Shown here: positions 1 to 64,000 of the stretch, piece by piece
Position numbering within the stretch: the stretch's first letter is position 1
Layout of the letters: every line of letters begins with the position of its first letter
Origin: Bacteroidota bacterium
GTDB taxonomy: Bacteria; Bacteroidota; Bacteroidia; UKL13-3
DNA: 64,000 nt
Assembly: GCA_027487835.1 (NCBI GenBank)
Contig: JAIYCU010000044.1
Location: 1-64,000 of the forward strand
Reading direction: 5' to 3'
Notes under the pieces: generated by a model
Databases searched by the model: none
Told to the model about the DNA's origin: nothing
The model's input: the letters and a program-made list of their open reading frames with translations, nothing else
Position numbers and translations under genes: made by a program

Positions 1-492
1 ACAGGCGCTTCACATGTAACTGGTGAAGGCCACGGAAATTTCTTGTTGTATAATAACCTTGGTAAAAACCAATTGCCAGATTATAGAAAATTATATTACG
101 ATGTTTTGTTTAAATTTAAAGGTTTTTCTTTGTTAGCAGAGTATGCCATTGCCACAGCTAAAATGCCCGAAATAGCGTATTCAAATACAGCAGGATTAAA
201 CCGACTTGAACAAACACAAATCAGTGAGTATTTGGCCTTGGGAAGAGGTTTTAATACTCATGCAAGTTATGTGTTTCGTAAAAAATATGGCATTGATGTT
301 CGGTATGCTACAACCACAAGAGAGTTTAGTGCAAATGAAAATTCTGTCATAAAAGACCAGCAAGAACTAACTTATGGCATTACCAAATATGTGCAAGCAA
401 ACCATCTTAAAATCAATGCTTCATTAACTCATTTAACAGTTGGTTCAAACCGTACCTTACTTGGAGCCTTGTTTGTGCAATTGGTGTTTTAA
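1..492 (+). CDS. Outer-membrane porin, C-terminal part (5' end outside window)
   Basis: The reading frame is open from the first base, so this is the last 163 codons of a longer gene. The protein shows alternating polar/aromatic strands (LLAEYAIATAK, HASYVFRKKYGIDVRYATTT, LKINASLTHLTVG) and ends in LVF, as expected for the last strand of an outer-membrane beta-barrel with terminal Phe. It resembles the C-terminus of phosphate-selective-porin-like proteins (OprO/OprP) of Bacteroidota; the exact substrate cannot be judged. It stops 9 bases before the dicarboxylate symporter gene, so the two probably form an operon for uptake across both membranes. Confidence 0.6.
   Translation, partial: TGASHVTGEGHGNFLLYNNLGKNQLPDYRKLYYDVLFKFKGFSLLAEYAIATAKMPEIAYSNTAGLNRLEQTQISEYLALGRGFNTHASYVFRKKYGIDVRYATTTREFSANENSVIKDQQELTYGITKYVQANHLKINASLTHLTVGSNRTLLGALFVQLVF
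442..451. repeat. GGTTCAAACC word, copy 1
   Basis: Exact copy of the iterated 10-bp word, inside the porin gene, read as G-S-N-R. Confidence 0.85.
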
Positions 493-501
493 GTTTTTGA
501 C

Positions 502-1713
502 ATGCTAAACAAAATAAAAGGCTTATTTAGCCACCTTACTTTTTATGTGGTAATTGCAATAGTTTCGGGTGTTTTGCTTGGGCATTACTACCCGCAACAA
601 GGATTGCAATTAGAGTTTATTGGTAGCTATTTCATCAAAGTCATTAAGCTATTTATTCCACCCATTATTTTCTTTACCATCGTTTTGGGAATTTGTTACA
701 TGGGCGATTTAAAAAAGGTAGGTAAGATTGGATTAAAAGCCTTAATTTATTTTGAGATTATTTCTACCTTTTCTTTGGCCATTGGGATTGCAGTAGCATT
801 AATCATGAAGCCAGGAAACATTGATAGAACCAAGATTCCAATTGGCGATGTTTCAAAGTTTACAGCGCAAGGCAAAGTGCCTTTTAGTTGGTTAAATTTT
901 TTACAATCCAATATTACTATTCAAATTTTATTAGTTGCTATTGTTGTTGGTATCGTTTTGAACCTATTCTCTCGCAAAGACCCAATCATCAAAGCATTTA
1001 CCTATACCTCAAAGAAGGTTTTTTTATTGCTAAAGTTTGTGATGTATTTTGCGCCTGTTGCAGCCTTTGGCGCCATGGCTTTTACGGTTGCAAAATTTGG
1101 TTTGCATACTTTAATTCCTTTGGGTAAACTCATGTTGAGTGTTTATCTCACCATGGCCATATTTATCTTTTTGGTATTGGGTGCCATCATGAAGTACTAC
1201 GGCCTAAGTAATTGGAAGTTTCTTAAATACATTAAAGAAGAAATATTGGTGGTATTAGGAACTTCTTCTTCTGAATCTGCTTTGCCTAGTATTATGCATA
1301 AATTGGAACAAGCAGGATGTAAAAAAACTATTGTAGGATTGGTTATTCCAGTAGGATATTCCTTTAACCTTGATGGTACTTCAATTTACCTTTCAATGGC
1401 AACCATTTTTTTGGCTCAAATCTATAATGTGCCACTTAGTTTGGGAGAAATTTTAATGATGTTAGGCATCCTTATGATTACCTCTAAAGGCGCGGCAGGC
1501 GTTACGGGAAGTGGTTTTGTGGTGCTTGCTTCTACACTCGCTTCAATGGGAACTATTCCATTAGAAGGATTGGGCTTTTTGTGGGGTGTAGATAAGTTTA
1601 TGAGCGAAGGAAGGTCGATTACCAACTTAATTGGAAATGCAGTGGCAACCCTTGTAATTGCTAAAAACGAAAATGAGTTTGATGAACAAACTTTTAAAGA
1701 GGTAGTCGGCTAG
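502..1713 (+). CDS. Dicarboxylate/amino acid:cation symporter (DctA/GltP family)
   Basis: 403-residue inner-membrane protein, slightly shorter than E. coli DctA. It has many hydrophobic segments, the serine-rich re-entrant motif TSSSESALP (254-262), the NLDGT motif (289-293), the second re-entrant loop SKGAAGVTGSG (about 328-338), and D364, R371 and N375 in the last transport helix. The family moves C4-dicarboxylates or acidic amino acids with Na+ or H+. The substrate cannot be settled from sequence. It directly follows the porin fragment and ends at a strong bidirectional terminator. Confidence 0.9.
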   Translation: MLNKIKGLFSHLTFYVVIAIVSGVLLGHYYPQQGLQLEFIGSYFIKVIKLFIPPIIFFTIVLGICYMGDLKKVGKIGLKALIYFEIISTFSLAIGIAVALIMKPGNIDRTKIPIGDVSKFTAQGKVPFSWLNFLQSNITIQILLVAIVVGIVLNLFSRKDPIIKAFTYTSKKVFLLLKFVMYFAPVAAFGAMAFTVAKFGLHTLIPLGKLMLSVYLTMAIFIFLVLGAIMKYYGLSNWKFLKYIKEEILVVLGTSSSESALPSIMHKLEQAGCKKTIVGLVIPVGYSFNLDGTSIYLSMATIFLAQIYNVPLSLGEILMMLGILMITSKGAAGVTGSGFVVLASTLASMGTIPLEGLGFLWGVDKFMSEGRSITNLIGNAVATLVIAKNENEFDEQTFKEVVG

Positions 1714-1736
1714 ATCTACTAATTTCTAACGTATAA

Positions 1737-1770
1737 AAAAACGACTAATCTTTTCAGATTAGTCGTTTTT
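1737..1770. terminator. Bidirectional intrinsic terminator
   Basis: Stem AACGACTAATCT / AGATTAGTCGTT with a TTTC loop, extended by A:T pairs and flanked by A6 and T5 runs. It sits between two convergent genes and can serve both the symporter and the T9SS cargo gene. Confidence 0.9.
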
Positions 1771-1775
1771 ATTTT

Positions 1776-1785
1776 GGTTTGAACC
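1776..1785. repeat. GGTTTGAACC word, copy 2
   Basis: Intergenic copy between the terminator and the end of the T9SS cargo gene; flanks are TT and AA. Confidence 0.85.
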
Positions 1786-1790
1786 AAATG

Positions 1791-3080
1791 TTAATTCGTT
1801 TTTATTATACGCTTAGTGATAACTGCATCACCTTGGTAAATTTTAATAAAATAGATACCATTTAATAATTCTTTTGCATCTATTTTAGCAACATTGCTTT
1901 GTAAGTTTTCGCTTAACACAATCTTACCTTGAATATCCACTACCTCTGCACGAGTGATTGTGGCATTGGTTGTAATTTCGATATAATCATTAAAAGGATT
2001 AGGCGTTAAATTAGTTTCTGTATTGGTGTTATTAACTGAAACAACATGCGAGTAAGTTGATTTGCCATCAAAATCTATTTGATTTAATCTATAGAATGCG
2101 TTTGCATTACTGTGATGTTCAAAGTGATACTTTTGAGTTGTTTTTGAATTCCCAACACCTTCTGCAAATCCAATGGTTTCAAAATTAATTCCGTCTTGGC
2201 TACTTTCGATTTCAAATCCTTTGTTGTTGATTTCGGAAGCGGTTGTCCAAGTTAATAGGGTGGTTTGATGCTCTGTTATTTGACCTTCAAAAGAGGTTAA
2301 ATTTACTGGCAATGCTGAGTTGGCCCATGAGTTAGAAACGCGGATTCCGTCAATTGTTCCAACCATGGTGCTTCCAGTTGGATGTTGCCTAATGGCAACT
2401 GCGTTTATTCTAGCTAAATCACCGGCAGTGACGTCTACAGCAATTACTTGTGCAGTAGTAGGTTCAGTTGAAGGAACACCACTTGTGAAAATATAGCATC
2501 TAACAGAATCTTGCGCTAACGGGTCAAAGGTGTATTTCATCACAACAAGAATTGGTGTATTTAAAGGGTAATCTACGCTTGAATAGGCCGGCGTAGAGGT
2601 AGCTGATTTGCCTAAGCCAATGTTAAAAGTATTAGCAACAGATCCATTTCTAATAAATTGTCTGCCTCTAAATGCAGTCATAAAACTTGTATCTAATAAG
2701 TGAAAGAAATATGCATCAGAACTTCCTGCGCCACCTGCGTTTGAAATATTTAGTAAATAGGAGATATAAACACTACCTGTATTAAATGAGGTTGTAACTC
2801 TATTAACATCTTCTGCAAATCCGGTAGCAAATGTAAATCCGGCTGAACCTCCAATGCCAGAAGATGAATATCCTGCATAACTCAAGGAAGTTCCTTTGTA
2901 AGTAACTGGTCCAGTAGTTCCGCTATGTCTTCTCCAAACATTGCCACCACGAGCAGGATTGGTAAGCGTGTCTGCACTTGTGCCAGAAATAGCGCCATAG
3001 TCAAAGTTTTCAATGGTCATTTGTGCGTTCAAATTCATTGAAAGCACTAGTAAAATAAAAGGTAAAATAATTCTTTTCAT
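1791..3080 (-). CDS. Secreted protein with T9SS type A C-terminal sorting domain
   Basis: 429 residues. A Sec signal peptide (about residues 1-19, MKRIILPFILLVLSMNLNA) precedes a region rich in G, S and T. Residues about 255-340 (LPVNLTSFEGQ... TTLLTWTTASEINNKGFEIE) match the fibronectin-like segment common before sorting domains. The last 80 residues (NLTPNPFNDYIEI... GIYFIKIY... KRIIK) are a typical por-secretion tail. The protein should be exported by Sec and then by T9SS to the surface. The N-terminal 230 residues have no function I can name. It follows a lipoprotein hydrolase gene by 21 bases on the same strand. Confidence 0.85.
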   Translation of the reverse strand: MKRIILPFILLVLSMNLNAQMTIENFDYGAISGTSADTLTNPARGGNVWRRHSGTTGPVTYKGTSLSYAGYSSSGIGGSAGFTFATGFAEDVNRVTTSFNTGSVYISYLLNISNAGGAGSSDAYFFHLLDTSFMTAFRGRQFIRNGSVANTFNIGLGKSATSTPAYSSVDYPLNTPILVVMKYTFDPLAQDSVRCYIFTSGVPSTEPTTAQVIAVDVTAGDLARINAVAIRQHPTGSTMVGTIDGIRVSNSWANSALPVNLTSFEGQITEHQTTLLTWTTASEINNKGFEIESSQDGINFETIGFAEGVGNSKTTQKYHFEHHSNANAFYRLNQIDFDGKSTYSHVVSVNNTNTETNLTPNPFNDYIEITTNATITRAEVVDIQGKIVLSENLQSNVAKIDAKELLNGIYFIKIYQGDAVITKRIIKTN

Positions 3081-3101
3081 ATACGTTTTTTTAAATTTAA
3101 T

Positions 3102-4049
3102 TTATTGATATAAATAAATAGCCGCCGCATTTGAGGTGCCTATAAAATCATGGGCTATGCCTTGCAGCGAATAGTACCTCCAATTAAAAGCAGCACCCTG
3201 TTGAGTTGCGGCTAAGCGTGACTGCGTGTAAAAATATTGTGCTCGCTCCAATCGGTTCAAACCTTGTTTATCTACAATTTCATTGTGCCTTAGGTCGGCA
3301 GAATTTGGATCTATATCTTTTGAACCAATAAGTATAAACACCTTTTTATTGAATAGGTTTTTGTAGGAAGAAAATTCAACAGGGCTTTTTTTGGTTCCGT
3401 AGGGGAAATCTATTGAAGGATCGAACATCGTATACCAACCTGCTGCTGCTGAAACTAGTCTATTAACCCGCGCCAATGGCTTGTAAAGCAAAAAACGGTG
3501 TGCAAATTGTCCGCCTGCAGAATGTCCAAATACATCATAAGTATTGAGAGAACTGCCTATTTTAAGCTTCATGAAGTCGAATATTGGCTCTATCACCGAG
3601 AAGGTCCAAATACTTTCTGCATTAAGGCTGCTTGCACTTGGGTTGTCACCATCTACAAATACATTTCCTAAATTGTAACTATCCGCTGTTGGAAAAAATT
3701 GTTCACTAAACTGTGGGGCAATTATTATAAAACCAAATTTATTTGCATTGGCTATCATCGCGTCCCTGCTAAATTTCGCATCTCTATCGGTTCCATGAAG
3801 TACAAATAATATTGGTGTTAAATTAGTTGCATTGGCTGGAATATGGTAAAAAAGTTGAATGGGCTTGTCCTTTAAAGGTGCATATTCGCTAAAGGCAATG
3901 TCTGCAGTGCCCTTTATTTTACTAGGTATTTCGCTAGTGTCAATTTTTACTTTATCAGGTACCTTGGATTCTTCTTGTTTGCAAGCCGCAATACAAGAAA
4001 GCATTAGGAAGGATATAAGCGCAAAAGCCAGTTGACTTTTTCCATTCAT
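3102..4049 (-). CDS. Lipoprotein alpha/beta hydrolase (esterase-like)
   Basis: 315 residues. The signal peptide ends in a lipobox at CIAAC (C23), so the protein is probably membrane-anchored. The alpha/beta-hydrolase core shows the oxyanion strand ILFVLHGTD (about 80-88), the nucleophile elbow GHSAGG (S177), a likely acid at SKDIDP (about 245) and a late histidine at GIAHDF. It resembles PHB-depolymerase-like or prolyl-oligopeptidase-like esterases. The substrate is unknown. It lies upstream of the T9SS cargo gene on the same strand, so the two are probably co-transcribed. Confidence 0.75.
   Translation of the reverse strand: MNGKSQLAFALISFLMLSCIAACKQEESKVPDKVKIDTSEIPSKIKGTADIAFSEYAPLKDKPIQLFYHIPANATNLTPILFVLHGTDRDAKFSRDAMIANANKFGFIIIAPQFSEQFFPTADSYNLGNVFVDGDNPSASSLNAESIWTFSVIEPIFDFMKLKIGSSLNTYDVFGHSAGGQFAHRFLLYKPLARVNRLVSAAAGWYTMFDPSIDFPYGTKKSPVEFSSYKNLFNKKVFILIGSKDIDPNSADLRHNEIVDKQGLNRLERAQYFYTQSRLAATQQGAAFNWRYYSLQGIAHDFIGTSNAAAIYLYQ
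3254..3263. repeat. GGTTCAAACC word, copy 3
   Basis: Inside the esterase gene; the coding strand reads Q-G-L-N-R. Confidence 0.85.
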
Positions 4050-4241
4050 TTTGTAAAATTAAGCGTTTAATAGGTTTCAATAAACATACCAATAATAATT
4101 TAATTGGCATACCAAAATTGATTTTATTTTATCGAGATTGTGTGATTTATGCAAACTATTCAGGATAGTATGTAATGCTATAACTCTTGTAGATTGAGAA
4201 TTTTGAGGCGTGAAAATACATTCACAATTAATTCCTTTCAC

Positions 4242-5249
4242 ATGAAAAAAATATTTCTTCAGTTTATATTTTTATCGGCCTTGGTTTGTTCCTATAAATT
4301 AAACTACGGACAAGCACCTAGCCTTGGCACCACCTCCAATTTTGCAATATTCACTGGTTCTGGAGCGGTAACAAATGTTGGTATTTCGCAAATTACAGGG
4401 CACGTTGGCTCTAATGTAGGTGCAGGCACCAATTTTGGAAATGTTAACGGGGTTATGCACTCGCAAAATGCAACAACTGCAGCTTGTGCTGCAGATTTAT
4501 TGACCGCTGCAAGTCAGATTACCAGTGCAACTAATACCTTTTTTCCTTCTTCCTCCTTAGGTAATGGCGATACTTTAACAGCTGGCGTATATTCAATTGC
4601 AGCAGCAGCAACGCTAAGTTCAACTTTATATCTAAATGCACAAGGCAATCCTAATGCTGTTTTTATTTTTAAAATAGGGGGCACCTTTGCTACAAATGCC
4701 AATGCTAAGGTTCGCTTGATTAATGGTGCTCAAGCCTGTAAGGTATTTTGGAAAATAGATGGTGCTGTAACCATGGCTTCTGGAACGTATATGAGGGGAA
4801 CTGTTATTGCAAATAATGCGGCCATTAGCATGGCAACAGGCGATACCCTTGAAGGAAGAATACTATCTACCTCTGGTGCTATTGCAGTAAGTGGCGTTAT
4901 GGTTTATACGCCTATTGGTTGCGGAAGTCCTTATTTAACAGGCCCGATTGCTCCTAATTTAGCAAGTACCGCTGTTTATACCTTCTTATCTGGTATTGGT
5001 CCTGTTACAAATACAGGAACCTCTACAGTTGTAGGAGATGTTGGCACAAACCTCGGATTAACAACAGGCTTTAATCCCCTTTTAGTTACTGGTACAATTC
5101 ATCCAATTCCCGATGCCTCAACAAGTACAGCAGCCTCCGACTTAACTGCTGTTTACAACTATCTTAGTTTATTGCCATATGATATAGAATTATTATATCC
5201 GGCTCAATTTGGCAGAAATTATGAACCAATATCCAAAAATGGTGGTTGA
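4242..5249 (+). pseudogene. DUF3494 (ice-binding-protein-like) gene, truncated in its second domain
   Basis: I start it at the ATG at 4242, which gives a signal peptide (MKKIFLQFIFLSALVCSYKL...GQ); an upstream in-frame ATG at 4194 adds 16 unlikely residues. Residues about 22-225 form one complete DUF3494 domain (LGTTSNFAIFTGSGAVTN..., NAVFIFKIGG, FWKIDGAVTMASGTYMRGTVIANNAAI). A second repeat starts near residue 235 and runs as far as PYDIELLYPAQFG, then breaks off about 60 residues in. The frame runs out of phase into an OmpA-like segment. DUF3494 proteins bind ice or act as adhesins; whether this one still works is doubtful. Confidence 0.75.
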
Positions 5250-5496
5250 AGTACATTCTTATACAGATTGCAGGGCAAGTGAGGGATATAATCAATTGCT
5301 TTCAGATCGCAGGGCTCAAACAACCTTAAAGTATATCAAGAAAAATATTTCAAAACCTTCGCGTATAAGTGGCAAGGGTTATGGTGAAACCAAATTATCT
5401 ATTAATTGTCCTTGCGAAAACAATAATATCACAAATTGCACGGATGAGGAATACAAGGCCCAACGAAATACTGAATTTATCATTATCTCTCAATAA
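5203..5496 (+). pseudogene. OmpA-like C-terminal domain remnant
   Basis: Beginning at LNLAEIMNQYP, this frame encodes the C-terminal half of an OmpA peptidoglycan-binding domain: MVVEVHSYTDCRASEGYN, LSDRRAQ, GKGYGETK, and a final RNTEFIII. The typical start of the domain and any upstream gene are missing, and an in-frame stop at 5185 precedes it. It abuts the truncated DUF3494 frame at about 5205-5213, one frame away, which suggests that a deletion joined two genes. It could be expressed only after a frameshift. Confidence 0.75.
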
Positions 5497-5559
5497 TGCT
5501 TATTAGTTGAATACATTCTTTATAGGTTCAACACAACTGATATTGAAAATATAAGTTCA

Positions 5560-5569
5560 GGTTTGAACC
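5560..5569. repeat. GGTTTGAACC word, copy 4
   Basis: Intergenic, just upstream of the terminator between the OmpA remnant and the next hydrolase. Confidence 0.85.
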
Positions 5570-5585
5570 TACTTAAAGCTTAGCA

Positions 5586-5615
5586 AAAGAGGCTATCTTA
5601 AAAGATAGTCTCTTT
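5586..5615. terminator. Intrinsic terminator between convergent genes
   Basis: Stem AAAGAGGCTATCTT / AAGATAGTCTCTTT with one G:T pair and a 2-base loop, A-rich on one side and T-rich on the other, so it can act in both directions. Confidence 0.85.
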
Positions 5616-5644
5616 GCATTTAAGATAGTATCAATTAGTTTGGG

Positions 5645-6502
5645 TTACCTGCTATTAATAAAACTATTAAAAGCTTCTTTGGCCATCGAATCTACAAACA
5701 GAGCGGCATGGCCAACGCCTTCCAGTTCTAAAAACTGTGCATTTTTACAGTTGGTACATGCTAAAACTTCTGCTTTAAATGTTGGCCAGGAATACATCTG
5801 AATCGGAGTGTCGTTTAGTCCTTGTACAAATAGTATATCAGATTTGAAACCTTTGGTGAAGTTTAGCAATGAACGTTGCATATAGGCACTAGGATTAGTG
5901 CTGGTGCTGCCATAGGTGTTTTTTAGTTGTGTGCAGGTAATACCTTTAGGGATATTTCCATTTTCTTCCAATTGACAACGATACACTAAGTTTAGTGGCC
6001 CAGGACCATTGGCAATAACGCCATTGGTTTGGTGTATGGTATTAAGCCTTGTCACCAAATAGCCACCTTGTGAATGGCCACATAAAAATATCTTTTTAAC
6101 TTTTACTCCTAAGGCATTGCTGGCCTCATTCTTAACCCAAAGTAAAGCAGCTTCTGCTTCACGAATATTGTCGCCCATGAGCAGATCTTCTTCTGGATAT
6201 GCCACACTTACTAGCATCATGTCTTTTCGGTCTAATAGCGATTTTGCCTTTTCTAATAAGGAAGTTGAAGCATCAAGAATTAAACTGTCAAAAATTACAG
6301 TGCCGTGAAACAAAATTAAAACATCAACTTCCTCAAGTGCAGGTTTATCAATTACCAAATCTACCTTAACTTGGTTATAGCTTATTGACTTTACTCCGAC
6401 AAAGGCCTCTGGCTTTTCTGGAGTATTGCTAGTCTTTGCCTCCTCTTTATGGCAAGAGAGAATTGAAGTAAGTAATAATATAAGTATAAGAATTTTTTGC
6501 AT
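5645..6502 (-). CDS. Lipoprotein alpha/beta hydrolase
   Basis: 285 residues with a lipoprotein signal (lipobox SILSC, C17). Hydrolase motifs are the oxyanion strand DVLILFHGT (about 60-68), the nucleophile elbow CGHSQGG (S144), an acid candidate in FVQGLNDTP, and a late histidine in GVGHAALF. It looks like a small prolyl-oligopeptidase/acetyl-xylan-esterase-like enzyme, but I cannot assign a substrate. It is the second esterase lipoprotein within 3.5 kb; the two share the fold but little sequence. The next gene upstream, an acyltransferase, ends 33 bases away on the same strand. Confidence 0.75.
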   Translation of the reverse strand: MQKILILILLLTSILSCHKEEAKTSNTPEKPEAFVGVKSISYNQVKVDLVIDKPALEEVDVLILFHGTVIFDSLILDASTSLLEKAKSLLDRKDMMLVSVAYPEEDLLMGDNIREAEAALLWVKNEASNALGVKVKKIFLCGHSQGGYLVTRLNTIHQTNGVIANGPGPLNLVYRCQLEENGNIPKGITCTQLKNTYGSTSTNPSAYMQRSLLNFTKGFKSDILFVQGLNDTPIQMYSWPTFKAEVLACTNCKNAQFLELEGVGHAALFVDSMAKEAFNSFINSR

Positions 6503-6535
6503 GATGGTTGAATGTTTTTAGAATTGTTATAACGT

Positions 6536-7579
6536 TTAAAGAGGTAGAGTGCTGCTAATTCTTTTTGAAATCTCAAAGAAATGTTTCCCAAATAATTTAT
6601 TTAAGCCATGCACCAAGCTAATGGATAATATTATAACCGCTATGGGTACCCAAAACGCTACAAATCCATTAAGTTTAAAAAACAATTGAAAGGCAATGGC
6701 TATTGGTAAGTGAAACAGATATATAAAATAGGTAGATTCTATTTGATAGCTTGAAAATTTCAGTTTGACAGTTTCCATTAAACGAATAAAAACGATACAA
6801 CCTGTAAAGGCACAAGTTCCAAAAAAGAAGGGTTGAAGCAAGAAGTCCAAAAAGGCTTTTTCGTGTTGTTGATAAGCCAAAATATAAAGGCCAGAAATTG
6901 ATAGGTTCAGCAAGAAAACCAAAGCCCAAATCCACCATTTCCCAAGGTTGCTGAAGTTAGTTTTATTGCGCCATACCATTCCTAATAAATAGTATCCAAA
7001 ATAATAGAAGAAGCTAGGTAGATTTATACTCAAATAAATTGGATTTCGAATCATGGCTTCTGAATTTATGCTTAAACCAAATACGAGGCATGCAATGGCA
7101 ATAAATGAATTCTTTACAGGAATAAAGTGAGCCAAAAAGGAGAATAGGATTAAGTAAAAGATAAACCAATAATGTGCCAATGGTAAGCCATGGATTTGTA
7201 AGTCTTGAGCAAACATGACAGCAGCCTTTCCAATAGCAGCCTCATTTGGGAAGGCATAACATGCTTTTAACAGGTAGAGTAATGGAATTGTAAAAATGGC
7301 TGAAAGTAAACTCGGAAAAAACAACCGTGATTTAACCCTTTGGTAAACACCTTTTAAACTGTTTGATTTATCCGAAGTAAAGTATCCTGATAGAAACATG
7401 AAAGCTTCCATTACAAAGGCATGTAAAACAAAAATGGTATAATCAAAAACTTTTGCATTTGGCTCTGATTGAAAGAACCACATGCCATGGTTGTATACCA
7501 TATATGGCACCAAACAATGAATGCAACACCGCATATAATTGCCAATTACTCTCGCGTTATTAAACGAATTAATTTGCAT
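6536..7579 (-). CDS. Integral membrane acyltransferase (acyltransferase-3/OpgC-like)
   Basis: 347 residues with about ten hydrophobic helices. The N-terminal RVIGNYMRCCIHCLVPYMVYNH and the EAFMFLSGYF segment match the membrane acyltransferase family, whose members usually carry a catalytic His in the first helix pair and move acyl groups onto sugars or peptidoglycan from the cytoplasmic side. The start overlaps the end of the GH3-like gene by 11 bases, so the two are translationally coupled. The acyl acceptor is unknown. Confidence 0.75.
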   Translation of the reverse strand: MQINSFNNARVIGNYMRCCIHCLVPYMVYNHGMWFFQSEPNAKVFDYTIFVLHAFVMEAFMFLSGYFTSDKSNSLKGVYQRVKSRLFFPSLLSAIFTIPLLYLLKACYAFPNEAAIGKAAVMFAQDLQIHGLPLAHYWFIFYLILFSFLAHFIPVKNSFIAIACLVFGLSINSEAMIRNPIYLSINLPSFFYYFGYYLLGMVWRNKTNFSNLGKWWIWALVFLLNLSISGLYILAYQQHEKAFLDFLLQPFFFGTCAFTGCIVFIRLMETVKLKFSSYQIESTYFIYLFHLPIAIAFQLFFKLNGFVAFWVPIAVIILSISLVHGLNKLFGKHFFEISKRISSTLPL

Positions 7580-8969
7580 GGGCAGGGTGAATTAGATTCA
7601 TGAAATAGGGCTCATTTACAGGAAGTACTAAAGGTATTTTAGACTGGGCATGCAGTTTGTTTTTGTTGGCTAAATATTGCATAAAGGTTGATTCATTAAG
7701 AGGAATCAATTTTGCACACAGCATGCCACTAGTGTTTAATCTATAATCTTTATAAGTAACGTTATTGTTGGCAATTATTTCATCTAATTTGGAATGGCTA
7801 ATTTCTATGCCTTTACTGGTACAAATAAACCAATAATGCCTGCACTCGTTACCGTTTTTATAGGGCAATATGGTAATAAATTTTATATCTGAATTTACTT
7901 CAGCAGATAATTGTAGTACAATCAATTGGATTTGTTCAGCAGTAACTAACTCTCCCATAATATTTATAGTGTCTGATACCCTTCCACTAAATTTAAAATG
8001 ATTTTCATTTATAAAAGAAATACAATCTCCAGTTTTGTATCTCCATAACCCAGTGTTTGTAGAAACTACTAATTGGTATCTAATGCCAGGAATTGGATTA
8101 TTGACCAATGTTTCATCTGGGTTGGTAGATAATAATTCAAAGAATAATCCTGATTTAAAATTTAACCTCATTCCAGGTTCATTTGGTAATTGGTAACCAT
8201 AAAACCCTTCAGTGGCAACAAAGGTCTCGAGAAATGGAATATCTCCCAAGGAACTTCTAAGCCCTGTTAAATAAGGTGTAATGTCCATTCCAGAATACAT
8301 ATAAAATTTACTATTGGGCCAAATGGATTTTAAGTCATGGCCATGCACTTTTTTCATACTTTCCGAAACCTGCATAATCCAATTGGGAAAGCCCGAAATA
8401 CCATATACATCCCAACTTGTAGCATGATCAGAGATATAATTTAATAATTCATTTAAGTTTAGGTTATTGGTTTTCGATAGATTGGGTACAATCCTGTTTT
8501 TAATATAGGATGGTGCCATGTTTAATGCATAAAAGGACATGTTATCGGCTACTAAACCCGCAGTTAGTTGATAGTCGGATTGAGACCCAATAAAGAAGGC
8601 CTTTTTAAATAGAATATCTTGGAAGTTAATTAATCCATTTTTTCTTAGAACATTCATGTATTTGATAAAGCTATTCCGATTGCTTTTCATAAATTCTTGC
8701 ATGATGGGAATATGCTTAGATCCATTTTTGTCGGTGCCAGAAGTTTTACCCAATAGGACAATTTTACCTGGCCAAGTTGATTGATAGGAATGTTCAAAAT
8801 CGCCCCAATATTGTTTATGGGATTGGTAATCTCCAATGGGAACCATTTGCTGAAAATCGTCTACCGATTTTATCTTAGAAAATTGATAGGTTCTTCCAAA
8901 ATCTGAATTGGCCCCTTTACTCAATAATTGGCTTAAGGTTATCTTTTGTTTTGTAATAAAGTTTGACAT
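7569..8969 (-). CDS. GH3-type acyl-adenylating (acid-amido synthetase-like) enzyme
   Basis: 466 residues from the ATG at 8969 (MSNFITKQ); a longer frame adds 14 residues. The adenylation motif 1 [17 protein letters not shown], a second ATP site [15 protein letters not shown], and the hinge [13 protein letters not shown] match the GH3 family. Plant members conjugate amino acids to carboxylic-acid hormones through an acyl-adenylate; bacterial members are poorly known. The strongly conserved frame and coupling to a membrane acyltransferase suggest that the activated acyl product is transferred onward, which is inference. Confidence 0.8.
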
Positions 8970-8999
8970 CAGTATATAAAAGCAATTAAAAGGCCTAGC

Positions 9000-9007
9000 C
9001 AAAAATA
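9000..9007 (-). promoter_or_regulatory. Putative -7 box for the GH3-like gene
   Basis: TATTTTTG on the minus strand fits TAnnTTTG, 31 bases upstream of the chosen start. No -33 box is obvious. Confidence 0.35.
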
Positions 9008-9060
9008 TCAAAGTTCATTCACATTTGGGCATATCAGCTACTTTACTTACCTTCGTTGCC

Positions 9061-9144
9061 GTGATTCAGCTAATTATTTTGAATCACCGCGGAATTGGTC
9101 ACCTGAGTTTTTTGAAATTGAGAGCCGTTTTCTGCTCTCATTTC
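9061..9144 (+). promoter_or_regulatory. Two-hairpin leader of the RhlE helicase gene
   Basis: The first stem pairs GTGATTCA (9061-9068) with TGAATCAC (9080-9087). The second pairs GAAAT-T-GAGAGC (9114-9125, one bulged T) with GCTCTCATTTC (9134-9144) and ends two bases before the ATG. A hairpin that close to the start could limit initiation; RNA-helicase genes are often autoregulated through their leaders. Regulation here is inference. Confidence 0.45.
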
Positions 9145-9146
9145 TT

Positions 9147-10421
9147 ATGAAAAAAATGTTTAGCGAGCTCAATATCATTGAGCCCATCTTAGCAGCCTTA
9201 AAACACGAAGGCTACACCCATCCCACACCTATTCAAGAACAAACCATCCCCCTTTTATTACAAGGAAAAGATGTGTTGGGTTGTGCCCAAACAGGTACTG
9301 GTAAAACCGCTTCTTTTGCCATTCCTATCTTGCAATTGTTATATCAAAATGCTGGAAAAGAAGTTGGTTCAAAACGAAAAATAAAAGCCTTGGTACTTAC
9401 GCCTACGCGTGAATTGGCCATTCAAATTGATGACAGCTTTGCAGCCTATGGCAAAAACCTTGGGCTAAAGCATACTGTAATTTTTGGTGGCGTTTCGCAA
9501 CATAGTCAGGTAGATAGGTTGAACCGAGGCATTGATATTTTAATTGCCACTCCTGGCCGTTTGCTCGATTTAATTCAACAAGGCTTTGTACACCTGCAAC
9601 ACATTCAATTCTTTGTGTTAGATGAAGCCGATAGGATGTTGGATATGGGCTTTGTAAATGATGTAAAAAAGGTAATTGCCAAAATTCCTAAAAAGCGCCA
9701 ATCACTTTTCTTCTCGGCTACCATGCCGCCAGTGATTCAAAGTTTAGCCGATACGATTTTAATTCACCCTTCAAAGGTAGAAGTTACACCTGTCTCTTCA
9801 ACCGCCGATACCATTCAGCAGTTTCTATATTATGTAAGCAAAACGGATAAAAAACGCTTGCTCATTCATTTACTTGAAACAGAAAAAATGCACAGTGTAT
9901 TGGTGTTTACGCGCACCAAACATGGTGCTGATAGGGTAGTGAAGGATTTAGATAAAGCAGGCATTAAAGCCGCGGCCATTCATGGCAATAAATCTCAAAA
10001 TGCCCGTCAGAATGCCTTAAATGATTTTAAATCTGGGAAGATAAAAGTGCTTTTGGCAACGGATATCGCTTCTCGCGGCATCGACATTGACGACCTATCC
10101 CATGTGATAAATTATGAACTTCCCAATATCCCCGAAACGTATGTTCACCGGATAGGTAGAACAGGAAGGGCAGGCGCTAGTGGTATCTCATTCTCTTTCT
10201 GCGAAGAAGAAGAGTTTGGCGAGTTAAAAGACATTCAAAAATTAATTGGTAAAAACATTCCAGTGATTGATACCCATCCTTTTGTTTTGGATCCTGCTTA
10301 TATGGATAGTGGCTCTTCTAACCATAAGGCAAAGCCTAAAAAGCAATTGCCTCCACACAATAGGCCGGCGGCTTCTAAGCCAGAGCACAAGCCCAAAAGG
10401 CATTGGGGCGGTAGAAGGTAG
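9147..10421 (+). CDS. rhlE: DEAD-box RNA helicase, RhlE type
   Basis: 424 residues. It has the Q motif (THPTPIQEQ, about 24-32), Walker A AQTGTGKT (47-54), PTREL (86-90), TPGR, DEAD (159-162), SAT (190-192) and [10 protein letters not shown] (about 331). A basic, proline-rich tail ([12 protein letters not shown]...HWGGRR) follows, as in RhlE proteins, where it helps RNA binding. The enzyme unwinds short RNA duplexes in ribosome assembly or RNA decay. The hairpin leader just upstream suggests post-transcriptional control. Confidence 0.92.
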
Positions 10422-10542
10422 GAAAACACGCTTTCGGATTTTTCTTTCTAATTATCTTCTTGGGCAATCTTGTTTTTCTTTCCGTAATCATATTTATCGG
10501 ATTTTGTTTTTGCTTAAAAACGTTTAAAAAGCATGTATTTTA

Positions 10543-10550
10543 TAGCTTTG
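10543..10550 (+). promoter_or_regulatory. -7 box of the ORF6N gene
   Basis: TAGCTTTG matches TAnnTTTG and lies 4 bases before the ATG, so a transcript would be nearly leaderless. No well-spaced -33 box is seen. Confidence 0.4.
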
Positions 10551-10554
10551 AATA

Positions 10555-11002
10555 ATGACAGAAGGCAAACAAATTGAAATACATTTTATTTCATCAATGA
10601 TTTTTGAATTAAGAGGTAAACAGATAATATTAGATTGTGATTTAGCACTTTTATATGGAATAGAAACTAAACGATTAAAAGAATCGGTAAGAAGAAATGT
10701 ATCACGATTCCCGGATGATTTCATGTTTGAACTTACCAAAGAAGAATACCATTTTCTAAGGACGCAATTTGCGTCCTTAGAAAATGGTAGAGGGAAATAT
10801 AGCAAATACCTACCCTTTGCCTTCACTGAGCAGGGGTTGCAATGGTTTCTAGTGTAATAAATAGTAATACGGCAATACAAATGAGTATTCAAATTATGAG
10901 AACCTTTTTGATGCAATTAGTTTTCTCCTTAAAAAAGAAACTGAGGAAAGTGCACAAAGAGAAAGGAAATCAATTGGGTTTAAACCTGACATGGCTAAAT
11001 AA
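10555..11002 (+). pseudogene. ORF6N-domain protein broken by two frameshifts
   Basis: The first 94 codons give an ORF6N domain (LDCDLALLYGIETKRLKESV, FPDDFMFELTKEE, GRGKYSKYLPFAFTEQG). One base is missing at the G run 10833-10836: the next frame continues with AMVSSVINSNTAIQMSIQIMRTF. At the T run 10905-10909 the frame shifts again and continues DAISFLLKKETEE... GFKPDMAK to a stop at 11000-11002. ORF6N proteins are DNA-binding-type proteins spread by phages and islands. The gene sits at the edge of an accessory stretch. Homopolymer sequencing errors are an alternative cause. Confidence 0.8.
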
Positions 11003-11116
11003 GGGATGATAAACTTAAGAAATGAATGAGCTTCGGCACTATTATTAGAACCTAGCTTTCGGAAACGCAAGAAACTCTCACTAAAAGATTCAAGATATTA
11101 TAAAAGCAGATTAATG

Positions 11117-11529
11117 AGGTAGCTGTCATACAGATACTCAGTTATGTTTTTTTCATACCCATATAAGGTCACGCATATACCCAGCTATGTTTTTTATATA
11201 TCCAGCTAGGGTCAAGGTCACACCCAACTATGGTTGTTTAGGTAGCCAGCTATGTTTTCTTCTTACCCAGCTAAGGTCACCCATATAGCAGCTTTATTTT
11301 TCACATACCCAACTAAGGTCACGTACCTAGCCAGCTATATTTTTTATATACCCAACTAAGGTCACCCATATAGCTGCTATGTTTTTTATATACCCAACTA
11401 AGGTCACTTATATAGCCATTTATGGTTTTTTTCATACCCAACTAAGGTCACGTACCTAGCCAACTAAGGTTGCTCATATACCTAGTTAAGGTCTACTATA
11501 TAACTAGTTAAGGTCAATTAAGGTAGCTA
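11117..11529. repeat. Array of about 19 units, 21-22 bp period
   Basis: A CCARCTA-like anchor recurs at 11138, 11159, 11181, 11202, 11224, 11246, 11267, 11288, 11309, 11331, 11352, 11373, 11394, 11416, 11438, 11460, 11482 and 11504, with an edge copy near 11117. Most units alternate between type G (CCAACTAAGGTCAC) and type T (CCAGCTATGTTTTTT); the last three or four are all G-like. The variable 21/22 spacing rules out a coding repeat. I see no gene in 11003-11658; the flanks 11003-11116 and 11530-11623 hold nothing I recognise. Confidence 0.85.
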
Positions 11530-11623
11530 ATATTAGATTGTTGTCCATAACTTGTTGCCTCAATATTCATGAAACAATGGTTTTAACAAGTATCCAAATA
11601 TTTGAACTTATTCTTAATTCTAT

Positions 11624-11645
11624 AGACGAGCGGACTAATGACAAA
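11624..11645. repeat. Left copy of 22-bp imperfect direct repeat
   Basis: Starts AGAC and contains GACTAATG followed by ACAAA. It matches 12327-12348 at 19 of 22 positions in the same orientation, and the two copies bracket the toxin-antitoxin genes. Confidence 0.6.
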
Positions 11646-11658
11646 CCAAAAAGCAATT

Positions 11659-12015
11659 TTAAAGTAGATCCCTTGTTCTTACCTTATTCACTGTAACCGT
11701 GGTGAAACTATTTAACAGATTAGTTTTATTTGTTAAGAAAAGCTGCAAAACCTTTTCAAAAATTAGATTACTTTCTTTAAAATGATACCTCAGAAAAACA
11801 ACACTTAAATTTTTGATATGGTGAGCAAAAACCCACTCGCCAAAGTCTTTGTCCTCTGTAAGTATAATGGCATCAATATTACTTTGTGCCAATTCTATAA
11901 TTCTTAAATCATTGACCCCTCTAAAATCATTGAAAATGGATAAGACTTCAAACCCATTTAAGGTCAGCCTCTCTTGTAATAATAGAGGGATATTTTCATC
12001 TGCAATGATGACCAT
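11659..12015 (-). CDS. DUF5615 PIN-like toxin
   Basis: 118 residues from the ATG at 12015 (MVIIADENIP); a longer frame runs back through the antitoxin gene and is not real. The acidic residues of a PIN-like fold are visible in IADENIP (D6), FNDFRGVND and LTEDKDFG. DUF5615 proteins are PIN-like and usually paired with DUF433 antitoxins, as here; RNase activity is inferred from the fold. The start ATG overlaps the antitoxin stop by one base (TAATG), so the two are translationally coupled. Confidence 0.8.
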   Translation of the reverse strand: MVIIADENIPLLLQERLTLNGFEVLSIFNDFRGVNDLRIIELAQSNIDAIILTEDKDFGEWVFAHHIKNLSVVFLRYHFKESNLIFEKVLQLFLTNKTNLLNSFTTVTVNKVRTRDLL

Positions 12016-12239
12016 TATTCTGGTAAAACCAATTCTTGAGAAACAACTAATGAAGCATACTCCAAACAAGCCCTTATTTGGTTTTCTGAAAGGTTTGGGT
12101 ACATTTCAATAAGGTCCAAAGTTGATGCTCCTTCTGAAAGTTTTTTCAAAACAAGCTCAACCGTAATCCTTGTTCCTTTAATAATTGGTTTGCCAAGCAT
12201 GACCTTATAGTCAGAAACAATATATTCTGTAAAATTCAT
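12015..12239 (-). CDS. DUF433 antitoxin
   Basis: 74 residues. The pattern YKVMLGKPIIKGTRITVELVLKKLSEGAS...YPNLSENQIRACLEYA is the DUF433 signature, a winged-helix-type DNA-binding protein that represses its own operon and neutralises a DUF5615 toxin. It precedes the toxin and overlaps it by one base. A -7 box lies 4 bases upstream of the ATG, leaving room for only a minimal leader. Confidence 0.85.
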   Translation of the reverse strand: MNFTEYIVSDYKVMLGKPIIKGTRITVELVLKKLSEGASTLDLIEMYPNLSENQIRACLEYASLVVSQELVLPE

Positions 12240-12243
12240 AATT

Positions 12244-12276
12244 CAAATTTATAGAAATTTTAACATTATAACGACA
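12244..12276 (-). promoter_or_regulatory. Promoter of the toxin-antitoxin operon
   Basis: On the minus strand TAAATTTG (12251-12244) is the -7 box and TTG (12276-12274) the upstream box, 22 bases apart. A start about 5-7 bases downstream would make the antitoxin mRNA leaderless. Confidence 0.45.
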
Positions 12277-12326
12277 ATTGCAAACCCACTCCCACTTGGA
12301 ATACGATTTTAAGCAGTGTTTAATAG

Positions 12327-12348
12327 AGACTAGCAGACTAATGTCAAA
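12327..12348. repeat. Right copy of 22-bp imperfect direct repeat
   Basis: Starts AGAC and contains GACTAATG followed by TCAAA; partner of 11624-11645. Confidence 0.6.
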
Positions 12349-12414
12349 AAATGGTTGTTGGGCCGAGGGTCAGTATTTATTAAAGATTTAGAACGCTGGT
12401 TTTTTTAGTCGTTT

Positions 12415-12699
12415 TTATTTTCCCCATTGAGTAGTTTGTTTAGTAAAATTTGTTGGGTCATAATAAAATTTATACCCAGAGGAATCTATAATTAGAGATT
12501 CTTGGTTTGTCCAAATACCCGTTGCTGTATTTTCACTGAACCAATGTAAAATTTCAAAACGATTATTTACACAAACAACATTTCCTTTAAATGGTTCTTT
12601 TGCTTTATTTACTAAATGCAAAAACAAATTCCCTTTGCAAAGCAAATAAGAACTTACGTAATAAGTACTTTCTTCTAATTCTATTTTAAGTCTATTCAT
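12415..12699 (-). CDS. Hypothetical protein, 94 residues
   Basis: I do not recognise the family. It has no signal peptide or membrane segment and is rich in aromatic residues (YYVSSYLL, HWFSENTATGIW, YKFYYDP), which suggests a small beta-rich soluble domain. It begins MNRLKIELEE. It stands alone between the toxin-antitoxin cassette and ettA, inside the accessory stretch. No promoter box is evident. A genuine gene is likely from its length and codon make-up, but function is unknown. Confidence 0.5.
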   Translation of the reverse strand: MNRLKIELEESTYYVSSYLLCKGNLFLHLVNKAKEPFKGNVVCVNNRFEILHWFSENTATGIWTNQESLIIDSSGYKFYYDPTNFTKQTTQWGK

Positions 12700-12827
12700 A
12701 AATAGAAGGCCAAAAAACTTTTGTGATTTTACACATTTAATGAGACGCTTCCTGAAATTCAGAGTTGATGGTCTCCTATAAATATGAAAACCATGGTCTA
12801 TCGTCTATAAACCATGGTCTTCAAACA

Positions 12828-14501
12828 TTAAATATTCTTAAACCTCACCCTGTGCGGCGCTACATCTCCCATGCGCTGTTTCTTGTTCTCTTCGTAATCG
12901 CTGTAATTGCCTTCAAAAAAGTGAACCTGACTATTGCCTTCAAAGGCCAAAATATGGGTGGCAATTCTATCTATAAACCACCTATCATGGGAAATTACTA
13001 CCACACAACCTGCAAAGTTCTCTAAAGCCTCTTCTAATGATCTCAACGTGTTTACGTCAATATCATTCGTAGGTTCATCCAGTAACAATACATTACCACC
13101 TTGTTTCAAAGCCATGGCCAAATGCACACGGTTTCTTTCTCCACCCGATAATACACCAACTTTCTTGCTTTGGTCGGTACCGCTAAAGTTAAACTTAGAA
13201 ATATAAGCACGCGCATTCACCTGCTTACCACCTACAATCATGGTTTCTGTGCCACCACTAATTACTTCAAACACACTTTTGTCTGGCAATAAATCTTTAT
13301 GACTTTGATCCACATAAGAAATTGCCACCGTTTCACCTACTTTAAAGTCGCCAGCATTTGCTTGTTCTAAGCCCATAATAAGCCTAAACAAAGTAGTTTT
13401 ACCCACACCATTCGGACCAATAATTCCAACAATACCGCCTCTTGGCAACGAGAAGTTTAAGTTTTCATACAATAATTTATGGCCATATTGTTTGCTTACA
13501 TTTTTCGCTTCTATTACTATATCTCCCAATCTTGGTCCAGGTGGAATAAACAACTCCAATTGTTGTTCTTTTTCTTTTTGCTCCTCATTAAGCATTTTAT
13601 CGTAATTGTTCAAACGTGCTTTCTGCTTAGCTTGTCTGCCCTTTGCACCTTGACGCACCCAATCCAATTCCCTTTCTAAGGCTTTTGCACGTTTGCTATC
13701 TGCCTTGTCTTCGGCCTGCAAGCGATTGGCTTTTTGATCCAACCAACTGCTATAGTTCCCTTTCCAAGGAATACCTTCTCCACGGTCAAGTTCCAAAATC
13801 CAACCTGCCACATTATCTAAGAAATACCTATCGTGGGTTACGGCTATAACAGTTCCTGGGAAGTTCTTTAAATATTGTTCTAACCAGTCTACACTCTCTG
13901 CGTCTAAGTGGTTGGTAGGTTCATCCAGTAGTAGAATGTCGGGCTGACTCAATATCAACCTGCACAAGGCCACACGTCTTTTCTCTCCACCAGATAAAAC
14001 ATTCACTGGTTGGTCTGGCTCTGGACAACGCAATGCATCCATGGCTTTTTCAAGTTTGGTGTCAAGCTCCCAAGCCTCAAGGCGATCCAACTCTTCCATC
14101 ACCACGGCTTGCCTATCCAAGATTTTCATCATCTCATCACCATCTAATTCTGGGTCGGCTAACTTGTTGTTTATCACTTCAAATTCATCCAGCATATCCG
14201 TAACATGCTTAACGCCTTCGCGCACGCATTCTACCACGGTTTTGGTTTCATCCAAATTGGGCTCTTGTTCTAAAAAACCAATCTTATAATTTTTGCTATC
14301 AAAAACTACTTCACCTTGAAATTCTTTATCAATTCCGGCAATAATTTTTAACAAGCTAGATTTACCCGAGCCATTTAAACCCAGCACGCCAATTTTAGCG
14401 CCATAGTAAAAGCCTAGGTAAATATTTTTTAAAACTTGTTTTTGTGGGGGGAAGGTTTTGGTAACACCCGCCATCGAAAATATAATCTTGTGATCTGACA
14501 T
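12828..14501 (-). CDS. ettA: Energy-dependent translational throttle protein EttA (ABC-F)
   Basis: 557 residues with two ABC domains and no membrane segment. Domain 1 has Walker A GLNGSGKSS (41-49) and signature LSGGEKRRVALCR with LLLDEPTNHLD. Domain 2 has GPNGVGKTT (near 360) and LSGGERNR with LLLDEPTNDID. The linker between them carries the arm and basic helices (ERELDWVRQGAKGRQAKQKARL) that contact the ribosome E site. EttA gates entry into elongation according to ATP/ADP. Length and motif spacing match EttA rather than other ABC-F types. Confidence 0.92.
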   Translation of the reverse strand: MSDHKIIFSMAGVTKTFPPQKQVLKNIYLGFYYGAKIGVLGLNGSGKSSLLKIIAGIDKEFQGEVVFDSKNYKIGFLEQEPNLDETKTVVECVREGVKHVTDMLDEFEVINNKLADPELDGDEMMKILDRQAVVMEELDRLEAWELDTKLEKAMDALRCPEPDQPVNVLSGGEKRRVALCRLILSQPDILLLDEPTNHLDAESVDWLEQYLKNFPGTVIAVTHDRYFLDNVAGWILELDRGEGIPWKGNYSSWLDQKANRLQAEDKADSKRAKALERELDWVRQGAKGRQAKQKARLNNYDKMLNEEQKEKEQQLELFIPPGPRLGDIVIEAKNVSKQYGHKLLYENLNFSLPRGGIVGIIGPNGVGKTTLFRLIMGLEQANAGDFKVGETVAISYVDQSHKDLLPDKSVFEVISGGTETMIVGGKQVNARAYISKFNFSGTDQSKKVGVLSGGERNRVHLAMALKQGGNVLLLDEPTNDIDVNTLRSLEEALENFAGCVVVISHDRWFIDRIATHILAFEGNSQVHFFEGNYSDYEENKKQRMGDVAPHRVRFKNI

Positions 14502-14528
14502 AGTTAAAATTTGACTTGCGAAATTAAC

Positions 14529-15128
14529 TTAAGCTTCGCGTTTTTCTAAAATAAAAAACAATTCTCTTCCCTCACGGGGTTTTATGGAGTTATAACATTT
14601 TTCTAAAGTTTTCGGTTTGAACCAAGGCTCGAAATGCGCCAAATAGGCGTTGGTATGGCCGCCGAAAGGCGGCCCTTCTTCTGTTAGCGGAAAATCAAAT
14701 AAGAGTCCGGCAAGTTTCCCTCCCTGATGCAATAAACTATGCATCTTTTTTGCATAATCATTGCGTTGCGAAGGGTGTATGGCACAAAAAAAGGTTTGCT
14801 CTAAAATAAGATTATATGCGTTTATATGTGAAAAAAAATCATCATGCACCAACTTTAAATGGCCCGCTTCCACCGCAGAATGGTAGGTTACTTTAGCTGC
14901 TTCCAAAGGGCTGGCGGCTATGTCTAACAAAGTAATATTTGTAAAACCAAGATCTAATAAGGCCTTCGCCTCATGCGCATTACCGCAGCCTGGTATCAAT
15001 ACACTAATAGATTTATTTGTATTTTGAGCGGCATACTCTGCTATGGCCGGGCTGGCGTTGCCAGTATCCCAGCCGGTTTCCCCTTTATGGTAACGGTTTT
15101 CCCAATATATTTCGTTTAATGTGGGCAT
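14529..15128 (-). CDS. Thiopurine-S-methyltransferase-family methyltransferase
   Basis: 199 residues from the ATG at 15128 (MPTLNEIYW); a longer frame to 15170 would overlap the divergent fsa promoter. YWENRYHKGETGWD at the start, the SAM-binding motif VLIPGCGNAHEAKAL and LEQTFFCAIHP are typical of the TPMT-like family of Bacteroidota. It transfers a methyl group from SAM, probably to a thiol, selenium or halide substrate; which one is unknown. It is divergent from fsa and 27 bases downstream of ettA. Confidence 0.85.
   Translation of the reverse strand: MPTLNEIYWENRYHKGETGWDTGNASPAIAEYAAQNTNKSISVLIPGCGNAHEAKALLDLGFTNITLLDIAASPLEAAKVTYHSAVEAGHLKLVHDDFFSHINAYNLILEQTFFCAIHPSQRNDYAKKMHSLLHQGGKLAGLLFDFPLTEEGPPFGGHTNAYLAHFEPWFKPKTLEKCYNSIKPREGRELFFILEKREA
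14614..14623. repeat. GGTTTGAACC word, copy 5
   Basis: Full TTTTCGGTTTGAACCAAG context inside the methyltransferase gene; the coding strand reads W-F-K-P-K, a codon phase unlike most other copies. Confidence 0.9.
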
Positions 15129-15136
15129 GCTGTTAA

Positions 15137-15165
15137 TTTGTTTGTGATTTGGGTAATTATATTTG
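15137..15165 (+). promoter_or_regulatory. Promoter of fsa
   Basis: TTTG at 15137-15140 and TATATTTG at 15158-15165 are 17 bases apart; the ATG follows 18 bases later. Confidence 0.55.
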
Positions 15166-15183
15166 TGCAAAATAAACCAAGCA

Positions 15184-15840
15184 ATGAAATTTTTTATAGA
15201 TACTGCAAATCTTGCACAAATTAAAGAAGCCTATGACCTAGGCATTTTAGATGGTGTTACCACCAATCCTTCTCTAATGGCCAAAGAAGGCATAACTGGC
15301 GAAGCCGCCATCCTTAAACATTATGTCGACATCTGTAATATTGCAGATGGAGATGTAAGTGCAGAAGTTATCAGCACCGATTATGAAGGGATGATTGCCG
15401 AAGGAGAAAAATTAGCCGCACTTCACGAAAATATTGTAGTTAAAGTTCCCATGATTAAAGATGGTATCAAAGCCATTAAATATTTTTCTTCAAAAGGTAT
15501 CAAAACAAATTGCACTTTGATATTCTCTGCAGGTCAAGCCATTCTTGCTGCCAAAGCAGGTGCCACCTACATTTCTCCATTTGTAGGGCGTTTAGATGAT
15601 ATTAGCTTTGATGGCATGGAATTGATTGCCCAAATTGCGCACATTTTTGCAGTTCAAGCTTATCCAACGCAAATTTTAGCGGCTTCAATTAGAAACCCAA
15701 TTCATATTATTAAATCTGCCGAAATGGGCGCACACGTTATTACAAGTCCATTGCCTCCTATTTTGGCCCTGCTTAGTCATCCATTAACTGACAAGGGCTT
15801 AGCGCAGTTTTTAGCAGACCATGCTAAAGCCAACGGATAA
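15184..15840 (+). CDS. fsa: Fructose-6-phosphate aldolase / small transaldolase-like protein
   Basis: 218 residues from the ATG at 15184 ([13 protein letters not shown]); a frame starting 21 bases earlier lies over the promoter. [16 protein letters not shown], the Schiff-base lysine motif VVKVPM, and [15 protein letters not shown] are those of the FSA/TalC subgroup. It either cleaves fructose-6-phosphate to dihydroxyacetone and glyceraldehyde-3-phosphate or works as a transaldolase in the pentose phosphate pathway; the two cannot be told apart here. Many Bacteroidota carry this form. Confidence 0.88.
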
Positions 15841-15861
15841 AATTAATCAAAAAATAGGGTA

Positions 15862-16512
15862 GTGTTCAAACCGGATTCTTTAACGCCTGCCCAAATTGCA
15901 CACAAAGACAAGTTGGTTCAAGCCTTAACTGCCTATTTACCTAGCGCAGCCTTGTCATTGTGTGCAGAATTAATCATGTTTTACAAACTCCATCTTCACA
16001 TTGAAGTGGAGCGCAAAGGCCGCTATGGCGATTATACCCCACATTCGGGTAAAGGGTCCCGCATTTCTATCAACCACAATTTAAGTCCGTATGAGTTTCT
16101 CATTACTTTTGTGCATGAACTTGCGCACCATACCGCATTTCTAAAATATGGTGGCCGGCATGAGCCGCATGGTGCTGAATGGAAGCAGGAATTTAAAAAT
16201 TGTATGCGCCCGTTTTTTGAACTCGATTTGTTTCCGTATGATTTAAAGGCTGCCTTAGCCAAGCACATGAACAACCCTAAATACTCACAAAGTGCCGATG
16301 TGAAATTGTTGGAAGTGCTCAAAAAATACGATAGCAGAAAATCACATTTGCTCACCCTCTCTCAATTAGAGGATGGTGAAACGTTCAAGCTCAAACAACA
16401 TCCAGCAATTATGCGCCGACTTAAAAAACTAAGAACTTATATTTTGTGTGAAAGCTTAGATGGACTTCACAAATACCGGGTACATGCCATGGCAGAAATT
16501 GCCAAGGCTTAA
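15862..16512 (+). CDS. SprT-like zinc metalloprotein
   Basis: 216 residues with a GTG start (GTG TTC AAA). The zinc motif HELAHH (85-90) and the extra GGRHEPHG...W (96-106) fit SprT/Spartan-like proteins. Family members are thought to be metalloproteases, with eukaryotic Spartan cleaving DNA-protein crosslinks; the bacterial role is unproven. It follows fsa by 21 bases on the same strand and overlaps the convergent M28 peptidase gene by 4 bases. Confidence 0.8.
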   Translation: MFKPDSLTPAQIAHKDKLVQALTAYLPSAALSLCAELIMFYKLHLHIEVERKGRYGDYTPHSGKGSRISINHNLSPYEFLITFVHELAHHTAFLKYGGRHEPHGAEWKQEFKNCMRPFFELDLFPYDLKAALAKHMNNPKYSQSADVKLLEVLKKYDSRKSHLLTLSQLEDGETFKLKQHPAIMRRLKKLRTYILCESLDGLHKYRVHAMAEIAKA

Positions 16513-18218
16513 AATTGAACCTCTAATTCTTGTTCCTTGCCGTCTCTAATAATTTTCAGTTTGGTTTTTAAACCTTTATCTAGCTTACCCAATGTTTGCA
16601 TATAATCTTCCATGCTGTTCAATGGATATTGGTCTAGTTGAACCAAAATGTCTCCTCGCTTAACACCTGCAACTGCTGCGGGCTTGCCATCGGTGGTGCC
16701 ATCAACTTTAACGCCTTTTCCCTCGTACAAATAATCAGGCATTATGCCCATTGTTACTTTAAAGCTTGTATTGCGAGATTGCACTTCTTTGGTTTTGGTA
16801 AATGTAAGTTTTGGTTCTTTATCTAATTTACCAACCAAGCTATACATGTATTTAATAATTTTTAAAGTACCCGGGAAGTTAATTAATTCCCAATCGTCAC
16901 TCGGTTTATGGTAATCGCTGTGTTGACCCGAAAAGAAATGTAAAACTGGTATTCCTAGGTTATAGAAACTGGTGTGGTCGCTTGCTCCTGTACCACTTGG
17001 GTCAAACTTAGCTTTTAAACCGTTAATGTCTATACCGGGTAAAATACTGTCCCATTTTGGTGAAGTGCCAGAGCCGCTAATGCTAATCATATTTTTAGTG
17101 GTATCAATTCTTCCCACCATATCCATGTTGAGCATATAATTTACTTGAGCCAAAGGGATAGTGGGATGCTCTACAAAATAGCGTGAGCCAAGCAATCCTT
17201 CTTCCTCTCCACTAAAGGCAATAAATAGGTAATTTTGATTGCGATAGGGCGACTTTTGAAGCAACTCAGCCATTTCAATTAATGCCGAGGTACCACTGGC
17301 ATTGTCGTCTGCGCCATTGTGAATTTGTGGTTTCTCGTTTTGCAATTTACGGTAGGTAGAACCGCCTAATTCGTTATACCCAAGATGGTCATAATGAGCA
17401 CCTATTACAATGGTGTTTTTTGCCTTGTTATTTATTATGCCAATCACATTGTGTCCTTGCAAAGCCAGTGTAGTTGTGTCTATTGACATTTTTGCTTTGG
17501 CATTAATAAAATGTACAGAATCTAATTTTGCTTCATGCCCTAAAAAATAAATCGGGATAGACTTAAAAGGAGCTTTTACAATAGGTTTAAAATCGGGTTC
17601 AAGTAAATCCTTATTGGTATTGATAATTATAATGCCTGCAGCTCCTTTTTCAATGGCCACTTCAATTTTTTTATCTATCGTGGCATACGCCCCAAATTTA
17701 GAATGAGGATTGCCACTTTCTGGATGTCCCATTTTAATCACCAAAATTTTTCCATTAATGCTTTTAAGGTTTGCGTAGTCATTATGATTGAGTTCTGCTG
17801 CTTCAATACCATATCCAACCCACACACATCTATCGGTAACAGCGGTAGGTGCAGACATCGATAGTGGGTAGTTTTTTGCCGCATTAACTTTATCAAAAAC
17901 AAAGGTGCCGGCCTTGCTTTCTAGGCTTAATAAAGACTGTTTAATTGCCACTTTATGAATGGTAAATGCTTGCAAAAAACCTTGCTCACCTTTTGGTAAA
18001 ATGTTTAACGACTGAAAATTCTCTATGATAAAATCATAGGCTAACTTTTCGCCGCGACTCCCAATTAATCTTCCTTCCAAGTGGTCATCTGCCAAATAGG
18101 ATAAATTATGTTCTAGCGAACGTAAAATTTCCTCATCGGACTTAGGCAGGTTTTGGGCAGATAGCAGTTGAATAGAAAATAGTAAGGCTAAAGAAAAATT
18201 AATGCGTAAAAATTTCAT
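16509..18218 (-). CDS. M28 family zinc aminopeptidase with PA and PDZ domains
   Basis: 569 residues. The signal peptide (to about residue 21) is followed by a PA insert (about 120-250). The M28 core has zinc and catalytic residues in GAHYDHLG (H275, D277), NGADDNASG (D304/D305), FSGEEEGLLG (E338-E340), NMDMVGR (D366) and SDYHKPSDD (H437). A PDZ domain follows (about 485-565). It should be a periplasmic or outer-membrane-facing aminopeptidase that trims peptides. The start overlaps the end of the TauE gene by 20 bases, so the genes are coupled. Confidence 0.9.
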   Translation of the reverse strand: MKFLRINFSLALLFSIQLLSAQNLPKSDEEILRSLEHNLSYLADDHLEGRLIGSRGEKLAYDFIIENFQSLNILPKGEQGFLQAFTIHKVAIKQSLLSLESKAGTFVFDKVNAAKNYPLSMSAPTAVTDRCVWVGYGIEAAELNHNDYANLKSINGKILVIKMGHPESGNPHSKFGAYATIDKKIEVAIEKGAAGIIIINTNKDLLEPDFKPIVKAPFKSIPIYFLGHEAKLDSVHFINAKAKMSIDTTTLALQGHNVIGIINNKAKNTIVIGAHYDHLGYNELGGSTYRKLQNEKPQIHNGADDNASGTSALIEMAELLQKSPYRNQNYLFIAFSGEEEGLLGSRYFVEHPTIPLAQVNYMLNMDMVGRIDTTKNMISISGSGTSPKWDSILPGIDINGLKAKFDPSGTGASDHTSFYNLGIPVLHFFSGQHSDYHKPSDDWELINFPGTLKIIKYMYSLVGKLDKEPKLTFTKTKEVQSRNTSFKVTMGIMPDYLYEGKGVKVDGTTDGKPAAVAGVKRGDILVQLDQYPLNSMEDYMQTLGKLDKGLKTKLKIIRDGKEQELEVQF

Positions 18219-19017
18219 ACAAAAGTTTAATTAACATGAGGCTTGCAAAAGTAGCAAATACAAATCTGATAATCGTAGGAGAGGTTTTTTGTGCTACCTT
18301 AACACCAAATGGGGCAAATAAGAATGTGGCGGCTATTAATGGCAATACTACCGGAAAAACAATATAACCTAATTGCCATTGGCTAATATAGGTTTTAGGT
18401 TGATCTAAGAGATTATAAATACCCAAAACCAAGGCAAATAAAGGAATTACTCCATTGGCAATGGAAGTTGCTTTTCTGATATTTAGGTGCATTAGGTCGG
18501 TAAAAACAGGTGTCATTACCACACCGCCCCCCAAGCCAGAAAGCGAGGTTATGATACCGGCTGCCAATCCTGTTAGGCTATAATACATGGGTTTTGATTC
18601 AGATTCATTAGGTTTATTGACAGGTTTTTTACCAAACATGCGCACGACAATAATTAAAAGCATTGTCGCAAAAACATAATTAAATTGTGGCTTTGCATAC
18701 CAAGTTCCGTTCTTAATTAGCCATGCTGTTATTAGGGCAGTTGCCATGCCTGGCAATGCCGTATGTAAGATTTGTTTGGGATAAAAATTCCCCATTTTAT
18801 ATTGCTGATAACTACTCATGCTCCCTGAGAAAAAAATGGTAAATAAGGAGTTGGCTAAAATTCCTTTTACTAACATGTCACCACTCATGCCCGCTCGAGA
18901 TAGAAAGTAATCAGCTACTGGAATATACACCATGCCACCGCCAACCCCAAGAAATCCTGACATGAAAGCCCCTAAAGACCCAAATAGAAGTATCAAAAGG
19001 TAATCGTAGTATTCCAA
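18199..19017 (-). CDS. TauE/SafE family sulfite/anion exporter
   Basis: 272 residues with about eight hydrophobic helices. The paired glycine-rich motifs LFGSLGAFMSGFLGVGGGMVYIP near the N-terminus and GLAAGIITSLSGLGGGVVMTP in the middle mark the two halves of the TauE/SafE (DUF81) fold. Members move sulfite, sulfoacetate or related organosulfur anions. The substrate is not evident. It lies 8 bases downstream of the S41 protease gene and overlaps the M28 gene. Confidence 0.85.
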   Translation of the reverse strand: MEYYDYLLILLFGSLGAFMSGFLGVGGGMVYIPVADYFLSRAGMSGDMLVKGILANSLFTIFFSGSMSSYQQYKMGNFYPKQILHTALPGMATALITAWLIKNGTWYAKPQFNYVFATMLLIIVVRMFGKKPVNKPNESESKPMYYSLTGLAAGIITSLSGLGGGVVMTPVFTDLMHLNIRKATSIANGVIPLFALVLGIYNLLDQPKTYISQWQLGYIVFPVVLPLIAATFLFAPFGVKVAQKTSPTIIRFVFATFASLMLIKLLYEIFTH

Positions 19018-19024
19018 CTATTAA

Positions 19025-20686
19025 TTATTTTTTCTGGATGCCTCCTTGTAAAATCTTTTGATACTGATTTGGATCTGCAAATAGTTTCATTGCCTCCAAA
19101 ATATCTTCATCATGGTTAAAGGAGGCCTCGGTGCGACCTCTTTGGTAAAAATATCTTTTTACAATTTCTTCTTCTAATAGACTAATAATTTCAACGCTGT
19201 TCTTCTCAATGTCTGCCTGCTTATCCCTTTTAAGACTTTGTTTCATCGTTTCATATGCAGCCTTAATCGCCTCAAAATATTTTTCTTCCTCTGCGCGTTT
19301 TTTTAAGTCTTCTAATTCCTTTTCTGTGTTGGTGCTGTAGTCAATGTCTTTTTCTGAAACAAACTTTTTAAAGGCCTCAAAATCCTCCTTACTTAAGGTA
19401 AATTTTCTAGCTTCTCCAATACTTTCATGTGTATTACGGAATTGAGTGGCAAAGTCAAATATCACTTGTTTGCTTATGAGTGTTAGGGCAATTGGAGAAT
19501 AGGGCTTTGGACTCACCTTGATGTCTGGGTCGATGCCACCTCCATCATATACAATTCTCCCTGATTTTGTTTTAAAGGCCTTGCGCAATGAGTCGGGCAA
19601 GGCCCCAACACTTCCGTCTTCATTTCTATGGCTATAATCTAAAGCCTGAATGCACCTGCCACTTGGCGTATAATATTTAGCCGTAGTAATTTTAATTTGG
19701 GTATTATAGTTAAGCGGCCTAGTAGATTGCACCAACCCTTTTCCAAAGCTACGCTGACCAATCACTACACCTCGGTCATAATCCTGCAAAGTTCCAGAAA
19801 CAATTTCGGATGCAGAGGCAGATCCTCGGTTCACCAAAATAATTACTGGAATATTGGCATCAGTAGCACCAGAAGGGGTGTTATAAGTTTTATTCCATTC
19901 GCTTACCTTGCCTTTTGTAGAAACAACCTCTAAGCCAGCTGAAACAAAAACATTTACCACATTTACTGCCTCATTTAACAAACCACCAGGATTGCCTCTT
20001 AAATCTAAAATAACTTGCTTAATTCCTTTTTTCTTTAAGTCATTCAAGGCTTCTCTTACTTCTTTTCCAGCTTCTTGGGTAAATCCACCCAATTTTATAT
20101 ACCCAGTTTGAGCATCAATTAATCCCGCATAAGGAACATTTTTTATCTTTATTTCTTCTCGCGTTAACAGTTTTGGCATCTCTTGCCCATTGCGATTAAT
20201 TACTAGATTAACGGGAGTTCCAGGCTGTCCTTTTAGTAGTTTGCTTACATCAGAAGTGTTTTTTCCCTTTATGTCTTTTCCTTCTATTCGAACAATCAAA
20301 TCGCCTGCTCTTAAATCTGACTTCTGGGCAGGAAATCCTTCGTAAGGGTCGGTAACTACAACATAATTTTCTTTTTGTCCTATTTGTGCACCTACGCCGC
20401 CGTATTGCCCCGTCATCTGATAACGAAAATCTTCTGCCTCGGCCTCACTAATGAAATTTGTGTAAGGGTCGAGCGTCTTTAGCATTTCATCAATGGCCCT
20501 CTTATTTAATTTACCGGCATCAATCTCATCAACATAATAGGTGTTTATTTCCCTGAAAACAGAGGCATATAATTCTAAGTTCTTAGAAAGTTCAAAATAA
20601 TTATCGGCAACCTTAAAGGAGAAGGTAAGGGCTGTAAAAACGAGTAATAAGTGGTACCAACGAAGTGTTTTCAGCAATTTTTTCAT
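19025..20686 (-). CDS. S41 C-terminal processing protease (CtpA/Prc type)
   Basis: 553 residues. An N-terminal signal-anchor (about 8-26) is followed by a PDZ domain (about 95-165) and the catalytic S41 core. The Ser-rich motif NRGSASASE (286-294) holds the nucleophile and SFGKG gives the general-base lysine K316. A charged helical tail (about 400-550) ends the protein. The periplasmic enzyme degrades proteins from their C-terminus in envelope quality control. It heads the run S41, TauE, M28. Confidence 0.9.
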   Translation of the reverse strand: MKKLLKTLRWYHLLLVFTALTFSFKVADNYFELSKNLELYASVFREINTYYVDEIDAGKLNKRAIDEMLKTLDPYTNFISEAEAEDFRYQMTGQYGGVGAQIGQKENYVVVTDPYEGFPAQKSDLRAGDLIVRIEGKDIKGKNTSDVSKLLKGQPGTPVNLVINRNGQEMPKLLTREEIKIKNVPYAGLIDAQTGYIKLGGFTQEAGKEVREALNDLKKKGIKQVILDLRGNPGGLLNEAVNVVNVFVSAGLEVVSTKGKVSEWNKTYNTPSGATDANIPVIILVNRGSASASEIVSGTLQDYDRGVVIGQRSFGKGLVQSTRPLNYNTQIKITTAKYYTPSGRCIQALDYSHRNEDGSVGALPDSLRKAFKTKSGRIVYDGGGIDPDIKVSPKPYSPIALTLISKQVIFDFATQFRNTHESIGEARKFTLSKEDFEAFKKFVSEKDIDYSTNTEKELEDLKKRAEEEKYFEAIKAAYETMKQSLKRDKQADIEKNSVEIISLLEEEIVKRYFYQRGRTEASFNHDEDILEAMKLFADPNQYQKILQGGIQKK

Positions 20687-20768
20687 AGCATCGAATGTAA
20701 TAATAAACTACCTAACGGAACAAGCCTTAAATTAATTTTCAAAGTTTCTGCCGCTCATCAAATAAGCA

Positions 20769-20996
20769 CTAAGGAACTGGGTCATGCCCATGCCCACCCC
20801 ACGGATGGCAAGATGAAATTCTTTTTATTGCAAGCCAACTGCCTTTCAAAAGCCCATGTTTTTGGAATGCTTCCACCGCATATTGACTGCAAGTGGGTGT
20901 ATACCTGCATGCCATTGGAAGCAAGGGAGAAATTAATAGCTGGTAAATTTTAATTAACAGCAGGAATGGACTGATTAGTATTTTTTTTAAGTTCAA
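20769..20996 (-). CDS. yidD: Membrane protein insertion efficiency factor YidD
   Basis: 75 residues. The pattern [34 protein letters not shown] and [17 protein letters not shown] is the YidD family. The protein is membrane-associated and helps YidC insert proteins. Its start lies inside the end of rnpA (47-base overlap in another frame), an arrangement also seen in other bacteria. It is followed by an 82-base gap before the S41 gene. Confidence 0.92.
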
Positions 20997-21381
20997 GGAT
21001 AAGTTGTGCTAATGCCAAACCAAATTTAGGTTCAAAGCCCTTAAATTCCAATGGTTCCTTTCCCACGTAGTTTATAGATAAGGCCAAGTAAGTTTCGGTT
21101 TGAACCAAATAATCAAGTAAGCTAGTTTTGTTGAGTCGGTAAAATTCTTTTAGTAATCGCTTTCTATAGTTACGGTCAACCGCCTTTTTAAGTTTCTTTT
21201 TAGATGCTATGCACACAATTTGACAAGGTGCAGGCTGAGGCAGAGGCAAAAATAAATAAGTAAACCTAAAGCCATACGCAAATAAATAGCTAGCCTCTCG
21301 GGCAAAAAGCTTGTCCAAGATAAAGGTAACATTTACTCTCTCTGCTTTTGAAAGGGTGAATTTGCGTGTGTTGCTAATCAT
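20950..21381 (-). CDS. rnpA: Ribonuclease P protein component
   Basis: 143 residues. The RNR-like basic signature is present as [21 protein letters not shown], with [10 protein letters not shown] at the N-terminus and YLFLPLP in the core. It assists the RNase P RNA in 5' tRNA maturation. The order rpmH-rnpA-yidD is the standard bacterial one, but no dnaA or yidC gene is seen next to it. Confidence 0.9.
21099..21108. repeat. GGTTTGAACC word, copy 6
   Basis: GTTTCGGTTTGAACCAA context inside rnpA; the coding strand reads L-V-Q-T-E. Confidence 0.9.
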
Positions 21382-21464
21382 AGAATAAAAAAAATCCGGA
21401 CGAGCCGGATTATCAATGTCTTGAATACAATACCCTAGACACTTTACACAAGATAAAGTGTAAA

Positions 21465-21626
21465 CTAGTGTTTGTGACGCTTTTCGTCTGAAACAGAAAG
21501 TTTCTTACGACCACGTGCACGACGGGCATTCAATACTTTTCTTCCAGACTCTGAATTCATACGATCACGGAAGCCATGTTTGTTTTTACGCTTTCTTATA
21601 GAAGGATTGAATGTAGGTGATGCCAT
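21465..21626 (-). CDS. rpmH: 50S ribosomal protein L34
   Basis: 53 residues on the minus strand, ATG at 21626-21624 and TAG at 21467-21465. The sequence [20 protein letters not shown], followed by [22 protein letters not shown], is unmistakably L34, with the longer C-terminal tail of Bacteroidota ([10 protein letters not shown]). It lies upstream of rnpA, and its mRNA probably continues into rnpA and yidD. Confidence 0.95.
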
Positions 21627-21648
21627 AGTTCAAAAATTTTTAGGACTG

Positions 21649-21679
21649 CGAAAATAGGTTTTTTTCCACTTAAGCCAAA
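21649..21679 (-). promoter_or_regulatory. Putative rpmH promoter
   Basis: Minus strand TATTTTCG (21656-21649, one mismatch to TAnnTTTG) with TTTG at 21679-21676, 19 bases apart; 22 bases upstream of the ATG. Confidence 0.4.
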
Positions 21680-21703
21680 TGTTTTTTAATTTTTTGTACA
21701 AAA

Positions 21704-21735
21704 AAAATAGTCTCACCATTTGGTGAGACTATTTT
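21704..21735 (-). terminator. Terminator of the small lipoprotein gene
   Basis: Perfect stem AAAATAGTCTCACCA / TGGTGAGACTATTTT with a 2-base loop, 20 bases beyond the stop codon, followed by T-rich DNA on the minus strand. Confidence 0.9.
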
Positions 21736-21754
21736 CCATTGAATCAATCTAAGA

Positions 21755-21985
21755 TTACTTAGCAGTTTCAGTTGTTGCAGCAGCAGCTGTAGAATCAACT
21801 ACAGTTGAATCAGCTGGCATCATTGACTCTTCTAAAGCTTGTAAAGAATCAGCGTTGCGAGTAGCAGCTTCGATTGAATCTTGAATTCTTTTTTCTTCAG
21901 CTTTCTTCTTTTCTTCAGCAGAAGGACCGCAAGCTACGATAGCTAACATAGCAGTAGCGGCAAGGATTGTTAATACTTTTTTCAT
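21755..21985 (-). CDS. Small lipoprotein, 76 residues, unknown function
   Basis: MKKVLTILAATAMLAIVACG is a lipoprotein signal with the lipid-carrying Cys at residue 19. The mature part is highly charged and helical at first (SAEEKKKAEEKRIQDSIEAATRNADSLQALEE), then low in complexity (VDSTAAAATTETAK). I do not know the family beyond small Bacteroidota lipoproteins of this composition. Its own well-formed promoter and strong terminator suggest an abundant monocistronic mRNA. Confidence 0.75.
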   Translation of the reverse strand: MKKVLTILAATAMLAIVACGPSAEEKKKAEEKRIQDSIEAATRNADSLQALEESMMPADSTVVDSTAAAATTETAK

Positions 21986-22013
21986 TTTACTTGGTTTATT
22001 TTTGAATACGGGG

Positions 22014-22045
22014 CAAAAGTATGCCCTATTTTTTTAATATCCAAA
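22014..22045 (-). promoter_or_regulatory. Promoter of the small lipoprotein gene
   Basis: Minus strand TTTG (22045-22042) and TACTTTTG (22021-22014), 20 bases apart; both boxes match the Bacteroidota consensus. Confidence 0.65.
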
Positions 22046-22053
22046 CAAATAGC

Positions 22054-23370
22054 TTATTTTTTTCTAAAATAAATTGTAATCGGCACTCCTTTAAAATCCC
22101 AACTTTCTCTCATTTTATTTTCTAAATAGCGTTTATAGCTATCGCTAATGTATTGCGGCAAGTTGCAGAATAAGGCAAATTTGGGGTTCCTTCCTGGCAA
22201 TTGAGTGCCATATTTTATTTTGATAAACTTCCCTTTTACACTTGGTGGTGGATAGGCTGTAATTGCATTCTGCAAAAATTCATTTAATTGACTGGTCGTA
22301 ATTCTTCTTGATCGATTGGTGTAAACTTCCATCGCCACTTCAACTGCTCTGTGTATTCTTTGTTTTTCAAGGGCTGATGTAAAAACTACAGGAATATCAT
22401 CAAAGGGTTGAAGCTTATGTTTTATATCTTTTTCGAAATCTCTTGCCGTATTGGTATTTTTATTAGGTACTAAATCCCATTTATTAACCAATAATACCAA
22501 TCCTTTTCCATTTTTAACAGCGAGTCCCACTAAGTTTAAATCTTGTGAGTCTAAGCCTATTGTGGCATCTATTACCAATATGGCAATATCACAGTTTTCT
22601 AAGGCACGTAAAGAACGCATTACTGAGTAAAACTCAATATCCTCACTTACTTTGGTTTTTCTTCTAATCCCTGCTGTATCTACTAATAAAAATTCATTCC
22701 CATAATACTTGTAATGTGAGTGAATGGTATCTCTGGTAGTTCCTGCAATTTCAGTAACAATATTTCTATCTTCTCCTAGTAAGGCATTTACCAATGATGA
22801 TTTTCCTACATTTGGACGCCCAACCACTGCAATCTTTGGTAATTCGCCTGCAGGATTGTCTTCTTCTGGTTCACTGTTTGGCAATAGTTTAATCACTTCG
22901 TCTAATAATTCCCCGCTGCCGCTGCCACTCGACGAAGAAATACAAAATAAATTATCTAATCCTAGTTTGTAAAATTCATATGCATCATGCTGCTTTTCAA
23001 AAGTATCTACCTTGTTTGCCACAAGCAACACAGGTTTTTTGGTACGTCTAATTAAATTAGCAAAGGCCATGTCCAAATCGGTTATTCCAACTTGTACATC
23101 TACCATAAAAAGTAATACATCCGCCTCTTCAATGGCAATTTTAACCTGGTCGGCAATCGCTTTTTCAAAAATATCAGCACTATTGTACACATAACCGCCT
23201 GTATCAATAATAGTAAATTCACGGTCGAGCCACACCGCTTTCCCATAATGTCTGTCGCGCGTTACGCCACTAAAGTCGTCTACAATGGCCTTAAACTCCC
23301 CAATTAGACGATTAAACAAGGTGGATTTTCCAACATTTGGTCTCCCAACAATAGCTACAATATTTCCCAT
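22054..23370 (-). CDS. der: Ribosome assembly GTPase Der (EngA)
   Basis: 438 residues with tandem GTPase domains. G1 motifs are GRPNVGKS at 9-16 and 184-191; DTGG and DTAG (G3) and NKVD and NKWD (G4) follow in each. The C-terminal KH-like domain (about 355-438) ends [12 protein letters not shown]. Der is essential for 50S subunit maturation. It stands as a single gene divergent from ribBA. Confidence 0.95.
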
Positions 23371-23389
23371 ATCAATTTAAAACAAGGTG

Positions 23390-23397
23390 CAAAGGTA
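23390..23397 (-). promoter_or_regulatory. -7 box of der
   Basis: Minus strand TACCTTTG matches TAnnTTTG, 19 bases upstream of the der ATG; no clear -33 box. Confidence 0.45.
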
Positions 23398-23453
23398 AGG
23401 GATTCTTCCTTTCCTCAGGAATATACCGATATTTGCAACCCTATATTTATAAC

Positions 23454-24665
23454 ATGAGCGCATTTAATACCATAGAAGAAGCCATAGAAGACATTAAAAA
23501 CGGTAAAATGATTATCGTAGTAGACGATGAGGATCGCGAAAATGAAGGCGATTTCTTAACCGCTGCCCGAAATGTTACTCCAGAAGTCATAAATTTTATG
23601 GCCAGGGAAGGTCGTGGTCTTATTTGTGCACCACTTATAGAAAGTCGCTGCTTTGAGCTAGGACTCGATTTGATGGTAAATGATAATACCACACTCCACG
23701 AAACTCCATTTACCGTTTCGGTAGATTTACTGGGTAAAGGGTGCACTACTGGCATTTCTGCCCAAGACCGCGCTAAAACTGTGCAAGCATTAATAGACCC
23801 TAATAGCAAACCCGAAGATTTTGGTAAACCAGGTCATATTTTTCCGCTAAAAGCACGACCAGAGGGCGTGCTTAGACGCGCTGGCCACACCGAAGCTGCC
23901 ATTGATTTTGCCCGTCTTGCTGGTTTTGAACCTGCTGGTTGTATCGTTGAGATCCTAAATGAAGATGGTACAATGGCACGTGTGCCAGATCTTATCCTCC
24001 TAGCACAAAAGTTTAATATGAAGTTGGTTACCATTAAAGATTTGATAGCATACCGACTCGAAAAAGAATCGTTGATTAAACGCCTTATTTCAGTAAACAT
24101 GCCTACCAGTTATGGTGATTTTATCTTAACTGCCTATAAACAACTAGATAATCAACAGGAGCATATTGTTTTACAAAAAGGTACTTGGGAGCCAGATGAA
24201 CCAATTCTTGTGCGCGTCCATAGCTCCTGCATCACTGGAGATATTTTTCATTCGATGCGCTGCGACTGTGGCGACCAACTTCATAAAGCAATGGAACTCA
24301 TTGAAAACGAAGGTAAAGGAATGGTACTCTACATTAACCAAGAAGGAAGAGGAATTGGTTTGTTCAATAAATTAAAAGCCTATAAACTACAAGAACAAGG
24401 GCTAGATACCGTGGAGGCTAACTTGCAACTTGGGTTCAAAATGGATGAAAGAGATTATGGTGTAGGCGCACAAATTCTAAGAGACATGGGCGTTACCAAA
24501 ATGCGCTTAATGACTAATAATCCAACTAAACGGGCTGGACTTATCGGATACGGATTAGAAATTGTAGACAATGTGAACCTTGCCGTTAAACCAAATCCCC
24601 ACAATAAAAAATACCTCGATACCAAAAGAGATAAAATGGGCCATGAATTAAAATCAGATGCTTGA
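23454..24665 (+). CDS. ribBA: Bifunctional DHBP synthase / GTP cyclohydrolase II
   Basis: 403 residues from the ATG at 23454 ([10 protein letters not shown]); a frame 21 bases longer has no support. Residues about 1-200 are DHBP synthase ([30 protein letters not shown]). Residues about 205-395 are GTP cyclohydrolase II, with the zinc cysteines in [15 protein letters not shown] and the catalytic stretch [11 protein letters not shown]. It makes both riboflavin precursors. The stop overlaps the start of the YkgJ-like gene by 8 bases. Confidence 0.93.
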
Positions 24666-25146
24666 AGCCTATAAGAAATATTTAATCATTGCGCATAAAA
24701 ATAAGCTTACCAATAAAAAGCTGCTCGAGCAAATAAAAAAGCAAAGAAAGCCCGGGCTCGACCAACATATGCATCGTCTGCATGAGGAAGCTTTTGAAAG
24801 TATCGACTGTCTCCAATGTGCCAACTGCTGTAAAACTATTGGGCCTTTGCTCTTGAGTAAAGACATTGACAGATTAGCCGCAGCTTTAAAAATGCGTCCT
24901 GCAATTTTTGCCGAAACTTACCTTAAACGCGATGAGGACGGCGACGACGTATTTAAAAGCATGCCTTGCCCATTTTTAGGAACAGATCATTATTGTGCTG
25001 TTTATGAAGCTCGGCCAAATGCTTGCAGAGAATACCCTCACACACAGCAGCGCGACCAATTGCAAAAACTAAAAATCACCTTTGAAAATTCCCTTATTTG
25101 TCCTGCCGTTGCCAAGATTGTTGAGCAGCTTAAGGAATTTGCATAA
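24658..25146 (+). CDS. YkgJ family cysteine-cluster (zinc/iron-chelating) protein
   Basis: 162 residues. Cysteines cluster as [28 protein letters not shown] and a last ICPA, the pattern of the YkgJ/CxxCxxCC family, which binds a metal or Fe-S cluster; function is unknown. Coupled to ribBA by overlap. It ends 17 bases inside the convergent queE gene. Confidence 0.8.
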
Positions 25147-25732
25147 ATTTATGGGTTTGTAAACTGATGCCCCATTTAGGATGTTGCTTTATGTATTCTA
25201 TTATTTGGGCTAACATTTTATCTTGTTGATCCCACTCCGGTTGCAAATATAATTTACAATGAGATCCTACTAAGGCAGCATGTTTTTCTGCCCAATCAAA
25301 ATCTGATTTATTAAATATAACCACTTTTAACTCATTAGCCTTTGTCAATACCTCAACTAAAGGGGCTTTAAATTTTTTAGGCGAAACTGTTATCCAATCC
25401 CAAGTCCCGCTCAATGGACTCGAACCTGACGTTTCTATATGTGTTTGAATTTGTTTTGCCTTTAAACCTTGCGTTAGTAAATCTAGTTGATGTAACAATG
25501 GTTCCCCGCCTGTAATTACAGCAATGGGTGCTTGGGTCAAACCAACATAATTACATATATCTGTAACGGCAACTTGTGGATGTTTACTGGCATCCCAACT
25601 TTCTTTTACATCACACCAAACACATCCAACATCGCAGCCACCAAGCCTAATAAAATAAGCTGCTTTACCGCTATGTGCACCCTCACCTTGTAGCGTATAA
25701 AAATGCTCCATTAATGGTAATTTCTCACTCAT
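25130..25732 (-). CDS. queE: 7-carboxy-7-deazaguanine synthase
   Basis: 200 residues. The radical-SAM cluster motif is CDVGCVWC (C33, C37, C40), preceded by LQGEGAHSGKAAYFIRLGG and followed by ITGGEPLL, as in QueE. It converts carboxy-tetrahydropterin to the 7-deazaguanine core of queuosine. It overlaps the DUF6913 gene by 4 bases and is last in the lptF operon; its partners queC and queD are not in this window. Confidence 0.9.
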   Translation of the reverse strand: MSEKLPLMEHFYTLQGEGAHSGKAAYFIRLGGCDVGCVWCDVKESWDASKHPQVAVTDICNYVGLTQAPIAVITGGEPLLHQLDLLTQGLKAKQIQTHIETSGSSPLSGTWDWITVSPKKFKAPLVEVLTKANELKVVIFNKSDFDWAEKHAALVGSHCKLYLQPEWDQQDKMLAQIIEYIKQHPKWGISLQTHKFMQIP

Positions 25733-26280
25733 TTGGTTTGAATTACTTTTAAATAGTGAATCATTTGCAAACCCAAATTGCTTAGTTCTTTTTTATCGCC
25801 TGTGTCAATCAAAAAATCATTATAAGGCAATGCCCCTTGAATATTTGCTCCCATAATAAATTTTGATTTACTTAACCCAGCTATCGCTTGAAGTGGTAAT
25901 TCTTTCACAAAGAATAAATTCATTAATAAGTCAAATTCCGTATTCAAAAAACTGCTTAATTTTTGTTTGTCGGGAAGATTAAACTTAGTAAGGCTTTCAT
26001 GCCAATAATAACTAGCGCTCATATTAAACTTTGCTTTAGCAGGTAATTGCTTAGCATCTATATAGCCAAGTGTAAATACTTTTTTCCCTTCTTGCCTTAG
26101 GTAATTCGCAATTTGGGTTACCTGCTCTTCTTGGTTTTCTGAGTTAGCATCATACACAATTCCAATCTCATTGATAGTATTAAAACTAGGCATCGGTTTA
26201 GAAGGCCTAACCTTTTTTATAACCATCCCTTTCAGCAGATAATTGCCAATGGCATCTTTTATATTTTTAATCCAACCCAT
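25729..26280 (-). CDS. DUF6913-like protein
   Basis: 183 residues, no signal peptide. The pattern IGIVYDANSENQEEQVTQIANYLRQEGKKVFTLGYID then FDLLMNLFFVKELPLQAIAGLSKSKFIMG resembles the Bacteroidota family DUF6913, whose role is unknown. The fold suggests a Rossmann-like alpha/beta domain. It lies between a glycosyltransferase (2-base gap) and queE (4-base overlap), so it is translated with them. The family call is from memory of the pattern and not certain. Confidence 0.55.
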   Translation of the reverse strand: MGWIKNIKDAIGNYLLKGMVIKKVRPSKPMPSFNTINEIGIVYDANSENQEEQVTQIANYLRQEGKKVFTLGYIDAKQLPAKAKFNMSASYYWHESLTKFNLPDKQKLSSFLNTEFDLLMNLFFVKELPLQAIAGLSKSKFIMGANIQGALPYNDFLIDTGDKKELSNLGLQMIHYLKVIQTK

Positions 26281-26282
26281 TA

Positions 26283-27482
26283 TTATTTTTTGATTAAGCT
26301 ATTTACAAAATCGTTAAGCTGTGACACTATTTTTTGATTTTGAAATGCTTCGAGTGCAAATTTACGCGCTTCTGCTCCAATTTTATCTGCTTCTGCAAGA
26401 TTTGTAGTATAATATAGGATTGCTGTTTTAAATTCAGTTGGTGTATTGGCTAAAATAAATTGTTTGCCAGGTACGGCTTCAATCCCTTCCATTCCTTTGC
26501 TTGTACTAATGATACATTTACCTAAAGCCATGCCTTCCATTACTTTTACCCGCATGCCACTGCCACTTAACAAGGGAATAACTAATACGCCATTATGCTG
26601 CATATAGGCATCGGCATTTTCTACTTCACCTATCACTTTTACGCCTGGCAAATTGAGGGTAAGGAAGCTTTCGGGCATGTTTCTTCCAGCAATTTCAAAA
26701 CATAATTTTTTGTTTTCGGTTTGAACCAAAGGCCAAATTTCTGCCAAAAAGTAGTTTACTGCTGCTTGATTTGGCATCCAATCCATACTTCCTAAATGAA
26801 ATACTTTGGCTTGATGTGAAATAGGTAATTGGCTGGCATCTCTTGGATAAAACCCAACTGGATAATATAATGAGGGGAGCTGGATACCCAGCTGCTTATA
26901 CTGCAAAGCGTCTGACTGGGTTATGGCCAATATTCCGTCAAATGATTGGGTGAGTAAAATTTCTTCTTGCTTTAATCGGGCTGCTTGCAATTTAAGATAG
27001 GCTGCCTTAATTGCGTTTTTCTCTAAACGTGCCTGGGCTTGCCAAATACTAAACTCAATGTTATGGCTTCTAAGCAAGCAAGGGACAGGAGTGCAGGTTT
27101 TGACAAATGGCAAATAGGCGGCGGTTTGTAAACTTTCAAAAATGATAACTTCGGGCTTAAAGGTTTGGATCAAATCGCCCAAAACATTTTCAAATGCCTT
27201 AACATAAAACCTGCTTAGGATATAAGATTTTTGTTGAAACAGATTTATAAAGGCCCCTTTGGCTGAGATGGTATTGTCTATATCAAAGAGATGAAATTCT
27301 GCTAACTCTTTAATATGGGTTGGTACATCATTCCAATTAACGCGATGCTTACTGGTATTTAGAACAACTGCCACCACTTCATGTTGATTATCTTTTAATC
27401 CTTTTAGATGCGCGTAGAATGCCAATGCGCCACCATCTTTAATGGGCCAAGGAAAACGAGGAAAGATTTGAAGGATCTTCAT
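26283..27482 (-). CDS. Group 1 (GT4-like) glycosyltransferase
   Basis: 399 residues, GT-B fold. The N-terminal half starts MKILQIFPRFPWPIKDGGALAF, and the C-terminal half has the nucleotide-sugar site GSGMRVKVMEGMALGKCIISTSKGMEGIEAV. It transfers a sugar to a lipid or glycan acceptor on the cytoplasmic side; donor and acceptor are unknown. It overlaps the upstream lptF gene by 4 bases, which links it to envelope glycan supply. Confidence 0.88.
   Translation of the reverse strand: MKILQIFPRFPWPIKDGGALAFYAHLKGLKDNQHEVVAVVLNTSKHRVNWNDVPTHIKELAEFHLFDIDNTISAKGAFINLFQQKSYILSRFYVKAFENVLGDLIQTFKPEVIIFESLQTAAYLPFVKTCTPVPCLLRSHNIEFSIWQAQARLEKNAIKAAYLKLQAARLKQEEILLTQSFDGILAITQSDALQYKQLGIQLPSLYYPVGFYPRDASQLPISHQAKVFHLGSMDWMPNQAAVNYFLAEIWPLVQTENKKLCFEIAGRNMPESFLTLNLPGVKVIGEVENADAYMQHNGVLVIPLLSGSGMRVKVMEGMALGKCIISTSKGMEGIEAVPGKQFILANTPTEFKTAILYYTTNLAEADKIGAEARKFALEAFQNQKIVSQLNDFVNSLIKK
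26718..26727. repeat. GGTTTGAACC word, copy 7
   Basis: TTTTCGGTTTGAACCAAAG context inside the glycosyltransferase; the coding strand reads L-V-Q-T-E. Confidence 0.9.
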
Positions 27483-28933
27483 TGCCCCTTAGTTTTTTGG
27501 GGTTTAAATTTGTTTATGATTTTATCGAGTAAAAAGCCCAAATCTATATTAAAAAGTTTTGAATCGTTAGAAGCTTTCCAAGTGATAAAAAATCCGATGG
27601 GGACAAATACAGCAATTCCTAACCACATGCCTTGCAAGGGTGTCCATGCCAATGTTTTTGCTGCTTTTTCGCCTGATAAAGATACAATATGGTAGCATAC
27701 ATAGAATAAAACTGAAACTACAATGGGTAAACCAAATCCTCCTTTTCTAATGATTGAACCCAATGGCGCACCAATAAAAAACATAACCAAACAGGCAATA
27801 GAAAGAATAAATTTCCTATGCCATTCAATTTTATGTCTTACCTGTAAACGGTATAAATCTTTGTATTCATTAATACTATATTCTATAATATTCTTAACGC
27901 TTCGCGTAGAATTAGTAGCGTTTCCATATAAGGTTTGGGTATTAATTTCTGGGAAATGGCTGGTTATGTCTGGTTCTTTTGAGCCAACCTTTATTTTATT
28001 ATACTGAGCAACCTGTAATAAACTATCGGCACTAAGCCTAGAAAAATAATAATATGGTTGGACAAAGGCAGTTAATTCCTTATGCTTTTGTTTACGTACC
28101 TCCGTTAAGGAGTCGCTTGCGTCTTGCAATTCAATTACATTTAGCATTTCCCAATGTTGTTTAAACATGTTTTCATCTGTACGGCTAAACTTAAAACTGT
28201 TTAGGTCAAAGGCTACTCGTTCTTCATTAAAAGTTGTGGTGGTATGCGGTTGGCTATAATAATAGCCTTTCACTTTTTCAAGCTCTTCGTACCTGCCACC
28301 TTCAGAGAGATTTAAAAATAAATATCTGCCATCTTCGCTCATGGTCATATTGCCGCGTTTGGCATACAGAATTACAGGGTGAAGTTGACTTTGCCTTTGA
28401 TCGTAAATAATAATATCTTGAAGCTCTTGGGTATTTCTATCTTTTTTGCCAACCCGAATGGTAATGCCAGGAATATCTTGACTAAACACTCCTTCTTTAA
28501 TTGCAAGAGATGGTTTTTGCTGACGAACATCATAAAGCAATGAACCTCTTTTTAAATTGGCTTGAGGAATAAGGATATTCGAAACAAAAAATCCAAACAA
28601 GGAAATCAACACCATGATGCCTAACATGGGTTTAAACATTTTCCAAATAGAAATGCCAGAGGCCTTTGCTGCAACTAATTCGTAGCTTTCGCCCAGTGCA
28701 CCAAAAGTCATAATAGAAGCTAATAATACTGATAAAGGAAGTGCTTGTGGAATAAGACTGGCAGAGAAATAAAAGAGCAGCTCAACAATAACTAGCCAAT
28801 CAAGACCTTTGCCTATTAATTCATCCACGTATAGCCAAACTACTTGCATGAGTAGAATGAGCATTACAATAAGAAAGGTCGGAAAAAAGGCCCTCAAAAA
28901 ACTATTTATAATCAACAGATTAAATTTCTTCAC
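27479..28933 (-). CDS. LptF/LptG family LPS-transport permease
   Basis: 484 residues. Three helices in the first 130 residues (including QALPLSVLLASIMTFGALGESYELVAAKASGIS) and three in the last 110 surround a periplasmic beta-jellyroll (about 135-330), as in LptF/LptG (YjgP/YjgQ). The protein extracts LPS from the inner membrane with LptB. Bacteroidota often have one or two such genes; a second is not present here. A promoter lies about 60 bases upstream. Confidence 0.9.
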   Translation of the reverse strand: MKKFNLLIINSFLRAFFPTFLIVMLILLMQVVWLYVDELIGKGLDWLVIVELLFYFSASLIPQALPLSVLLASIMTFGALGESYELVAAKASGISIWKMFKPMLGIMVLISLFGFFVSNILIPQANLKRGSLLYDVRQQKPSLAIKEGVFSQDIPGITIRVGKKDRNTQELQDIIIYDQRQSQLHPVILYAKRGNMTMSEDGRYLFLNLSEGGRYEELEKVKGYYYSQPHTTTTFNEERVAFDLNSFKFSRTDENMFKQHWEMLNVIELQDASDSLTEVRKQKHKELTAFVQPYYYFSRLSADSLLQVAQYNKIKVGSKEPDITSHFPEINTQTLYGNATNSTRSVKNIIEYSINEYKDLYRLQVRHKIEWHRKFILSIACLVMFFIGAPLGSIIRKGGFGLPIVVSVLFYVCYHIVSLSGEKAAKTLAWTPLQGMWLGIAVFVPIGFFITWKASNDSKLFNIDLGFLLDKIINKFKPQKTKGQ

Positions 28934-28991
28934 TTGATTTTGAATTAGTATAGATTCTGAAAATACGCAATATAAGTGCCAAAAGATGGCA

Positions 28992-29024
28992 CAAAGATAG
29001 CCTAATCAGAGGAGTGGGCTCAAA
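28992..29024 (-). promoter_or_regulatory. Promoter of the lptF operon, with a palindrome at the start site
   Basis: Minus strand TTTG (29024-29021) and TATCTTTG (28999-28992), 21 bases apart. The palindrome GTGCCA-aaaga-TGGCAC (28976-28992) covers the expected start and may be an operator. Confidence 0.6.
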
Positions 29025-29045
29025 GAAATATAGGGGAGTTAAAAA

Positions 29046-29432
29046 CTAACCACCTAATAAAGTGCGTAATTCATGCACTTGGTTTTCCCAAAGCAAAATT
29101 GTGTTTTTCTCTTCTGCGGGTTCAACAAAGTCTGTAACCACTAGGGCAACATCGTCAGTGAGTTCGTCTTGTTGTATTTCAAACTCAAAATACTCTTCTA
29201 CAGGTGAATCTTTCCACCTGAAACGAATGCCCTTATTCGGTTGTTTCTTTAATAGTTCGGCAATATTTTCGTCTCCATCCCATTTAAACTTGTAGAAGTT
29301 ATTGTAAATATCAACGTCGTTGCAAAACCATTGAGAAAGACCTGATGGAGAGCTAATGTAGTTAAATAGCATAGCAGGGGATGCTTTGATTTCAAACTCC
29401 ATTCTAATCTTCTTCTTCGCACTTTTAACCAT
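29046..29432 (-). CDS. START-like (SRPBCC/AHSA1-type) domain protein
   Basis: 128 residues with a helix-grip fold pattern: IRMEFEIKASPAMLFNYISSPSGLSQWFCNDV, FKWDG, IRFRWKDSP and a C-terminal amphipathic helix. This small cytosolic family is conserved in Bacteroidota without known function; the fold binds hydrophobic ligands. It has its own promoter and stands between lptF and the histidine kinase, on the same strand as both. Confidence 0.8.
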   Translation of the reverse strand: MVKSAKKKIRMEFEIKASPAMLFNYISSPSGLSQWFCNDVDIYNNFYKFKWDGDENIAELLKKQPNKGIRFRWKDSPVEEYFEFEIQQDELTDDVALVVTDFVEPAEEKNTILLWENQVHELRTLLGG

Positions 29433-29455
29433 TACTTAGTCTTTTAGGTTTAGAG

Positions 29456-29485
29456 CAAATATATATTTTTAGGCGAGACTGCAAA
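29456..29485 (-). promoter_or_regulatory. Promoter of the START-like gene
   Basis: Minus strand TTTG (29485-29482) and TATATTTG (29463-29456), 18 bases apart, 24 bases before the ATG. Confidence 0.6.
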
Positions 29486-29493
29486 CTTTTTTT

Positions 29494-29503
29494 GGTTCAA
29501 ACC
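29494..29503. repeat. GGTTCAAACC word, copy 8
   Basis: Intergenic copy with TTTTTT and GAAA flanks, 9 bases beyond the -33 box of the START-like gene. Confidence 0.9.
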
Positions 29504-29519
29504 GAAATAAATTATTTTT

Positions 29520-30557
29520 TTAAGAATGACTTTTAGTTAAGGTAAAACCAAAGGTAGTTCCAACCCCAATATTGCTGCGTACATTTACGCTTTGTCTGTG
29601 TGCTTCAATTATATGCTTAACAATGGCTAACCCCAACCCAGTACCTCCTTCTTGGGATTCACGACTCCTGCTTTTATCAATTCTATAAAATCTCTCAAAA
29701 ATTCTAATTAGGTGTTCTTGCTCCATGCCGGGGCCATTATCGGCAATTTCTATTAAAATATTTTCGTCCATATCATAATAGCCTGCCGTGGTGGTGCCGT
29801 GTTCTTTTCCGTATTTAATAGAGTTGTAAATAAGATTAACTAAGACCTGGCGTATTCTGTATTTATCTGCAAATACATAAAAAGGTTGATTACAACCATC
29901 TTTAATAATTAATTGTACCTTTTTATTGTGCAGTTGTTCGTAAACATCTTTTACCAAAAGATTAATGTCAAACCGCTCCATTTCCATGGTGAGTTCCCCA
30001 CTTTCTAATTGTGAGATTGCTAATAAATCTGCAACTAAATCACTTAAACGATCTGCACTTTTTGCTGCCTTTTCCAAAAATCTAGAGTTAACAGCAGGGT
30101 CTTCCATAGCGCCGTCTATGAGGGTATGCAAATAACCTTGGATATTAAAAATTGGCGTTTTTAACTCATGCGAAACATTGCCTAAAAACTCCTTCCTAAA
30201 ATCTGCTAATCGTTTTAGTTGGTCTATTTCCATCCTGTTATCTCTTGCCCATTTTATTACTTCTTTATTCATTTCTCCGATGGGGTCTTTATCCCAATCA
30301 AAGTTTTGAAGTATGGCATCGTATTTCTGGGTTTTAAGACTATGAATTGTTTTGTAAATGAGTTTAATTTTTCTGTAAATGAAAAACTCTAAAGTATAAA
30401 AGAATAAAAAGAAACTAAGTCCAAAACTAAGGGTGAAAATAATTACTGAGTTGATAAATTCCCATTCAGACAAAAAGAAACTGACCATACCCAAGATGGC
30501 AGAGATAATCAAGGAGATTAAAAATGCGATATATATGGGTTTAGGGTTTCTTGTCAT
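29520..30557 (-). CDS. Sensor histidine kinase (PhoR-like)
   Basis: 345 residues. Two membrane helices (about 9-30 and 36-57) are separated by a very short loop, so there is no real periplasmic sensor domain. The HisKA box FLGNVSHELKTP places the phosphorylated histidine at H130. The ATPase domain shows NLIYNSIKYG, DNGPGM and GGTGLGLAIVKHI. Coupled to the response regulator by a 4-base overlap. It fits the PhoR/WalK class; the signal is unknown. Confidence 0.9.
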   Translation of the reverse strand: MTRNPKPIYIAFLISLIISAILGMVSFFLSEWEFINSVIIFTLSFGLSFFLFFYTLEFFIYRKIKLIYKTIHSLKTQKYDAILQNFDWDKDPIGEMNKEVIKWARDNRMEIDQLKRLADFRKEFLGNVSHELKTPIFNIQGYLHTLIDGAMEDPAVNSRFLEKAAKSADRLSDLVADLLAISQLESGELTMEMERFDINLLVKDVYEQLHNKKVQLIIKDGCNQPFYVFADKYRIRQVLVNLIYNSIKYGKEHGTTTAGYYDMDENILIEIADNGPGMEQEHLIRIFERFYRIDKSRSRESQEGGTGLGLAIVKHIIEAHRQSVNVRSNIGVGTTFGFTLTKSHS

Positions 30558-31231
30558 GCTTCAAATTTGTACCCAACCCCTTTAACTGTGCCTATATAAT
30601 CATCACCTAATTTCTCTCTGATTTTTCTAATATGCACGTCAATTGTTCTATCTACAACTAAAACCTCTTCACCCCAAACTTTTTCTAAGATATATTCTCT
30701 TGTAAATACCTTGCCTGGTTTAGTGGCTAATAAAAATAGTAACTCAAACTCTTTTCTTGCCAATTGAATTTTTTGATCGCCGCGATAAATTAAGAATGAT
30801 TCTCTATCAATTAGAATATCTTTAACCCTGATAGAAGGGGAGGCCTCTTCTTTAATTTTTCTTCTTAAAATGGCGTTGAGCCTAGTCAATAATACTTTTG
30901 GTTTAATGGGTTTTGCGATATAATCATCTGCTCCAGCATTAAAACCTTCGATTTCTGAGTATTCTTCTGCCCTTGCTGTTAAAAATACTACAAATGTTTT
31001 ACTAAATTCTGGCTCAGCCTTAATAATTCGACAAGTTTCTAAACCGTCCATTACAGGCATCATCACATCTAATAAAATCAAATCTGGTTTTACTTTTAAG
31101 GCTATCGGAATGGCTTCTTTACCATTATTGGCTACCCAAACTTGGTATCCCTCTTTTTTTAGGTTGTAGCTTATAAATTCGCAGATATCTGCTTCATCAT
31201 CCACTACCAGGATTTTTCCGTTGTTTTCCAT
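30554..31231 (-). CDS. Response regulator, OmpR/PhoB family
   Basis: 225 residues. The receiver has the acidic pocket VVDDEAD (about 9-15) and phosphoacceptor D55 in LILLDVMMPVMDG, then TARAEE and the lysine in IAKPIKP. The winged-helix output domain (about 130-225) ends EKLGDDYIGTVKGVGYKF. It is translated before its kinase and should control transcription, possibly phosphate or envelope genes; the regulon is not visible. Confidence 0.92.
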   Translation of the reverse strand: MENNGKILVVDDEADICEFISYNLKKEGYQVWVANNGKEAIPIALKVKPDLILLDVMMPVMDGLETCRIIKAEPEFSKTFVVFLTARAEEYSEIEGFNAGADDYIAKPIKPKVLLTRLNAILRRKIKEEASPSIRVKDILIDRESFLIYRGDQKIQLARKEFELLFLLATKPGKVFTREYILEKVWGEEVLVVDRTIDVHIRKIREKLGDDYIGTVKGVGYKFEA

Positions 31232-31321
31232 GGGTTAATTTTTTGGTAAGATTCCGCCTTCCAACTTACATCAATGTGAACTAATGGTTAATTAATTGTT
31301 ACCACCTTCTATTTACTAGGC

Positions 31322-32452
31322 CTAGAAGCCAAAAATCTCTTTTAATTTATTCTCCAATGCCTCATCTCTCAGCTTGGTAGCAATAATCTTCCCATCTTTG
31401 TCAACCAATACTGTGTGAGGAATGGCATCAATTCCATATTTACCTACTAAAGATGAGTTCCATTTTTGAAGGTCAGAACCATGTGTCCACAATAATTTAT
31501 CTTTATTGATGGCACCTACCCAAGCATCTCTGTTATCATCCAAGCTTACCCCAAAAATTTCAAAACCTTTGCTTTTGTATTTATTATAAAGCGCTACATT
31601 TTTAGGATTGTCTTCACGACAAGGGGCGCACCAACTTGCCCAAAAATCAATAAGTACAATTTTACCCGCAAAAGAGGATAAACTTACAGTTTTTCCAAAT
31701 GGATCACTTAAAGAAATCTCAGGTGCTGCGGCTCCAATGTCTGTTTTCTTTAGGGTTTCTACCTTGGAATGCAATAAATTGCTGTACTTAGAATTTGGAA
31801 AATTCTTTTGTGCTTTTTCGTCCACTAATTTTAAAAAGGATAAGGGTGCATCAGGAAGCAGAAAATTAGTCGCAAACAATGCCGTAAATGAGCTAGCCAT
31901 TGTTTCTGTCATACTCATTAACGCATCTTGATGGGCAGTTTGTAAACTATCAAAGGCTTTTCTAATCTCGGCTTCAACCTCTTGCGTCATAGTTTCTGGG
32001 GTGTATTTTTCAAATCTTTTTTCTACGGTTTGACCCGATTTAAAAAAAGAGGTATTGAGGTTAAATAAGCTCTTTAGTTGTTTGTTTTCTTCAGGCCCAC
32101 TCACACTATAGTCAGCAGTATTATTGGCATCAATCTCCAAATTGAAATTTGCATTGGTATCCACTACCAAAGCGATATCTCCATTGTTTTCGAAGCGTAT
32201 GATACAAAAAGTCCTCTCTGGTAAAACCCCTTGCATGGTAAAACTTCCATCTGCTCCAACAGCCGCTGTATCTAATAAAATTAGTCCGGTTGGAGTAAGT
32301 TCATGCAAAGCCAAGCTAGAAATTTGCCCAGCATTTTTTAGTTTGCCTTGAATATAGAATCCTCTTTTTGCATTGTCATTTGCTGGTCCACATGCCACTA
32401 GGCTTAATACTAAAATCAATAACAATGTATAAATAACAAATAACTTTTTCAT
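31322..32452 (-). CDS. Lipoprotein thiol-disulfide oxidoreductase (DUF4369 + TlpA)
   Basis: 376 residues. The lipobox LVAC puts the lipid on C21. A DUF4369 beta domain (about 30-125) is followed by a helical linker and a thioredoxin-like domain (about 238-376) with the active site WCAPC (C275, C278) and the cis-Pro region AIPHTVLVDKDG. Such proteins are periplasm-facing reductants, for example in cytochrome c or disulfide metabolism. The start lies 2 bases after the gatB stop. Confidence 0.9.
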   Translation of the reverse strand: MKKLFVIYTLLLILVLSLVACGPANDNAKRGFYIQGKLKNAGQISSLALHELTPTGLILLDTAAVGADGSFTMQGVLPERTFCIIRFENNGDIALVVDTNANFNLEIDANNTADYSVSGPEENKQLKSLFNLNTSFFKSGQTVEKRFEKYTPETMTQEVEAEIRKAFDSLQTAHQDALMSMTETMASSFTALFATNFLLPDAPLSFLKLVDEKAQKNFPNSKYSNLLHSKVETLKKTDIGAAAPEISLSDPFGKTVSLSSFAGKIVLIDFWASWCAPCREDNPKNVALYNKYKSKGFEIFGVSLDDNRDAWVGAINKDKLLWTHGSDLQKWNSSLVGKYGIDAIPHTVLVDKDGKIIATKLRDEALENKLKEIFGF

Positions 32453-32454
32453 TC

Positions 32455-33924
32455 TTATGCTTTTTCTAGTGCTTCAATTAATAATTTAGTAGCTGCTTTA
32501 GGGTCTGCTTTTCCTTTACTAGCTTTCATCACTTCACCCATAAACAAACCCGTTAAGCTTTTTTTGCCAGCCTTATATTCTTCTACCTTTTCTGGAAATT
32601 TTCCCAAAGCATCGGCAATCCATTTATTGAGCTCATCTGAGTTACTTTCTTGTAGTAGGTTTAATTTTTCTGCTAACTGCAAAGCCGACAAATGATGTTC
32701 TTCTAGCATGGCAGGAAATAATCTTTGGGAGGCCGCACTATTGCTTATCTTGTTTTCATCAATGAGTGAGATAATTTCGGCAATTTTTGCAGGTTGTAAT
32801 GCAAAATCATTTATTTCTAATGCCTGTTCATTTAGATACCCTTTAATATTTACCATTAACCAATTGGCGGCTGCCTTTGCATTGTGGGTATGTTTTAAAA
32901 TACCTTCAAAGTAGGCAGCAATATCTTTATTCTCAGTTAAAACTTGCGCATCATATTCACTTAGACCAATGGCCTTGGTAAATTTTTCATACAAGGCGGC
33001 AGGTAATTCTGGCATTTGCATTTTTACTGATTCCAAAAAGGTTTCGGTAATATGCAAAGGTGGAAGGTCTGGTTCTGGAAAATAGCGGTAATCACTTGCC
33101 CCTTCTTTGGTACGCATGGTGAGCGTTCTTCCTTTTATTGCATCAAAATTGCGCGTTTCTTGATATATTTTTTCTCCTTTTTCAAGCGCTGTGATTTGTC
33201 TTTCAATTTCAAAATCTATGGCTCTTTGCACATTGCGCATCGAGTTCATGTTTTTAACCTCTACCTTGGTACCAAAGGCTTCAGCACCCTTAATTCGAAC
33301 AGATATATTGGCATCACAACGTAAACTTCCTTCCTCCATATTTCCATCGCAAATGTCGAGGTATCTCACAAGTTTCCTAATTTCACTGAGGTATTGATAG
33401 GCTTCTTCTCCTGCTCTGATATCTGGTTCAGACACAATTTCTATAAGTGGCACACCTGCTCTGTTTAAGTCAATTAAACTATGGTAAACATCTTGGTCGT
33501 GCATACTCTTACCTGCATCTTCTTCCATGTGAATGCGGGTAATACCAATATGCCTTTCGCTTCCGTCCTTCATCCGAATGCTAACCTTGCCATCTGTACA
33601 AATTGGCGTTTTATCCTGAGTAATTTGATACCCTTTTGGTAAATCTGCATAAAAATAATTTTTACGCGCATAGTATTGGTGCGAGGCAATGCTGCAATTG
33701 CAAGCAATACCCATTTTAATTGCATTCTCAATAACTGCTTTATTGTGTTTAGGTAAGGTGCCGGGATGACCTAAACTTATTGGGCTTACTTGTGTATTTG
33801 GCTCTCCGCCATAGGTGTAAGGGTCTGAACAATAGGCCTTACTCTTCGTAAGCATTTGGGCATGCACTTCTAAGCCTATTACGGCTTCATATTTATCGAA
33901 ATCGATGGTGTTTACTTCATTCAT
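32455..33924 (-). CDS. gatB: Asp/Glu-tRNA amidotransferase subunit B
   Basis: 489 residues. The N-terminal catalytic part begins YEAVIGLEVHAQMLTKSKAYC and carries the motifs SPISLGHPGTLP, NYFYADLPKGYQ and DYRYFPEPDLPP; the C-terminal YqeY-like tail runs about 420-489. GatB activates Glu-tRNA(Gln) or Asp-tRNA(Asn) for amidation. gatA and gatC are not in the window, which is common in Bacteroidota. Length is normal. Confidence 0.95.
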   Translation of the reverse strand: MNEVNTIDFDKYEAVIGLEVHAQMLTKSKAYCSDPYTYGGEPNTQVSPISLGHPGTLPKHNKAVIENAIKMGIACNCSIASHQYYARKNYFYADLPKGYQITQDKTPICTDGKVSIRMKDGSERHIGITRIHMEEDAGKSMHDQDVYHSLIDLNRAGVPLIEIVSEPDIRAGEEAYQYLSEIRKLVRYLDICDGNMEEGSLRCDANISVRIKGAEAFGTKVEVKNMNSMRNVQRAIDFEIERQITALEKGEKIYQETRNFDAIKGRTLTMRTKEGASDYRYFPEPDLPPLHITETFLESVKMQMPELPAALYEKFTKAIGLSEYDAQVLTENKDIAAYFEGILKHTHNAKAAANWLMVNIKGYLNEQALEINDFALQPAKIAEIISLIDENKISNSAASQRLFPAMLEEHHLSALQLAEKLNLLQESNSDELNKWIADALGKFPEKVEEYKAGKKSLTGLFMGEVMKASKGKADPKAATKLLIEALEKA

Positions 33925-33971
33925 ACAAGGATGCGAAATTACATAAAACAGGGAGGGTAACTAAAATAATT

Positions 33972-35231
33972 TTACGGGTTGCTCGAAGAAAAGCGCCTAA
34001 TCCCAATCAATTCATCGTAATTATAAATAAGATTTCGGGTATAAACAAGGATCACATATTCGTTTTCTGTTTGAAAATGGTTGCCTTCTAAACTGGTTTC
34101 ATCGGGTTTGCCCTGTTCATTTTTAATGGCATAGCAATATTCATATCTGCCTTGTTTTAAAGGAACATCAAGGTCGTACCTTTGTCTGTTTTTATTATAA
34201 TACATTTTAAATTGAGGCAAAAGTCTCCAATCCGTAAACTCCCCAATTACATAAACTTCTGCACCCGGAGGCACTCCCATTACGGCAGAAAGCTGGAAGG
34301 TCATATAGGCATAGTCTCCATCCAAATCGCTATTGGTGCCTTCTTTGTTTTGAAGAATTCGCCTTCCATTGTAGTCTAAGTAATTAAAATATTGCGTAGC
34401 TCCTCTGCTTTCATCCATATTTAACAAAGCGTGCACTACAGAGTCTGTCCTTTTGCTACGCACATTTGGGCTGAATTGACGCAGGTTTCTTGTATCAAAC
34501 CAACGAAATTCATTGCCTCCATTAAACAAACATTGGTCAAGATATTCATAACTAAGTTTATTGTTACTCATAAATTGTGGCTTTAATCCAGTAATAGCAT
34601 TATCCCAACGGGCATTTTGCATCACCACCACTTTTATATCCTCCAAGGGATTAATAACTTGGGAAGGATTTATTCCCACTGTAAATTGAACTTCTTGCCT
34701 AGTATACCTGTATTCAGCCAGAGAGGCAGGCCTGGCTAATGCTTCGATAGAAGTAGCATTGTTTATTACCATCATTCTACGGGTCAGAATTAAATCTTCC
34801 TCATCAAAATTTCTATAGACTTTTACAATGTAATTTCCCGCTATTTTGGGTTTCATATTTTCATTGGGTAAGAAAATATTATAATGAACATATTTTACAT
34901 ATACATTGGTAGAGAACCTAAAATCATTCACATTGTCAAAATTCATCCCAATGAGGTATTCATTTGAGTTCAGCTTGGTGGGCTTCCAATTAGCATCACA
35001 ATGAACAAGTGTATACTGTAAATTTTCTGATTGATCTGCTAACATATCAAAACTAAGTTTAAGAACTTCTTGTCCATTTAAATTGATAACCGCATACCGG
35101 TCGTCTGTGCCAACTTTTCCAAACATTACAGAATGCACCTTTGGGTCAATGATATTATTTTCCCAAACTTCGGTTGCCTGTAGTTTGAAGGTAAGTAGCA
35201 AAATTGCCAGAAGAATCCTAAGTTTTAGCAT
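33972..35231 (-). CDS. DUF5103 protein, type IX secretion system plug type
   Basis: 419 residues with a signal peptide (MLKLRILLAILLLTFKLQA). The segments NIIDPKVHSVMFGKVG, LVHCDANWKPTKLNSNEYLIGMNFDNVNDF, YVHYNIFLPNENMKPKIAGNYIVKVY and LNLDESRG-like FNYLDYNGRR belong to DUF5103, named the T9SS plug after the protein that closes the SprA translocon. I infer a periplasmic or outer-membrane role in sealing or sorting at the T9SS channel. It is monocistronic and divergent from kdsB. Confidence 0.82.
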   Translation of the reverse strand: MLKLRILLAILLLTFKLQATEVWENNIIDPKVHSVMFGKVGTDDRYAVINLNGQEVLKLSFDMLADQSENLQYTLVHCDANWKPTKLNSNEYLIGMNFDNVNDFRFSTNVYVKYVHYNIFLPNENMKPKIAGNYIVKVYRNFDEEDLILTRRMMVINNATSIEALARPASLAEYRYTRQEVQFTVGINPSQVINPLEDIKVVVMQNARWDNAITGLKPQFMSNNKLSYEYLDQCLFNGGNEFRWFDTRNLRQFSPNVRSKRTDSVVHALLNMDESRGATQYFNYLDYNGRRILQNKEGTNSDLDGDYAYMTFQLSAVMGVPPGAEVYVIGEFTDWRLLPQFKMYYNKNRQRYDLDVPLKQGRYEYCYAIKNEQGKPDETSLEGNHFQTENEYVILVYTRNLIYNYDELIGIRRFSSSNP

Positions 35232-35302
35232 GGTACAAGTTTACAAAAAAAGAGTGTATACATCTTCATCAAAAGGATATTAACGTGGCTTAATATTATT
35301 AG

Positions 35303-35310
35303 TATATTTG
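35303..35310 (+). promoter_or_regulatory. -7 box of kdsB
   Basis: TATATTTG, 20 bases before the ATG at 35331; no convincing -33 box. Confidence 0.5.
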
Positions 35311-35330
35311 CCTAACAATTGAGTACCGAA

Positions 35331-36074
35331 ATGAAAATAGTTGGAATTATTCCTGCAAGGTATGCCAGCACCCGTTATCCTGGTAAACCCTTGATTTCTA
35401 TCCTAGGCAAATCTATGATTCAAAGGGTTTATGAGCGTGCTTGCGAATCTAAATTGCTTTCAAAAGTAGTGGTTGCTACAGACGATGAACGCATTGCAAC
35501 GCATGTTGAGGAGTTCGGTGGAACCTGTGTAATAACCGCTCCTTCTCATCCCAGCGGCACCGATCGCTGCTTTGAGGCCCTTCAATTATTGGGAGAACCT
35601 TTTGATTATGTTATTAATATTCAAGGCGACGAACCTTTTATTGTCCCTGCTCAAATTGATGAATTGGCAATGGTGTGCGATGGTTCTTCAGAATTGGTTA
35701 CCCAAATGATTAAGGTAAGTAATGAAGAATCCTTGTTTGATCCAGGTGAGGTAAAAATTGTGTTAAATGAAAACCAAGAAGCGCTCTATTTTAGCCGAAT
35801 GGTAATTCCATATCTTAAAGGTGTAGACCAAAGCCAGTGGCATTTGCATCACAATTACTACAGACACGTGGGAATGTACGCTTACCGCTCAGATGTATTA
35901 GAAACCTTAACCAAGTTAATACCTTCTTCTTTAGAAAAGGCAGAAAGTTTAGAACAATTGCGTTGGCTTCAAAATGGTTTCAAAATACGCTTGGTTCAAA
36001 CCGAATACGAAAGCCATTGCATAGACACTCCACAAGATTTAGAAAGGGTTTTAAAAACGCTTGCCGACGAATAA
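35331..36074 (+). CDS. kdsB: 3-deoxy-manno-octulosonate cytidylyltransferase
   Basis: 247 residues from the ATG at 35331 (MKIVGIIPARYAST). RYPGKPL, VVATDDERI, CVITAPSHPSGTDRC, NIQGDEPFI and HVGMYAYR are the signature motifs. It activates Kdo as CMP-Kdo for lipid A core assembly, which matches the LPS-transport gene lptF further left. The adjoining namZ gene is convergent and ends 7 bases away. Confidence 0.95.
   Translation: MKIVGIIPARYASTRYPGKPLISILGKSMIQRVYERACESKLLSKVVVATDDERIATHVEEFGGTCVITAPSHPSGTDRCFEALQLLGEPFDYVINIQGDEPFIVPAQIDELAMVCDGSSELVTQMIKVSNEESLFDPGEVKIVLNENQEALYFSRMVIPYLKGVDQSQWHLHHNYYRHVGMYAYRSDVLETLTKLIPSSLEKAESLEQLRWLQNGFKIRLVQTEYESHCIDTPQDLERVLKTLADE
35993..36002. repeat. 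GGTTCAAACC word, copy 9
   Basis: Context CTTGGTTCAAACCGAATAC inside kdsB, read as L-V-Q-T-E. Confidence 0.9.
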
Positions 36075-36081
36075 ATAGTCG

Positions 36082-37257
36082 TTATTTGTCTGAATACAAA
36101 AGGTATTTAGACCTAATTGCACGGTATTTTCCTAAATCTACTTGCCAACTTTGCCTAATCTCTTCCTCGGTTTTTCCTGTTATTATTTGCTTTCTTAGTT
36201 TATCTGTACCAGCAAGTTTATCAAAAAACGGGTTGAAAAATTTGACAGAATCTGGGTCGTGTTTGTACAACTCTATCATCCAATAAAGGTTTATTTTTGC
36301 TTGATATCTCGCCAAGTTAATTCCATAAGATTGAAGGTTAAACCCTCTGCAAAGTTTACCCTCGTGCGGCGGATGATCGGCAATGCCCGCTAAATGTTTT
36401 GGGGTAAATGTGTCGGAGCCCATGCTAATTCCCGGTTTGCCAATGCATTCAAAAGGCATGTGAGTGCCTCGTCCAATACTATAGGATGTTCCTTCAAAAA
36501 AACATAAACTCGGATACAAATAAATGCTACCCATATTAGGAAGGTTAGGCGAGGGCTTAATAGGCAATGCATAAGCATCTTGGTGCGTGTAGTTCTTAAC
36601 TTTAATAATGGTTAATTGACACTGTACTTTATTTTTGAGCCAAGCCTCTCCATTAATCATTTGTGCATATTCTGCGATGGTGCATCCATGCACTACTGGC
36701 ACAGGATGCATACCCACAAATGATTTGAAATTGGTATCTAATATAGGTCCATCAATATAGTGGCCATTTGGGTTGGGTCTGTCTAAAATAAGTAAAGGTT
36801 TGTTGTTTTCTGCGCAGGCCTCCATTACATAGTGTAAAGTAGAAATATAAGTATAAAACCTTGCGCCAACATCTTGAATGTCGAACACAAGTAAGTCGAT
36901 ATTTTGCAACATTTCTTTGCTAGGCTTTTTTTGATTGCCATATAATGAAATTACTTTAATACCACTTTTTGCATCTACCCCTGATTTTACTTTTTCACCG
37001 GCACTATGGTCGCCTCTAAACCCATGTTCTGGGGCAAAAATGGCTACGATATTTTGGTTTTGTAAGCCTAGATAATCTACCAAATGCACACCTTCGATGG
37101 TAGAGGTTTGATTCACAACCATTCCAATTTTCTTTCCTTTTAAAAGGGGCAAATAGGCTTCTGTTTGGGCTGCACCTGTAATTATCTGACTATTACTGCC
37201 AAGGTAACAAAACATAAAAAGAAGAAATAGGTATGTATATTTGAGCATTGAATTCAT
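36082..37257 (-). CDS. namZ: Exo-beta-N-acetylmuramidase NamZ-like (DUF1343)
   Basis: 391 residues from the ATG at 37257; the ATG at 37248 (MLKYTYLFLLF) is equally good. A signal peptide (to about QIITG) is followed by DUF1343: KIGMVVNQTS, FAPEHGFRG, SLYGNQKKPS, DLLVFDIQDVGARFYTYISTL, and SIGRGTHMPFECIG. NamZ removes N-acetylmuramic acid from the end of peptidoglycan fragments, so this enzyme acts in wall recycling or growth. The start overlaps that of the divergent permease gene. Confidence 0.85.
   Translation of the reverse strand: MNSMLKYTYLFLLFMFCYLGSNSQIITGAAQTEAYLPLLKGKKIGMVVNQTSTIEGVHLVDYLGLQNQNIVAIFAPEHGFRGDHSAGEKVKSGVDAKSGIKVISLYGNQKKPSKEMLQNIDLLVFDIQDVGARFYTYISTLHYVMEACAENNKPLLILDRPNPNGHYIDGPILDTNFKSFVGMHPVPVVHGCTIAEYAQMINGEAWLKNKVQCQLTIIKVKNYTHQDAYALPIKPSPNLPNMGSIYLYPSLCFFEGTSYSIGRGTHMPFECIGKPGISMGSDTFTPKHLAGIADHPPHEGKLCRGFNLQSYGINLARYQAKINLYWMIELYKHDPDSVKFFNPFFDKLAGTDKLRKQIITGKTEEEIRQSWQVDLGKYRAIRSKYLLYSDK
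37236..37243 (+). promoter_or_regulatory. -7 box of the permease, inside namZ
   Basis: TATATTTG on the plus strand, 12 bases before the ATG at 37256, lies within the first codons of namZ on the other strand. Confidence 0.5.
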
Positions 37258-38494
37258 GAATATTGGTAATTTTATAGCAGGTCGCCTTATGCGCCAAGCC
37301 TCGGTCCAAAGTAAAGGAAAGGCAAGCGGATTTTCAAAAATGATTGTAAATCTGGCCTTGAGTGCAGTGGCGGTTAGCATAGCGGTTATGATTTTGGCGG
37401 TGGCCATTGTTAAGGGATATCAAAAGGAAGTTAAAGATAAGATTATTGGATTTCATGCGCCATTGCAGCTTTCGCATCTGGCTGTGAATAATAGTTTTGA
37501 AAGCTATCCAATTTCGCGGGATAGCCTATTAGAAATAGAGGCGCCTTTATTATCTGAAGTTACCTCAATGCAAAGGTATGCCACCAAGGCTGGAATTATT
37601 AAAACAGAGCAGGCTTTTGAGGGCATTGTTTTAAAAGGGGTAGATGATTCTTATCACTGGGATTTTTTTACCTTGAACCTATTTGCTGGAAAAGTTTTAG
37701 ATTGGAAAAGGGATAGTTTGAAAAATGAATTATTTCTTTCTTTAGAAACAGCCAAAAAGTTACAAGTTACAGTAGGTACTGAAGTGTTGGTATATTTTAT
37801 TCAAGACCCACCTAGGGTGCGGAAATTAAAGGTGTGTGGGATTTTTGATACAGGCTTGGGCGACCTAGATCAGCTTTATGCTTTTACAGATATTAGACAT
37901 GTTCAAAAACTGAATGGCTGGGGAACAAATCAAATATCTGGCTATGAAATTGGCCTCAAAAACTTGGCAAATGTTGAAGTAATTAGAGAGGAAGTAGCAG
38001 CCATTACACCATATAGTATGGGCTTAAGCACCATTATTGAATTATATCCCTCTTTGTTTGATTGGCTTTCATTATTAGACTTAAACGTTTTAATTATTTT
38101 AGGTTTAATGGTGGCTGTTGCCGCTATAAACATGATAACAGCTTTACTGATTTTAATATTGGAGCGACTTCAAATGATTGGTTTATTGAAGGCCATGGGT
38201 GGAACACATCAGCAAATTGCAAGCATATTTTTGTGGATGGCTGCCAGAATTATTGGGAGAGGCTTACTGTGGGGTAATTTGGTAGGCTTGGGTCTCGGTT
38301 TGATCCAAAAGTATTTTGGAATCCTCAAACTCGATTCAAATGCCTATTACCTTAATAAAGTGCCAATTGCTTTGAATATTACCGACCTTCTTTGGATAAA
38401 CCTGCTAGCCCTTTTTATTTGTTTAAGTCTTTTATTATTGCCTATAAGCATCATTGCGAGAATACAACCCGCTAAAACCATTAAGTTTAATTAG
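37256..38494 (+). CDS. FtsX-like ABC permease (LolC/LolE/MacB type)
   Basis: 412 residues from the ATG at 37256 (MNIGNFIAGRLMRQ). The first helix (about 30-50, VNLALSAVAVSIAVMILAVAIVKGY) is followed by a large periplasmic domain (about 55-265) and three helices at the C-terminus (LNVLIILGLMVAVAAINMITALLIL, and so on). This layout fits lipoprotein-releasing permeases. No ATPase gene lies next to it. Coding is divergent from namZ with overlapping start codons. Confidence 0.85.
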   Translation: MNIGNFIAGRLMRQASVQSKGKASGFSKMIVNLALSAVAVSIAVMILAVAIVKGYQKEVKDKIIGFHAPLQLSHLAVNNSFESYPISRDSLLEIEAPLLSEVTSMQRYATKAGIIKTEQAFEGIVLKGVDDSYHWDFFTLNLFAGKVLDWKRDSLKNELFLSLETAKKLQVTVGTEVLVYFIQDPPRVRKLKVCGIFDTGLGDLDQLYAFTDIRHVQKLNGWGTNQISGYEIGLKNLANVEVIREEVAAITPYSMGLSTIIELYPSLFDWLSLLDLNVLIILGLMVAVAAINMITALLILILERLQMIGLLKAMGGTHQQIASIFLWMAARIIGRGLLWGNLVGLGLGLIQKYFGILKLDSNAYYLNKVPIALNITDLLWINLLALFICLSLLLLPISIIARIQPAKTIKFN

Positions 38495-38498
38495 CCTC

Positions 38499-39269
38499 AT
38501 GAAGCGATTTTTACCTAATTGGCTAAAGTTTCCTTTATGGTATATTTTTAAAGCACCGCAGCGGGGTATCTATAAAGGCAGTCTGCTACTCGATATATAT
38601 GGTTTGTTTCAGTATGTTTGGGTTCAACCTATTCCTGTTCCTAAACAAGTAAAATTAAGTATATGCGTAGGGAATTTCAATAGAAATGAAATGCTCTTGC
38701 AATATTTTCTACCAAGTCTAAAGCAATTGGCTAACACAGCACAAATAGAATTGGTATTAGTAGACTTTGGGAGCGCAAATTTTTTGGTATTAAAAGATAG
38801 ACTGGAGAACGAATGGCAAGGTGCCTTGAAAATTGTAGTGATAGAAGAACCGTTTACGCGTGCTAGGGCAATTAATGTTGCAGTTGGAGCAGCAACTGGT
38901 GATTTAGTTTTTATTGCAGATGCCGACTTTTCATTGCCAAAGCAATTGTTAAAATATTGTTATCATTACACCCTTGGCGGGCGTGTTTGGTTTCCGATTG
39001 TATATTATTTATACAAAGATAAATCTGCAAAAGTTGCCCGCGGAAATGGCGAATGGATGCAATGGGGTGGGAAAGGTCTTTTGGCCATTCATAAAAATAG
39101 TTTCCTAGAAATGAAAGGATTAAATGAATCCTTTAAAAGCTGGGGTGGCGAGGATGAGGAGTTTTGGGTGCGCTGTCATGCAGCAAAAAAGATTGTTTTG
39201 CGCAATCGTTGCAAGGGGCTTCTGCACCATTGGCACCCAAGTTTTAATCCCAAATATAAAAATTTGTAA
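38499..39269 (+). CDS. Glycosyltransferase family 2 / galactosyltransferase-like
   Basis: 256 residues from the ATG at 38499 (MKRFLPNW), 4 bases after the permease stop. The nucleotide-sugar region LSICVGNFNRNEML, the DXD motif FIADADFSLP, and the late GGEDEEFWVRCHAAK region (as in the C-terminal galactosyltransferase domain) are visible. Donor and acceptor are unknown. It is probably co-transcribed with the permease. Confidence 0.8.
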   Translation: MKRFLPNWLKFPLWYIFKAPQRGIYKGSLLLDIYGLFQYVWVQPIPVPKQVKLSICVGNFNRNEMLLQYFLPSLKQLANTAQIELVLVDFGSANFLVLKDRLENEWQGALKIVVIEEPFTRARAINVAVGAATGDLVFIADADFSLPKQLLKYCYHYTLGGRVWFPIVYYLYKDKSAKVARGNGEWMQWGGKGLLAIHKNSFLEMKGLNESFKSWGGEDEEFWVRCHAAKKIVLRNRCKGLLHHWHPSFNPKYKNL

Positions 39270-39271
39270 AG

Positions 39272-39303
39272 TTGACCTTTTGGTATAAGTAATAGTATAT
39301 TTG
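39272..39303 (+). promoter_or_regulatory. Promoter of the second glycosyltransferase
   Basis: TTG (39272-39274) and TATATTTG (39296-39303) are 21 bases apart. The ATG is only 7 bases past the -7 box, which points to a leaderless mRNA. Confidence 0.65.
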
Positions 39304-39310
39304 TAGGGCA

Positions 39311-40087
39311 ATGAAAAAGCCTTTAGTTTCTATTATAACCCCTTCTTTTAATCAAGGAGTTTGGCTAGAGCAGGCAATCAAATCTGTTTTGGGTCAAACC
39401 TATGCCAGCATTGAGTACATTATTATTGATGGTGGATCTACGGACGGTTCAAAAGAAATTATTGAGAAATACGCCAACCAACTTACCTATTGGCAAAGTA
39501 AGCCAGATGGGGGCCAAGCCAATGCCTTAAATATTGGTTTTAAACATTGCAAGGGGGAGCTTATTGCCTATTTAAATGCCGATGATGCCTTTGATACCAA
39601 AGCCGTGGAAGGTATAATAAATGCATATGAGGTGAACCAAGAGTTTGGCATTTACTACGGCTTGTGCCGAACTATAGATGCCCATGGAAATGAGCTTGAA
39701 GGCTTAAAGGGCGACCAAACTCGCTTTACTGATTTAGCAGGGAAAGGTATGTTACCTTATATGTACCAACCTACTTGTTTTTTTAATAGAGTTTATTTGC
39801 AAAGAGAAGATTTTGTGAATGAAAGTTATAATTATGCATTTGACTATGACCTTATTTTGTCTGTTGCCCAAAATAAAAGTGTATTGTTTTTAAACCGTGA
39901 GATAGCCAGTTATAGGGTGCATAATAATAGCAAATCTAATTTGCATAAAATTGAAGCATACAAAGAAAAGCTGTCAATTCAAGAAGCTTATAGTACGTCT
40001 GATTTCCTAAAAATAAAATGGAAGCGATTTAAACTGGCATTGGCTCAAAAAACTGGCAAAATTGTGAATGGAAAAGCAGCCTTATAA
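39311..40087 (+). CDS. Glycosyltransferase family 2
   Basis: 258 residues. The GT-A fold is clear: VSIITPSFNQGVWLEQAIKSVLGQTY, YIIIDGGSTDGS, the DXD-type motif AYLNADDAF, and a basic C-terminal helix. It likely builds cell-surface polysaccharide. It follows another glycosyltransferase but has its own promoter. The 3' end lies 9 bases from the convergent pfkA gene. Confidence 0.9.
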   Translation: MKKPLVSIITPSFNQGVWLEQAIKSVLGQTYASIEYIIIDGGSTDGSKEIIEKYANQLTYWQSKPDGGQANALNIGFKHCKGELIAYLNADDAFDTKAVEGIINAYEVNQEFGIYYGLCRTIDAHGNELEGLKGDQTRFTDLAGKGMLPYMYQPTCFFNRVYLQREDFVNESYNYAFDYDLILSVAQNKSVLFLNREIASYRVHNNSKSNLHKIEAYKEKLSIQEAYSTSDFLKIKWKRFKLALAQKTGKIVNGKAAL

Positions 40088-40096
40088 GCAGCTTTT

Positions 40097-41074
40097 TTAG
40101 GTGTTAAAAATATCAATCATTGCAAGTAAGTCACTATTTAGTGGCTTTTTTTGTTGTATGGAATCAATAAAAGGGGTAAGGCATATTTTGTTATTAATGA
40201 GTCCAGCCATTTTATTTTTTTCACCGGCTAACAATGCATTCACGGCACCATAGCCAAGTTTTGAGGCAAGCACTCTATCATAAGCGGTAGGTGAGCCACC
40301 TCTTTGGATATGGCCTAATACAACCACCCTTGATTCGAACCCCGGAATTTCTTGATTTAACATTTTCGAAATAGCGGTTGCACCACCTTCAAAATTTCCT
40401 TCAGCAACAATGATAATTGAGAATGATTTTTTGCTTTGGGCCCTACCTTTAAAGAATTCAACCACTTTGCTGTGGTCTTCTTTTATTTCTGGCAACATAG
40501 CAATTTCTGCGCCGCCAGCTATGGTAGCGGCTAAAGAAATAAAGCCTGCATCTCTGCCCATTAATTCAATAAAGAAAGCACGGCCATGGCTATCTGCAGT
40601 ATCTCTAATTTTATCTATTGCTTCAACGGCTGTATTGATAGCAGTATCAAAACCAATGGTAAGGTCGGTGCCAAATAAATCATTATCAATGGTGCCAGGC
40701 GCCCCAATAGAAGGAATGCCATATTCATTATAAAAAATTTCTGCCCCTGTAAAGGTTCCATTTCCGCCAATGCAAACAATGCCTTCAATACCATTTGCTT
40801 TTAAGTTTTCATATGCTTTTTTGCGCCCTTCGGGAGTCATAAATTCTTTGCTTCTCGAAGATTTTAGTATGGTTCCACCTCTTTGTATAATGTTACCAAC
40901 CGAACGTGAATTGAGTTCTATGAAATTTTCGCCACCCTCAATCATGCCTTTATAGCCTTGTAAAATACCCATTATGGCTACATTATGGTAAATGGCAGTT
41001 CTTACTACTGCCCTTATACAAGCATTCATGCCTGGAGCGTCCCCTCCAGATGTAAATACGGCTATTTTTTTCAT
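40097..41074 (-). CDS. pfkA: ATP-dependent 6-phosphofructokinase
   Basis: 325 residues from the ATG at 41074 (MKKIAVFTSGGDAPGMNA). GGNGTFTGA, the substrate motif APGTIDNDLFGTDLTIGFDTA, ELMGRDAGFIS and GHIQRGGSPTAYDR identify an ATP-using PfkA. Catalytic Asp lies in TIDND. It commits fructose-6-phosphate to glycolysis. Confidence 0.95.
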   Translation of the reverse strand: MKKIAVFTSGGDAPGMNACIRAVVRTAIYHNVAIMGILQGYKGMIEGGENFIELNSRSVGNIIQRGGTILKSSRSKEFMTPEGRKKAYENLKANGIEGIVCIGGNGTFTGAEIFYNEYGIPSIGAPGTIDNDLFGTDLTIGFDTAINTAVEAIDKIRDTADSHGRAFFIELMGRDAGFISLAATIAGGAEIAMLPEIKEDHSKVVEFFKGRAQSKKSFSIIIVAEGNFEGGATAISKMLNQEIPGFESRVVVLGHIQRGGSPTAYDRVLASKLGYGAVNALLAGEKNKMAGLINNKICLTPFIDSIQQKKPLNSDLLAMIDIFNT

Positions 41075-41092
41075 GGGCGAAAGATACAAAAA

Positions 41093-41130
41093 AAAAGAGG
41101 CTGTCTCAAGTAATTTGGACAGCCTCTTTT
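41093..41130 (-). terminator. Terminator of the lipoprotein gene at 41150
   Basis: Stem AAAAGAGGCTGTC / GACAGCCTCTTTT with a 12-base loop, followed by A/T runs; it lies 20 bases beyond the stop codon on the minus strand. Confidence 0.88.
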
Positions 41131-41149
41131 GTTAAGAATGTGCTAAATT

Positions 41150-42085
41150 TTATAATTCAGCTTTACATACTAAGGTAATAGTTCCCGAGTTGTTTAATGA
41201 GATAGCAATTACTTTTATCAAACCTCTTTTACCGTCAGATTTTTGGAAAGCCAAAACTGTATTGGCGGCAAGGTTTGGAATTCTATCTAAAGATCCAGCT
41301 GAGAAATCAATTAAGTTTATTTCTGTTATGAATTGAGAACCTGTTAAGGCATCAAACGCAGCAGAAGTGATATCTGCAACCTTAAACTTGGTTTTGTTTT
41401 TACTAGGCCAAGTTGTAGTTTCTGCGTTCCAGCCAGAACCTGCACCAAATGCATAATCAGGAGAGTACATTGCATTACCTACAGAACCAGCAGAGTTATA
41501 GAAAAATAAGAAGTCGATTTTTCCTGTGTTGTCCTTTGCTAAGTCAGCACCTGCTGCACCTGCACGGTATCTGCGGAAGTTATCAGAAACACCGAAGAAT
41601 CTGTATTCGTTTGTAGTATTTCCAGGTGCACCTAATAAAATTTGTCCAGATGCTGCCATGCTCGCAATTGTTACCTTGTAGCTGGCAGTTCCAGTTTTAT
41701 CCTTATTATCTGTAACTGTAACACTATAGGTAATGATATCACCATCATCTATAATTACATCACCTGCGATTAAATCATACGCATTTTCGATAACGTCTCT
41801 TGCATTGTAAGTTTTATCAAAAATAGTTTTGGTACTTTGGCCAGTAATAGCGCGGGTAATTGTTACTTTTTTGATTTTTAAATCTGTATCTGCTTGCGCT
41901 AATACGTTTAATTTAATGGTGTCAACTGAAAGGGAAGCAAAGGCTGCAGTTGCACCTCCATTAAGGGTAACTGTTGGAGCTTTTGGCTCTGTCGTTGGGT
42001 CTTCTGTATCATCACCACAAGATGACAATAACAATGAGCTGCTTACTACAGCAAGCATGAACATTGATTTAAACAACTTTTTCAT
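41150..42085 (-). CDS. Lipoprotein with Ig-like region, unknown function
   Basis: 311 residues. The lipobox LLSSC puts the lipid on C23. After an acidic, proline-rich linker (DDTEDPTTEPKAPTVTL) comes an Ig-like or cadherin-like beta domain (about 45-140, IKKVTITR... IITYSVTVTDNKDKTGTASYKVTI). Residues about 145-311 form a beta-rich region with no family I know. The protein is likely outer-membrane-anchored. It has a -7 box upstream and a strong terminator, so it is monocistronic. Confidence 0.7.
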   Translation of the reverse strand: MKKLFKSMFMLAVVSSSLLLSSCGDDTEDPTTEPKAPTVTLNGGATAAFASLSVDTIKLNVLAQADTDLKIKKVTITRAITGQSTKTIFDKTYNARDVIENAYDLIAGDVIIDDGDIITYSVTVTDNKDKTGTASYKVTIASMAASGQILLGAPGNTTNEYRFFGVSDNFRRYRAGAAGADLAKDNTGKIDFLFFYNSAGSVGNAMYSPDYAFGAGSGWNAETTTWPSKNKTKFKVADITSAAFDALTGSQFITEINLIDFSAGSLDRIPNLAANTVLAFQKSDGKRGLIKVIAISLNNSGTITLVCKAEL

Positions 42086-42108
42086 ATCAATTCTTATTTA
42101 AAGGTTTG

Positions 42109-42116
42109 CAAATATA
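42109..42116 (-). promoter_or_regulatory. -7 box of the lipoprotein gene at 41150
   Basis: Minus strand TATATTTG, 23 bases upstream of the ATG; no -33 box seen. Confidence 0.5.
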
Positions 42117-42142
42117 GGTTTGTTTATTAAACTTTTTCTTAA

Positions 42143-42469
42143 TTATAGATTGACGCCATTTGATTCAGTTTCATTGGATTCAAAGGAGTCGTGTCTAAAT
42201 TCATCGAAATTGTAATCTGGCATTAAGTCTGTCTTAATGTGATTAACTGTTTCATTGAGGGCTTCCATAAATTTATTAAAATCTTCTTTGTACAAGAAAA
42301 TTTTGTGTTTTACGTAATTGCCTTCTTCAAAACTTTTTTTGCTTTCGGTAATGGTGATAAAATAATCTTTCCCTCGGGTAGATTTTACATCAAAAAAATA
42401 AGTGCGTTTTCCGGCCCTAATTTTTTTTGAAAAGATTTCTTGGCTGTCGTTTTTATGGTAATCTTCCAT
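42143..42469 (-). CDS. DUF3276 (PUR-alpha-like) nucleic-acid-binding protein
   Basis: 108 residues from the ATG at 42469 (MEDYHKND). The motif IFSKKIRAGKRTYFFDVKSTRGKDYFITITESKK is the PUR repeat of the DUF3276 family common in Bacteroidota, which binds single-stranded DNA or RNA. An acidic tail (about 85-108) follows. Physiological target unknown. It lies 82 bases downstream of the exporter gene on the same strand. Confidence 0.85.
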   Translation of the reverse strand: MEDYHKNDSQEIFSKKIRAGKRTYFFDVKSTRGKDYFITITESKKSFEEGNYVKHKIFLYKEDFNKFMEALNETVNHIKTDLMPDYNFDEFRHDSFESNETESNGVNL

Positions 42470-42563
42470 GCAGATTTTCAAAATATGGTGGCAAAATATA
42501 AGTTAGCTATTGCTTTTCAAAACACTTTTTTTGCCCATTTTAATTGTGTAATTTAATAAGGGT

Positions 42564-44348
42564 TTACGAAACTAAATCTTCGTTAGATTGTTTTTCAAAA
42601 ATTTCTTTATACATCCCATTCATTTTCAGTAATTCTTCATGAGTGCCTTGCTCTATAATTGCCCCTTTGTCTAATACAATAATGTGCTCGGCTTCTTTTA
42701 CCGAAGAGGCTCTATGGCTCACAATGATACTTGTTTTTCCAAAAGGAATGCGTGCTAAATTCTCTAATATTTCTGCTTCAGTGCGCGTATCTAATGCACT
42801 CAGGCAATCGTCTAGTATTAATATTTCCGGTTTTTTTACAAAGGCCCTAGCCATGGCAATTCTCTGCTTTTGTCCACCACTTAAGGTAATACCTCGCTCA
42901 CCCACCTTAGTTTGATAGGCTTCTGAAAAATTTATAATATTATCATGCACTGCAGCCATTTTTGCTGCTTCTTCAATGGCAAATACTTCCTCTTTTTGGT
43001 TCAAACCGAAAGAAATATTGGCGGCTATGGTATCACTAAATAAAAATACATCTTGTGGAACATAACCAATTCTATCTTTCCATTGCTTTACATGGCAATT
43101 TGCCAAGTTATGCCCATCTATTAAAAGGTCTCCTTCACTTGGGTCCATAATGCGCAGTAGCAATTGCACCAAGGTAGTTTTGCCCGAGCCCGTGCTGCCT
43201 AATATCGCAAATTTTGTCCCTTTTTTGATGGTGAAGTTCAATTGATGAAGGGCCGGAATCTCTTTGCCAGGATAGGTATAACTTAGGTTCTTGCAAACAA
43301 TGCTATCTTTAAATTCTGCATAGCCATTTGGATTATCATTTAGCGTGGGTTCAATGCTTAAAAACTCGTTAATCCTAGCCTGCGAGGCGGCTGCCCTCTG
43401 TATTAAGCTGGTGGTATACCCCAAGCTGGTTACGGGCCATGTGAGTAAATGCACATACATGATAAATTCCGCAATATTTCCTAAAGTAGCCGTGCCATTT
43501 AATACTTCTAATCCGCCTGCATATACAGTTATTAAGGCACTTAAACCGGTTAAGAAAACCATCAATGGAAAGAAAACAGCATCCAGTTTTGCCAAGTCCA
43601 TTTGCTTGTCTTTGTATTTTTCTGTTTCCTGTTTGAACCAAAAGTAATTGCGCTTTTCTGCCGCAAATGATTTGATTACCCTAATTCCTGCGAAAGCTTC
43701 TTGGGTAAAGGAGGTTAGGGTAGATAGTTGCGCTTGAATGGCATCGCTTTTTTGATGGATTAAACTATTTACCCTAAATATCAAATAGCTCAAAAAGGGC
43801 AAAGGCAATATAACCAGCCACGTAAGTTTGGCATTCACACTAAACATTACACTTAATACCAATACTATCGTAACCACCAAATTAATGGCATACATAATGG
43901 CAGGGCCAACATACATTCTTACCCTGCTTACGTCTTCGCTGATGCGCGCCATTAAATCACCGGTTCTGTTGGCGCGGTAAAAGCTCTGGTCGAGTTTCTG
44001 GTAATGGGCATAAATTTCATTTTTAAGGTCGTACTCAATATGCCTGCTCATTACTATAATGGTTTGGCGCATGAGGTACATGAAAATCCCTCGGATGATG
44101 GCAAAGGCAATCACCAAAAAGGTAAAATAAAGGACATCTTTTCCAAGTGCGTCTATTAATTCCTGCTTTCCAAGGCCATTTGCCGCTTGTATACCTGTTA
44201 ATTTATCCTTGATTAAGTCGATGGCATCCCTTACGCTTTGTGCAGGGAAGATGGCAAATAGGTTGGAGCTCGCAACAAATACAATACCTAGTAACAGGCG
44301 TACCCGGTATTTATAAAAGTATTTTCTGAGGTGTCTAAGTGGCTTCAC
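42564..44348 (-). CDS. ABC exporter, MsbA/type IV half-transporter
   Basis: 594 residues: a six-helix permease domain (about 15-320) fused to an ATPase (about 345-585). Motifs include Walker A LGSTGSGKTT, Q-loop YVPQDVFLF, signature LSGGQKQR, and Walker B ILILDDCLSALD; the usual Glu after Walker B is Cys-flanked Asp (DDC), which may slow hydrolysis. Likely substrates are lipids, LPS or drugs. The odd DDC in place of DE is seen directly. Confidence 0.85.
   Translation of the reverse strand: MKPLRHLRKYFYKYRVRLLLGIVFVASSNLFAIFPAQSVRDAIDLIKDKLTGIQAANGLGKQELIDALGKDVLYFTFLVIAFAIIRGIFMYLMRQTIIVMSRHIEYDLKNEIYAHYQKLDQSFYRANRTGDLMARISEDVSRVRMYVGPAIMYAINLVVTIVLVLSVMFSVNAKLTWLVILPLPFLSYLIFRVNSLIHQKSDAIQAQLSTLTSFTQEAFAGIRVIKSFAAEKRNYFWFKQETEKYKDKQMDLAKLDAVFFPLMVFLTGLSALITVYAGGLEVLNGTATLGNIAEFIMYVHLLTWPVTSLGYTTSLIQRAAASQARINEFLSIEPTLNDNPNGYAEFKDSIVCKNLSYTYPGKEIPALHQLNFTIKKGTKFAILGSTGSGKTTLVQLLLRIMDPSEGDLLIDGHNLANCHVKQWKDRIGYVPQDVFLFSDTIAANISFGLNQKEEVFAIEEAAKMAAVHDNIINFSEAYQTKVGERGITLSGGQKQRIAMARAFVKKPEILILDDCLSALDTRTEAEILENLARIPFGKTSIIVSHRASSVKEAEHIIVLDKGAIIEQGTHEELLKMNGMYKEIFEKQSNEDLVS
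42998..43007. repeat. GGTTCAAACC word, copy 10
   Basis: TTTTTTGGTTCAAACCGAAAG context inside the exporter gene; the coding strand reads F-G-L-N-Q. Confidence 0.9.
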
Positions 44349-44413
44349 GGTGTTAATGCGACTGCAAATAAACTCTTTTATATGAACAAATTGGGGCCTG
44401 GGGAAAATGCACC

Positions 44414-44442
44414 TTGAAATACCAAAAATAAAACTACTTTTG
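44414..44442 (+). promoter_or_regulatory. Promoter of the leucine dehydrogenase operon
   Basis: TTG (44414-44416) and TACTTTTG (44435-44442) are 18 bases apart, 36 bases before the ATG. Confidence 0.6.
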
Positions 44443-44478
44443 CGCCACGAATTTTAGAAACCCATTAATCATCAACTC

Positions 44479-45552
44479 ATGGAGAATCAAGAGATTTTCA
44501 GCATGTTAGCTACTTACGATCACGAACAGATTGTATTTTGCAACGACAATGCCACAGGTCTAAAGGCCATCATTGCCATTCACAACACTGTGCTTGGCCC
44601 TGGTCTTGGAGGAACCCGCATTTGGAATTATAAAAACGATGCCGAGGCCATCAATGACGTCATGCGATTGTCTAGGGGCATGACCTACAAAGCGGCGATT
44701 TCTGGCTTGAACCTCGGCGGTGCTAAGGCAGTTATCATTGGTGATGCCACTAAAATTAAGACTGAAGCCTTAATGCGCAAGTTTGGAAGGTTTGTAGAAA
44801 ACCTAAATGGTAAATACATTACTGCAGAGGATGTGAATACTACCACGCGCGACATGGAATATGTGCAAATGGAAACTAGCCATGTTGTTGGTTTACCAGA
44901 AAGCATGGGCGGCGGCGGAGATCCTAGTCCGGTTACTGCCTACGGCGTTTACATGGGCATGAAAGCCAGTGCAAAAAATGTTTTTGGAACCGATAGCCTA
45001 GCAGGTAAGAAAATTGCCGTGCAAGGAATTGGTAAAGTTGGCGGTCATTTATTAGAATTCTTGCACAAAGAAGGTGCAGAATTGGTGATTGCAGATATCA
45101 ATGAAAATGTGTTAAGTCATTATGCTTCAACCTTAGGTGCTAAGGTGGTAGCTGGAAACGACATTTATTCGCAAGCGGTAGATATTTTTGCCCCTTGTGC
45201 TTTAGGTGCTATTCTTAATGATGCCAATATCGCACAACTAAAATGTGCTGTAATTGCTGGTGCAGCCAACAATCAATTGGCAGAAGAAGATGTGCATGGT
45301 CCTTTGTTAATTCAAAAAGGAATTACCTATGCGCCAGATTTTTTAATTAATGCAGGTGGTTTAATTAATGTTTACCAAGAACATATTGGTTACAATAGAG
45401 AAACTGCTTACCGCAAGGCAGAGCATATTTATGATGTAACCCTTGAAATATTAAAGGTATCTGCCGATGAGAAAATTCATACGCAAAAGGCAGCTACCAA
45501 TTTAGCCGAAAAACGCATTCAAGATATCGCTAAAGTTAGGGCTACATATTAA
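44479..45552 (+). CDS. Glu/Leu/Phe/Val dehydrogenase (leucine dehydrogenase type)
   Basis: 357 residues. GPGLGGTRIW, LSRGMTYKAAISGLNLGGAKAVI (with catalytic lysines), TAEDVNTTTRDMEYV, and the NAD motif IAVQGIGKVGGHLLEFL are typical. The enzyme reversibly deaminates branched-chain amino acids to 2-oxo acids, which also feed iso-branched fatty acids common in Bacteroidota. The last base is shared with the nusB ATG. Confidence 0.9.
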   Translation: MENQEIFSMLATYDHEQIVFCNDNATGLKAIIAIHNTVLGPGLGGTRIWNYKNDAEAINDVMRLSRGMTYKAAISGLNLGGAKAVIIGDATKIKTEALMRKFGRFVENLNGKYITAEDVNTTTRDMEYVQMETSHVVGLPESMGGGGDPSPVTAYGVYMGMKASAKNVFGTDSLAGKKIAVQGIGKVGGHLLEFLHKEGAELVIADINENVLSHYASTLGAKVVAGNDIYSQAVDIFAPCALGAILNDANIAQLKCAVIAGAANNQLAEEDVHGPLLIQKGITYAPDFLINAGGLINVYQEHIGYNRETAYRKAEHIYDVTLEILKVSADEKIHTQKAATNLAEKRIQDIAKVRATY

Positions 45553-46493
45553 TGTTAAATAGAAGGTTTTTAAGAATAAAGGCATTTCAAATGCTTTACG
45601 CTTTATCGCGTGAAGAACAGCCCAATGCTGCTGTGTATCGGAAAAGATTGTTCGAAGGCTTAGACAAAACTTACGAATTGTTTATCTTCTTGCTTTCTTT
45701 TCCGGAAGCATTTTTCGACTTTTTGGAAGCGGATTTAGAGACACAAAAAGCCAAATATATTCCCGCTAAGGAGCAAATTACCTTGTTAGAAGCGGTGCTT
45801 TCAAATAAAGTATTGCTTCAACTAAGTAAGGATTTATCTTTAAGAGATTTAAAGGATAAGAAAAAGATTCAATGGCATCAAAGTACGGATGTTTTAAGAA
45901 GCTTTTGGAATGATATTAAAGAAGCAGAATGGGTTAAAACCTATGCTGCATTGCCCACCAAGACTTACTTTGCAGATAAAGATTTTGCAGCTACCTTGTT
46001 TGAAATGATCATGTCTGACGAAGACGTGTTTTGTGCTTATTTTGAAGACCGTTATTTGAACTGGGACGACGACCAAGTGCTGATGCTTACCTCTATGCAG
46101 CGTTTGCTAAAAGACTTAAAAGAGAACGCTTCAGGTTTTTTACCCCAAAAGCATAAAGACGAACAAGAAGATTTGAAATTTGTAAAAGATTTATTTGATT
46201 TATACTTGCAACACCAAGATAACTTAAGCGAGTTAGTAACTGCCCGTACTAAAAATTGGGACGAAGAGCGCATAGCTTTGGTGGATATGATATTAATGAA
46301 AATGGCCTTGTGTGAATTAATGTATTTTCCTTACATACCTGTTAAGGTTACCATTAATGAGTACTTAGAGCTTGCAAAATTGTATAGTACCCCTCAAAGT
46401 CATGGATTTATTAATGGTATTTTAGACAAGGTTCAAGGCGAGTTAAAAATGCAAAACAAAATTGAAAAATTAGGAAGAGGATTAGTCGATTAA
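45552..46493 (+). CDS. nusB: Transcription antitermination factor NusB, long form
   Basis: 313 residues, about twice the usual length. The N-terminal RRFLRIKAFQMLYALS and the C-terminal half (about 205-305: NLSELVTARTKNWDEERIALVDMILMKMALCELMYFP, VTINEYLELAKLYSTPQSHGFINGILDKV) are NusB. A charged insert of about 150 residues separates them; such long NusB proteins occur across Bacteroidota. It binds boxA RNA in rRNA antitermination. Confidence 0.88.
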   Translation: MLNRRFLRIKAFQMLYALSREEQPNAAVYRKRLFEGLDKTYELFIFLLSFPEAFFDFLEADLETQKAKYIPAKEQITLLEAVLSNKVLLQLSKDLSLRDLKDKKKIQWHQSTDVLRSFWNDIKEAEWVKTYAALPTKTYFADKDFAATLFEMIMSDEDVFCAYFEDRYLNWDDDQVLMLTSMQRLLKDLKENASGFLPQKHKDEQEDLKFVKDLFDLYLQHQDNLSELVTARTKNWDEERIALVDMILMKMALCELMYFPYIPVKVTINEYLELAKLYSTPQSHGFINGILDKVQGELKMQNKIEKLGRGLVD

Positions 46494-46504
46494 ACTGTCA
46501 AAAA

Positions 46505-46957
46505 ATGAAAAAAGTAATTGTAATTATTTATGGTTGTATTTTGCTAAGTGCTTGCGGTGAAACTCAACCCAAAAAGGCAGATGCCAGCATGATTAGCAAC
46601 CCAGTTACAGCCTCAGATACAGCGATTAATTCAAAGGATGCGCCTTCATTTACCTTTGAAGATAATATTCATGATTTTGGGAAACTTGTAGATGGGGAAA
46701 TAGTAACCTATAAATTCAAATTTAAAAATACAGGGAATAGTCCACTTCTTATTTCAAATGCCTCGGCAAGTTGCGGATGCACGGTGCCAAGTTATCCAAA
46801 GCAACCCATTGCCCCAGGCGAAGAAGGTGCGATTGATGTGCAATTTAATAGCAGTGGAAAGGTGGGCACTTTTGGTAAAGATGTAACCATAGTTGCCAAT
46901 ACAATTCCAAATCAAACGATATTGGCCATTAAAGGTGTAGTAGTAGAAAAAAAATAA
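46505..46957 (+). CDS. DUF1573 lipoprotein
   Basis: 150 residues. The lipobox LLSAC sets the lipid on C17. The domain FEDNIHDFGKLVDGEIVTYKFKFKNTGNSPLLISN and SCGCTVPSYPKQPIAPGEEGAIDV is DUF1573, an Ig-like fold. Function unknown; the nusB-DUF1573-yajC order is typical of Bacteroidota. It lies 11 bases after nusB and 12 before yajC. Confidence 0.9.
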   Translation: MKKVIVIIYGCILLSACGETQPKKADASMISNPVTASDTAINSKDAPSFTFEDNIHDFGKLVDGEIVTYKFKFKNTGNSPLLISNASASCGCTVPSYPKQPIAPGEEGAIDVQFNSSGKVGTFGKDVTIVANTIPNQTILAIKGVVVEKK

Positions 46958-46969
46958 TATAACAGAAAT

Positions 46970-47308
46970 ATGTTGAATCAAATTTTATTGATGGCACCAC
47001 CAGCAGCTGGTGCACAAGGTGGAAACCCAATTATGCAGTTTTTACCTTTGATTTTAATCTTTGTGGTGTTTTACTTCTTTATGATTTACCCGCAAATGAA
47101 GAAAAACAAAGCCCAAAAGAAATTTAGAGAAGAATTGGGCAAAGGCCAGAAAATTATTACCATTGGTGGTGTTCACGCTAAGATTATTGAAGTAGCAGAT
47201 ACTACTTTTTTAATTGAAAGCGAAGGCACTAAATTGAGAATCGACAAAACAGCGGTTTCCATGGAAGCTTCTCAGGCCTTGAATAAGCCAGTGGAAGAAA
47301 AGAAGTAA
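46970..47308 (+). CDS. yajC: Preprotein translocase accessory subunit YajC
   Basis: 112 residues. A single membrane helix (about 21-41, [22 protein letters not shown]) is followed by [30 protein letters not shown], the YajC signature. It associates with SecDF and YidC at the Sec translocon. Ends at a strong terminator. Confidence 0.93.
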
Positions 47309-47332
47309 GAAATAACTTTCTTATCATAAATC

Positions 47333-47373
47333 ACCCCAGCATACTTCAATGAAAAGTATGCTGGGGTTTTTCT
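47333..47373 (+). terminator. Terminator after yajC
   Basis: 14-bp perfect stem ACCCCAGCATACTT / AAGTATGCTGGGGT with a 7-base loop, followed by TTTTCTTTT. Confidence 0.95.
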
Positions 47374-47551
47374 TTTACTTCTTCATCCAATCACAATGCG
47401 CGTAGATAGAGAAGAGACAAGAGATATGTTCATTTTTTTAAATAAATTGGACAAATGAGGCATTTATGTTCATTTTTAAGAATGAAAAGGATGCCCATAA
47501 AGACAATAATTATCTTTTAAACGCTCCGCCTCGGCTACCGCTCGCAGACCG

Positions 47552-47887
47552 ATAAGGCTCGGTAAGTCATCAATAAGGCAAAATTTGCCTTCCATAAGGC
47601 ACGGCGAATCATCAATAAGACAAAATTTATCATCAATAAGGCTCGGCGGATCATCAATAAGACAAAATTTGCCTTTCATAAGGCACGGCGAATCATCAAT
47701 AAGACAAAATTTGCCTTCCATAAGGCACGGCGAATCATCAATAAGACAAAATTTGTCATCAATAAGGCTCAGCGGATCATAAATAAGGTGAAATTTGTCA
47801 TCAATAAGGCTCGGAGAGTCATCAATAAGACAAAATTTGTCATCAATAAGACAAAATTTGCCTTCAATAAGACATGGCGACCTTTAC
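47552..47887. repeat. Array of 16 units, exact 21-bp period
   Basis: Units begin ATAAG at 47552 and every 21 bases to 47867 without a register slip. Type A has the core GGCWCGGCGRATC and ends ATCA. Type B has RRCAAAATTTGYC, a palindrome with a central A, and ends TCA or TTCC. The order is A-B repeated seven times, then B, then a decayed A. Open frames in the array follow only from the 21-base (7-codon) period. The gap 47374-47551 and 47888-48009 hold no gene I can see. Confidence 0.95.
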
Positions 47888-48009
47888 TTAGCGAATCAGG
47901 GACCGTTTCTTAGAACTTCCGCAAGCTTTTAGCAATTGGCTTTTAGTCTTTAGCTTTGCCAACCGCCAGAAGCCAACCACCAACCACCAATTTTCCATAC
48001 CTTCGCCCT

Positions 48010-48594
48010 ATGAAACAAATCGGTATTACTGGCAATATTGGTTCAGGAAAAAGTACGGTTGCAAAGATTTTTGCTACTTTAGGCATTCCTATTTATGATG
48101 CCGATGCACGGGCTAAACTAGTGATGACTGACAACCCGACTTTAAAGGAAGCGCTTATTCAATTGCTAAGCGAGCAGGCCTATCTTGCCAATGGCAGTTT
48201 AGACAGGGCATTTATTGCGGCTAAGGTGTTTAAAAACCAAGATTTGTTAAACGGCTTAAATGCCCTTGTGCACCCCGCTGTTTATAAAGATTATGAAGAT
48301 TGGGTTTTGGTTCAAACCGCCCCTTATGTAGTAAAAGAAGCTGCCTTGTTGTATGAGAGCGAGTCTTACAAGCAATTGGATAAAATTATGGTGGTGCATT
48401 GCTCAGATGAACTGCGCATACAGCGCACCATGCAAAGAGACCAAAGCACGCGCGAAGCCGTAGTAGAACGTTTGCAAAAACAAATGCCGCAAGCAGAAAA
48501 AATGGCAAGGGCAGATTTTCTCATAAATAATGATGAATCGCAACTGCTTATTCCGCAAGTAATGAACTTGCACCAACAATTCTTAAAGCCTTAG
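48010..48594 (+). CDS. coaE: Dephospho-CoA kinase
   Basis: 194 residues from the ATG at 48010 (MKQIGITGNIGSGKSTVAKIF); an in-frame upstream ATG is not needed. The P-loop GNIGSGKST, IYDADARAK and LVHPAV are present. It performs the last step of CoA synthesis. In related genomes it is often joined to the yajC run; here an array and a terminator separate them. No clear promoter is visible in the gap. Confidence 0.93.
   Translation: MKQIGITGNIGSGKSTVAKIFATLGIPIYDADARAKLVMTDNPTLKEALIQLLSEQAYLANGSLDRAFIAAKVFKNQDLLNGLNALVHPAVYKDYEDWVLVQTAPYVVKEAALLYESESYKQLDKIMVVHCSDELRIQRTMQRDQSTREAVVERLQKQMPQAEKMARADFLINNDESQLLIPQVMNLHQQFLKP
48309..48318. repeat. GGTTCAAACC word, copy 11
   Basis: TTTTGGTTCAAACCGCC context inside coaE, read as L-V-Q-T-A. 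Confidence 0.88.
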
Positions 48595-50865
48595 TTACTT
48601 TATTTGAAGCTTGGCGAACTTAAGTACCAATACTTTTCTGCCATGTTCTATAAAGTCGATGGTGGCTTTCTTATTGTCGCCAATGCCTTCTAACAAGGCT
48701 ACCGCCCCGCCACCAAATCTTTGGTGCATCACATTGTCGCCCACCTTTAAGCCAGAAGTATCATCTGCCACAAAATCTGGATTGATGGGCATTGCAGGTT
48801 TTGGTGCTGTTTTTTGAAGGGTCAATACCTTTTTAGGCAAGCCTGTCATGGTGCCACTGCGTGGTATTTCATCTCTTCCATAACTTTGTTGACTGCCACG
48901 GCTGCCAAACAAACTATCAAACTGTAAGTATTTAGGGTCTATTTCTTGTAAGAACCTGCTTGGTTCGCTGTTGATGATATTGCCAAACTTAAACCTGCTG
49001 GTGGCAAAACTTATTGTTAGTTTTTTCATGGCACGGGTAATGGCCACATAAAACAACCTGCGTTCTTCTTCTAGTTCTTGCCTGCTGTTAAGCGAAAGTT
49101 GCGAAGGGAAAAGATTTTCTTCTAAACCCACCACATAAACATATTTATATTCTAAGCCCTTGGCCGAGTGAATGGTCATAAGGCTTACATGGTCTTGGTC
49201 TTGGTTTTTATCCTTATCATCATTGGTGAGCAAGGCCACGTCTGCCATAAACTCATCCAAGGTGCGGGTTTTTACCACCCCGTCTTCATCTACCAAATCC
49301 TCTATGCTAAATTCTTTGATACCATTTAATAGTTCCTCGGTGTTTTCGTACCGGGCAATACCTTCAATGGTTTTGTCTTCATAGAGTGCTTTTAGCAAGC
49401 CACTTTGCTTGGCAATGTGCATGGCCACATCATAGGCATTGCGGTTGAGCAAGGTTTGAAAGCTCTTTATCATGAGCACAAAATCTTCAACAGGGCCTTG
49501 CAGCTTGATGCCCTTTTCGCGCGCGGTGTCCATGAAAGTCCATAAACTCTGCTGGCGCTCATTTGCCTCAAGCATCATTTTTTCTAAGGTAGTTTTACCA
49601 ATGCCACGGGTGGGGTAATTGATAATGCGTTTAAGGGCTTCCTCGTCGTGCGGATTAATCACCATGCGGTAATAGGCCAAAAGGTCTTTTACCTCTTTGC
49701 GTTGGTAGAAGGAGAGTCCACCATATATTTTATACGGAATATTAATTTTGCGCAAAGCTTCTTCCATCGATCTACTTTGGGCATTGGTTCGATACAAAAT
49801 GGCAAAATCTTTATGGTGCAACTGGTCGTTCATTTTATCTTGAAAGATAGAGGAGGCCACCATTTTGCCTTCTTCATTATCGGTAAGTGCGCGCAAAACG
49901 CGAATTTTCTCCCCCGTTTCATTGTCGGTCCAAACTTGCTTGGCAATTTGATCTTTGTTTTTTTCGATGATAGAACTGGCCGCATTCACAATGTTTTGCG
50001 TACTGCGGTAGTTTTGTTCTAGTTTAAAGATTTTAACGTCGGCATAGTCTTTTTGAAAGCCTAAGATGTTTCTAATGTTAGCTCCTCTAAAAGCGTAAAT
50101 ACTTTGCGCATCATCGCCCACCACGGCAATATTTTCATGCACTGCAGCCAGTTTTTTCAAAATCATGTATTGGGCATGGTTGGTATCCTGAAACTCATCC
50201 ACCATGATGTACTTAAACTGATGCTGATAGCGATGCAATACCGCTGGATGAAAGTGAAACAAGCGGAAGGTATTTACCAATAAATCGTCAAAATCCATGG
50301 CCCCGGCCCTAAAACAACGTTCTTGGTACACTTTAAAAATATGCGAGAACTTGGGTTTGCCGCTGCTAATGTCTTGCTCGGTGAGTTCGCCATTTTGCAG
50401 GTATTCATCTGCTGTAATTAGGTTGTTTTTGGCAGAAGAAATTCTTGATAAGATGCTAGAAGGCTTATATACTTTATCATCTAATTTGCTATCGTTTAAG
50501 ATAGATTTGATTAAACTTTTGCAATCATCGGTATCATAAATGGTAAAGTTTTTTGGGTAGCCAAGGCGTTCGCTTTCTGAGCGCAGAATGCGTGCAAAAA
50601 TGCTATGGAAAGTTCCCATCCAAACATTTCTGCCTTCAGAACCTGCGGCTTCCATGATGCGGTGCCGCATTTCTTTGGCAGCTTTATTGGTAAAAGTTAA
50701 GGCTAAAATTTGAAACGAATCGGCGCCACTGCGCAGCATGTGTACAATTCTATAAGTAAGTACACGTGTTTTGCCCGAGCCCGCGCCAGCTATAATCATC
50801 ACAGGTCCTTTTATTTGTTCTACGGCAGCGCGCTGCGCCGGATTTAAAGTTGCTAAATACTCCAC
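48595..50865 (-). CDS. UvrD/PcrA-type DNA helicase
   Basis: 756 residues, superfamily 1A. The Q-motif LNPAQRAAVEQIKGPVMIIAGAGSGKT begins the protein; motif II VDEFQDTNHAQY, motif III VVGDDAQSIYAFRGA, motif IV FKLEQNYRST, motif V TIHSAKGLEYKYVYVVGLEENLFPS and motif VI EERRLFYVAITRA follow. A C-terminal Tudor-like tail (VGDNVMHQRFGGGAVALLEG, about 698-750) fits PcrA. It acts in nucleotide excision and replication-fork repair. The stop lies next to coaE. Confidence 0.92.
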   Translation of the reverse strand: MEYLATLNPAQRAAVEQIKGPVMIIAGAGSGKTRVLTYRIVHMLRSGADSFQILALTFTNKAAKEMRHRIMEAAGSEGRNVWMGTFHSIFARILRSESERLGYPKNFTIYDTDDCKSLIKSILNDSKLDDKVYKPSSILSRISSAKNNLITADEYLQNGELTEQDISSGKPKFSHIFKVYQERCFRAGAMDFDDLLVNTFRLFHFHPAVLHRYQHQFKYIMVDEFQDTNHAQYMILKKLAAVHENIAVVGDDAQSIYAFRGANIRNILGFQKDYADVKIFKLEQNYRSTQNIVNAASSIIEKNKDQIAKQVWTDNETGEKIRVLRALTDNEEGKMVASSIFQDKMNDQLHHKDFAILYRTNAQSRSMEEALRKINIPYKIYGGLSFYQRKEVKDLLAYYRMVINPHDEEALKRIINYPTRGIGKTTLEKMMLEANERQQSLWTFMDTAREKGIKLQGPVEDFVLMIKSFQTLLNRNAYDVAMHIAKQSGLLKALYEDKTIEGIARYENTEELLNGIKEFSIEDLVDEDGVVKTRTLDEFMADVALLTNDDKDKNQDQDHVSLMTIHSAKGLEYKYVYVVGLEENLFPSQLSLNSRQELEEERRLFYVAITRAMKKLTISFATSRFKFGNIINSEPSRFLQEIDPKYLQFDSLFGSRGSQQSYGRDEIPRSGTMTGLPKKVLTLQKTAPKPAMPINPDFVADDTSGLKVGDNVMHQRFGGGAVALLEGIGDNKKATIDFIEHGRKVLVLKFAKLQIK

Positions 50866-50940
50866 CCTACGAAAGTAACTCTTCTCCCTTTGTGCTTGTG
50901 CTTAAAATTTCAACACCCTTCCAATTTCTGATAAAATATA

Positions 50941-50948
50941 TAGCTTTG
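50941..50948 (+). promoter_or_regulatory. -7 box of the M20 dipeptidase
   Basis: TAGCTTTG, 15 bases before the ATG; no well-spaced -33 box. Confidence 0.45.
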
Positions 50949-50963
50949 ACAAAATTTTAATAT

Positions 50964-52340
50964 ATGTCAGCCACTTACTTAAACCAACATAAAGACCGTT
51001 TCTTAAACGAGTTGTTTGAATTATTACGCATTCCTTCTATCAGTGCAGATTCTGCCTTTAAAGGAGAGGTTGAAAAGGCCGCTATTTATATCAAAGAAAA
51101 ATTAATTGCTGCGGGTGCAGATGCAGTTGAGATTTGTCCAACTGCCGGACATCCCATTGTATATGGCGAGAAGCTAATTGACCCATCTTTGCCAACGGTA
51201 TTGGTGTATGGGCATTATGATGTGCAACCTGCTGTTCCATTAGAATTATGGGATACCCCGCCTTTTGAACCTCAAGTAAGAAAAACGGCCATTCACCCAG
51301 ACGGCGCCATTTTTGCGCGTGGTGCTTGCGATGATAAAGGTCAAGTATACATGCACCTAAAAGCCTTTGAAATGATGATGGCTGAAAACACCCTTCCTTG
51401 CAATGTAAAGTTTATGATTGAGGGCGAAGAAGAGGTTGGTTCAAGCCACCTTGGCGATTTTTGCATTGCTAATAAAGAGCGACTCAAAGCAGATGTGGTA
51501 CTTATTTCTGATACTTCTATCATTGCCAACGACATTCCAAGCATCGACTGTGGCTTGCGTGGTTTATCGTATGTTGAAGTAGAAGTTACGGGTCCAAACC
51601 GCGATTTGCACAGCGGCGTTTATGGCGGCGCAGTGGCCAATCCCATTAATATTTTGGCCAAAATGATTGCCAGCATGCACGATGAAAACAATCAAATTAC
51701 CATTCCTGGGTTTTACGACAAAGTTTTGGAGCTAAGCAACCAAGAAAGAACCTTATTAAACCAAGCACCTTTTGATTTGGAAGCCTATAAAAAAGACTTA
51801 GACATTAATGATATTTGGGGCGAAGCGGGTTTTAATGTATTAGAGCGCACAGGCATCAGACCAACCTTAGATTGCAATGGCATTTGGGGAGGCTATATTG
51901 GCGAAGGTGCAAAAACAGTATTGCCTTCAAAAGCCTTTGCAAAAATTAGCATGCGCTTGGTACCCAACCAAACGTCTGATGAAATTACAGATTTGTTTAA
52001 GCGTCATTTTGAAAGCATTGCACCTGCAGGGGTAAAAGTAGAAGTGAGGCCGCACCACGGCGGCGAGCCGGTGCTTACCCCAATAGATTCTAAAGCCTAC
52101 AAAGCAGCAGAATTTGCCATGGAAAAAACCTTTGGCAAAATGCCTGTTCCCACTCGTGGTGGCGGCAGCATTCCAATTGTGGCATTGTTTGAAAGAGAGC
52201 TTGGGTTAAAATCTGTGTTAATGGGATTTGGCTTAGACAGCGATGCGCTTCACTCGCCAAACGAACATTATGGCTTGTTTAACTTCTACAAAGGCATCGA
52301 AACCATTCCTTATTTCTTTGAGAAGTTTGCCGAGAAATAA
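50964..52340 (+). CDS. M20 family dipeptidase
   Basis: 458 residues. Zinc-site motifs are VYGHYDVQPA, ARGACDDKGQVYMHLKA, and IEGEEEVGSSHLG; a dimerisation insert (about 205-355) and RGGGSIPIVALFE, DSDALHSPNEHYGL follow. The pattern matches cytosolic non-specific dipeptidases of M20 (carnosinase-like). No signal peptide. Probably monocistronic. Confidence 0.92.
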   Translation: MSATYLNQHKDRFLNELFELLRIPSISADSAFKGEVEKAAIYIKEKLIAAGADAVEICPTAGHPIVYGEKLIDPSLPTVLVYGHYDVQPAVPLELWDTPPFEPQVRKTAIHPDGAIFARGACDDKGQVYMHLKAFEMMMAENTLPCNVKFMIEGEEEVGSSHLGDFCIANKERLKADVVLISDTSIIANDIPSIDCGLRGLSYVEVEVTGPNRDLHSGVYGGAVANPINILAKMIASMHDENNQITIPGFYDKVLELSNQERTLLNQAPFDLEAYKKDLDINDIWGEAGFNVLERTGIRPTLDCNGIWGGYIGEGAKTVLPSKAFAKISMRLVPNQTSDEITDLFKRHFESIAPAGVKVEVRPHHGGEPVLTPIDSKAYKAAEFAMEKTFGKMPVPTRGGGSIPIVALFERELGLKSVLMGFGLDSDALHSPNEHYGLFNFYKGIETIPYFFEKFAEK

Positions 52341-52436
52341 TAGGCACGCCACAATTTTATTGGGTATTGTTGGTTTAGTGTTAAATTAAAATACGCTGTG
52401 CCAAAATTTTGTAAATTCTATTAAATTGCCCTCTGC

Positions 52437-55400
52437 ATGAAAAAGACCTGCAATTTAATTTCATTATTTTTTATACTACTTGCCTTGGCGGTGGCGCCCA
52501 CTTTGCAAGCTCAAAAGGTTTATGGCTTTGAGTGGATACGACCTTATATGCCTTATCTAAAAATAAAGCTTACAGAAAAGGGCATTTACCGCTTAGATTC
52601 AGCTGCCTTGCAAGCCGCAGGTTTCAATGTTTTCGGGTTGAACCCAAACCGTTTGCAACTCTTTAGCGCGGGCGTGGAATTGCCTATTTTTGTGGAAGGG
52701 GCCAGCGACAATGTATTGCACGCAAATGATTTTATTGCCTTTTATGGCGAACCTAATAATGGCAACCTAGATGAAGGTTTGTATGTTTCTAAACAAGAAC
52801 AAGCCCATGCTTTAAGGAGTCAGTTTACCGATACAGCAGTTTATTTTTTAACCCTACTGCCAGATAGCTCATTGGTTCAACCCTTAAGATTTGCAGCATA
52901 TAATGCAAATGATTATGCTTCCTATACGCCAGAAACACAGTTTTTACACAGCGATTTTTGGGTACCAATGGAAGATTATTATTATGGAAGTTTTTTACCT
53001 GCTAGTAATAAATATTACCTAAGTGATTATGGCGCTGCCGAAGGCATGATGAGCTTTTTATTGGGCTTGGGTCAAACCAGAACCCAAAGCTTTGCAAGCC
53101 CTCACTGGCTGAGCGGGCAAACTGCCACTGCCGAAATTAAAATCATTGGCTCATCCGATTTCTTTTTGGAAGACCCCAATGCACCTAACCACCATTTAAG
53201 AGTTTATGCAGTATCCGCTAGCAACCAAGAGTTTTTGCTTTGCGATACCACGTTTAGAGGTTACGGACCACGTTTAATTCAAAAACAAATTCCAGCTAAC
53301 ATGGCTGGCAATACTTTGCGCTTTAGGTTTGAAGTGGTAAACGACCTTTCTTTGGGCACCGATTATATTGGGATTTCTTATGTGCAATTAAGTTATACCA
53401 GAGGCACAGAATGGACAGGCTCCTTTGCCAATCTAGGGCTGCAAAATTCAATTAATGCTGCCAAAACCCGCTTGCAATTCTCTAATTATACAGGTACAAG
53501 TCCGGTAGTTTGGGATGTTAAAAGCGGCTTTAGAAGTGTGGGACAAAAGTTAGGCACCACTGCCCAAGTTTTGTTGCCTTATATGGCTGGCCAACGCAAA
53601 CTCTATTTGCAAGATGCTGCGGATTATTTAAACCCTGTTAGCATAGAGAAAATTAATTTTGTGGCATTTGTGCCAAGCAATGTTTCTTATCTTTTGGTAT
53701 CGCACCCATCTTTGGCAGTGGCGGCAAATGCCTATGCGAACTATCGGGCAAAGCGCTTTCAAACTTTGTTGGCCTATACGCCCGACTTATACAATTACTA
53801 TAGTTATGGCTACGCGCATCCCTTGGCCGTAAAAAGATTTGCGGCACATTTTTATGATAAACAAACACAAAAACCAAGCTATTTGCTATTGCTTGGCAGG
53901 GGTTACCAAAATAATTTAATTAGAAGCAATGCCGCTAACTATGCGGCCAATTTAGTGCCTGCCCTTGGCGTTCCTTCTTCGGATAATTTATTTACCAATG
54001 GCTTTGTAGGCAATGATGGGGCACCTGCCATTGCCACCGGCAGAATTCCCGCCGCTACCAATGCCGAAGCAAAAAACTATTTAGATAAACTCATTGCTTA
54101 CGAAACACAACCCGATAGCATTGCCGCCTGGCGCAAAAATTACTTGCATTTAAGTGGCGGAGAAAACGCGGGACAACAGTCCTCTTTTAGAAGCCAATTG
54201 GGCAGTTTAGGCAGCGAGGTAGTAAAGGCTCCTATAGGGGCAAATGTGCTTTCCTATTTTAAATCTAGCACAGAGCCCACCGAAAATAAACTCAAAGAAA
54301 CTCTTATTGGACACCAAAATAATGGCTTGAACCTACTTACTTTTTATGGGCATGGTTCGCTTACCGTATTAGATATGGATTTTGGCGGTATTCAAGACCT
54401 TAGTGCCAGTAATAAGCCAGCTTTTTATTATTTTAATGGCTGTAATATTGGCAATGCAAATGAGGTTGACCCATTAGGTACTGGCTTGGTATATGGCAAA
54501 GATTTTATTTGTGCACCCAATAAAGGAGCCATTGGTTGGTTGGCACATTCCAACCTAACTTTTACCAGTTATTTAGAGCAGCAAATGCGCTTGTTATACC
54601 AACAACTAAGTGGCAACGGGTATGGAAAATCCATTGGAGAAAATTTAAAACTTGTATTGCAGCAAAGCTCTGCGGGCAATGAGCCCTTTACACGTTCTCA
54701 TGCCTTGCAATTGCTTTTACAAGCAGATCCTGCCTTAGTTCTATATGCACCTGCCTTAGCAGATTATGCCATTAAGGCTAATAACTTATTTGTATTTCCA
54801 GAAAATGCCACGGTACAGAACGATTCACTTGCCATTGGAATAATTGTGAGCAACCTGGCCAAGGCAAATGCCGCTGATACTTTATTAATTCAGGTAGAAA
54901 GAACCTTACCCAATAATAAACTGCAAAGCTTTGCGCCCATTAAAGTGATGGGTCCTCTAAACCAAGATACTTTTTACTACTGGATTAAGGGATTAAGCAG
55001 TGCAGAAATTGGTACTAATACCTTCAAGGTTAGTATCAATTTGGGGCAAGTTTTGGCAGAGAGTAATTATCAAAACAACCAAGCTAGCCTTAGTTACTTT
55101 TTGCCGGGCAGCGGCGTGCAAGCTTTGTTGCCCGCCAAATTCGCCATTGTAAACAGCGATACGGTTGAGCTTATTGCCCAAAATAATAATTTGTTTGCAA
55201 CAGAAACATCCTATTTAATGGAGTTAGATACCGCCTCTGATTTTAGTTCCAAAGGTTTATTTCATCTTAGCTCAGGAATTATAAAGGCAAAGAACTTAGT
55301 GCAATGGAAACTGGTATTGCCAAGCATAGATTCTTTAACTTGGTTTTGGCGTGTGAAGCAAGATTTGCCAGAAGCGGAGGGCGGTATATGGAGCACACAA

Positions 55401-57470
55401 AGCTTTACCTATATAAAAGCTAAGGTTGAAGGTTGGCATCAAGATAAGTTTGCCCAATTTAAACAGGCCAGTGCTTCGCGTTTTATTGTGTTTGAAGATA
55501 GCTTGCAAAGGGTATCTTTTAGTAATAATGAGTTAGTGTTGGGCATGGAAAATCGCCGTTGGGACCACCGAAATATGGGGGTTACCACGCCGTATCTCCT
55601 AAACGAAGGTGTTTTTAATTGTATAGGACAGGGAGTGGTGGCATTGGTGTTTGAACCCTTTCAGGTAGATTGGCCTTATGAGCTTCCCAATTATCCTTTT
55701 AACTGTGCCTATATTCAGGCCAATAAATTTAAACAAAGCAATCGCTATTATCCGTTTAATACTAATACCCTGCAGGGCGAGCAAGATTTTAGAACCTTTA
55801 TAGATTCAATTCCGGATGGCTATATGGTAGCAATATTTAGTAGATACCAAAGCAGCATTCAAAATTGGGAGCCGGCCACCAAAAATGCTTTTACTAAAAT
55901 TGGTGCACAAAAGGTTCAACAAGTAAGCAGTAACAATACGGCTTGGGCTGTTATTGGCAGAAAGGGAGATGCCATTGGTACTGCCTCAGAAGATACCGTT
56001 TACAATGATGGCATTTATCCTGTTTTACCGCCAAGACCAGAAGACCCTCAAGACAACTTAAAGTTGGCCATTCGCAAGAACTTTGTGTTACGGTGGTTCG
56101 AAGGTGATTTTACTTCGGCACCTGTGGGTCCAGCTTTGGCCTACGACAAGGTAAAAGTTAGTTTATCAGAAACAGAAACACAAGGTAAAGGCAGATGGTG
56201 GTTTGATGTAATTGCCGTTAACCAGCAAGGCAAAGACACCCTATTTTTTGTTGGTTTGAACCAAAATGAGCTCGCGATTAATACAATTGATGCCACAAGA
56301 TATCCTTACCTAAAACTCAAGTTTCATTTTGTAGATAGTCAGTTTAGAACACCACATGTCATTAATTTTGCGCAGGTAGTATATACACCTGTGAGTGAAT
56401 TAACTTTTGATGCCAATGATAACTATCAATTTTATAAGGGGCAACTGGCGCAAGGCGATTCATTGCGTTTGGTATTAAGTGCCAAAAATCTTAGCAATAA
56501 AGCGGCTGATAGCGTTTGGGTGTACGCACAGGCCACAGATGCCAACCGACTCAACGCTTGGAGTGCAAGTTGGAAGGTGGCCGGCATTGATGCCAAAGGT
56601 AGCCAGCGAATCAGTGTAAGTTTGCCCACCCGAAACTTGCAGGGTAAGCATAACTTAAGTATGCAAATTAATCCCAACAAAATTGTTCAAGAACTTAGTT
56701 ATAACAACAATTTCCTACAGCAATCTTTTGAGGTATTGCGCGACCAACAAAATCCATACATGGAGGTTACTTTTGATGGGCAGCGAATTTTTAATGGAGA
56801 CATTGTTTCGCCCACGCCTTATATCCGCATGAGTGCTACCGATAAAAATCCATTTCTCTTGCAACAAGATACAGGTAATTTTAGTGTGTATTTAAAAGTG
56901 CCGGGTGAGTTTGAGTTTCAAAGGATATTTGTTGGCAATGGTGAACTTAATTTTATCCCTGCATCTGATGCAACAAACCGCGCAGTTTTGGAGTATAAAC
57001 CCAGCTTTAAAAAGGATGGTATATATACTTTAAAAATAAATGCCAAGGATGCCAGTGGTAACTTGGCAGGAGCCAATGATTATGAAATAGATTTTAATGT
57101 AATAAGCAAAAGTAGCATCACTCATTTTTATCCTTATCCAAATCCGTTTACTACGCAAATGCGCTTTATTTTTACCTTAACGGGTGCGGTGGTTCCTGAA
57201 CAATTGTTGGTTAGGATTTTAACTGTAAATGGAAAGGTGGTAAGAGAAATTCGAAAAGAGGAGTTTGGTTCAATCCGAATTGGAAATAACATTAGTGAGT
57301 TTGCTTGGGATGGCACAGATATGTATGGCGATAGGTTAGCCAATGGGGTTTATTTGTACCAAGTATTTACGCAAATCAATGGGCAATCCATAGAGCACAG
57401 AACTACCCGCGCCAAAGATGAGTCGCAATACTTCATTCAAAATACAGGAAAAATTTACTTGCTTAGGTAA
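52437..57470 (+). CDS. C25-type peptidase, PorU2-like T9SS protein
   Basis: 1677 residues. The signal peptide (about 1-25) precedes KVYGFEWIRPYMPYLKIKLTEKGIYRLD, the start typical of PorU relatives. A gingipain-like C25 domain (about 415-790) has the histidine in FYGHGS (H639) and the cysteine in FNGCNIGN (C669). CARDB-like and beta-sandwich repeats (about 800-1570) and a FlgD-like end (GTDMYGDRLANGVYLYQVF) follow. It fits PorU2-type proteins linked to T9SS sorting; sortase activity is inferred. It overlaps the convergent S9 gene by 16 bases. Confidence 0.85.
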   Translation: MKKTCNLISLFFILLALAVAPTLQAQKVYGFEWIRPYMPYLKIKLTEKGIYRLDSAALQAAGFNVFGLNPNRLQLFSAGVELPIFVEGASDNVLHANDFIAFYGEPNNGNLDEGLYVSKQEQAHALRSQFTDTAVYFLTLLPDSSLVQPLRFAAYNANDYASYTPETQFLHSDFWVPMEDYYYGSFLPASNKYYLSDYGAAEGMMSFLLGLGQTRTQSFASPHWLSGQTATAEIKIIGSSDFFLEDPNAPNHHLRVYAVSASNQEFLLCDTTFRGYGPRLIQKQIPANMAGNTLRFRFEVVNDLSLGTDYIGISYVQLSYTRGTEWTGSFANLGLQNSINAAKTRLQFSNYTGTSPVVWDVKSGFRSVGQKLGTTAQVLLPYMAGQRKLYLQDAADYLNPVSIEKINFVAFVPSNVSYLLVSHPSLAVAANAYANYRAKRFQTLLAYTPDLYNYYSYGYAHPLAVKRFAAHFYDKQTQKPSYLLLLGRGYQNNLIRSNAANYAANLVPALGVPSSDNLFTNGFVGNDGAPAIATGRIPAATNAEAKNYLDKLIAYETQPDSIAAWRKNYLHLSGGENAGQQSSFRSQLGSLGSEVVKAPIGANVLSYFKSSTEPTENKLKETLIGHQNNGLNLLTFYGHGSLTVLDMDFGGIQDLSASNKPAFYYFNGCNIGNANEVDPLGTGLVYGKDFICAPNKGAIGWLAHSNLTFTSYLEQQMRLLYQQLSGNGYGKSIGENLKLVLQQSSAGNEPFTRSHALQLLLQADPALVLYAPALADYAIKANNLFVFPENATVQNDSLAIGIIVSNLAKANAADTLLIQVERTLPNNKLQSFAPIKVMGPLNQDTFYYWIKGLSSAEIGTNTFKVSINLGQVLAESNYQNNQASLSYFLPGSGVQALLPAKFAIVNSDTVELIAQNNNLFATETSYLMELDTASDFSSKGLFHLSSGIIKAKNLVQWKLVLPSIDSLTWFWRVKQDLPEAEGGIWSTQSFTYIKAKVEGWHQDKFAQFKQASASRFIVFEDSLQRVSFSNNELVLGMENRRWDHRNMGVTTPYLLNEGVFNCIGQGVVALVFEPFQVDWPYELPNYPFNCAYIQANKFKQSNRYYPFNTNTLQGEQDFRTFIDSIPDGYMVAIFSRYQSSIQNWEPATKNAFTKIGAQKVQQVSSNNTAWAVIGRKGDAIGTASEDTVYNDGIYPVLPPRPEDPQDNLKLAIRKNFVLRWFEGDFTSAPVGPALAYDKVKVSLSETETQGKGRWWFDVIAVNQQGKDTLFFVGLNQNELAINTIDATRYPYLKLKFHFVDSQFRTPHVINFAQVVYTPVSELTFDANDNYQFYKGQLAQGDSLRLVLSAKNLSNKAADSVWVYAQATDANRLNAWSASWKVAGIDAKGSQRISVSLPTRNLQGKHNLSMQINPNKIVQELSYNNNFLQQSFEVLRDQQNPYMEVTFDGQRIFNGDIVSPTPYIRMSATDKNPFLLQQDTGNFSVYLKVPGEFEFQRIFVGNGELNFIPASDATNRAVLEYKPSFKKDGIYTLKINAKDASGNLAGANDYEIDFNVISKSSITHFYPYPNPFTTQMRFIFTLTGAVVPEQLLVRILTVNGKVVREIRKEEFGSIRIGNNISEFAWDGTDMYGDRLANGVYLYQVFTQINGQSIEHRTTRAKDESQYFIQNTGKIYLLR
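56253..56262. repeat. GGTTTGAACC word, copy 12
   Basis: TTGGTTTGAACCAAAAT context inside the PorU2-like gene, read as V-G-L-N-Q. Confidence 0.88.
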
Positions 57471-59851
57471 CGGTTAAGCCAAGTATCCATCTCCCAAAGC
57501 ATGTGCAGGATGTTTTCTCTTGCGGCATATCCATGGCTTTCATAAGGAAGCAAAACCAAGCGCGCAGTTCCACCATTTCCTTTTACAGCCTGAAACAATC
57601 TTTCGCTTTGTAAGGTGAATGTACCTGGGTTATTATCAGCTTCGCCATGAATAAACAAAATGGGTGTTTTCAATTGATCGGCATAAGTAAATGGCGACAT
57701 GCGTTGGTAAACCTCGCGGGCTTGCCAAAAACTTCGTTCTTCTGCTTGGAACCCAAAAGGTGTTAAGGTTCTATTGTATGCGCCACTGCGGGCAATGCCT
57801 GCTGCAAATAGTTTAGAGTGCGTTAATAAATTAGCTGTCATAAATGCACCATAAGAATGGCCCATCACAGCACAGCGTTTTGGGTCAACCACCCCCATGC
57901 TATCTACTGCTTTGATGGCAGCTTCTGCATCAGCCACTAATTGTTCAATATAGGTATCATTTGGTTCTTGCTCTCCTTTGCCAATAATTGGAAATTGGGC
58001 ATCTTCTAAAACAGCATAGCCTCTAGTTACCCAATAAATAGGTGAGGCCCAATTAATAGAAATAAATGCATGCGGTGATTCTTTCACTTGAGAAGCTGCT
58101 TTGTCGTCTTTAAACTCGGTTGGATACGCTTCCATTAACATTGGCAAACGTCCCATTTTTTCTTTGCTATAGCCAGCAGGTAAGTACAGCGTTGCAGAGA
58201 GTTTAACCCCATCTTTTCTGGTATAAAATATCTTTTGCTTGCTTACTTGCAACAAGGCCTTGTACGGGTTTTCTTTAAAGGTAATTTGGGTAGGCTTGCC
58301 ATTGCTTTTTAAGTTCCTTAGGTATAGATTTGGATACACCTTTGGACTTTCAATACTGGTAAGGGCTATCATTTTATTCCAATCTGTTATGCGCAGCAAG
58401 CGCTCATAAGTAGTTTTTCCGTCGGCTTGCCAAACGCGTTTGCTTTGCATCAAGTTTAGGTCGTATTCGTCTATAAATGGTTTATTGCCTTCTGGTGAGT
58501 AGCCTTCTCCTGTAAGATAACATTTAAGGCCATCTTTACTTATTTTTAGCGACTCTTTATTAAACTGATTGCTCTCAGTAACAAAACTACCTGGATCGCT
58601 GTAAACATCTTCTGTACTTCTGTTAAATATGATTTTCTGAGAGCCAGGAATTCTTTCATTAATATAATAGGTTTTGGTGTTGCGTGTTTTATACCAAAAA
58701 TCACTGATAATATAGATCCCTACTTCAGAAGTGGTAATACTTCTAATCCTATTTTGTAAGGAGCCCAATAATATTGTTTGATTAAATGGGGCATCGCTTG
58801 TATAAACGTCATCTCTGTTGTCTGCCTTTTGCGCAGGATTACCGCCATCAGGTGCTTCAAACCAAATCAAAGTGGATGGTTTTGCTTGATGCCAAAAGAT
58901 GTTTCGTTTACCAGCTTCCACTGCATCAAAGCTAATTGGCATTTGGTCTTGTAAAGGTCTGCTATGGAACAACTCATTTGTCTTGCTTTTTGTATTAAAA
59001 ATATAGGTTTGACTGGCAAAAAAGGAATAAGGAAATTGGTAGCTATAGGGCTCATTGATAATTTCATATAATAGAAAGTTTTCGTCTGGAGAAAGACTGT
59101 ACCGTTTATAAATCGCCTCTGGAAGTAGGGAGATTGTGCTTCCATCAAAACTTGCAAACACAATTTCTGAAGCAGCGTAGTATTTAAATTGTGCCTCGTC
59201 TTGCTTGTTTTTTAATAAGTCTTGGTAAGTTCTAGCAGCAGATTTAGACCCAGATGCATCTTGGGTGGAAGGCCCAGTTGGCAAGACCTTACTAGTTTTA
59301 TAAGGAAGTTTACCTTTTTTGCTTTGAGCATAAACACCCGATTCATCATTGGCCCAGGTATAAGGATTTCCAAGTACATTATTCAACTCATTTCTTAAGT
59401 ATTCTCTGGCCTCACCCGTTTTTAGGTTAACAATCCAAAGAGATAATCCCTGTGGGTTTACTTGTATAAAACTGAGGTAGTTTTCTTTGGGCGAGAAGCT
59501 TATGTTTTTTGCTTTAAGCGGATACGGTAAATTGTACAAAGGAATGTTTTTGCCCCCTTGTAAGGTTTGTAAGCTTAACTTGGTATAATAACTACCTCTA
59601 GCGGCATCAAAGGTTTCTGGGTTAATGCGAAGCCCAGCCAAACGCAATTCTGGTTCAGCTAATTCTTCTAAACTTTTATAAAGGGGTCGCTCCATTAACA
59701 GCAAATAGGTATTGCTTTTGCTTACCATTGATTGGGCGGGTGCGGCAACATCTGCCAGTTCCATAATTTCTTTAGGAGGCAATTGATAGCTCGTTTGGGC
59801 AAAGCATTGTAAGCTTGCTACCAGCAGAATTGAACAGATAAATTTCTTCAT
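57455..59851 (-). CDS. S9 family (prolyl oligopeptidase-like) peptidase
   Basis: 798 residues from the ATG at 59851 (MKKFICSILLVASLQCFAQ), a secretory signal. The N-terminal half (about 30-520) is a beta-propeller-like region, and the C-terminal half is an alpha/beta-hydrolase with nucleophile GHSYGAF (S666), then HGEADNNPG (Asp) and PYESHGYAARENI (His). The protein cleaves peptides in the periplasm, as other S9C-type enzymes do. It is downstream of the membrane lipoprotein gene. Confidence 0.88.
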   Translation of the reverse strand: MKKFICSILLVASLQCFAQTSYQLPPKEIMELADVAAPAQSMVSKSNTYLLLMERPLYKSLEELAEPELRLAGLRINPETFDAARGSYYTKLSLQTLQGGKNIPLYNLPYPLKAKNISFSPKENYLSFIQVNPQGLSLWIVNLKTGEAREYLRNELNNVLGNPYTWANDESGVYAQSKKGKLPYKTSKVLPTGPSTQDASGSKSAARTYQDLLKNKQDEAQFKYYAASEIVFASFDGSTISLLPEAIYKRYSLSPDENFLLYEIINEPYSYQFPYSFFASQTYIFNTKSKTNELFHSRPLQDQMPISFDAVEAGKRNIFWHQAKPSTLIWFEAPDGGNPAQKADNRDDVYTSDAPFNQTILLGSLQNRIRSITTSEVGIYIISDFWYKTRNTKTYYINERIPGSQKIIFNRSTEDVYSDPGSFVTESNQFNKESLKISKDGLKCYLTGEGYSPEGNKPFIDEYDLNLMQSKRVWQADGKTTYERLLRITDWNKMIALTSIESPKVYPNLYLRNLKSNGKPTQITFKENPYKALLQVSKQKIFYTRKDGVKLSATLYLPAGYSKEKMGRLPMLMEAYPTEFKDDKAASQVKESPHAFISINWASPIYWVTRGYAVLEDAQFPIIGKGEQEPNDTYIEQLVADAEAAIKAVDSMGVVDPKRCAVMGHSYGAFMTANLLTHSKLFAAGIARSGAYNRTLTPFGFQAEERSFWQAREVYQRMSPFTYADQLKTPILFIHGEADNNPGTFTLQSERLFQAVKGNGGTARLVLLPYESHGYAARENILHMLWEMDTWLNRYLSK

Positions 59852-59872
59852 AAAATTAAGGGGAATTGACAA

Positions 59873-60508
59873 TTAATAATAACCTCCAGTTAAAAGAAAT
59901 AGTAAAATAACTATAAAGATAACGATGGCCAATAGAATAAGTAGACTGCTGAAAATTATAGCTATTAGTGAGGCCGCATAGCCATCACTGGCTCTTTCTC
60001 GCCTGTAATTTGAAAAGCCAACAATTCCTAAAATAAGAATAGGTATGGCAAGTAAAAGGCCTATTAGCGCTAAATAGCCTTCATCTAAAATGGTAATATC
60101 CATAAAGATAGTAAAGGCACTCAGCGCGCTTAATCCTAATCCTAAATATGCAGGAATATTGGGTTTAAAGGGGGCCGGGTCTGCTGCTGATGCTTTCTTT
60201 TTTGACTTACTTTTTTTGACTTGGGTTTCTTTTGCTTCTGCTTTTTTATTGGGTTTGCTGCCAATTAGGTTTCGGTTTGAACCAAGTATGATTTCTGGCG
60301 CTCCAACCTGCGCGCTTACTAACTCTGGTAGGGAATCTGAAGTTAAAAGCATTTCTGAGGGTGCAGGCTTATGATTTATTTTGGCTTGCTTTTCGGCAGG
60401 TGCTTGTTTTACCCTTACTTTACTCAAATGGCCAAATTGCTTTTGATTACAAGCGTTTAATTGAAGCAATATGATAAATACAAAAAGGTTGTAAAGTATT
60501 TTTTTCAT
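59873..60508 (-). CDS. Lipoprotein with three C-terminal membrane segments, unknown
   Basis: 211 residues from the ATG at 60508 (MKKILYNLFVF). The lipobox LQLNAC gives a lipidated C20. A basic, Lys-rich middle (about 95-115, AEAKETQVKKSKSKKKAS) leads to three or four hydrophobic segments (AYLGLGLSALSAFTIFM, LALIGLLLAIPILILGIVGF, LIAIIFSSLLILLAIVIFIVILLFLL). The tail resembles DUF4190-like small membrane proteins. It is 21 bases upstream of the S9 start. Function is unknown. Confidence 0.65.
   Translation of the reverse strand: MKKILYNLFVFIILLQLNACNQKQFGHLSKVRVKQAPAEKQAKINHKPAPSEMLLTSDSLPELVSAQVGAPEIILGSNRNLIGSKPNKKAEAKETQVKKSKSKKKASAADPAPFKPNIPAYLGLGLSALSAFTIFMDITILDEGYLALIGLLLAIPILILGIVGFSNYRRERASDGYAASLIAIIFSSLLILLAIVIFIVILLFLLTGGYY
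60274..60283. repeat. GGTTTGAACC word, copy 13
   Basis: GTTTCGGTTTGAACCAAG context inside the membrane lipoprotein; the coding strand reads G-S-N-R. A degraded relative, GGTTCAACCCGAAA, follows at 60574 in the gap upstream of the gene. Confidence 0.88.
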
Positions 60509-60673
60509 AAGAAATTTATTAGATGTTTTAATCCATTTGATTTTATCAAATATATCACAATCTTCAAAATTTTGGTTCAACCCGAAACCCAAAGAATTTT
60601 ATAAACATTATTAAGCTACTGTAATGCAAACCTAAATAAGACTTATTTTGCTTGGCTTTTTTTCCATAACCTA

Positions 60674-62500
60674 ATGTCTGATACCGTTTCAAAATTAGTG
60701 CGAACTTGGGTTCAAAACTTTATGGCTTCTCCTCTTATAAATAGAGAAGAAGGCTTGTTAAATAAGACGCTTGCCCACCACCTGTTTTATGGTTCTGGCA
60801 GCAGCTATGAATTGAAAGCTTTTCCATCCGATTTTCAATTTGTGTATCTAGAAAGAAGTAATCGTGGGCAAAGGGCAATAGAAGAAACCTTGGTTTATTT
60901 AGATTTTATTGGCATTAAAGTCAATTATAAAAAGCTATCCGACTATTTTCAAGCACAACCACACCAAGTAGAGAAATTTTTTAGAAGTGCTTATTTTATC
61001 CTTAAAACGCTTGCCCATGCAGGTGCCGATTTTGATGTGTTTAAACCTTTTTTAGCGGTAGAAGAGTATGTCAAGTATTTGGCTGAGGTGGCTTTGAATG
61101 AAGGCAGCTTACCCAAGCAATTTGATATTTTTGATGAACCTAAATTGCCCGATTTTTACAACAAATTAAGTCAGCTACCACTTGGTTATGCCGAGAATCC
61201 TATTGTAAAGCAATTGTTTGAAAGGATAGAGTATTCTCAGGAGTCTTTTTTTATTACAGGAAAAGCAGGTACGGGTAAATCTACCTTTATCCATTACTTT
61301 GGGGCAGCTTCTAAAAAGAAGGTTGTTAAGTTAGCATTTACAGGCATTGCAGCCATTAACGTTGGGGGCCAAACCATTCATTCTTTTTTTAGGTTTCCGT
61401 TTAAACCTATGTTGCCCCAAGATGAAGAGATTACGCGTTTTGCAAAGACTTCAGAGAAGTATAAAATTATCTTTCAAACAGATACCTTCATCATAGATGA
61501 GGTGAGCATGCTGCGGGCCGATATTTTAGAGGCCATTGATTATTCTTTGCGCATTAATGGAGGCGATAGGTTTTTGCCTTTTGGGGGAAAGCAATTGCTC
61601 TTTGTGGGTGATATTTTTCAGTTGCCTCCAGTGGTTAATCAAAACAGTGAAGCGGAGCGTTTTCTTTTTTCTGAAGAGTATAAGAGTATGTACTTTTTTG
61701 ATGCGCCTGCTTATAAAGTGGCAGCACCCACTACCGTTGAGTTTCAGAAAAGTTACCGACAAGCCAATGATTTATATTTTGTGCAATTGTTAGACAAAGT
61801 TAGAACCTGCAATGTAGATTATCATTTAATTGAAGAACTTAATGAGCGGGTAAAACCCAATTATCAATCTTCTGGCGACGATTTTGAAATGAACCTCTGC
61901 ACCAGTAATCACATTGCAGACACTGAAAATAGAAGGCAATTGGAGGCTTTACCAAGTAACTCACATGTATTTGAAGCTAAGATAACAGGCGATTATAAAG
62001 AGGATAAGTATCCAACGGCTTTGCGTTTAGAATTAAAGCAACATGCCCAAGTGATTTTGTTAAAAAACGAACCCAACATGCGATGGGTAAATGGCACTTT
62101 AGCTAAAGTAGATTTTATCAGCGAAAATTATATTGAAATTCGATTGCAGGATGGCAGTATTCACAAGTTGGAGCCAGCCACTTGGGAGCACCGCAAGTAT
62201 GCGTATAATAAGGATACCCGAAAGATTGTATCGGAGGTGGTTGGTACCTTTATGCAATATCCTTTAAAGTTGGCTTGGGCCTTAACCATTCATAAAAGTC
62301 AGGGTTTGAGCTTTGACAAAGTGGCCATAGATCTGGGTAGTGGGGCTTTTGTAAACGGTCAAGTGTATACAGCTTTGAGTCGCTGCCGCAGCCTTGAAGG
62401 CTTAACCCTTAAACGAAAGTTAAAGTCGTCTGACATCATTGCAGACCAACGGTTACTTGGCTTTTGGATGGCAGAGCAAGTGGTTAGGGATTTGATGTAG
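60674..62500 (+). CDS. Pif1-family/AAA helicase with unassigned N-terminal domain
   Basis: 608 residues. Residues 1-185 are a helical region of no family I can name (SDYFQAQPHQVEKFFRSAYFILKTL). The helicase part has Walker A GKAGTGKST (196-204), LAFTGIAAINVGGQTIHSFF, IIDEVSMLRADIL, GDIFQLPPV, FQKSYRQ and the C-terminal LAWALTIHKSQGLSFDKVAIDLG with YTALSRCR, the Pif1/RecD-like signature. It would unwind DNA 5' to 3'. Target unknown. It overlaps convergent xerD by 17 bases. Confidence 0.85.
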   Translation: MSDTVSKLVRTWVQNFMASPLINREEGLLNKTLAHHLFYGSGSSYELKAFPSDFQFVYLERSNRGQRAIEETLVYLDFIGIKVNYKKLSDYFQAQPHQVEKFFRSAYFILKTLAHAGADFDVFKPFLAVEEYVKYLAEVALNEGSLPKQFDIFDEPKLPDFYNKLSQLPLGYAENPIVKQLFERIEYSQESFFITGKAGTGKSTFIHYFGAASKKKVVKLAFTGIAAINVGGQTIHSFFRFPFKPMLPQDEEITRFAKTSEKYKIIFQTDTFIIDEVSMLRADILEAIDYSLRINGGDRFLPFGGKQLLFVGDIFQLPPVVNQNSEAERFLFSEEYKSMYFFDAPAYKVAAPTTVEFQKSYRQANDLYFVQLLDKVRTCNVDYHLIEELNERVKPNYQSSGDDFEMNLCTSNHIADTENRRQLEALPSNSHVFEAKITGDYKEDKYPTALRLELKQHAQVILLKNEPNMRWVNGTLAKVDFISENYIEIRLQDGSIHKLEPATWEHRKYAYNKDTRKIVSEVVGTFMQYPLKLAWALTIHKSQGLSFDKVAIDLGSGAFVNGQVYTALSRCRSLEGLTLKRKLKSSDIIADQRLLGFWMAEQVVRDLM

Positions 62501-63404
62501 AAGATTTACTCCTTGGATGAAATGTTTGCACCACTTCTCTCAAATATTCTCTGTCTAAATGCGTATAAATTTCGGTGGTGGTGATGCTTTCATGGCCTAG
62601 CATTTGTTGCACCGCGCGCAGGTCGGCACCCGCTTCTACCAAAGCTGTGGCAAAGCTATGGCGCAAGGTATGCGGACTAATATTTTTAGTGATGCCTGCT
62701 TTTTGGGCAAGGTCTTTTAGGATATAAAATATCATTACTCGAGTGAGTTTTCCGCCCCTTCGGTTCAAGAATAAAATATCATTGCAACCCGGTTTTGGTG
62801 TCATGTGGTTACGTTGTTCTTTGCGGTAAAGATTTATCCAATAAAGGGCAGTTTTGCTTATAGGTACTAGGCGTTCTTTATTGCCTTTGCCTTTTACTTT
62901 TATATATTCTTCTTCTTCATAAATATGGGTTTGTTCTAATCCAACGGCTTCGCTCACGCGCAGGCCGCAGCTAAACATGGTTTCTAAAATGGTGCGGTTT
63001 CGCAGGCCTTCTTCCTTGCTCATGTTTATTTGGGCAGCCATGGCATCAATTTCGTGCACGTCTAATACAGCAGGTAAGGCACGCTTTAGTCTAGGAGATT
63101 CTAATAACTCGGCCGGGCTTTTTTGGATTTCATCTTCTTGCAATAAGTAGTTAAAGAATGCTTTGATGCCGCTCACAATGCGGGCTTGGGAGCTAGGTTC
63201 AAGCCCAAGCTCTGAGATGTATTTAACAAAATCTCTTAACTGCTTAAGCTGTATGGTTTTGGGTTGACCCAATTCATTCACTGTGGATAGGTATTGCTCG
63301 AGTTTAGATACATCGCGCAAGTAGCTGTCAATGGTATTAGCCGACAATGATTTTTCTAATTGAAGATAGGCTTTAAAGCCTTTTTGGTAGAGGGTCCAAC
63401 TCAT
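62484..63404 (-). CDS. xerD: Site-specific tyrosine recombinase XerD-like
   Basis: 306 residues. The SAM-like N-terminal domain (FKAYLQLEKSLSANTIDSYLRDV) is followed by the catalytic domain with RKHRHY residues in SCGLRVSEAVGLE (R), KGKGNKERLVP (K), SPHTLRHSFATALVEAGADLRAVQQMLGHESITTTEIYTH (H, R, H and nucleophile Y). It resolves chromosome dimers at dif together with a partner. I call it the housekeeping recombinase; the window has no mobile element beside it. A dif site was not found. Confidence 0.9.
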   Translation of the reverse strand: MSWTLYQKGFKAYLQLEKSLSANTIDSYLRDVSKLEQYLSTVNELGQPKTIQLKQLRDFVKYISELGLEPSSQARIVSGIKAFFNYLLQEDEIQKSPAELLESPRLKRALPAVLDVHEIDAMAAQINMSKEEGLRNRTILETMFSCGLRVSEAVGLEQTHIYEEEEYIKVKGKGNKERLVPISKTALYWINLYRKEQRNHMTPKPGCNDILFLNRRGGKLTRVMIFYILKDLAQKAGITKNISPHTLRHSFATALVEAGADLRAVQQMLGHESITTTEIYTHLDREYLREVVQTFHPRSKSSTSNP

Positions 63405-63419
63405 GGGTTAAACATAAAA

Positions 63420-63447
63420 AAAGTCCCGACAAATTTGCCGGGACTTT
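63420..63447 (-). terminator. Terminator of the Omp28-like gene
   Basis: Stem AAAGTCCCG / CGGGACTTT with a 10-base loop, preceded on the plus strand by an A run and thus a T run on the transcribed strand; 22 bases beyond the stop of the gene at 63469. Confidence 0.88.
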
Positions 63448-63468
63448 CTATTTCTTTAAAGCGATTGC

Positions 63469-63999
63469 TTATTTGAAGTGGATATAAGAAGAGTTGCTCA
63501 TAGTAAAACCAGAAGCACCTTTTTTCCAGATACAAGCTACAACAGCAAGATTTTCTTTTTTGAAAGTTGGTTGAATAAAGAAGTTCAATTCTTTCTTGAA
63601 AGTAGCATCTTTCTTAAGGTCTGAACCTAAAGTTTCGCCAGTGATTGAAGTTCCAAATTTAGCGCGCAATACATTGTAGTGAATGTTCTTTTCAACACTT
63701 GCATCACTTGATTGAGCGTAATCCAATTTATCTTCTAACAAATAACCAGAGATAAAGTATTCACCAGTTACATCTTCAAAGAATTTACCTTCTGCAGTAC
63801 AAACTAAAATACCATCTACTTCTTTAACAGAAAGTACAGCATTAACTTTAGCTTTCTTAGCAGCTTGTGTATTTACATGGCCAATTGCAGTTGTACCAGT
63901 TGAAGTGCTACCACCAATCATTGCTACAAATGGATCTTCGTTAGCACCAATGTACATTGCAGGTACACCAGATGGGTTAAATATACCGATTAAAGAGTT
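63469..63999 (-). CDS. Omp28-like outer-membrane protein, C-terminal part
   Basis: The frame is open to the window edge, so the 5' part is missing; 176 codons are seen. Segments NSLIGIFNPSGVPAMYIGANEDPF, VNAVLSVKEVDGILVC, YFISGYLLEDKLDY, HYNVLRAKFG and LNFFIQPTFKKENLAVVACIWKK resemble the C-terminal half of Bacteroidota Omp28-related, thioredoxin-fold-containing outer-membrane proteins. The first half, with the thioredoxin-like site, lies outside. The family call is tentative. Confidence 0.5.
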   Translation of the reverse strand, partial: NSLIGIFNPSGVPAMYIGANEDPFVAMIGGSTSTGTTAIGHVNTQAAKKAKVNAVLSVKEVDGILVCTAEGKFFEDVTGEYFISGYLLEDKLDYAQSSDASVEKNIHYNVLRAKFGTSITGETLGSDLKKDATFKKELNFFIQPTFKKENLAVVACIWKKGASGFTMSNSSYIHFK

Positions 64000-64000
64000 T

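Follow-up and report, generated by a model that had tools for sequence, protein, structure and literature searches.

Results

Gene Organization at the Locus

The window analyzed here is a 64,000-nucleotide stretch of contig JAIYCU010000044.1 from a Bacteroidota bacterium. A gene encoding a predicted GH3-family protein overlaps one encoding a predicted acyltransferase, and two α/β-hydrolase genes lie nearby:

7569-8969, minus strand: GH3 gene (P0001), ATG start, 466 aa
6536-7579, minus strand: Acyl_transf_3 (AT3) gene (P0002), 347 aa
7569-7579, minus strand: overlap of the GH3 stop and the AT3 start, 11 bases, ATGCAAATTAA on the coding strand
5645-6502, minus strand: α/β-hydrolase lipoprotein gene (P0003), beginning 33 bases after the AT3 stop
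3102-4049, minus strand: lipoprotein-like α/β-hydrolase gene (P0004)
4120-9045: segment of 4.9 kb absent from the sister genome G014

This layout agrees with the original prediction, which had placed a GH3 gene and a membrane acyltransferase gene at 6536-8969 with an 11-base overlap and two lipoprotein esterases in the vicinity; Pfam GH3 and Acyl_transf_3 matches bear out the two assignments. The frames of P0001 (466 codons) and P0002 (347 codons) are both intact, and an alternative TTG start for P0001 at 9011 would add 14 aa. Same-strand overlaps of 11 bases usually point to an operon, and this one fits co-transcription and translational coupling. P0003 is probably co-transcribed with the pair in the window; it bears a lipoprotein-type signal (by eye), and both hydrolases gave only sub-threshold Pfam matches.

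The codon usage of P0001 and P0002 is ordinary against the rest of the window, with no sign of foreign usage relative to the other window genes, and their GC fractions (0.341 and 0.333, respectively) are at the low end among those genes. Between 4050 and 9200, promoter-like sites were not in excess (14, against a shuffle mean of 21.1), and terminator-like sites numbered 7 (shuffle mean 3.8). Flanking repeats, sought as marks of insertion, amounted to short imperfect matches, the best being 24 nt at 83% and lying across two gene starts. An RNA element and a defense system were also considered; the former was dropped when 3000-11000 gave no Rfam match, and the latter when PADLOC returned no match.

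A Variable Site in the Genus

The 4.9-kb segment of the window holds an ice-binding-like gene, P0003, P0002, and P0001. In its place, G014 carries about 1.03 kb that encodes a pentapeptide-repeat protein and a DUF2200 protein. G014 is collinear with the window over 3-4119 (81% nucleotide identity) and 9046-10421 (87%), and the DEAD-box helicases of the two share 97% protein identity. The position upstream of the helicase was compared at 16 other loci of the genus: an oxidoreductase-like gene (N-terminus MLSFWEK, by eye) occupies it in 8, G014 has its two genes, 4 have other genes, and 3 have nothing in the stretch inspected. The site between P0004 and the helicase is thus variable among genus members. 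Two further features were seen in this region. On the plus strand of the window (4194-5249 and 5209-5496), the ice-binding-like (DUF3494) frame passes, with a change of reading frame, into the C-terminal part of an OmpA domain, an arrangement that resembles a broken or fused gene with the joint at about 5200. Downstream of the helicase (window about 10420-10550; L223:16683-18334), G014 has an extra HipA-like gene with a small helix-turn-helix partner (by eye) that is not in the window.

The pair and the two hydrolases had been proposed to form a small surface-modification locus. This grouping was abandoned: P0004 is part of the backbone collinear with G014, which itself has no pair, and P0003 is found in nine other family genomes (63-74% identity) in varied settings. 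Those nine genomes contain no relative of P0002, and neither a GH3 nor an AT3 gene was seen beside P0003 when their open frames were inspected by eye.

P0001 Is a Divergent Member of the GH3 Family

P0001 scored above the Pfam cut-off of 23.6 for GH3 (PF03321; 71.7 bits, 8.2e-20) and GH3_M (29.5 bits, 8e-7) and slightly short of it for GH3_C (21.6 bits). The sequence and its alignments contain all three GH3 nucleotide-binding motifs:

8715-8744, minus strand: motif I, nucleotide-binding, residues 76-85 (from sequence and alignments)
8205-8225, minus strand: motif II, TFVATEG, residues 249-255 (from alignments)
8025-8051, minus strand: motif III, residues 307-315 (from alignments)

S77 in motif I aligns with the essential S115 of OlsH, a characterized bacterial GH3-like enzyme. 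In motif II, T253 replaces the usual serine and the glutamate (E254) is kept. The ATP-site serine, glutamate, and lysine are all retained, and the kept residues include S77, G78, T79, K85, E254, G255, Y311, G314, D315, R330, and K444. In a 47-row GH3 alignment, P0001 keeps 47 of the 68 near-invariant columns and is changed in the remaining 21; each of the other 46 rows is changed in at most 7 (P0001 was excluded from the consensus for its own count, and the other rows' counts exclude themselves and P0001).

A structure model of P0001 (pLDDT 86.6) has a confident GH3 fold, to which it leans because the input alignment consisted of 47 GH3 rows. Plant GH3 structures took the top ranks for this model in Foldseek and VIA-align (VIA-align Z about 30, 15-19% identity), and by sequence the matches to PDB chains were marginal (JAR1, E 0.0009). 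In phylogenetic trees, the terminal branch of P0001 measured 4.75 changes per column, or 6.79 when two other long rows were left out; because this end branch is so long, no placement is claimed. Judged by domains, motifs, and alignments, P0001 is a real but very divergent member of the GH3 family, and it is one of three GH3 genes in its genome, the others being two ordinary copies.

P0002 Is a Divergent AT3 by Domain Match

P0002 matched Pfam Acyl_transf_3 (PF01757) with 57.5 bits, against a cut-off of 31. It scored 31.8 bits (single-sequence E-value, high bias) against a profile built from 42 AT3 sequences, drawn from family loci and three AT3s of its own genome after fragments of 300 aa or less were dropped. 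Published AT3 motifs include R-X10-H in the first helix and RXXR at the third (PMC9833829 and PMC9558356), for which P0002 offers one candidate:

7517-7552, minus strand: R10-X10-H21, fitting the AT3 R-X10-H motif; the profile alignment instead pairs H31 with the histidine column

The exact RXXR motif is absent from the P0002 sequence; by profile alignment the second arginine is kept and the first is a valine, and the LSG(Y) motif is kept as well. A structure model with a pLDDT of 47.8 was set aside. Since the domain match stands, P0002 is called a divergent AT3 by sequence, with no claim of AT3 activity.

Distribution of the Two Genes and of the Pair

Of the 64 family genomes, all of which were searched and which also make up the order-level sample, 61 gave one or more matches to P0001 at E≤1e-5. 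The best of these matches, apart from P0001 itself, reached 182 bits and 29% identity. The best in the phylum and class samples (395 genomes each, partial and possibly overlapping) reached 194 and 203 bits with 30-33% identity; no relative in the genomes searched exceeds 33%. A scan of GTDB genomes with the GH3 alignment gave best 80 loci that are 25-30% identical to P0001, and 7 of 72,556 plasmid records matched it at 23-27% identity. Exact-peptide scans of genome contigs and viral contigs, a method that detects close relatives only, found no relative of P0001. Two more deeply divergent family GH3 genes were encountered in differing settings, L056:6302-7882 (G024 C23), which sits in a run of same-strand genes, and L058:6503-7969 (G033 C163).

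Some AT3 is held by at least 57 of the 64 family genomes. At E≤1e-8, P0002 was unmatched in the 63 other family genomes and in the rest of the 395-genome phylum sample. Among the 395 class genomes, two other weak matches appeared at E≤0.001 (3.5e-5 and 8.1e-5), and no GH3 gene was seen near either in the stretch inspected by eye. P0002 was found in none of the 72,556 plasmid records, and its exact-peptide scan of viral contigs, again sensitive to close relatives only, returned no relative.

The original prediction called for checking the conservation of the pair across genomes. No second pair of the P0001/P0002 type was found in the 64 family genomes or in the phylum and class samples (395 each). 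Among the matches listed, the only adjacent GH3 and AT3 genes in the family are those of the window, the next nearest being 11.2 kb apart; this count compared 122 GH3 places with at least 150 AT3 places and is blind to neighbors hidden by small contigs. The paralogous GH3 genes all lack an adjoining AT3. Proximity was also assessed at 100 GH3 loci (20 from the family plus the best 80 from the GTDB scan). The open frames up to 4 kb away from the best GH3 frame at each locus numbered 768 in all, and a single one of them, in a Siphonobacter, is an AT3, about 2.25 kb away. A literature search covering few subscription journals listed no paper on a GH3-AT3 pair.

A conserved pair was dropped as unproven, given that P0002 had no second-genome match at E≤1e-8 and that the best match to P0001 was 203 bits at 32% identity. 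Because neither an ortholog of P0001 or P0002 nor a second pair was found in the genomes searched, these sequence comparisons neither confirm conservation nor, by the original criterion of the genes separating in relatives, strictly refute it.

The same loci showed recurring neighbors of ordinary Bacteroidota GH3 genes. One cluster of related same-strand genes lies beside them at 46 of the 100 loci, a site-2-protease-like gene is near GH3 at 37, and a Dxr-like gene directly follows GH3 at L044 and L163. These neighbors may inform GH3 function more than the window pair does.

Discussion

The most likely explanation, with a probability of roughly 0.4 and hence tentative, is that P0001 and P0002 form an accessory two-gene unit, present in the window genome and not in the sampled relatives, in which a divergent GH3 acyl-acid amido synthetase is coupled to an AT3 that acylates its product or another acceptor. 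P0001 would turn a carboxylic acid into an adenylate (the only bacterial precedent uses a free fatty acid) and then acylate the amine of an amino acid or a comparable compound. P0002 would be produced by coupled translation, sit in the membrane, and acylate a hydroxyl, probably with acyl-CoA as the donor; the acceptor would be the P0001 product or a different lipid or glycan. We infer adenylation, amide formation, and acyl transfer by analogy with related enzymes, and the substrate is not readable from sequence. A joint product is possible. That both proteins act on one molecule, and on which, is a guess, because the pair was found in no other genome searched.

The GH3 domains, motifs, and modeled fold, the AT3 domain, the overlap, the intact frames with their ordinary codon usage, the precedent of OlsH with its acyltransferase OlsI, and the lipoamino acids and N-acyl amino acids reported from Bacteroidetes speak for this explanation. 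Against it stand the single sighting of the pair, the fact that OlsI is not an AT3, the 21 of 68 GH3 columns changed in P0001, and the missing exact RXXR and ambiguous R-X10-H of P0002; in addition, AT3 proteins are mostly reported to transfer acyl groups to sugars outside the cytoplasm. It is a substantial possibility that the two are chance neighbors, accessory genes that entered a variable site separately or together, that share no pathway, and whose overlap reflects tight gene packing. The site between P0004 and the helicase holds the block in the window, the pentapeptide-repeat and DUF2200 genes in G014, and the oxidoreductase-like gene in most others, and the scarcity of AT3 genes near GH3 (none near another family GH3 among the matches listed, and 1 of 100 loci within 4 kb) points the same way. 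However, the same-strand overlap is of the kind usual for operons, and the unusual divergence common to P0001 and P0002 fits joint arrival.

That divergence could also mark decaying or inactive copies under weak selection, a third GH3 together with a degenerate AT3. The long end branch of P0001 and its lost near-invariant columns, the missing RXXR of P0002, and the two ordinary GH3 genes that remain in the genome are all compatible with such decay; it is nevertheless unlikely, as both frames are intact and P0001 keeps the conserved residues listed above, from S77 to K444. An alternative division of labor would have P0001 convert an unusual acid into an adenylate or CoA ester for use by the AT3 in the manner of DltA/DltB. 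P0001 does belong to the wider adenylating superfamily, and AT3 proteins require an activated acyl donor (PMC9833829). This arrangement is quite improbable: characterized GH3 enzymes make amides, OlsH is reported to require no CoA and no carrier protein (PMC12493201), and inspection by eye of the open frames from 40 aa upward between 5500 and 9146 showed no carrier-like small gene.

Within the preferred explanation, in which P0001 is an accessory ligase that forms acyl amides and P0002 the acyltransferase coupled to it, what may be new is a divergent member of the known GH3 family with a possible AT3 partner. It is doubtful that the two enzymes make up a route, so far undescribed, to an acylated N-acyl-amino-acid lipid, either with an AT3 in the role that OlsI has in planctomycetes or with a GH3 that supplies the acyl donor of the AT3. 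P0001 is a reasonable target for assay, since its AT3 partner hints at a two-step product; because the pairing was seen once, it is weak as functional evidence. To our knowledge, the majority of bacterial GH3 genes belong to Bacteroidota and lack an experimentally tested substrate.

The original statement that bacterial GH3 enzymes have almost no assigned role is outdated. A single bacterial case was found to have been worked out, OlsH from the planctomycete Singulisphaera acidiphila, a GH3-like lyso-ornithine lipid synthetase that makes N-acyl-ornithine from fatty acids and ornithine and works with a separate O-acyltransferase, OlsI (PMC12493201, 2025). According to that report, OlsH depends on the motif I serine and tolerates the S293A change at the motif II serine, and its authors doubt an N-acyl-ornithine product for Bacteroidota homologs, favoring other amino acids; lipoamino acids and N-acyl amino acids have been reported from Bacteroidetes (PMC8433624). 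P0001 and OlsH belong to the same family and share the serine of motif I, the glutamate of motif II, and the pattern of motif III. OlsH (NF052613) is also its best NCBIfam match, but at 173.1 bits, against a cut-off of 620, P0001 is not an OlsH equivalog. The paralogs from its own genome (369 and 416 bits) and L036 (407) also miss this cut-off, in line with the view of the OlsH authors on Bacteroidota homologs (PMC12493201). The partners seem to differ as well, an AT3 in the window and an α/β hydrolase in the case of OlsI, although P0003, next to the pair, is also an α/β hydrolase, with a lipoprotein-type signal.

Compared with ordinary Bacteroidota GH3 proteins, represented by the paralogs of the host genome (G000 C24 and C40), P0001 shares family, fold, and ATP-site residues but has a shorter N terminus, at most 25-33% identity, and a very long branch; it also lies outside their neighborhoods, the C24 copy being followed by a Dxr-like gene. 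The modeled fold is like that of the plant GH3 acyl acid amido synthetases JAR1, GH3.15, and PBS3, although identity is 15-19% and the sequence match to PDB chains is marginal. P0002 resembles the AT3 acyltransferases Oac and OafB (PF01757) in its domain and, by profile, in LSG(Y) and the second RXXR arginine; it differs from them in its missing first RXXR arginine and the uncertain register of R-X10-H, and the genomes searched gave no close relative of it.
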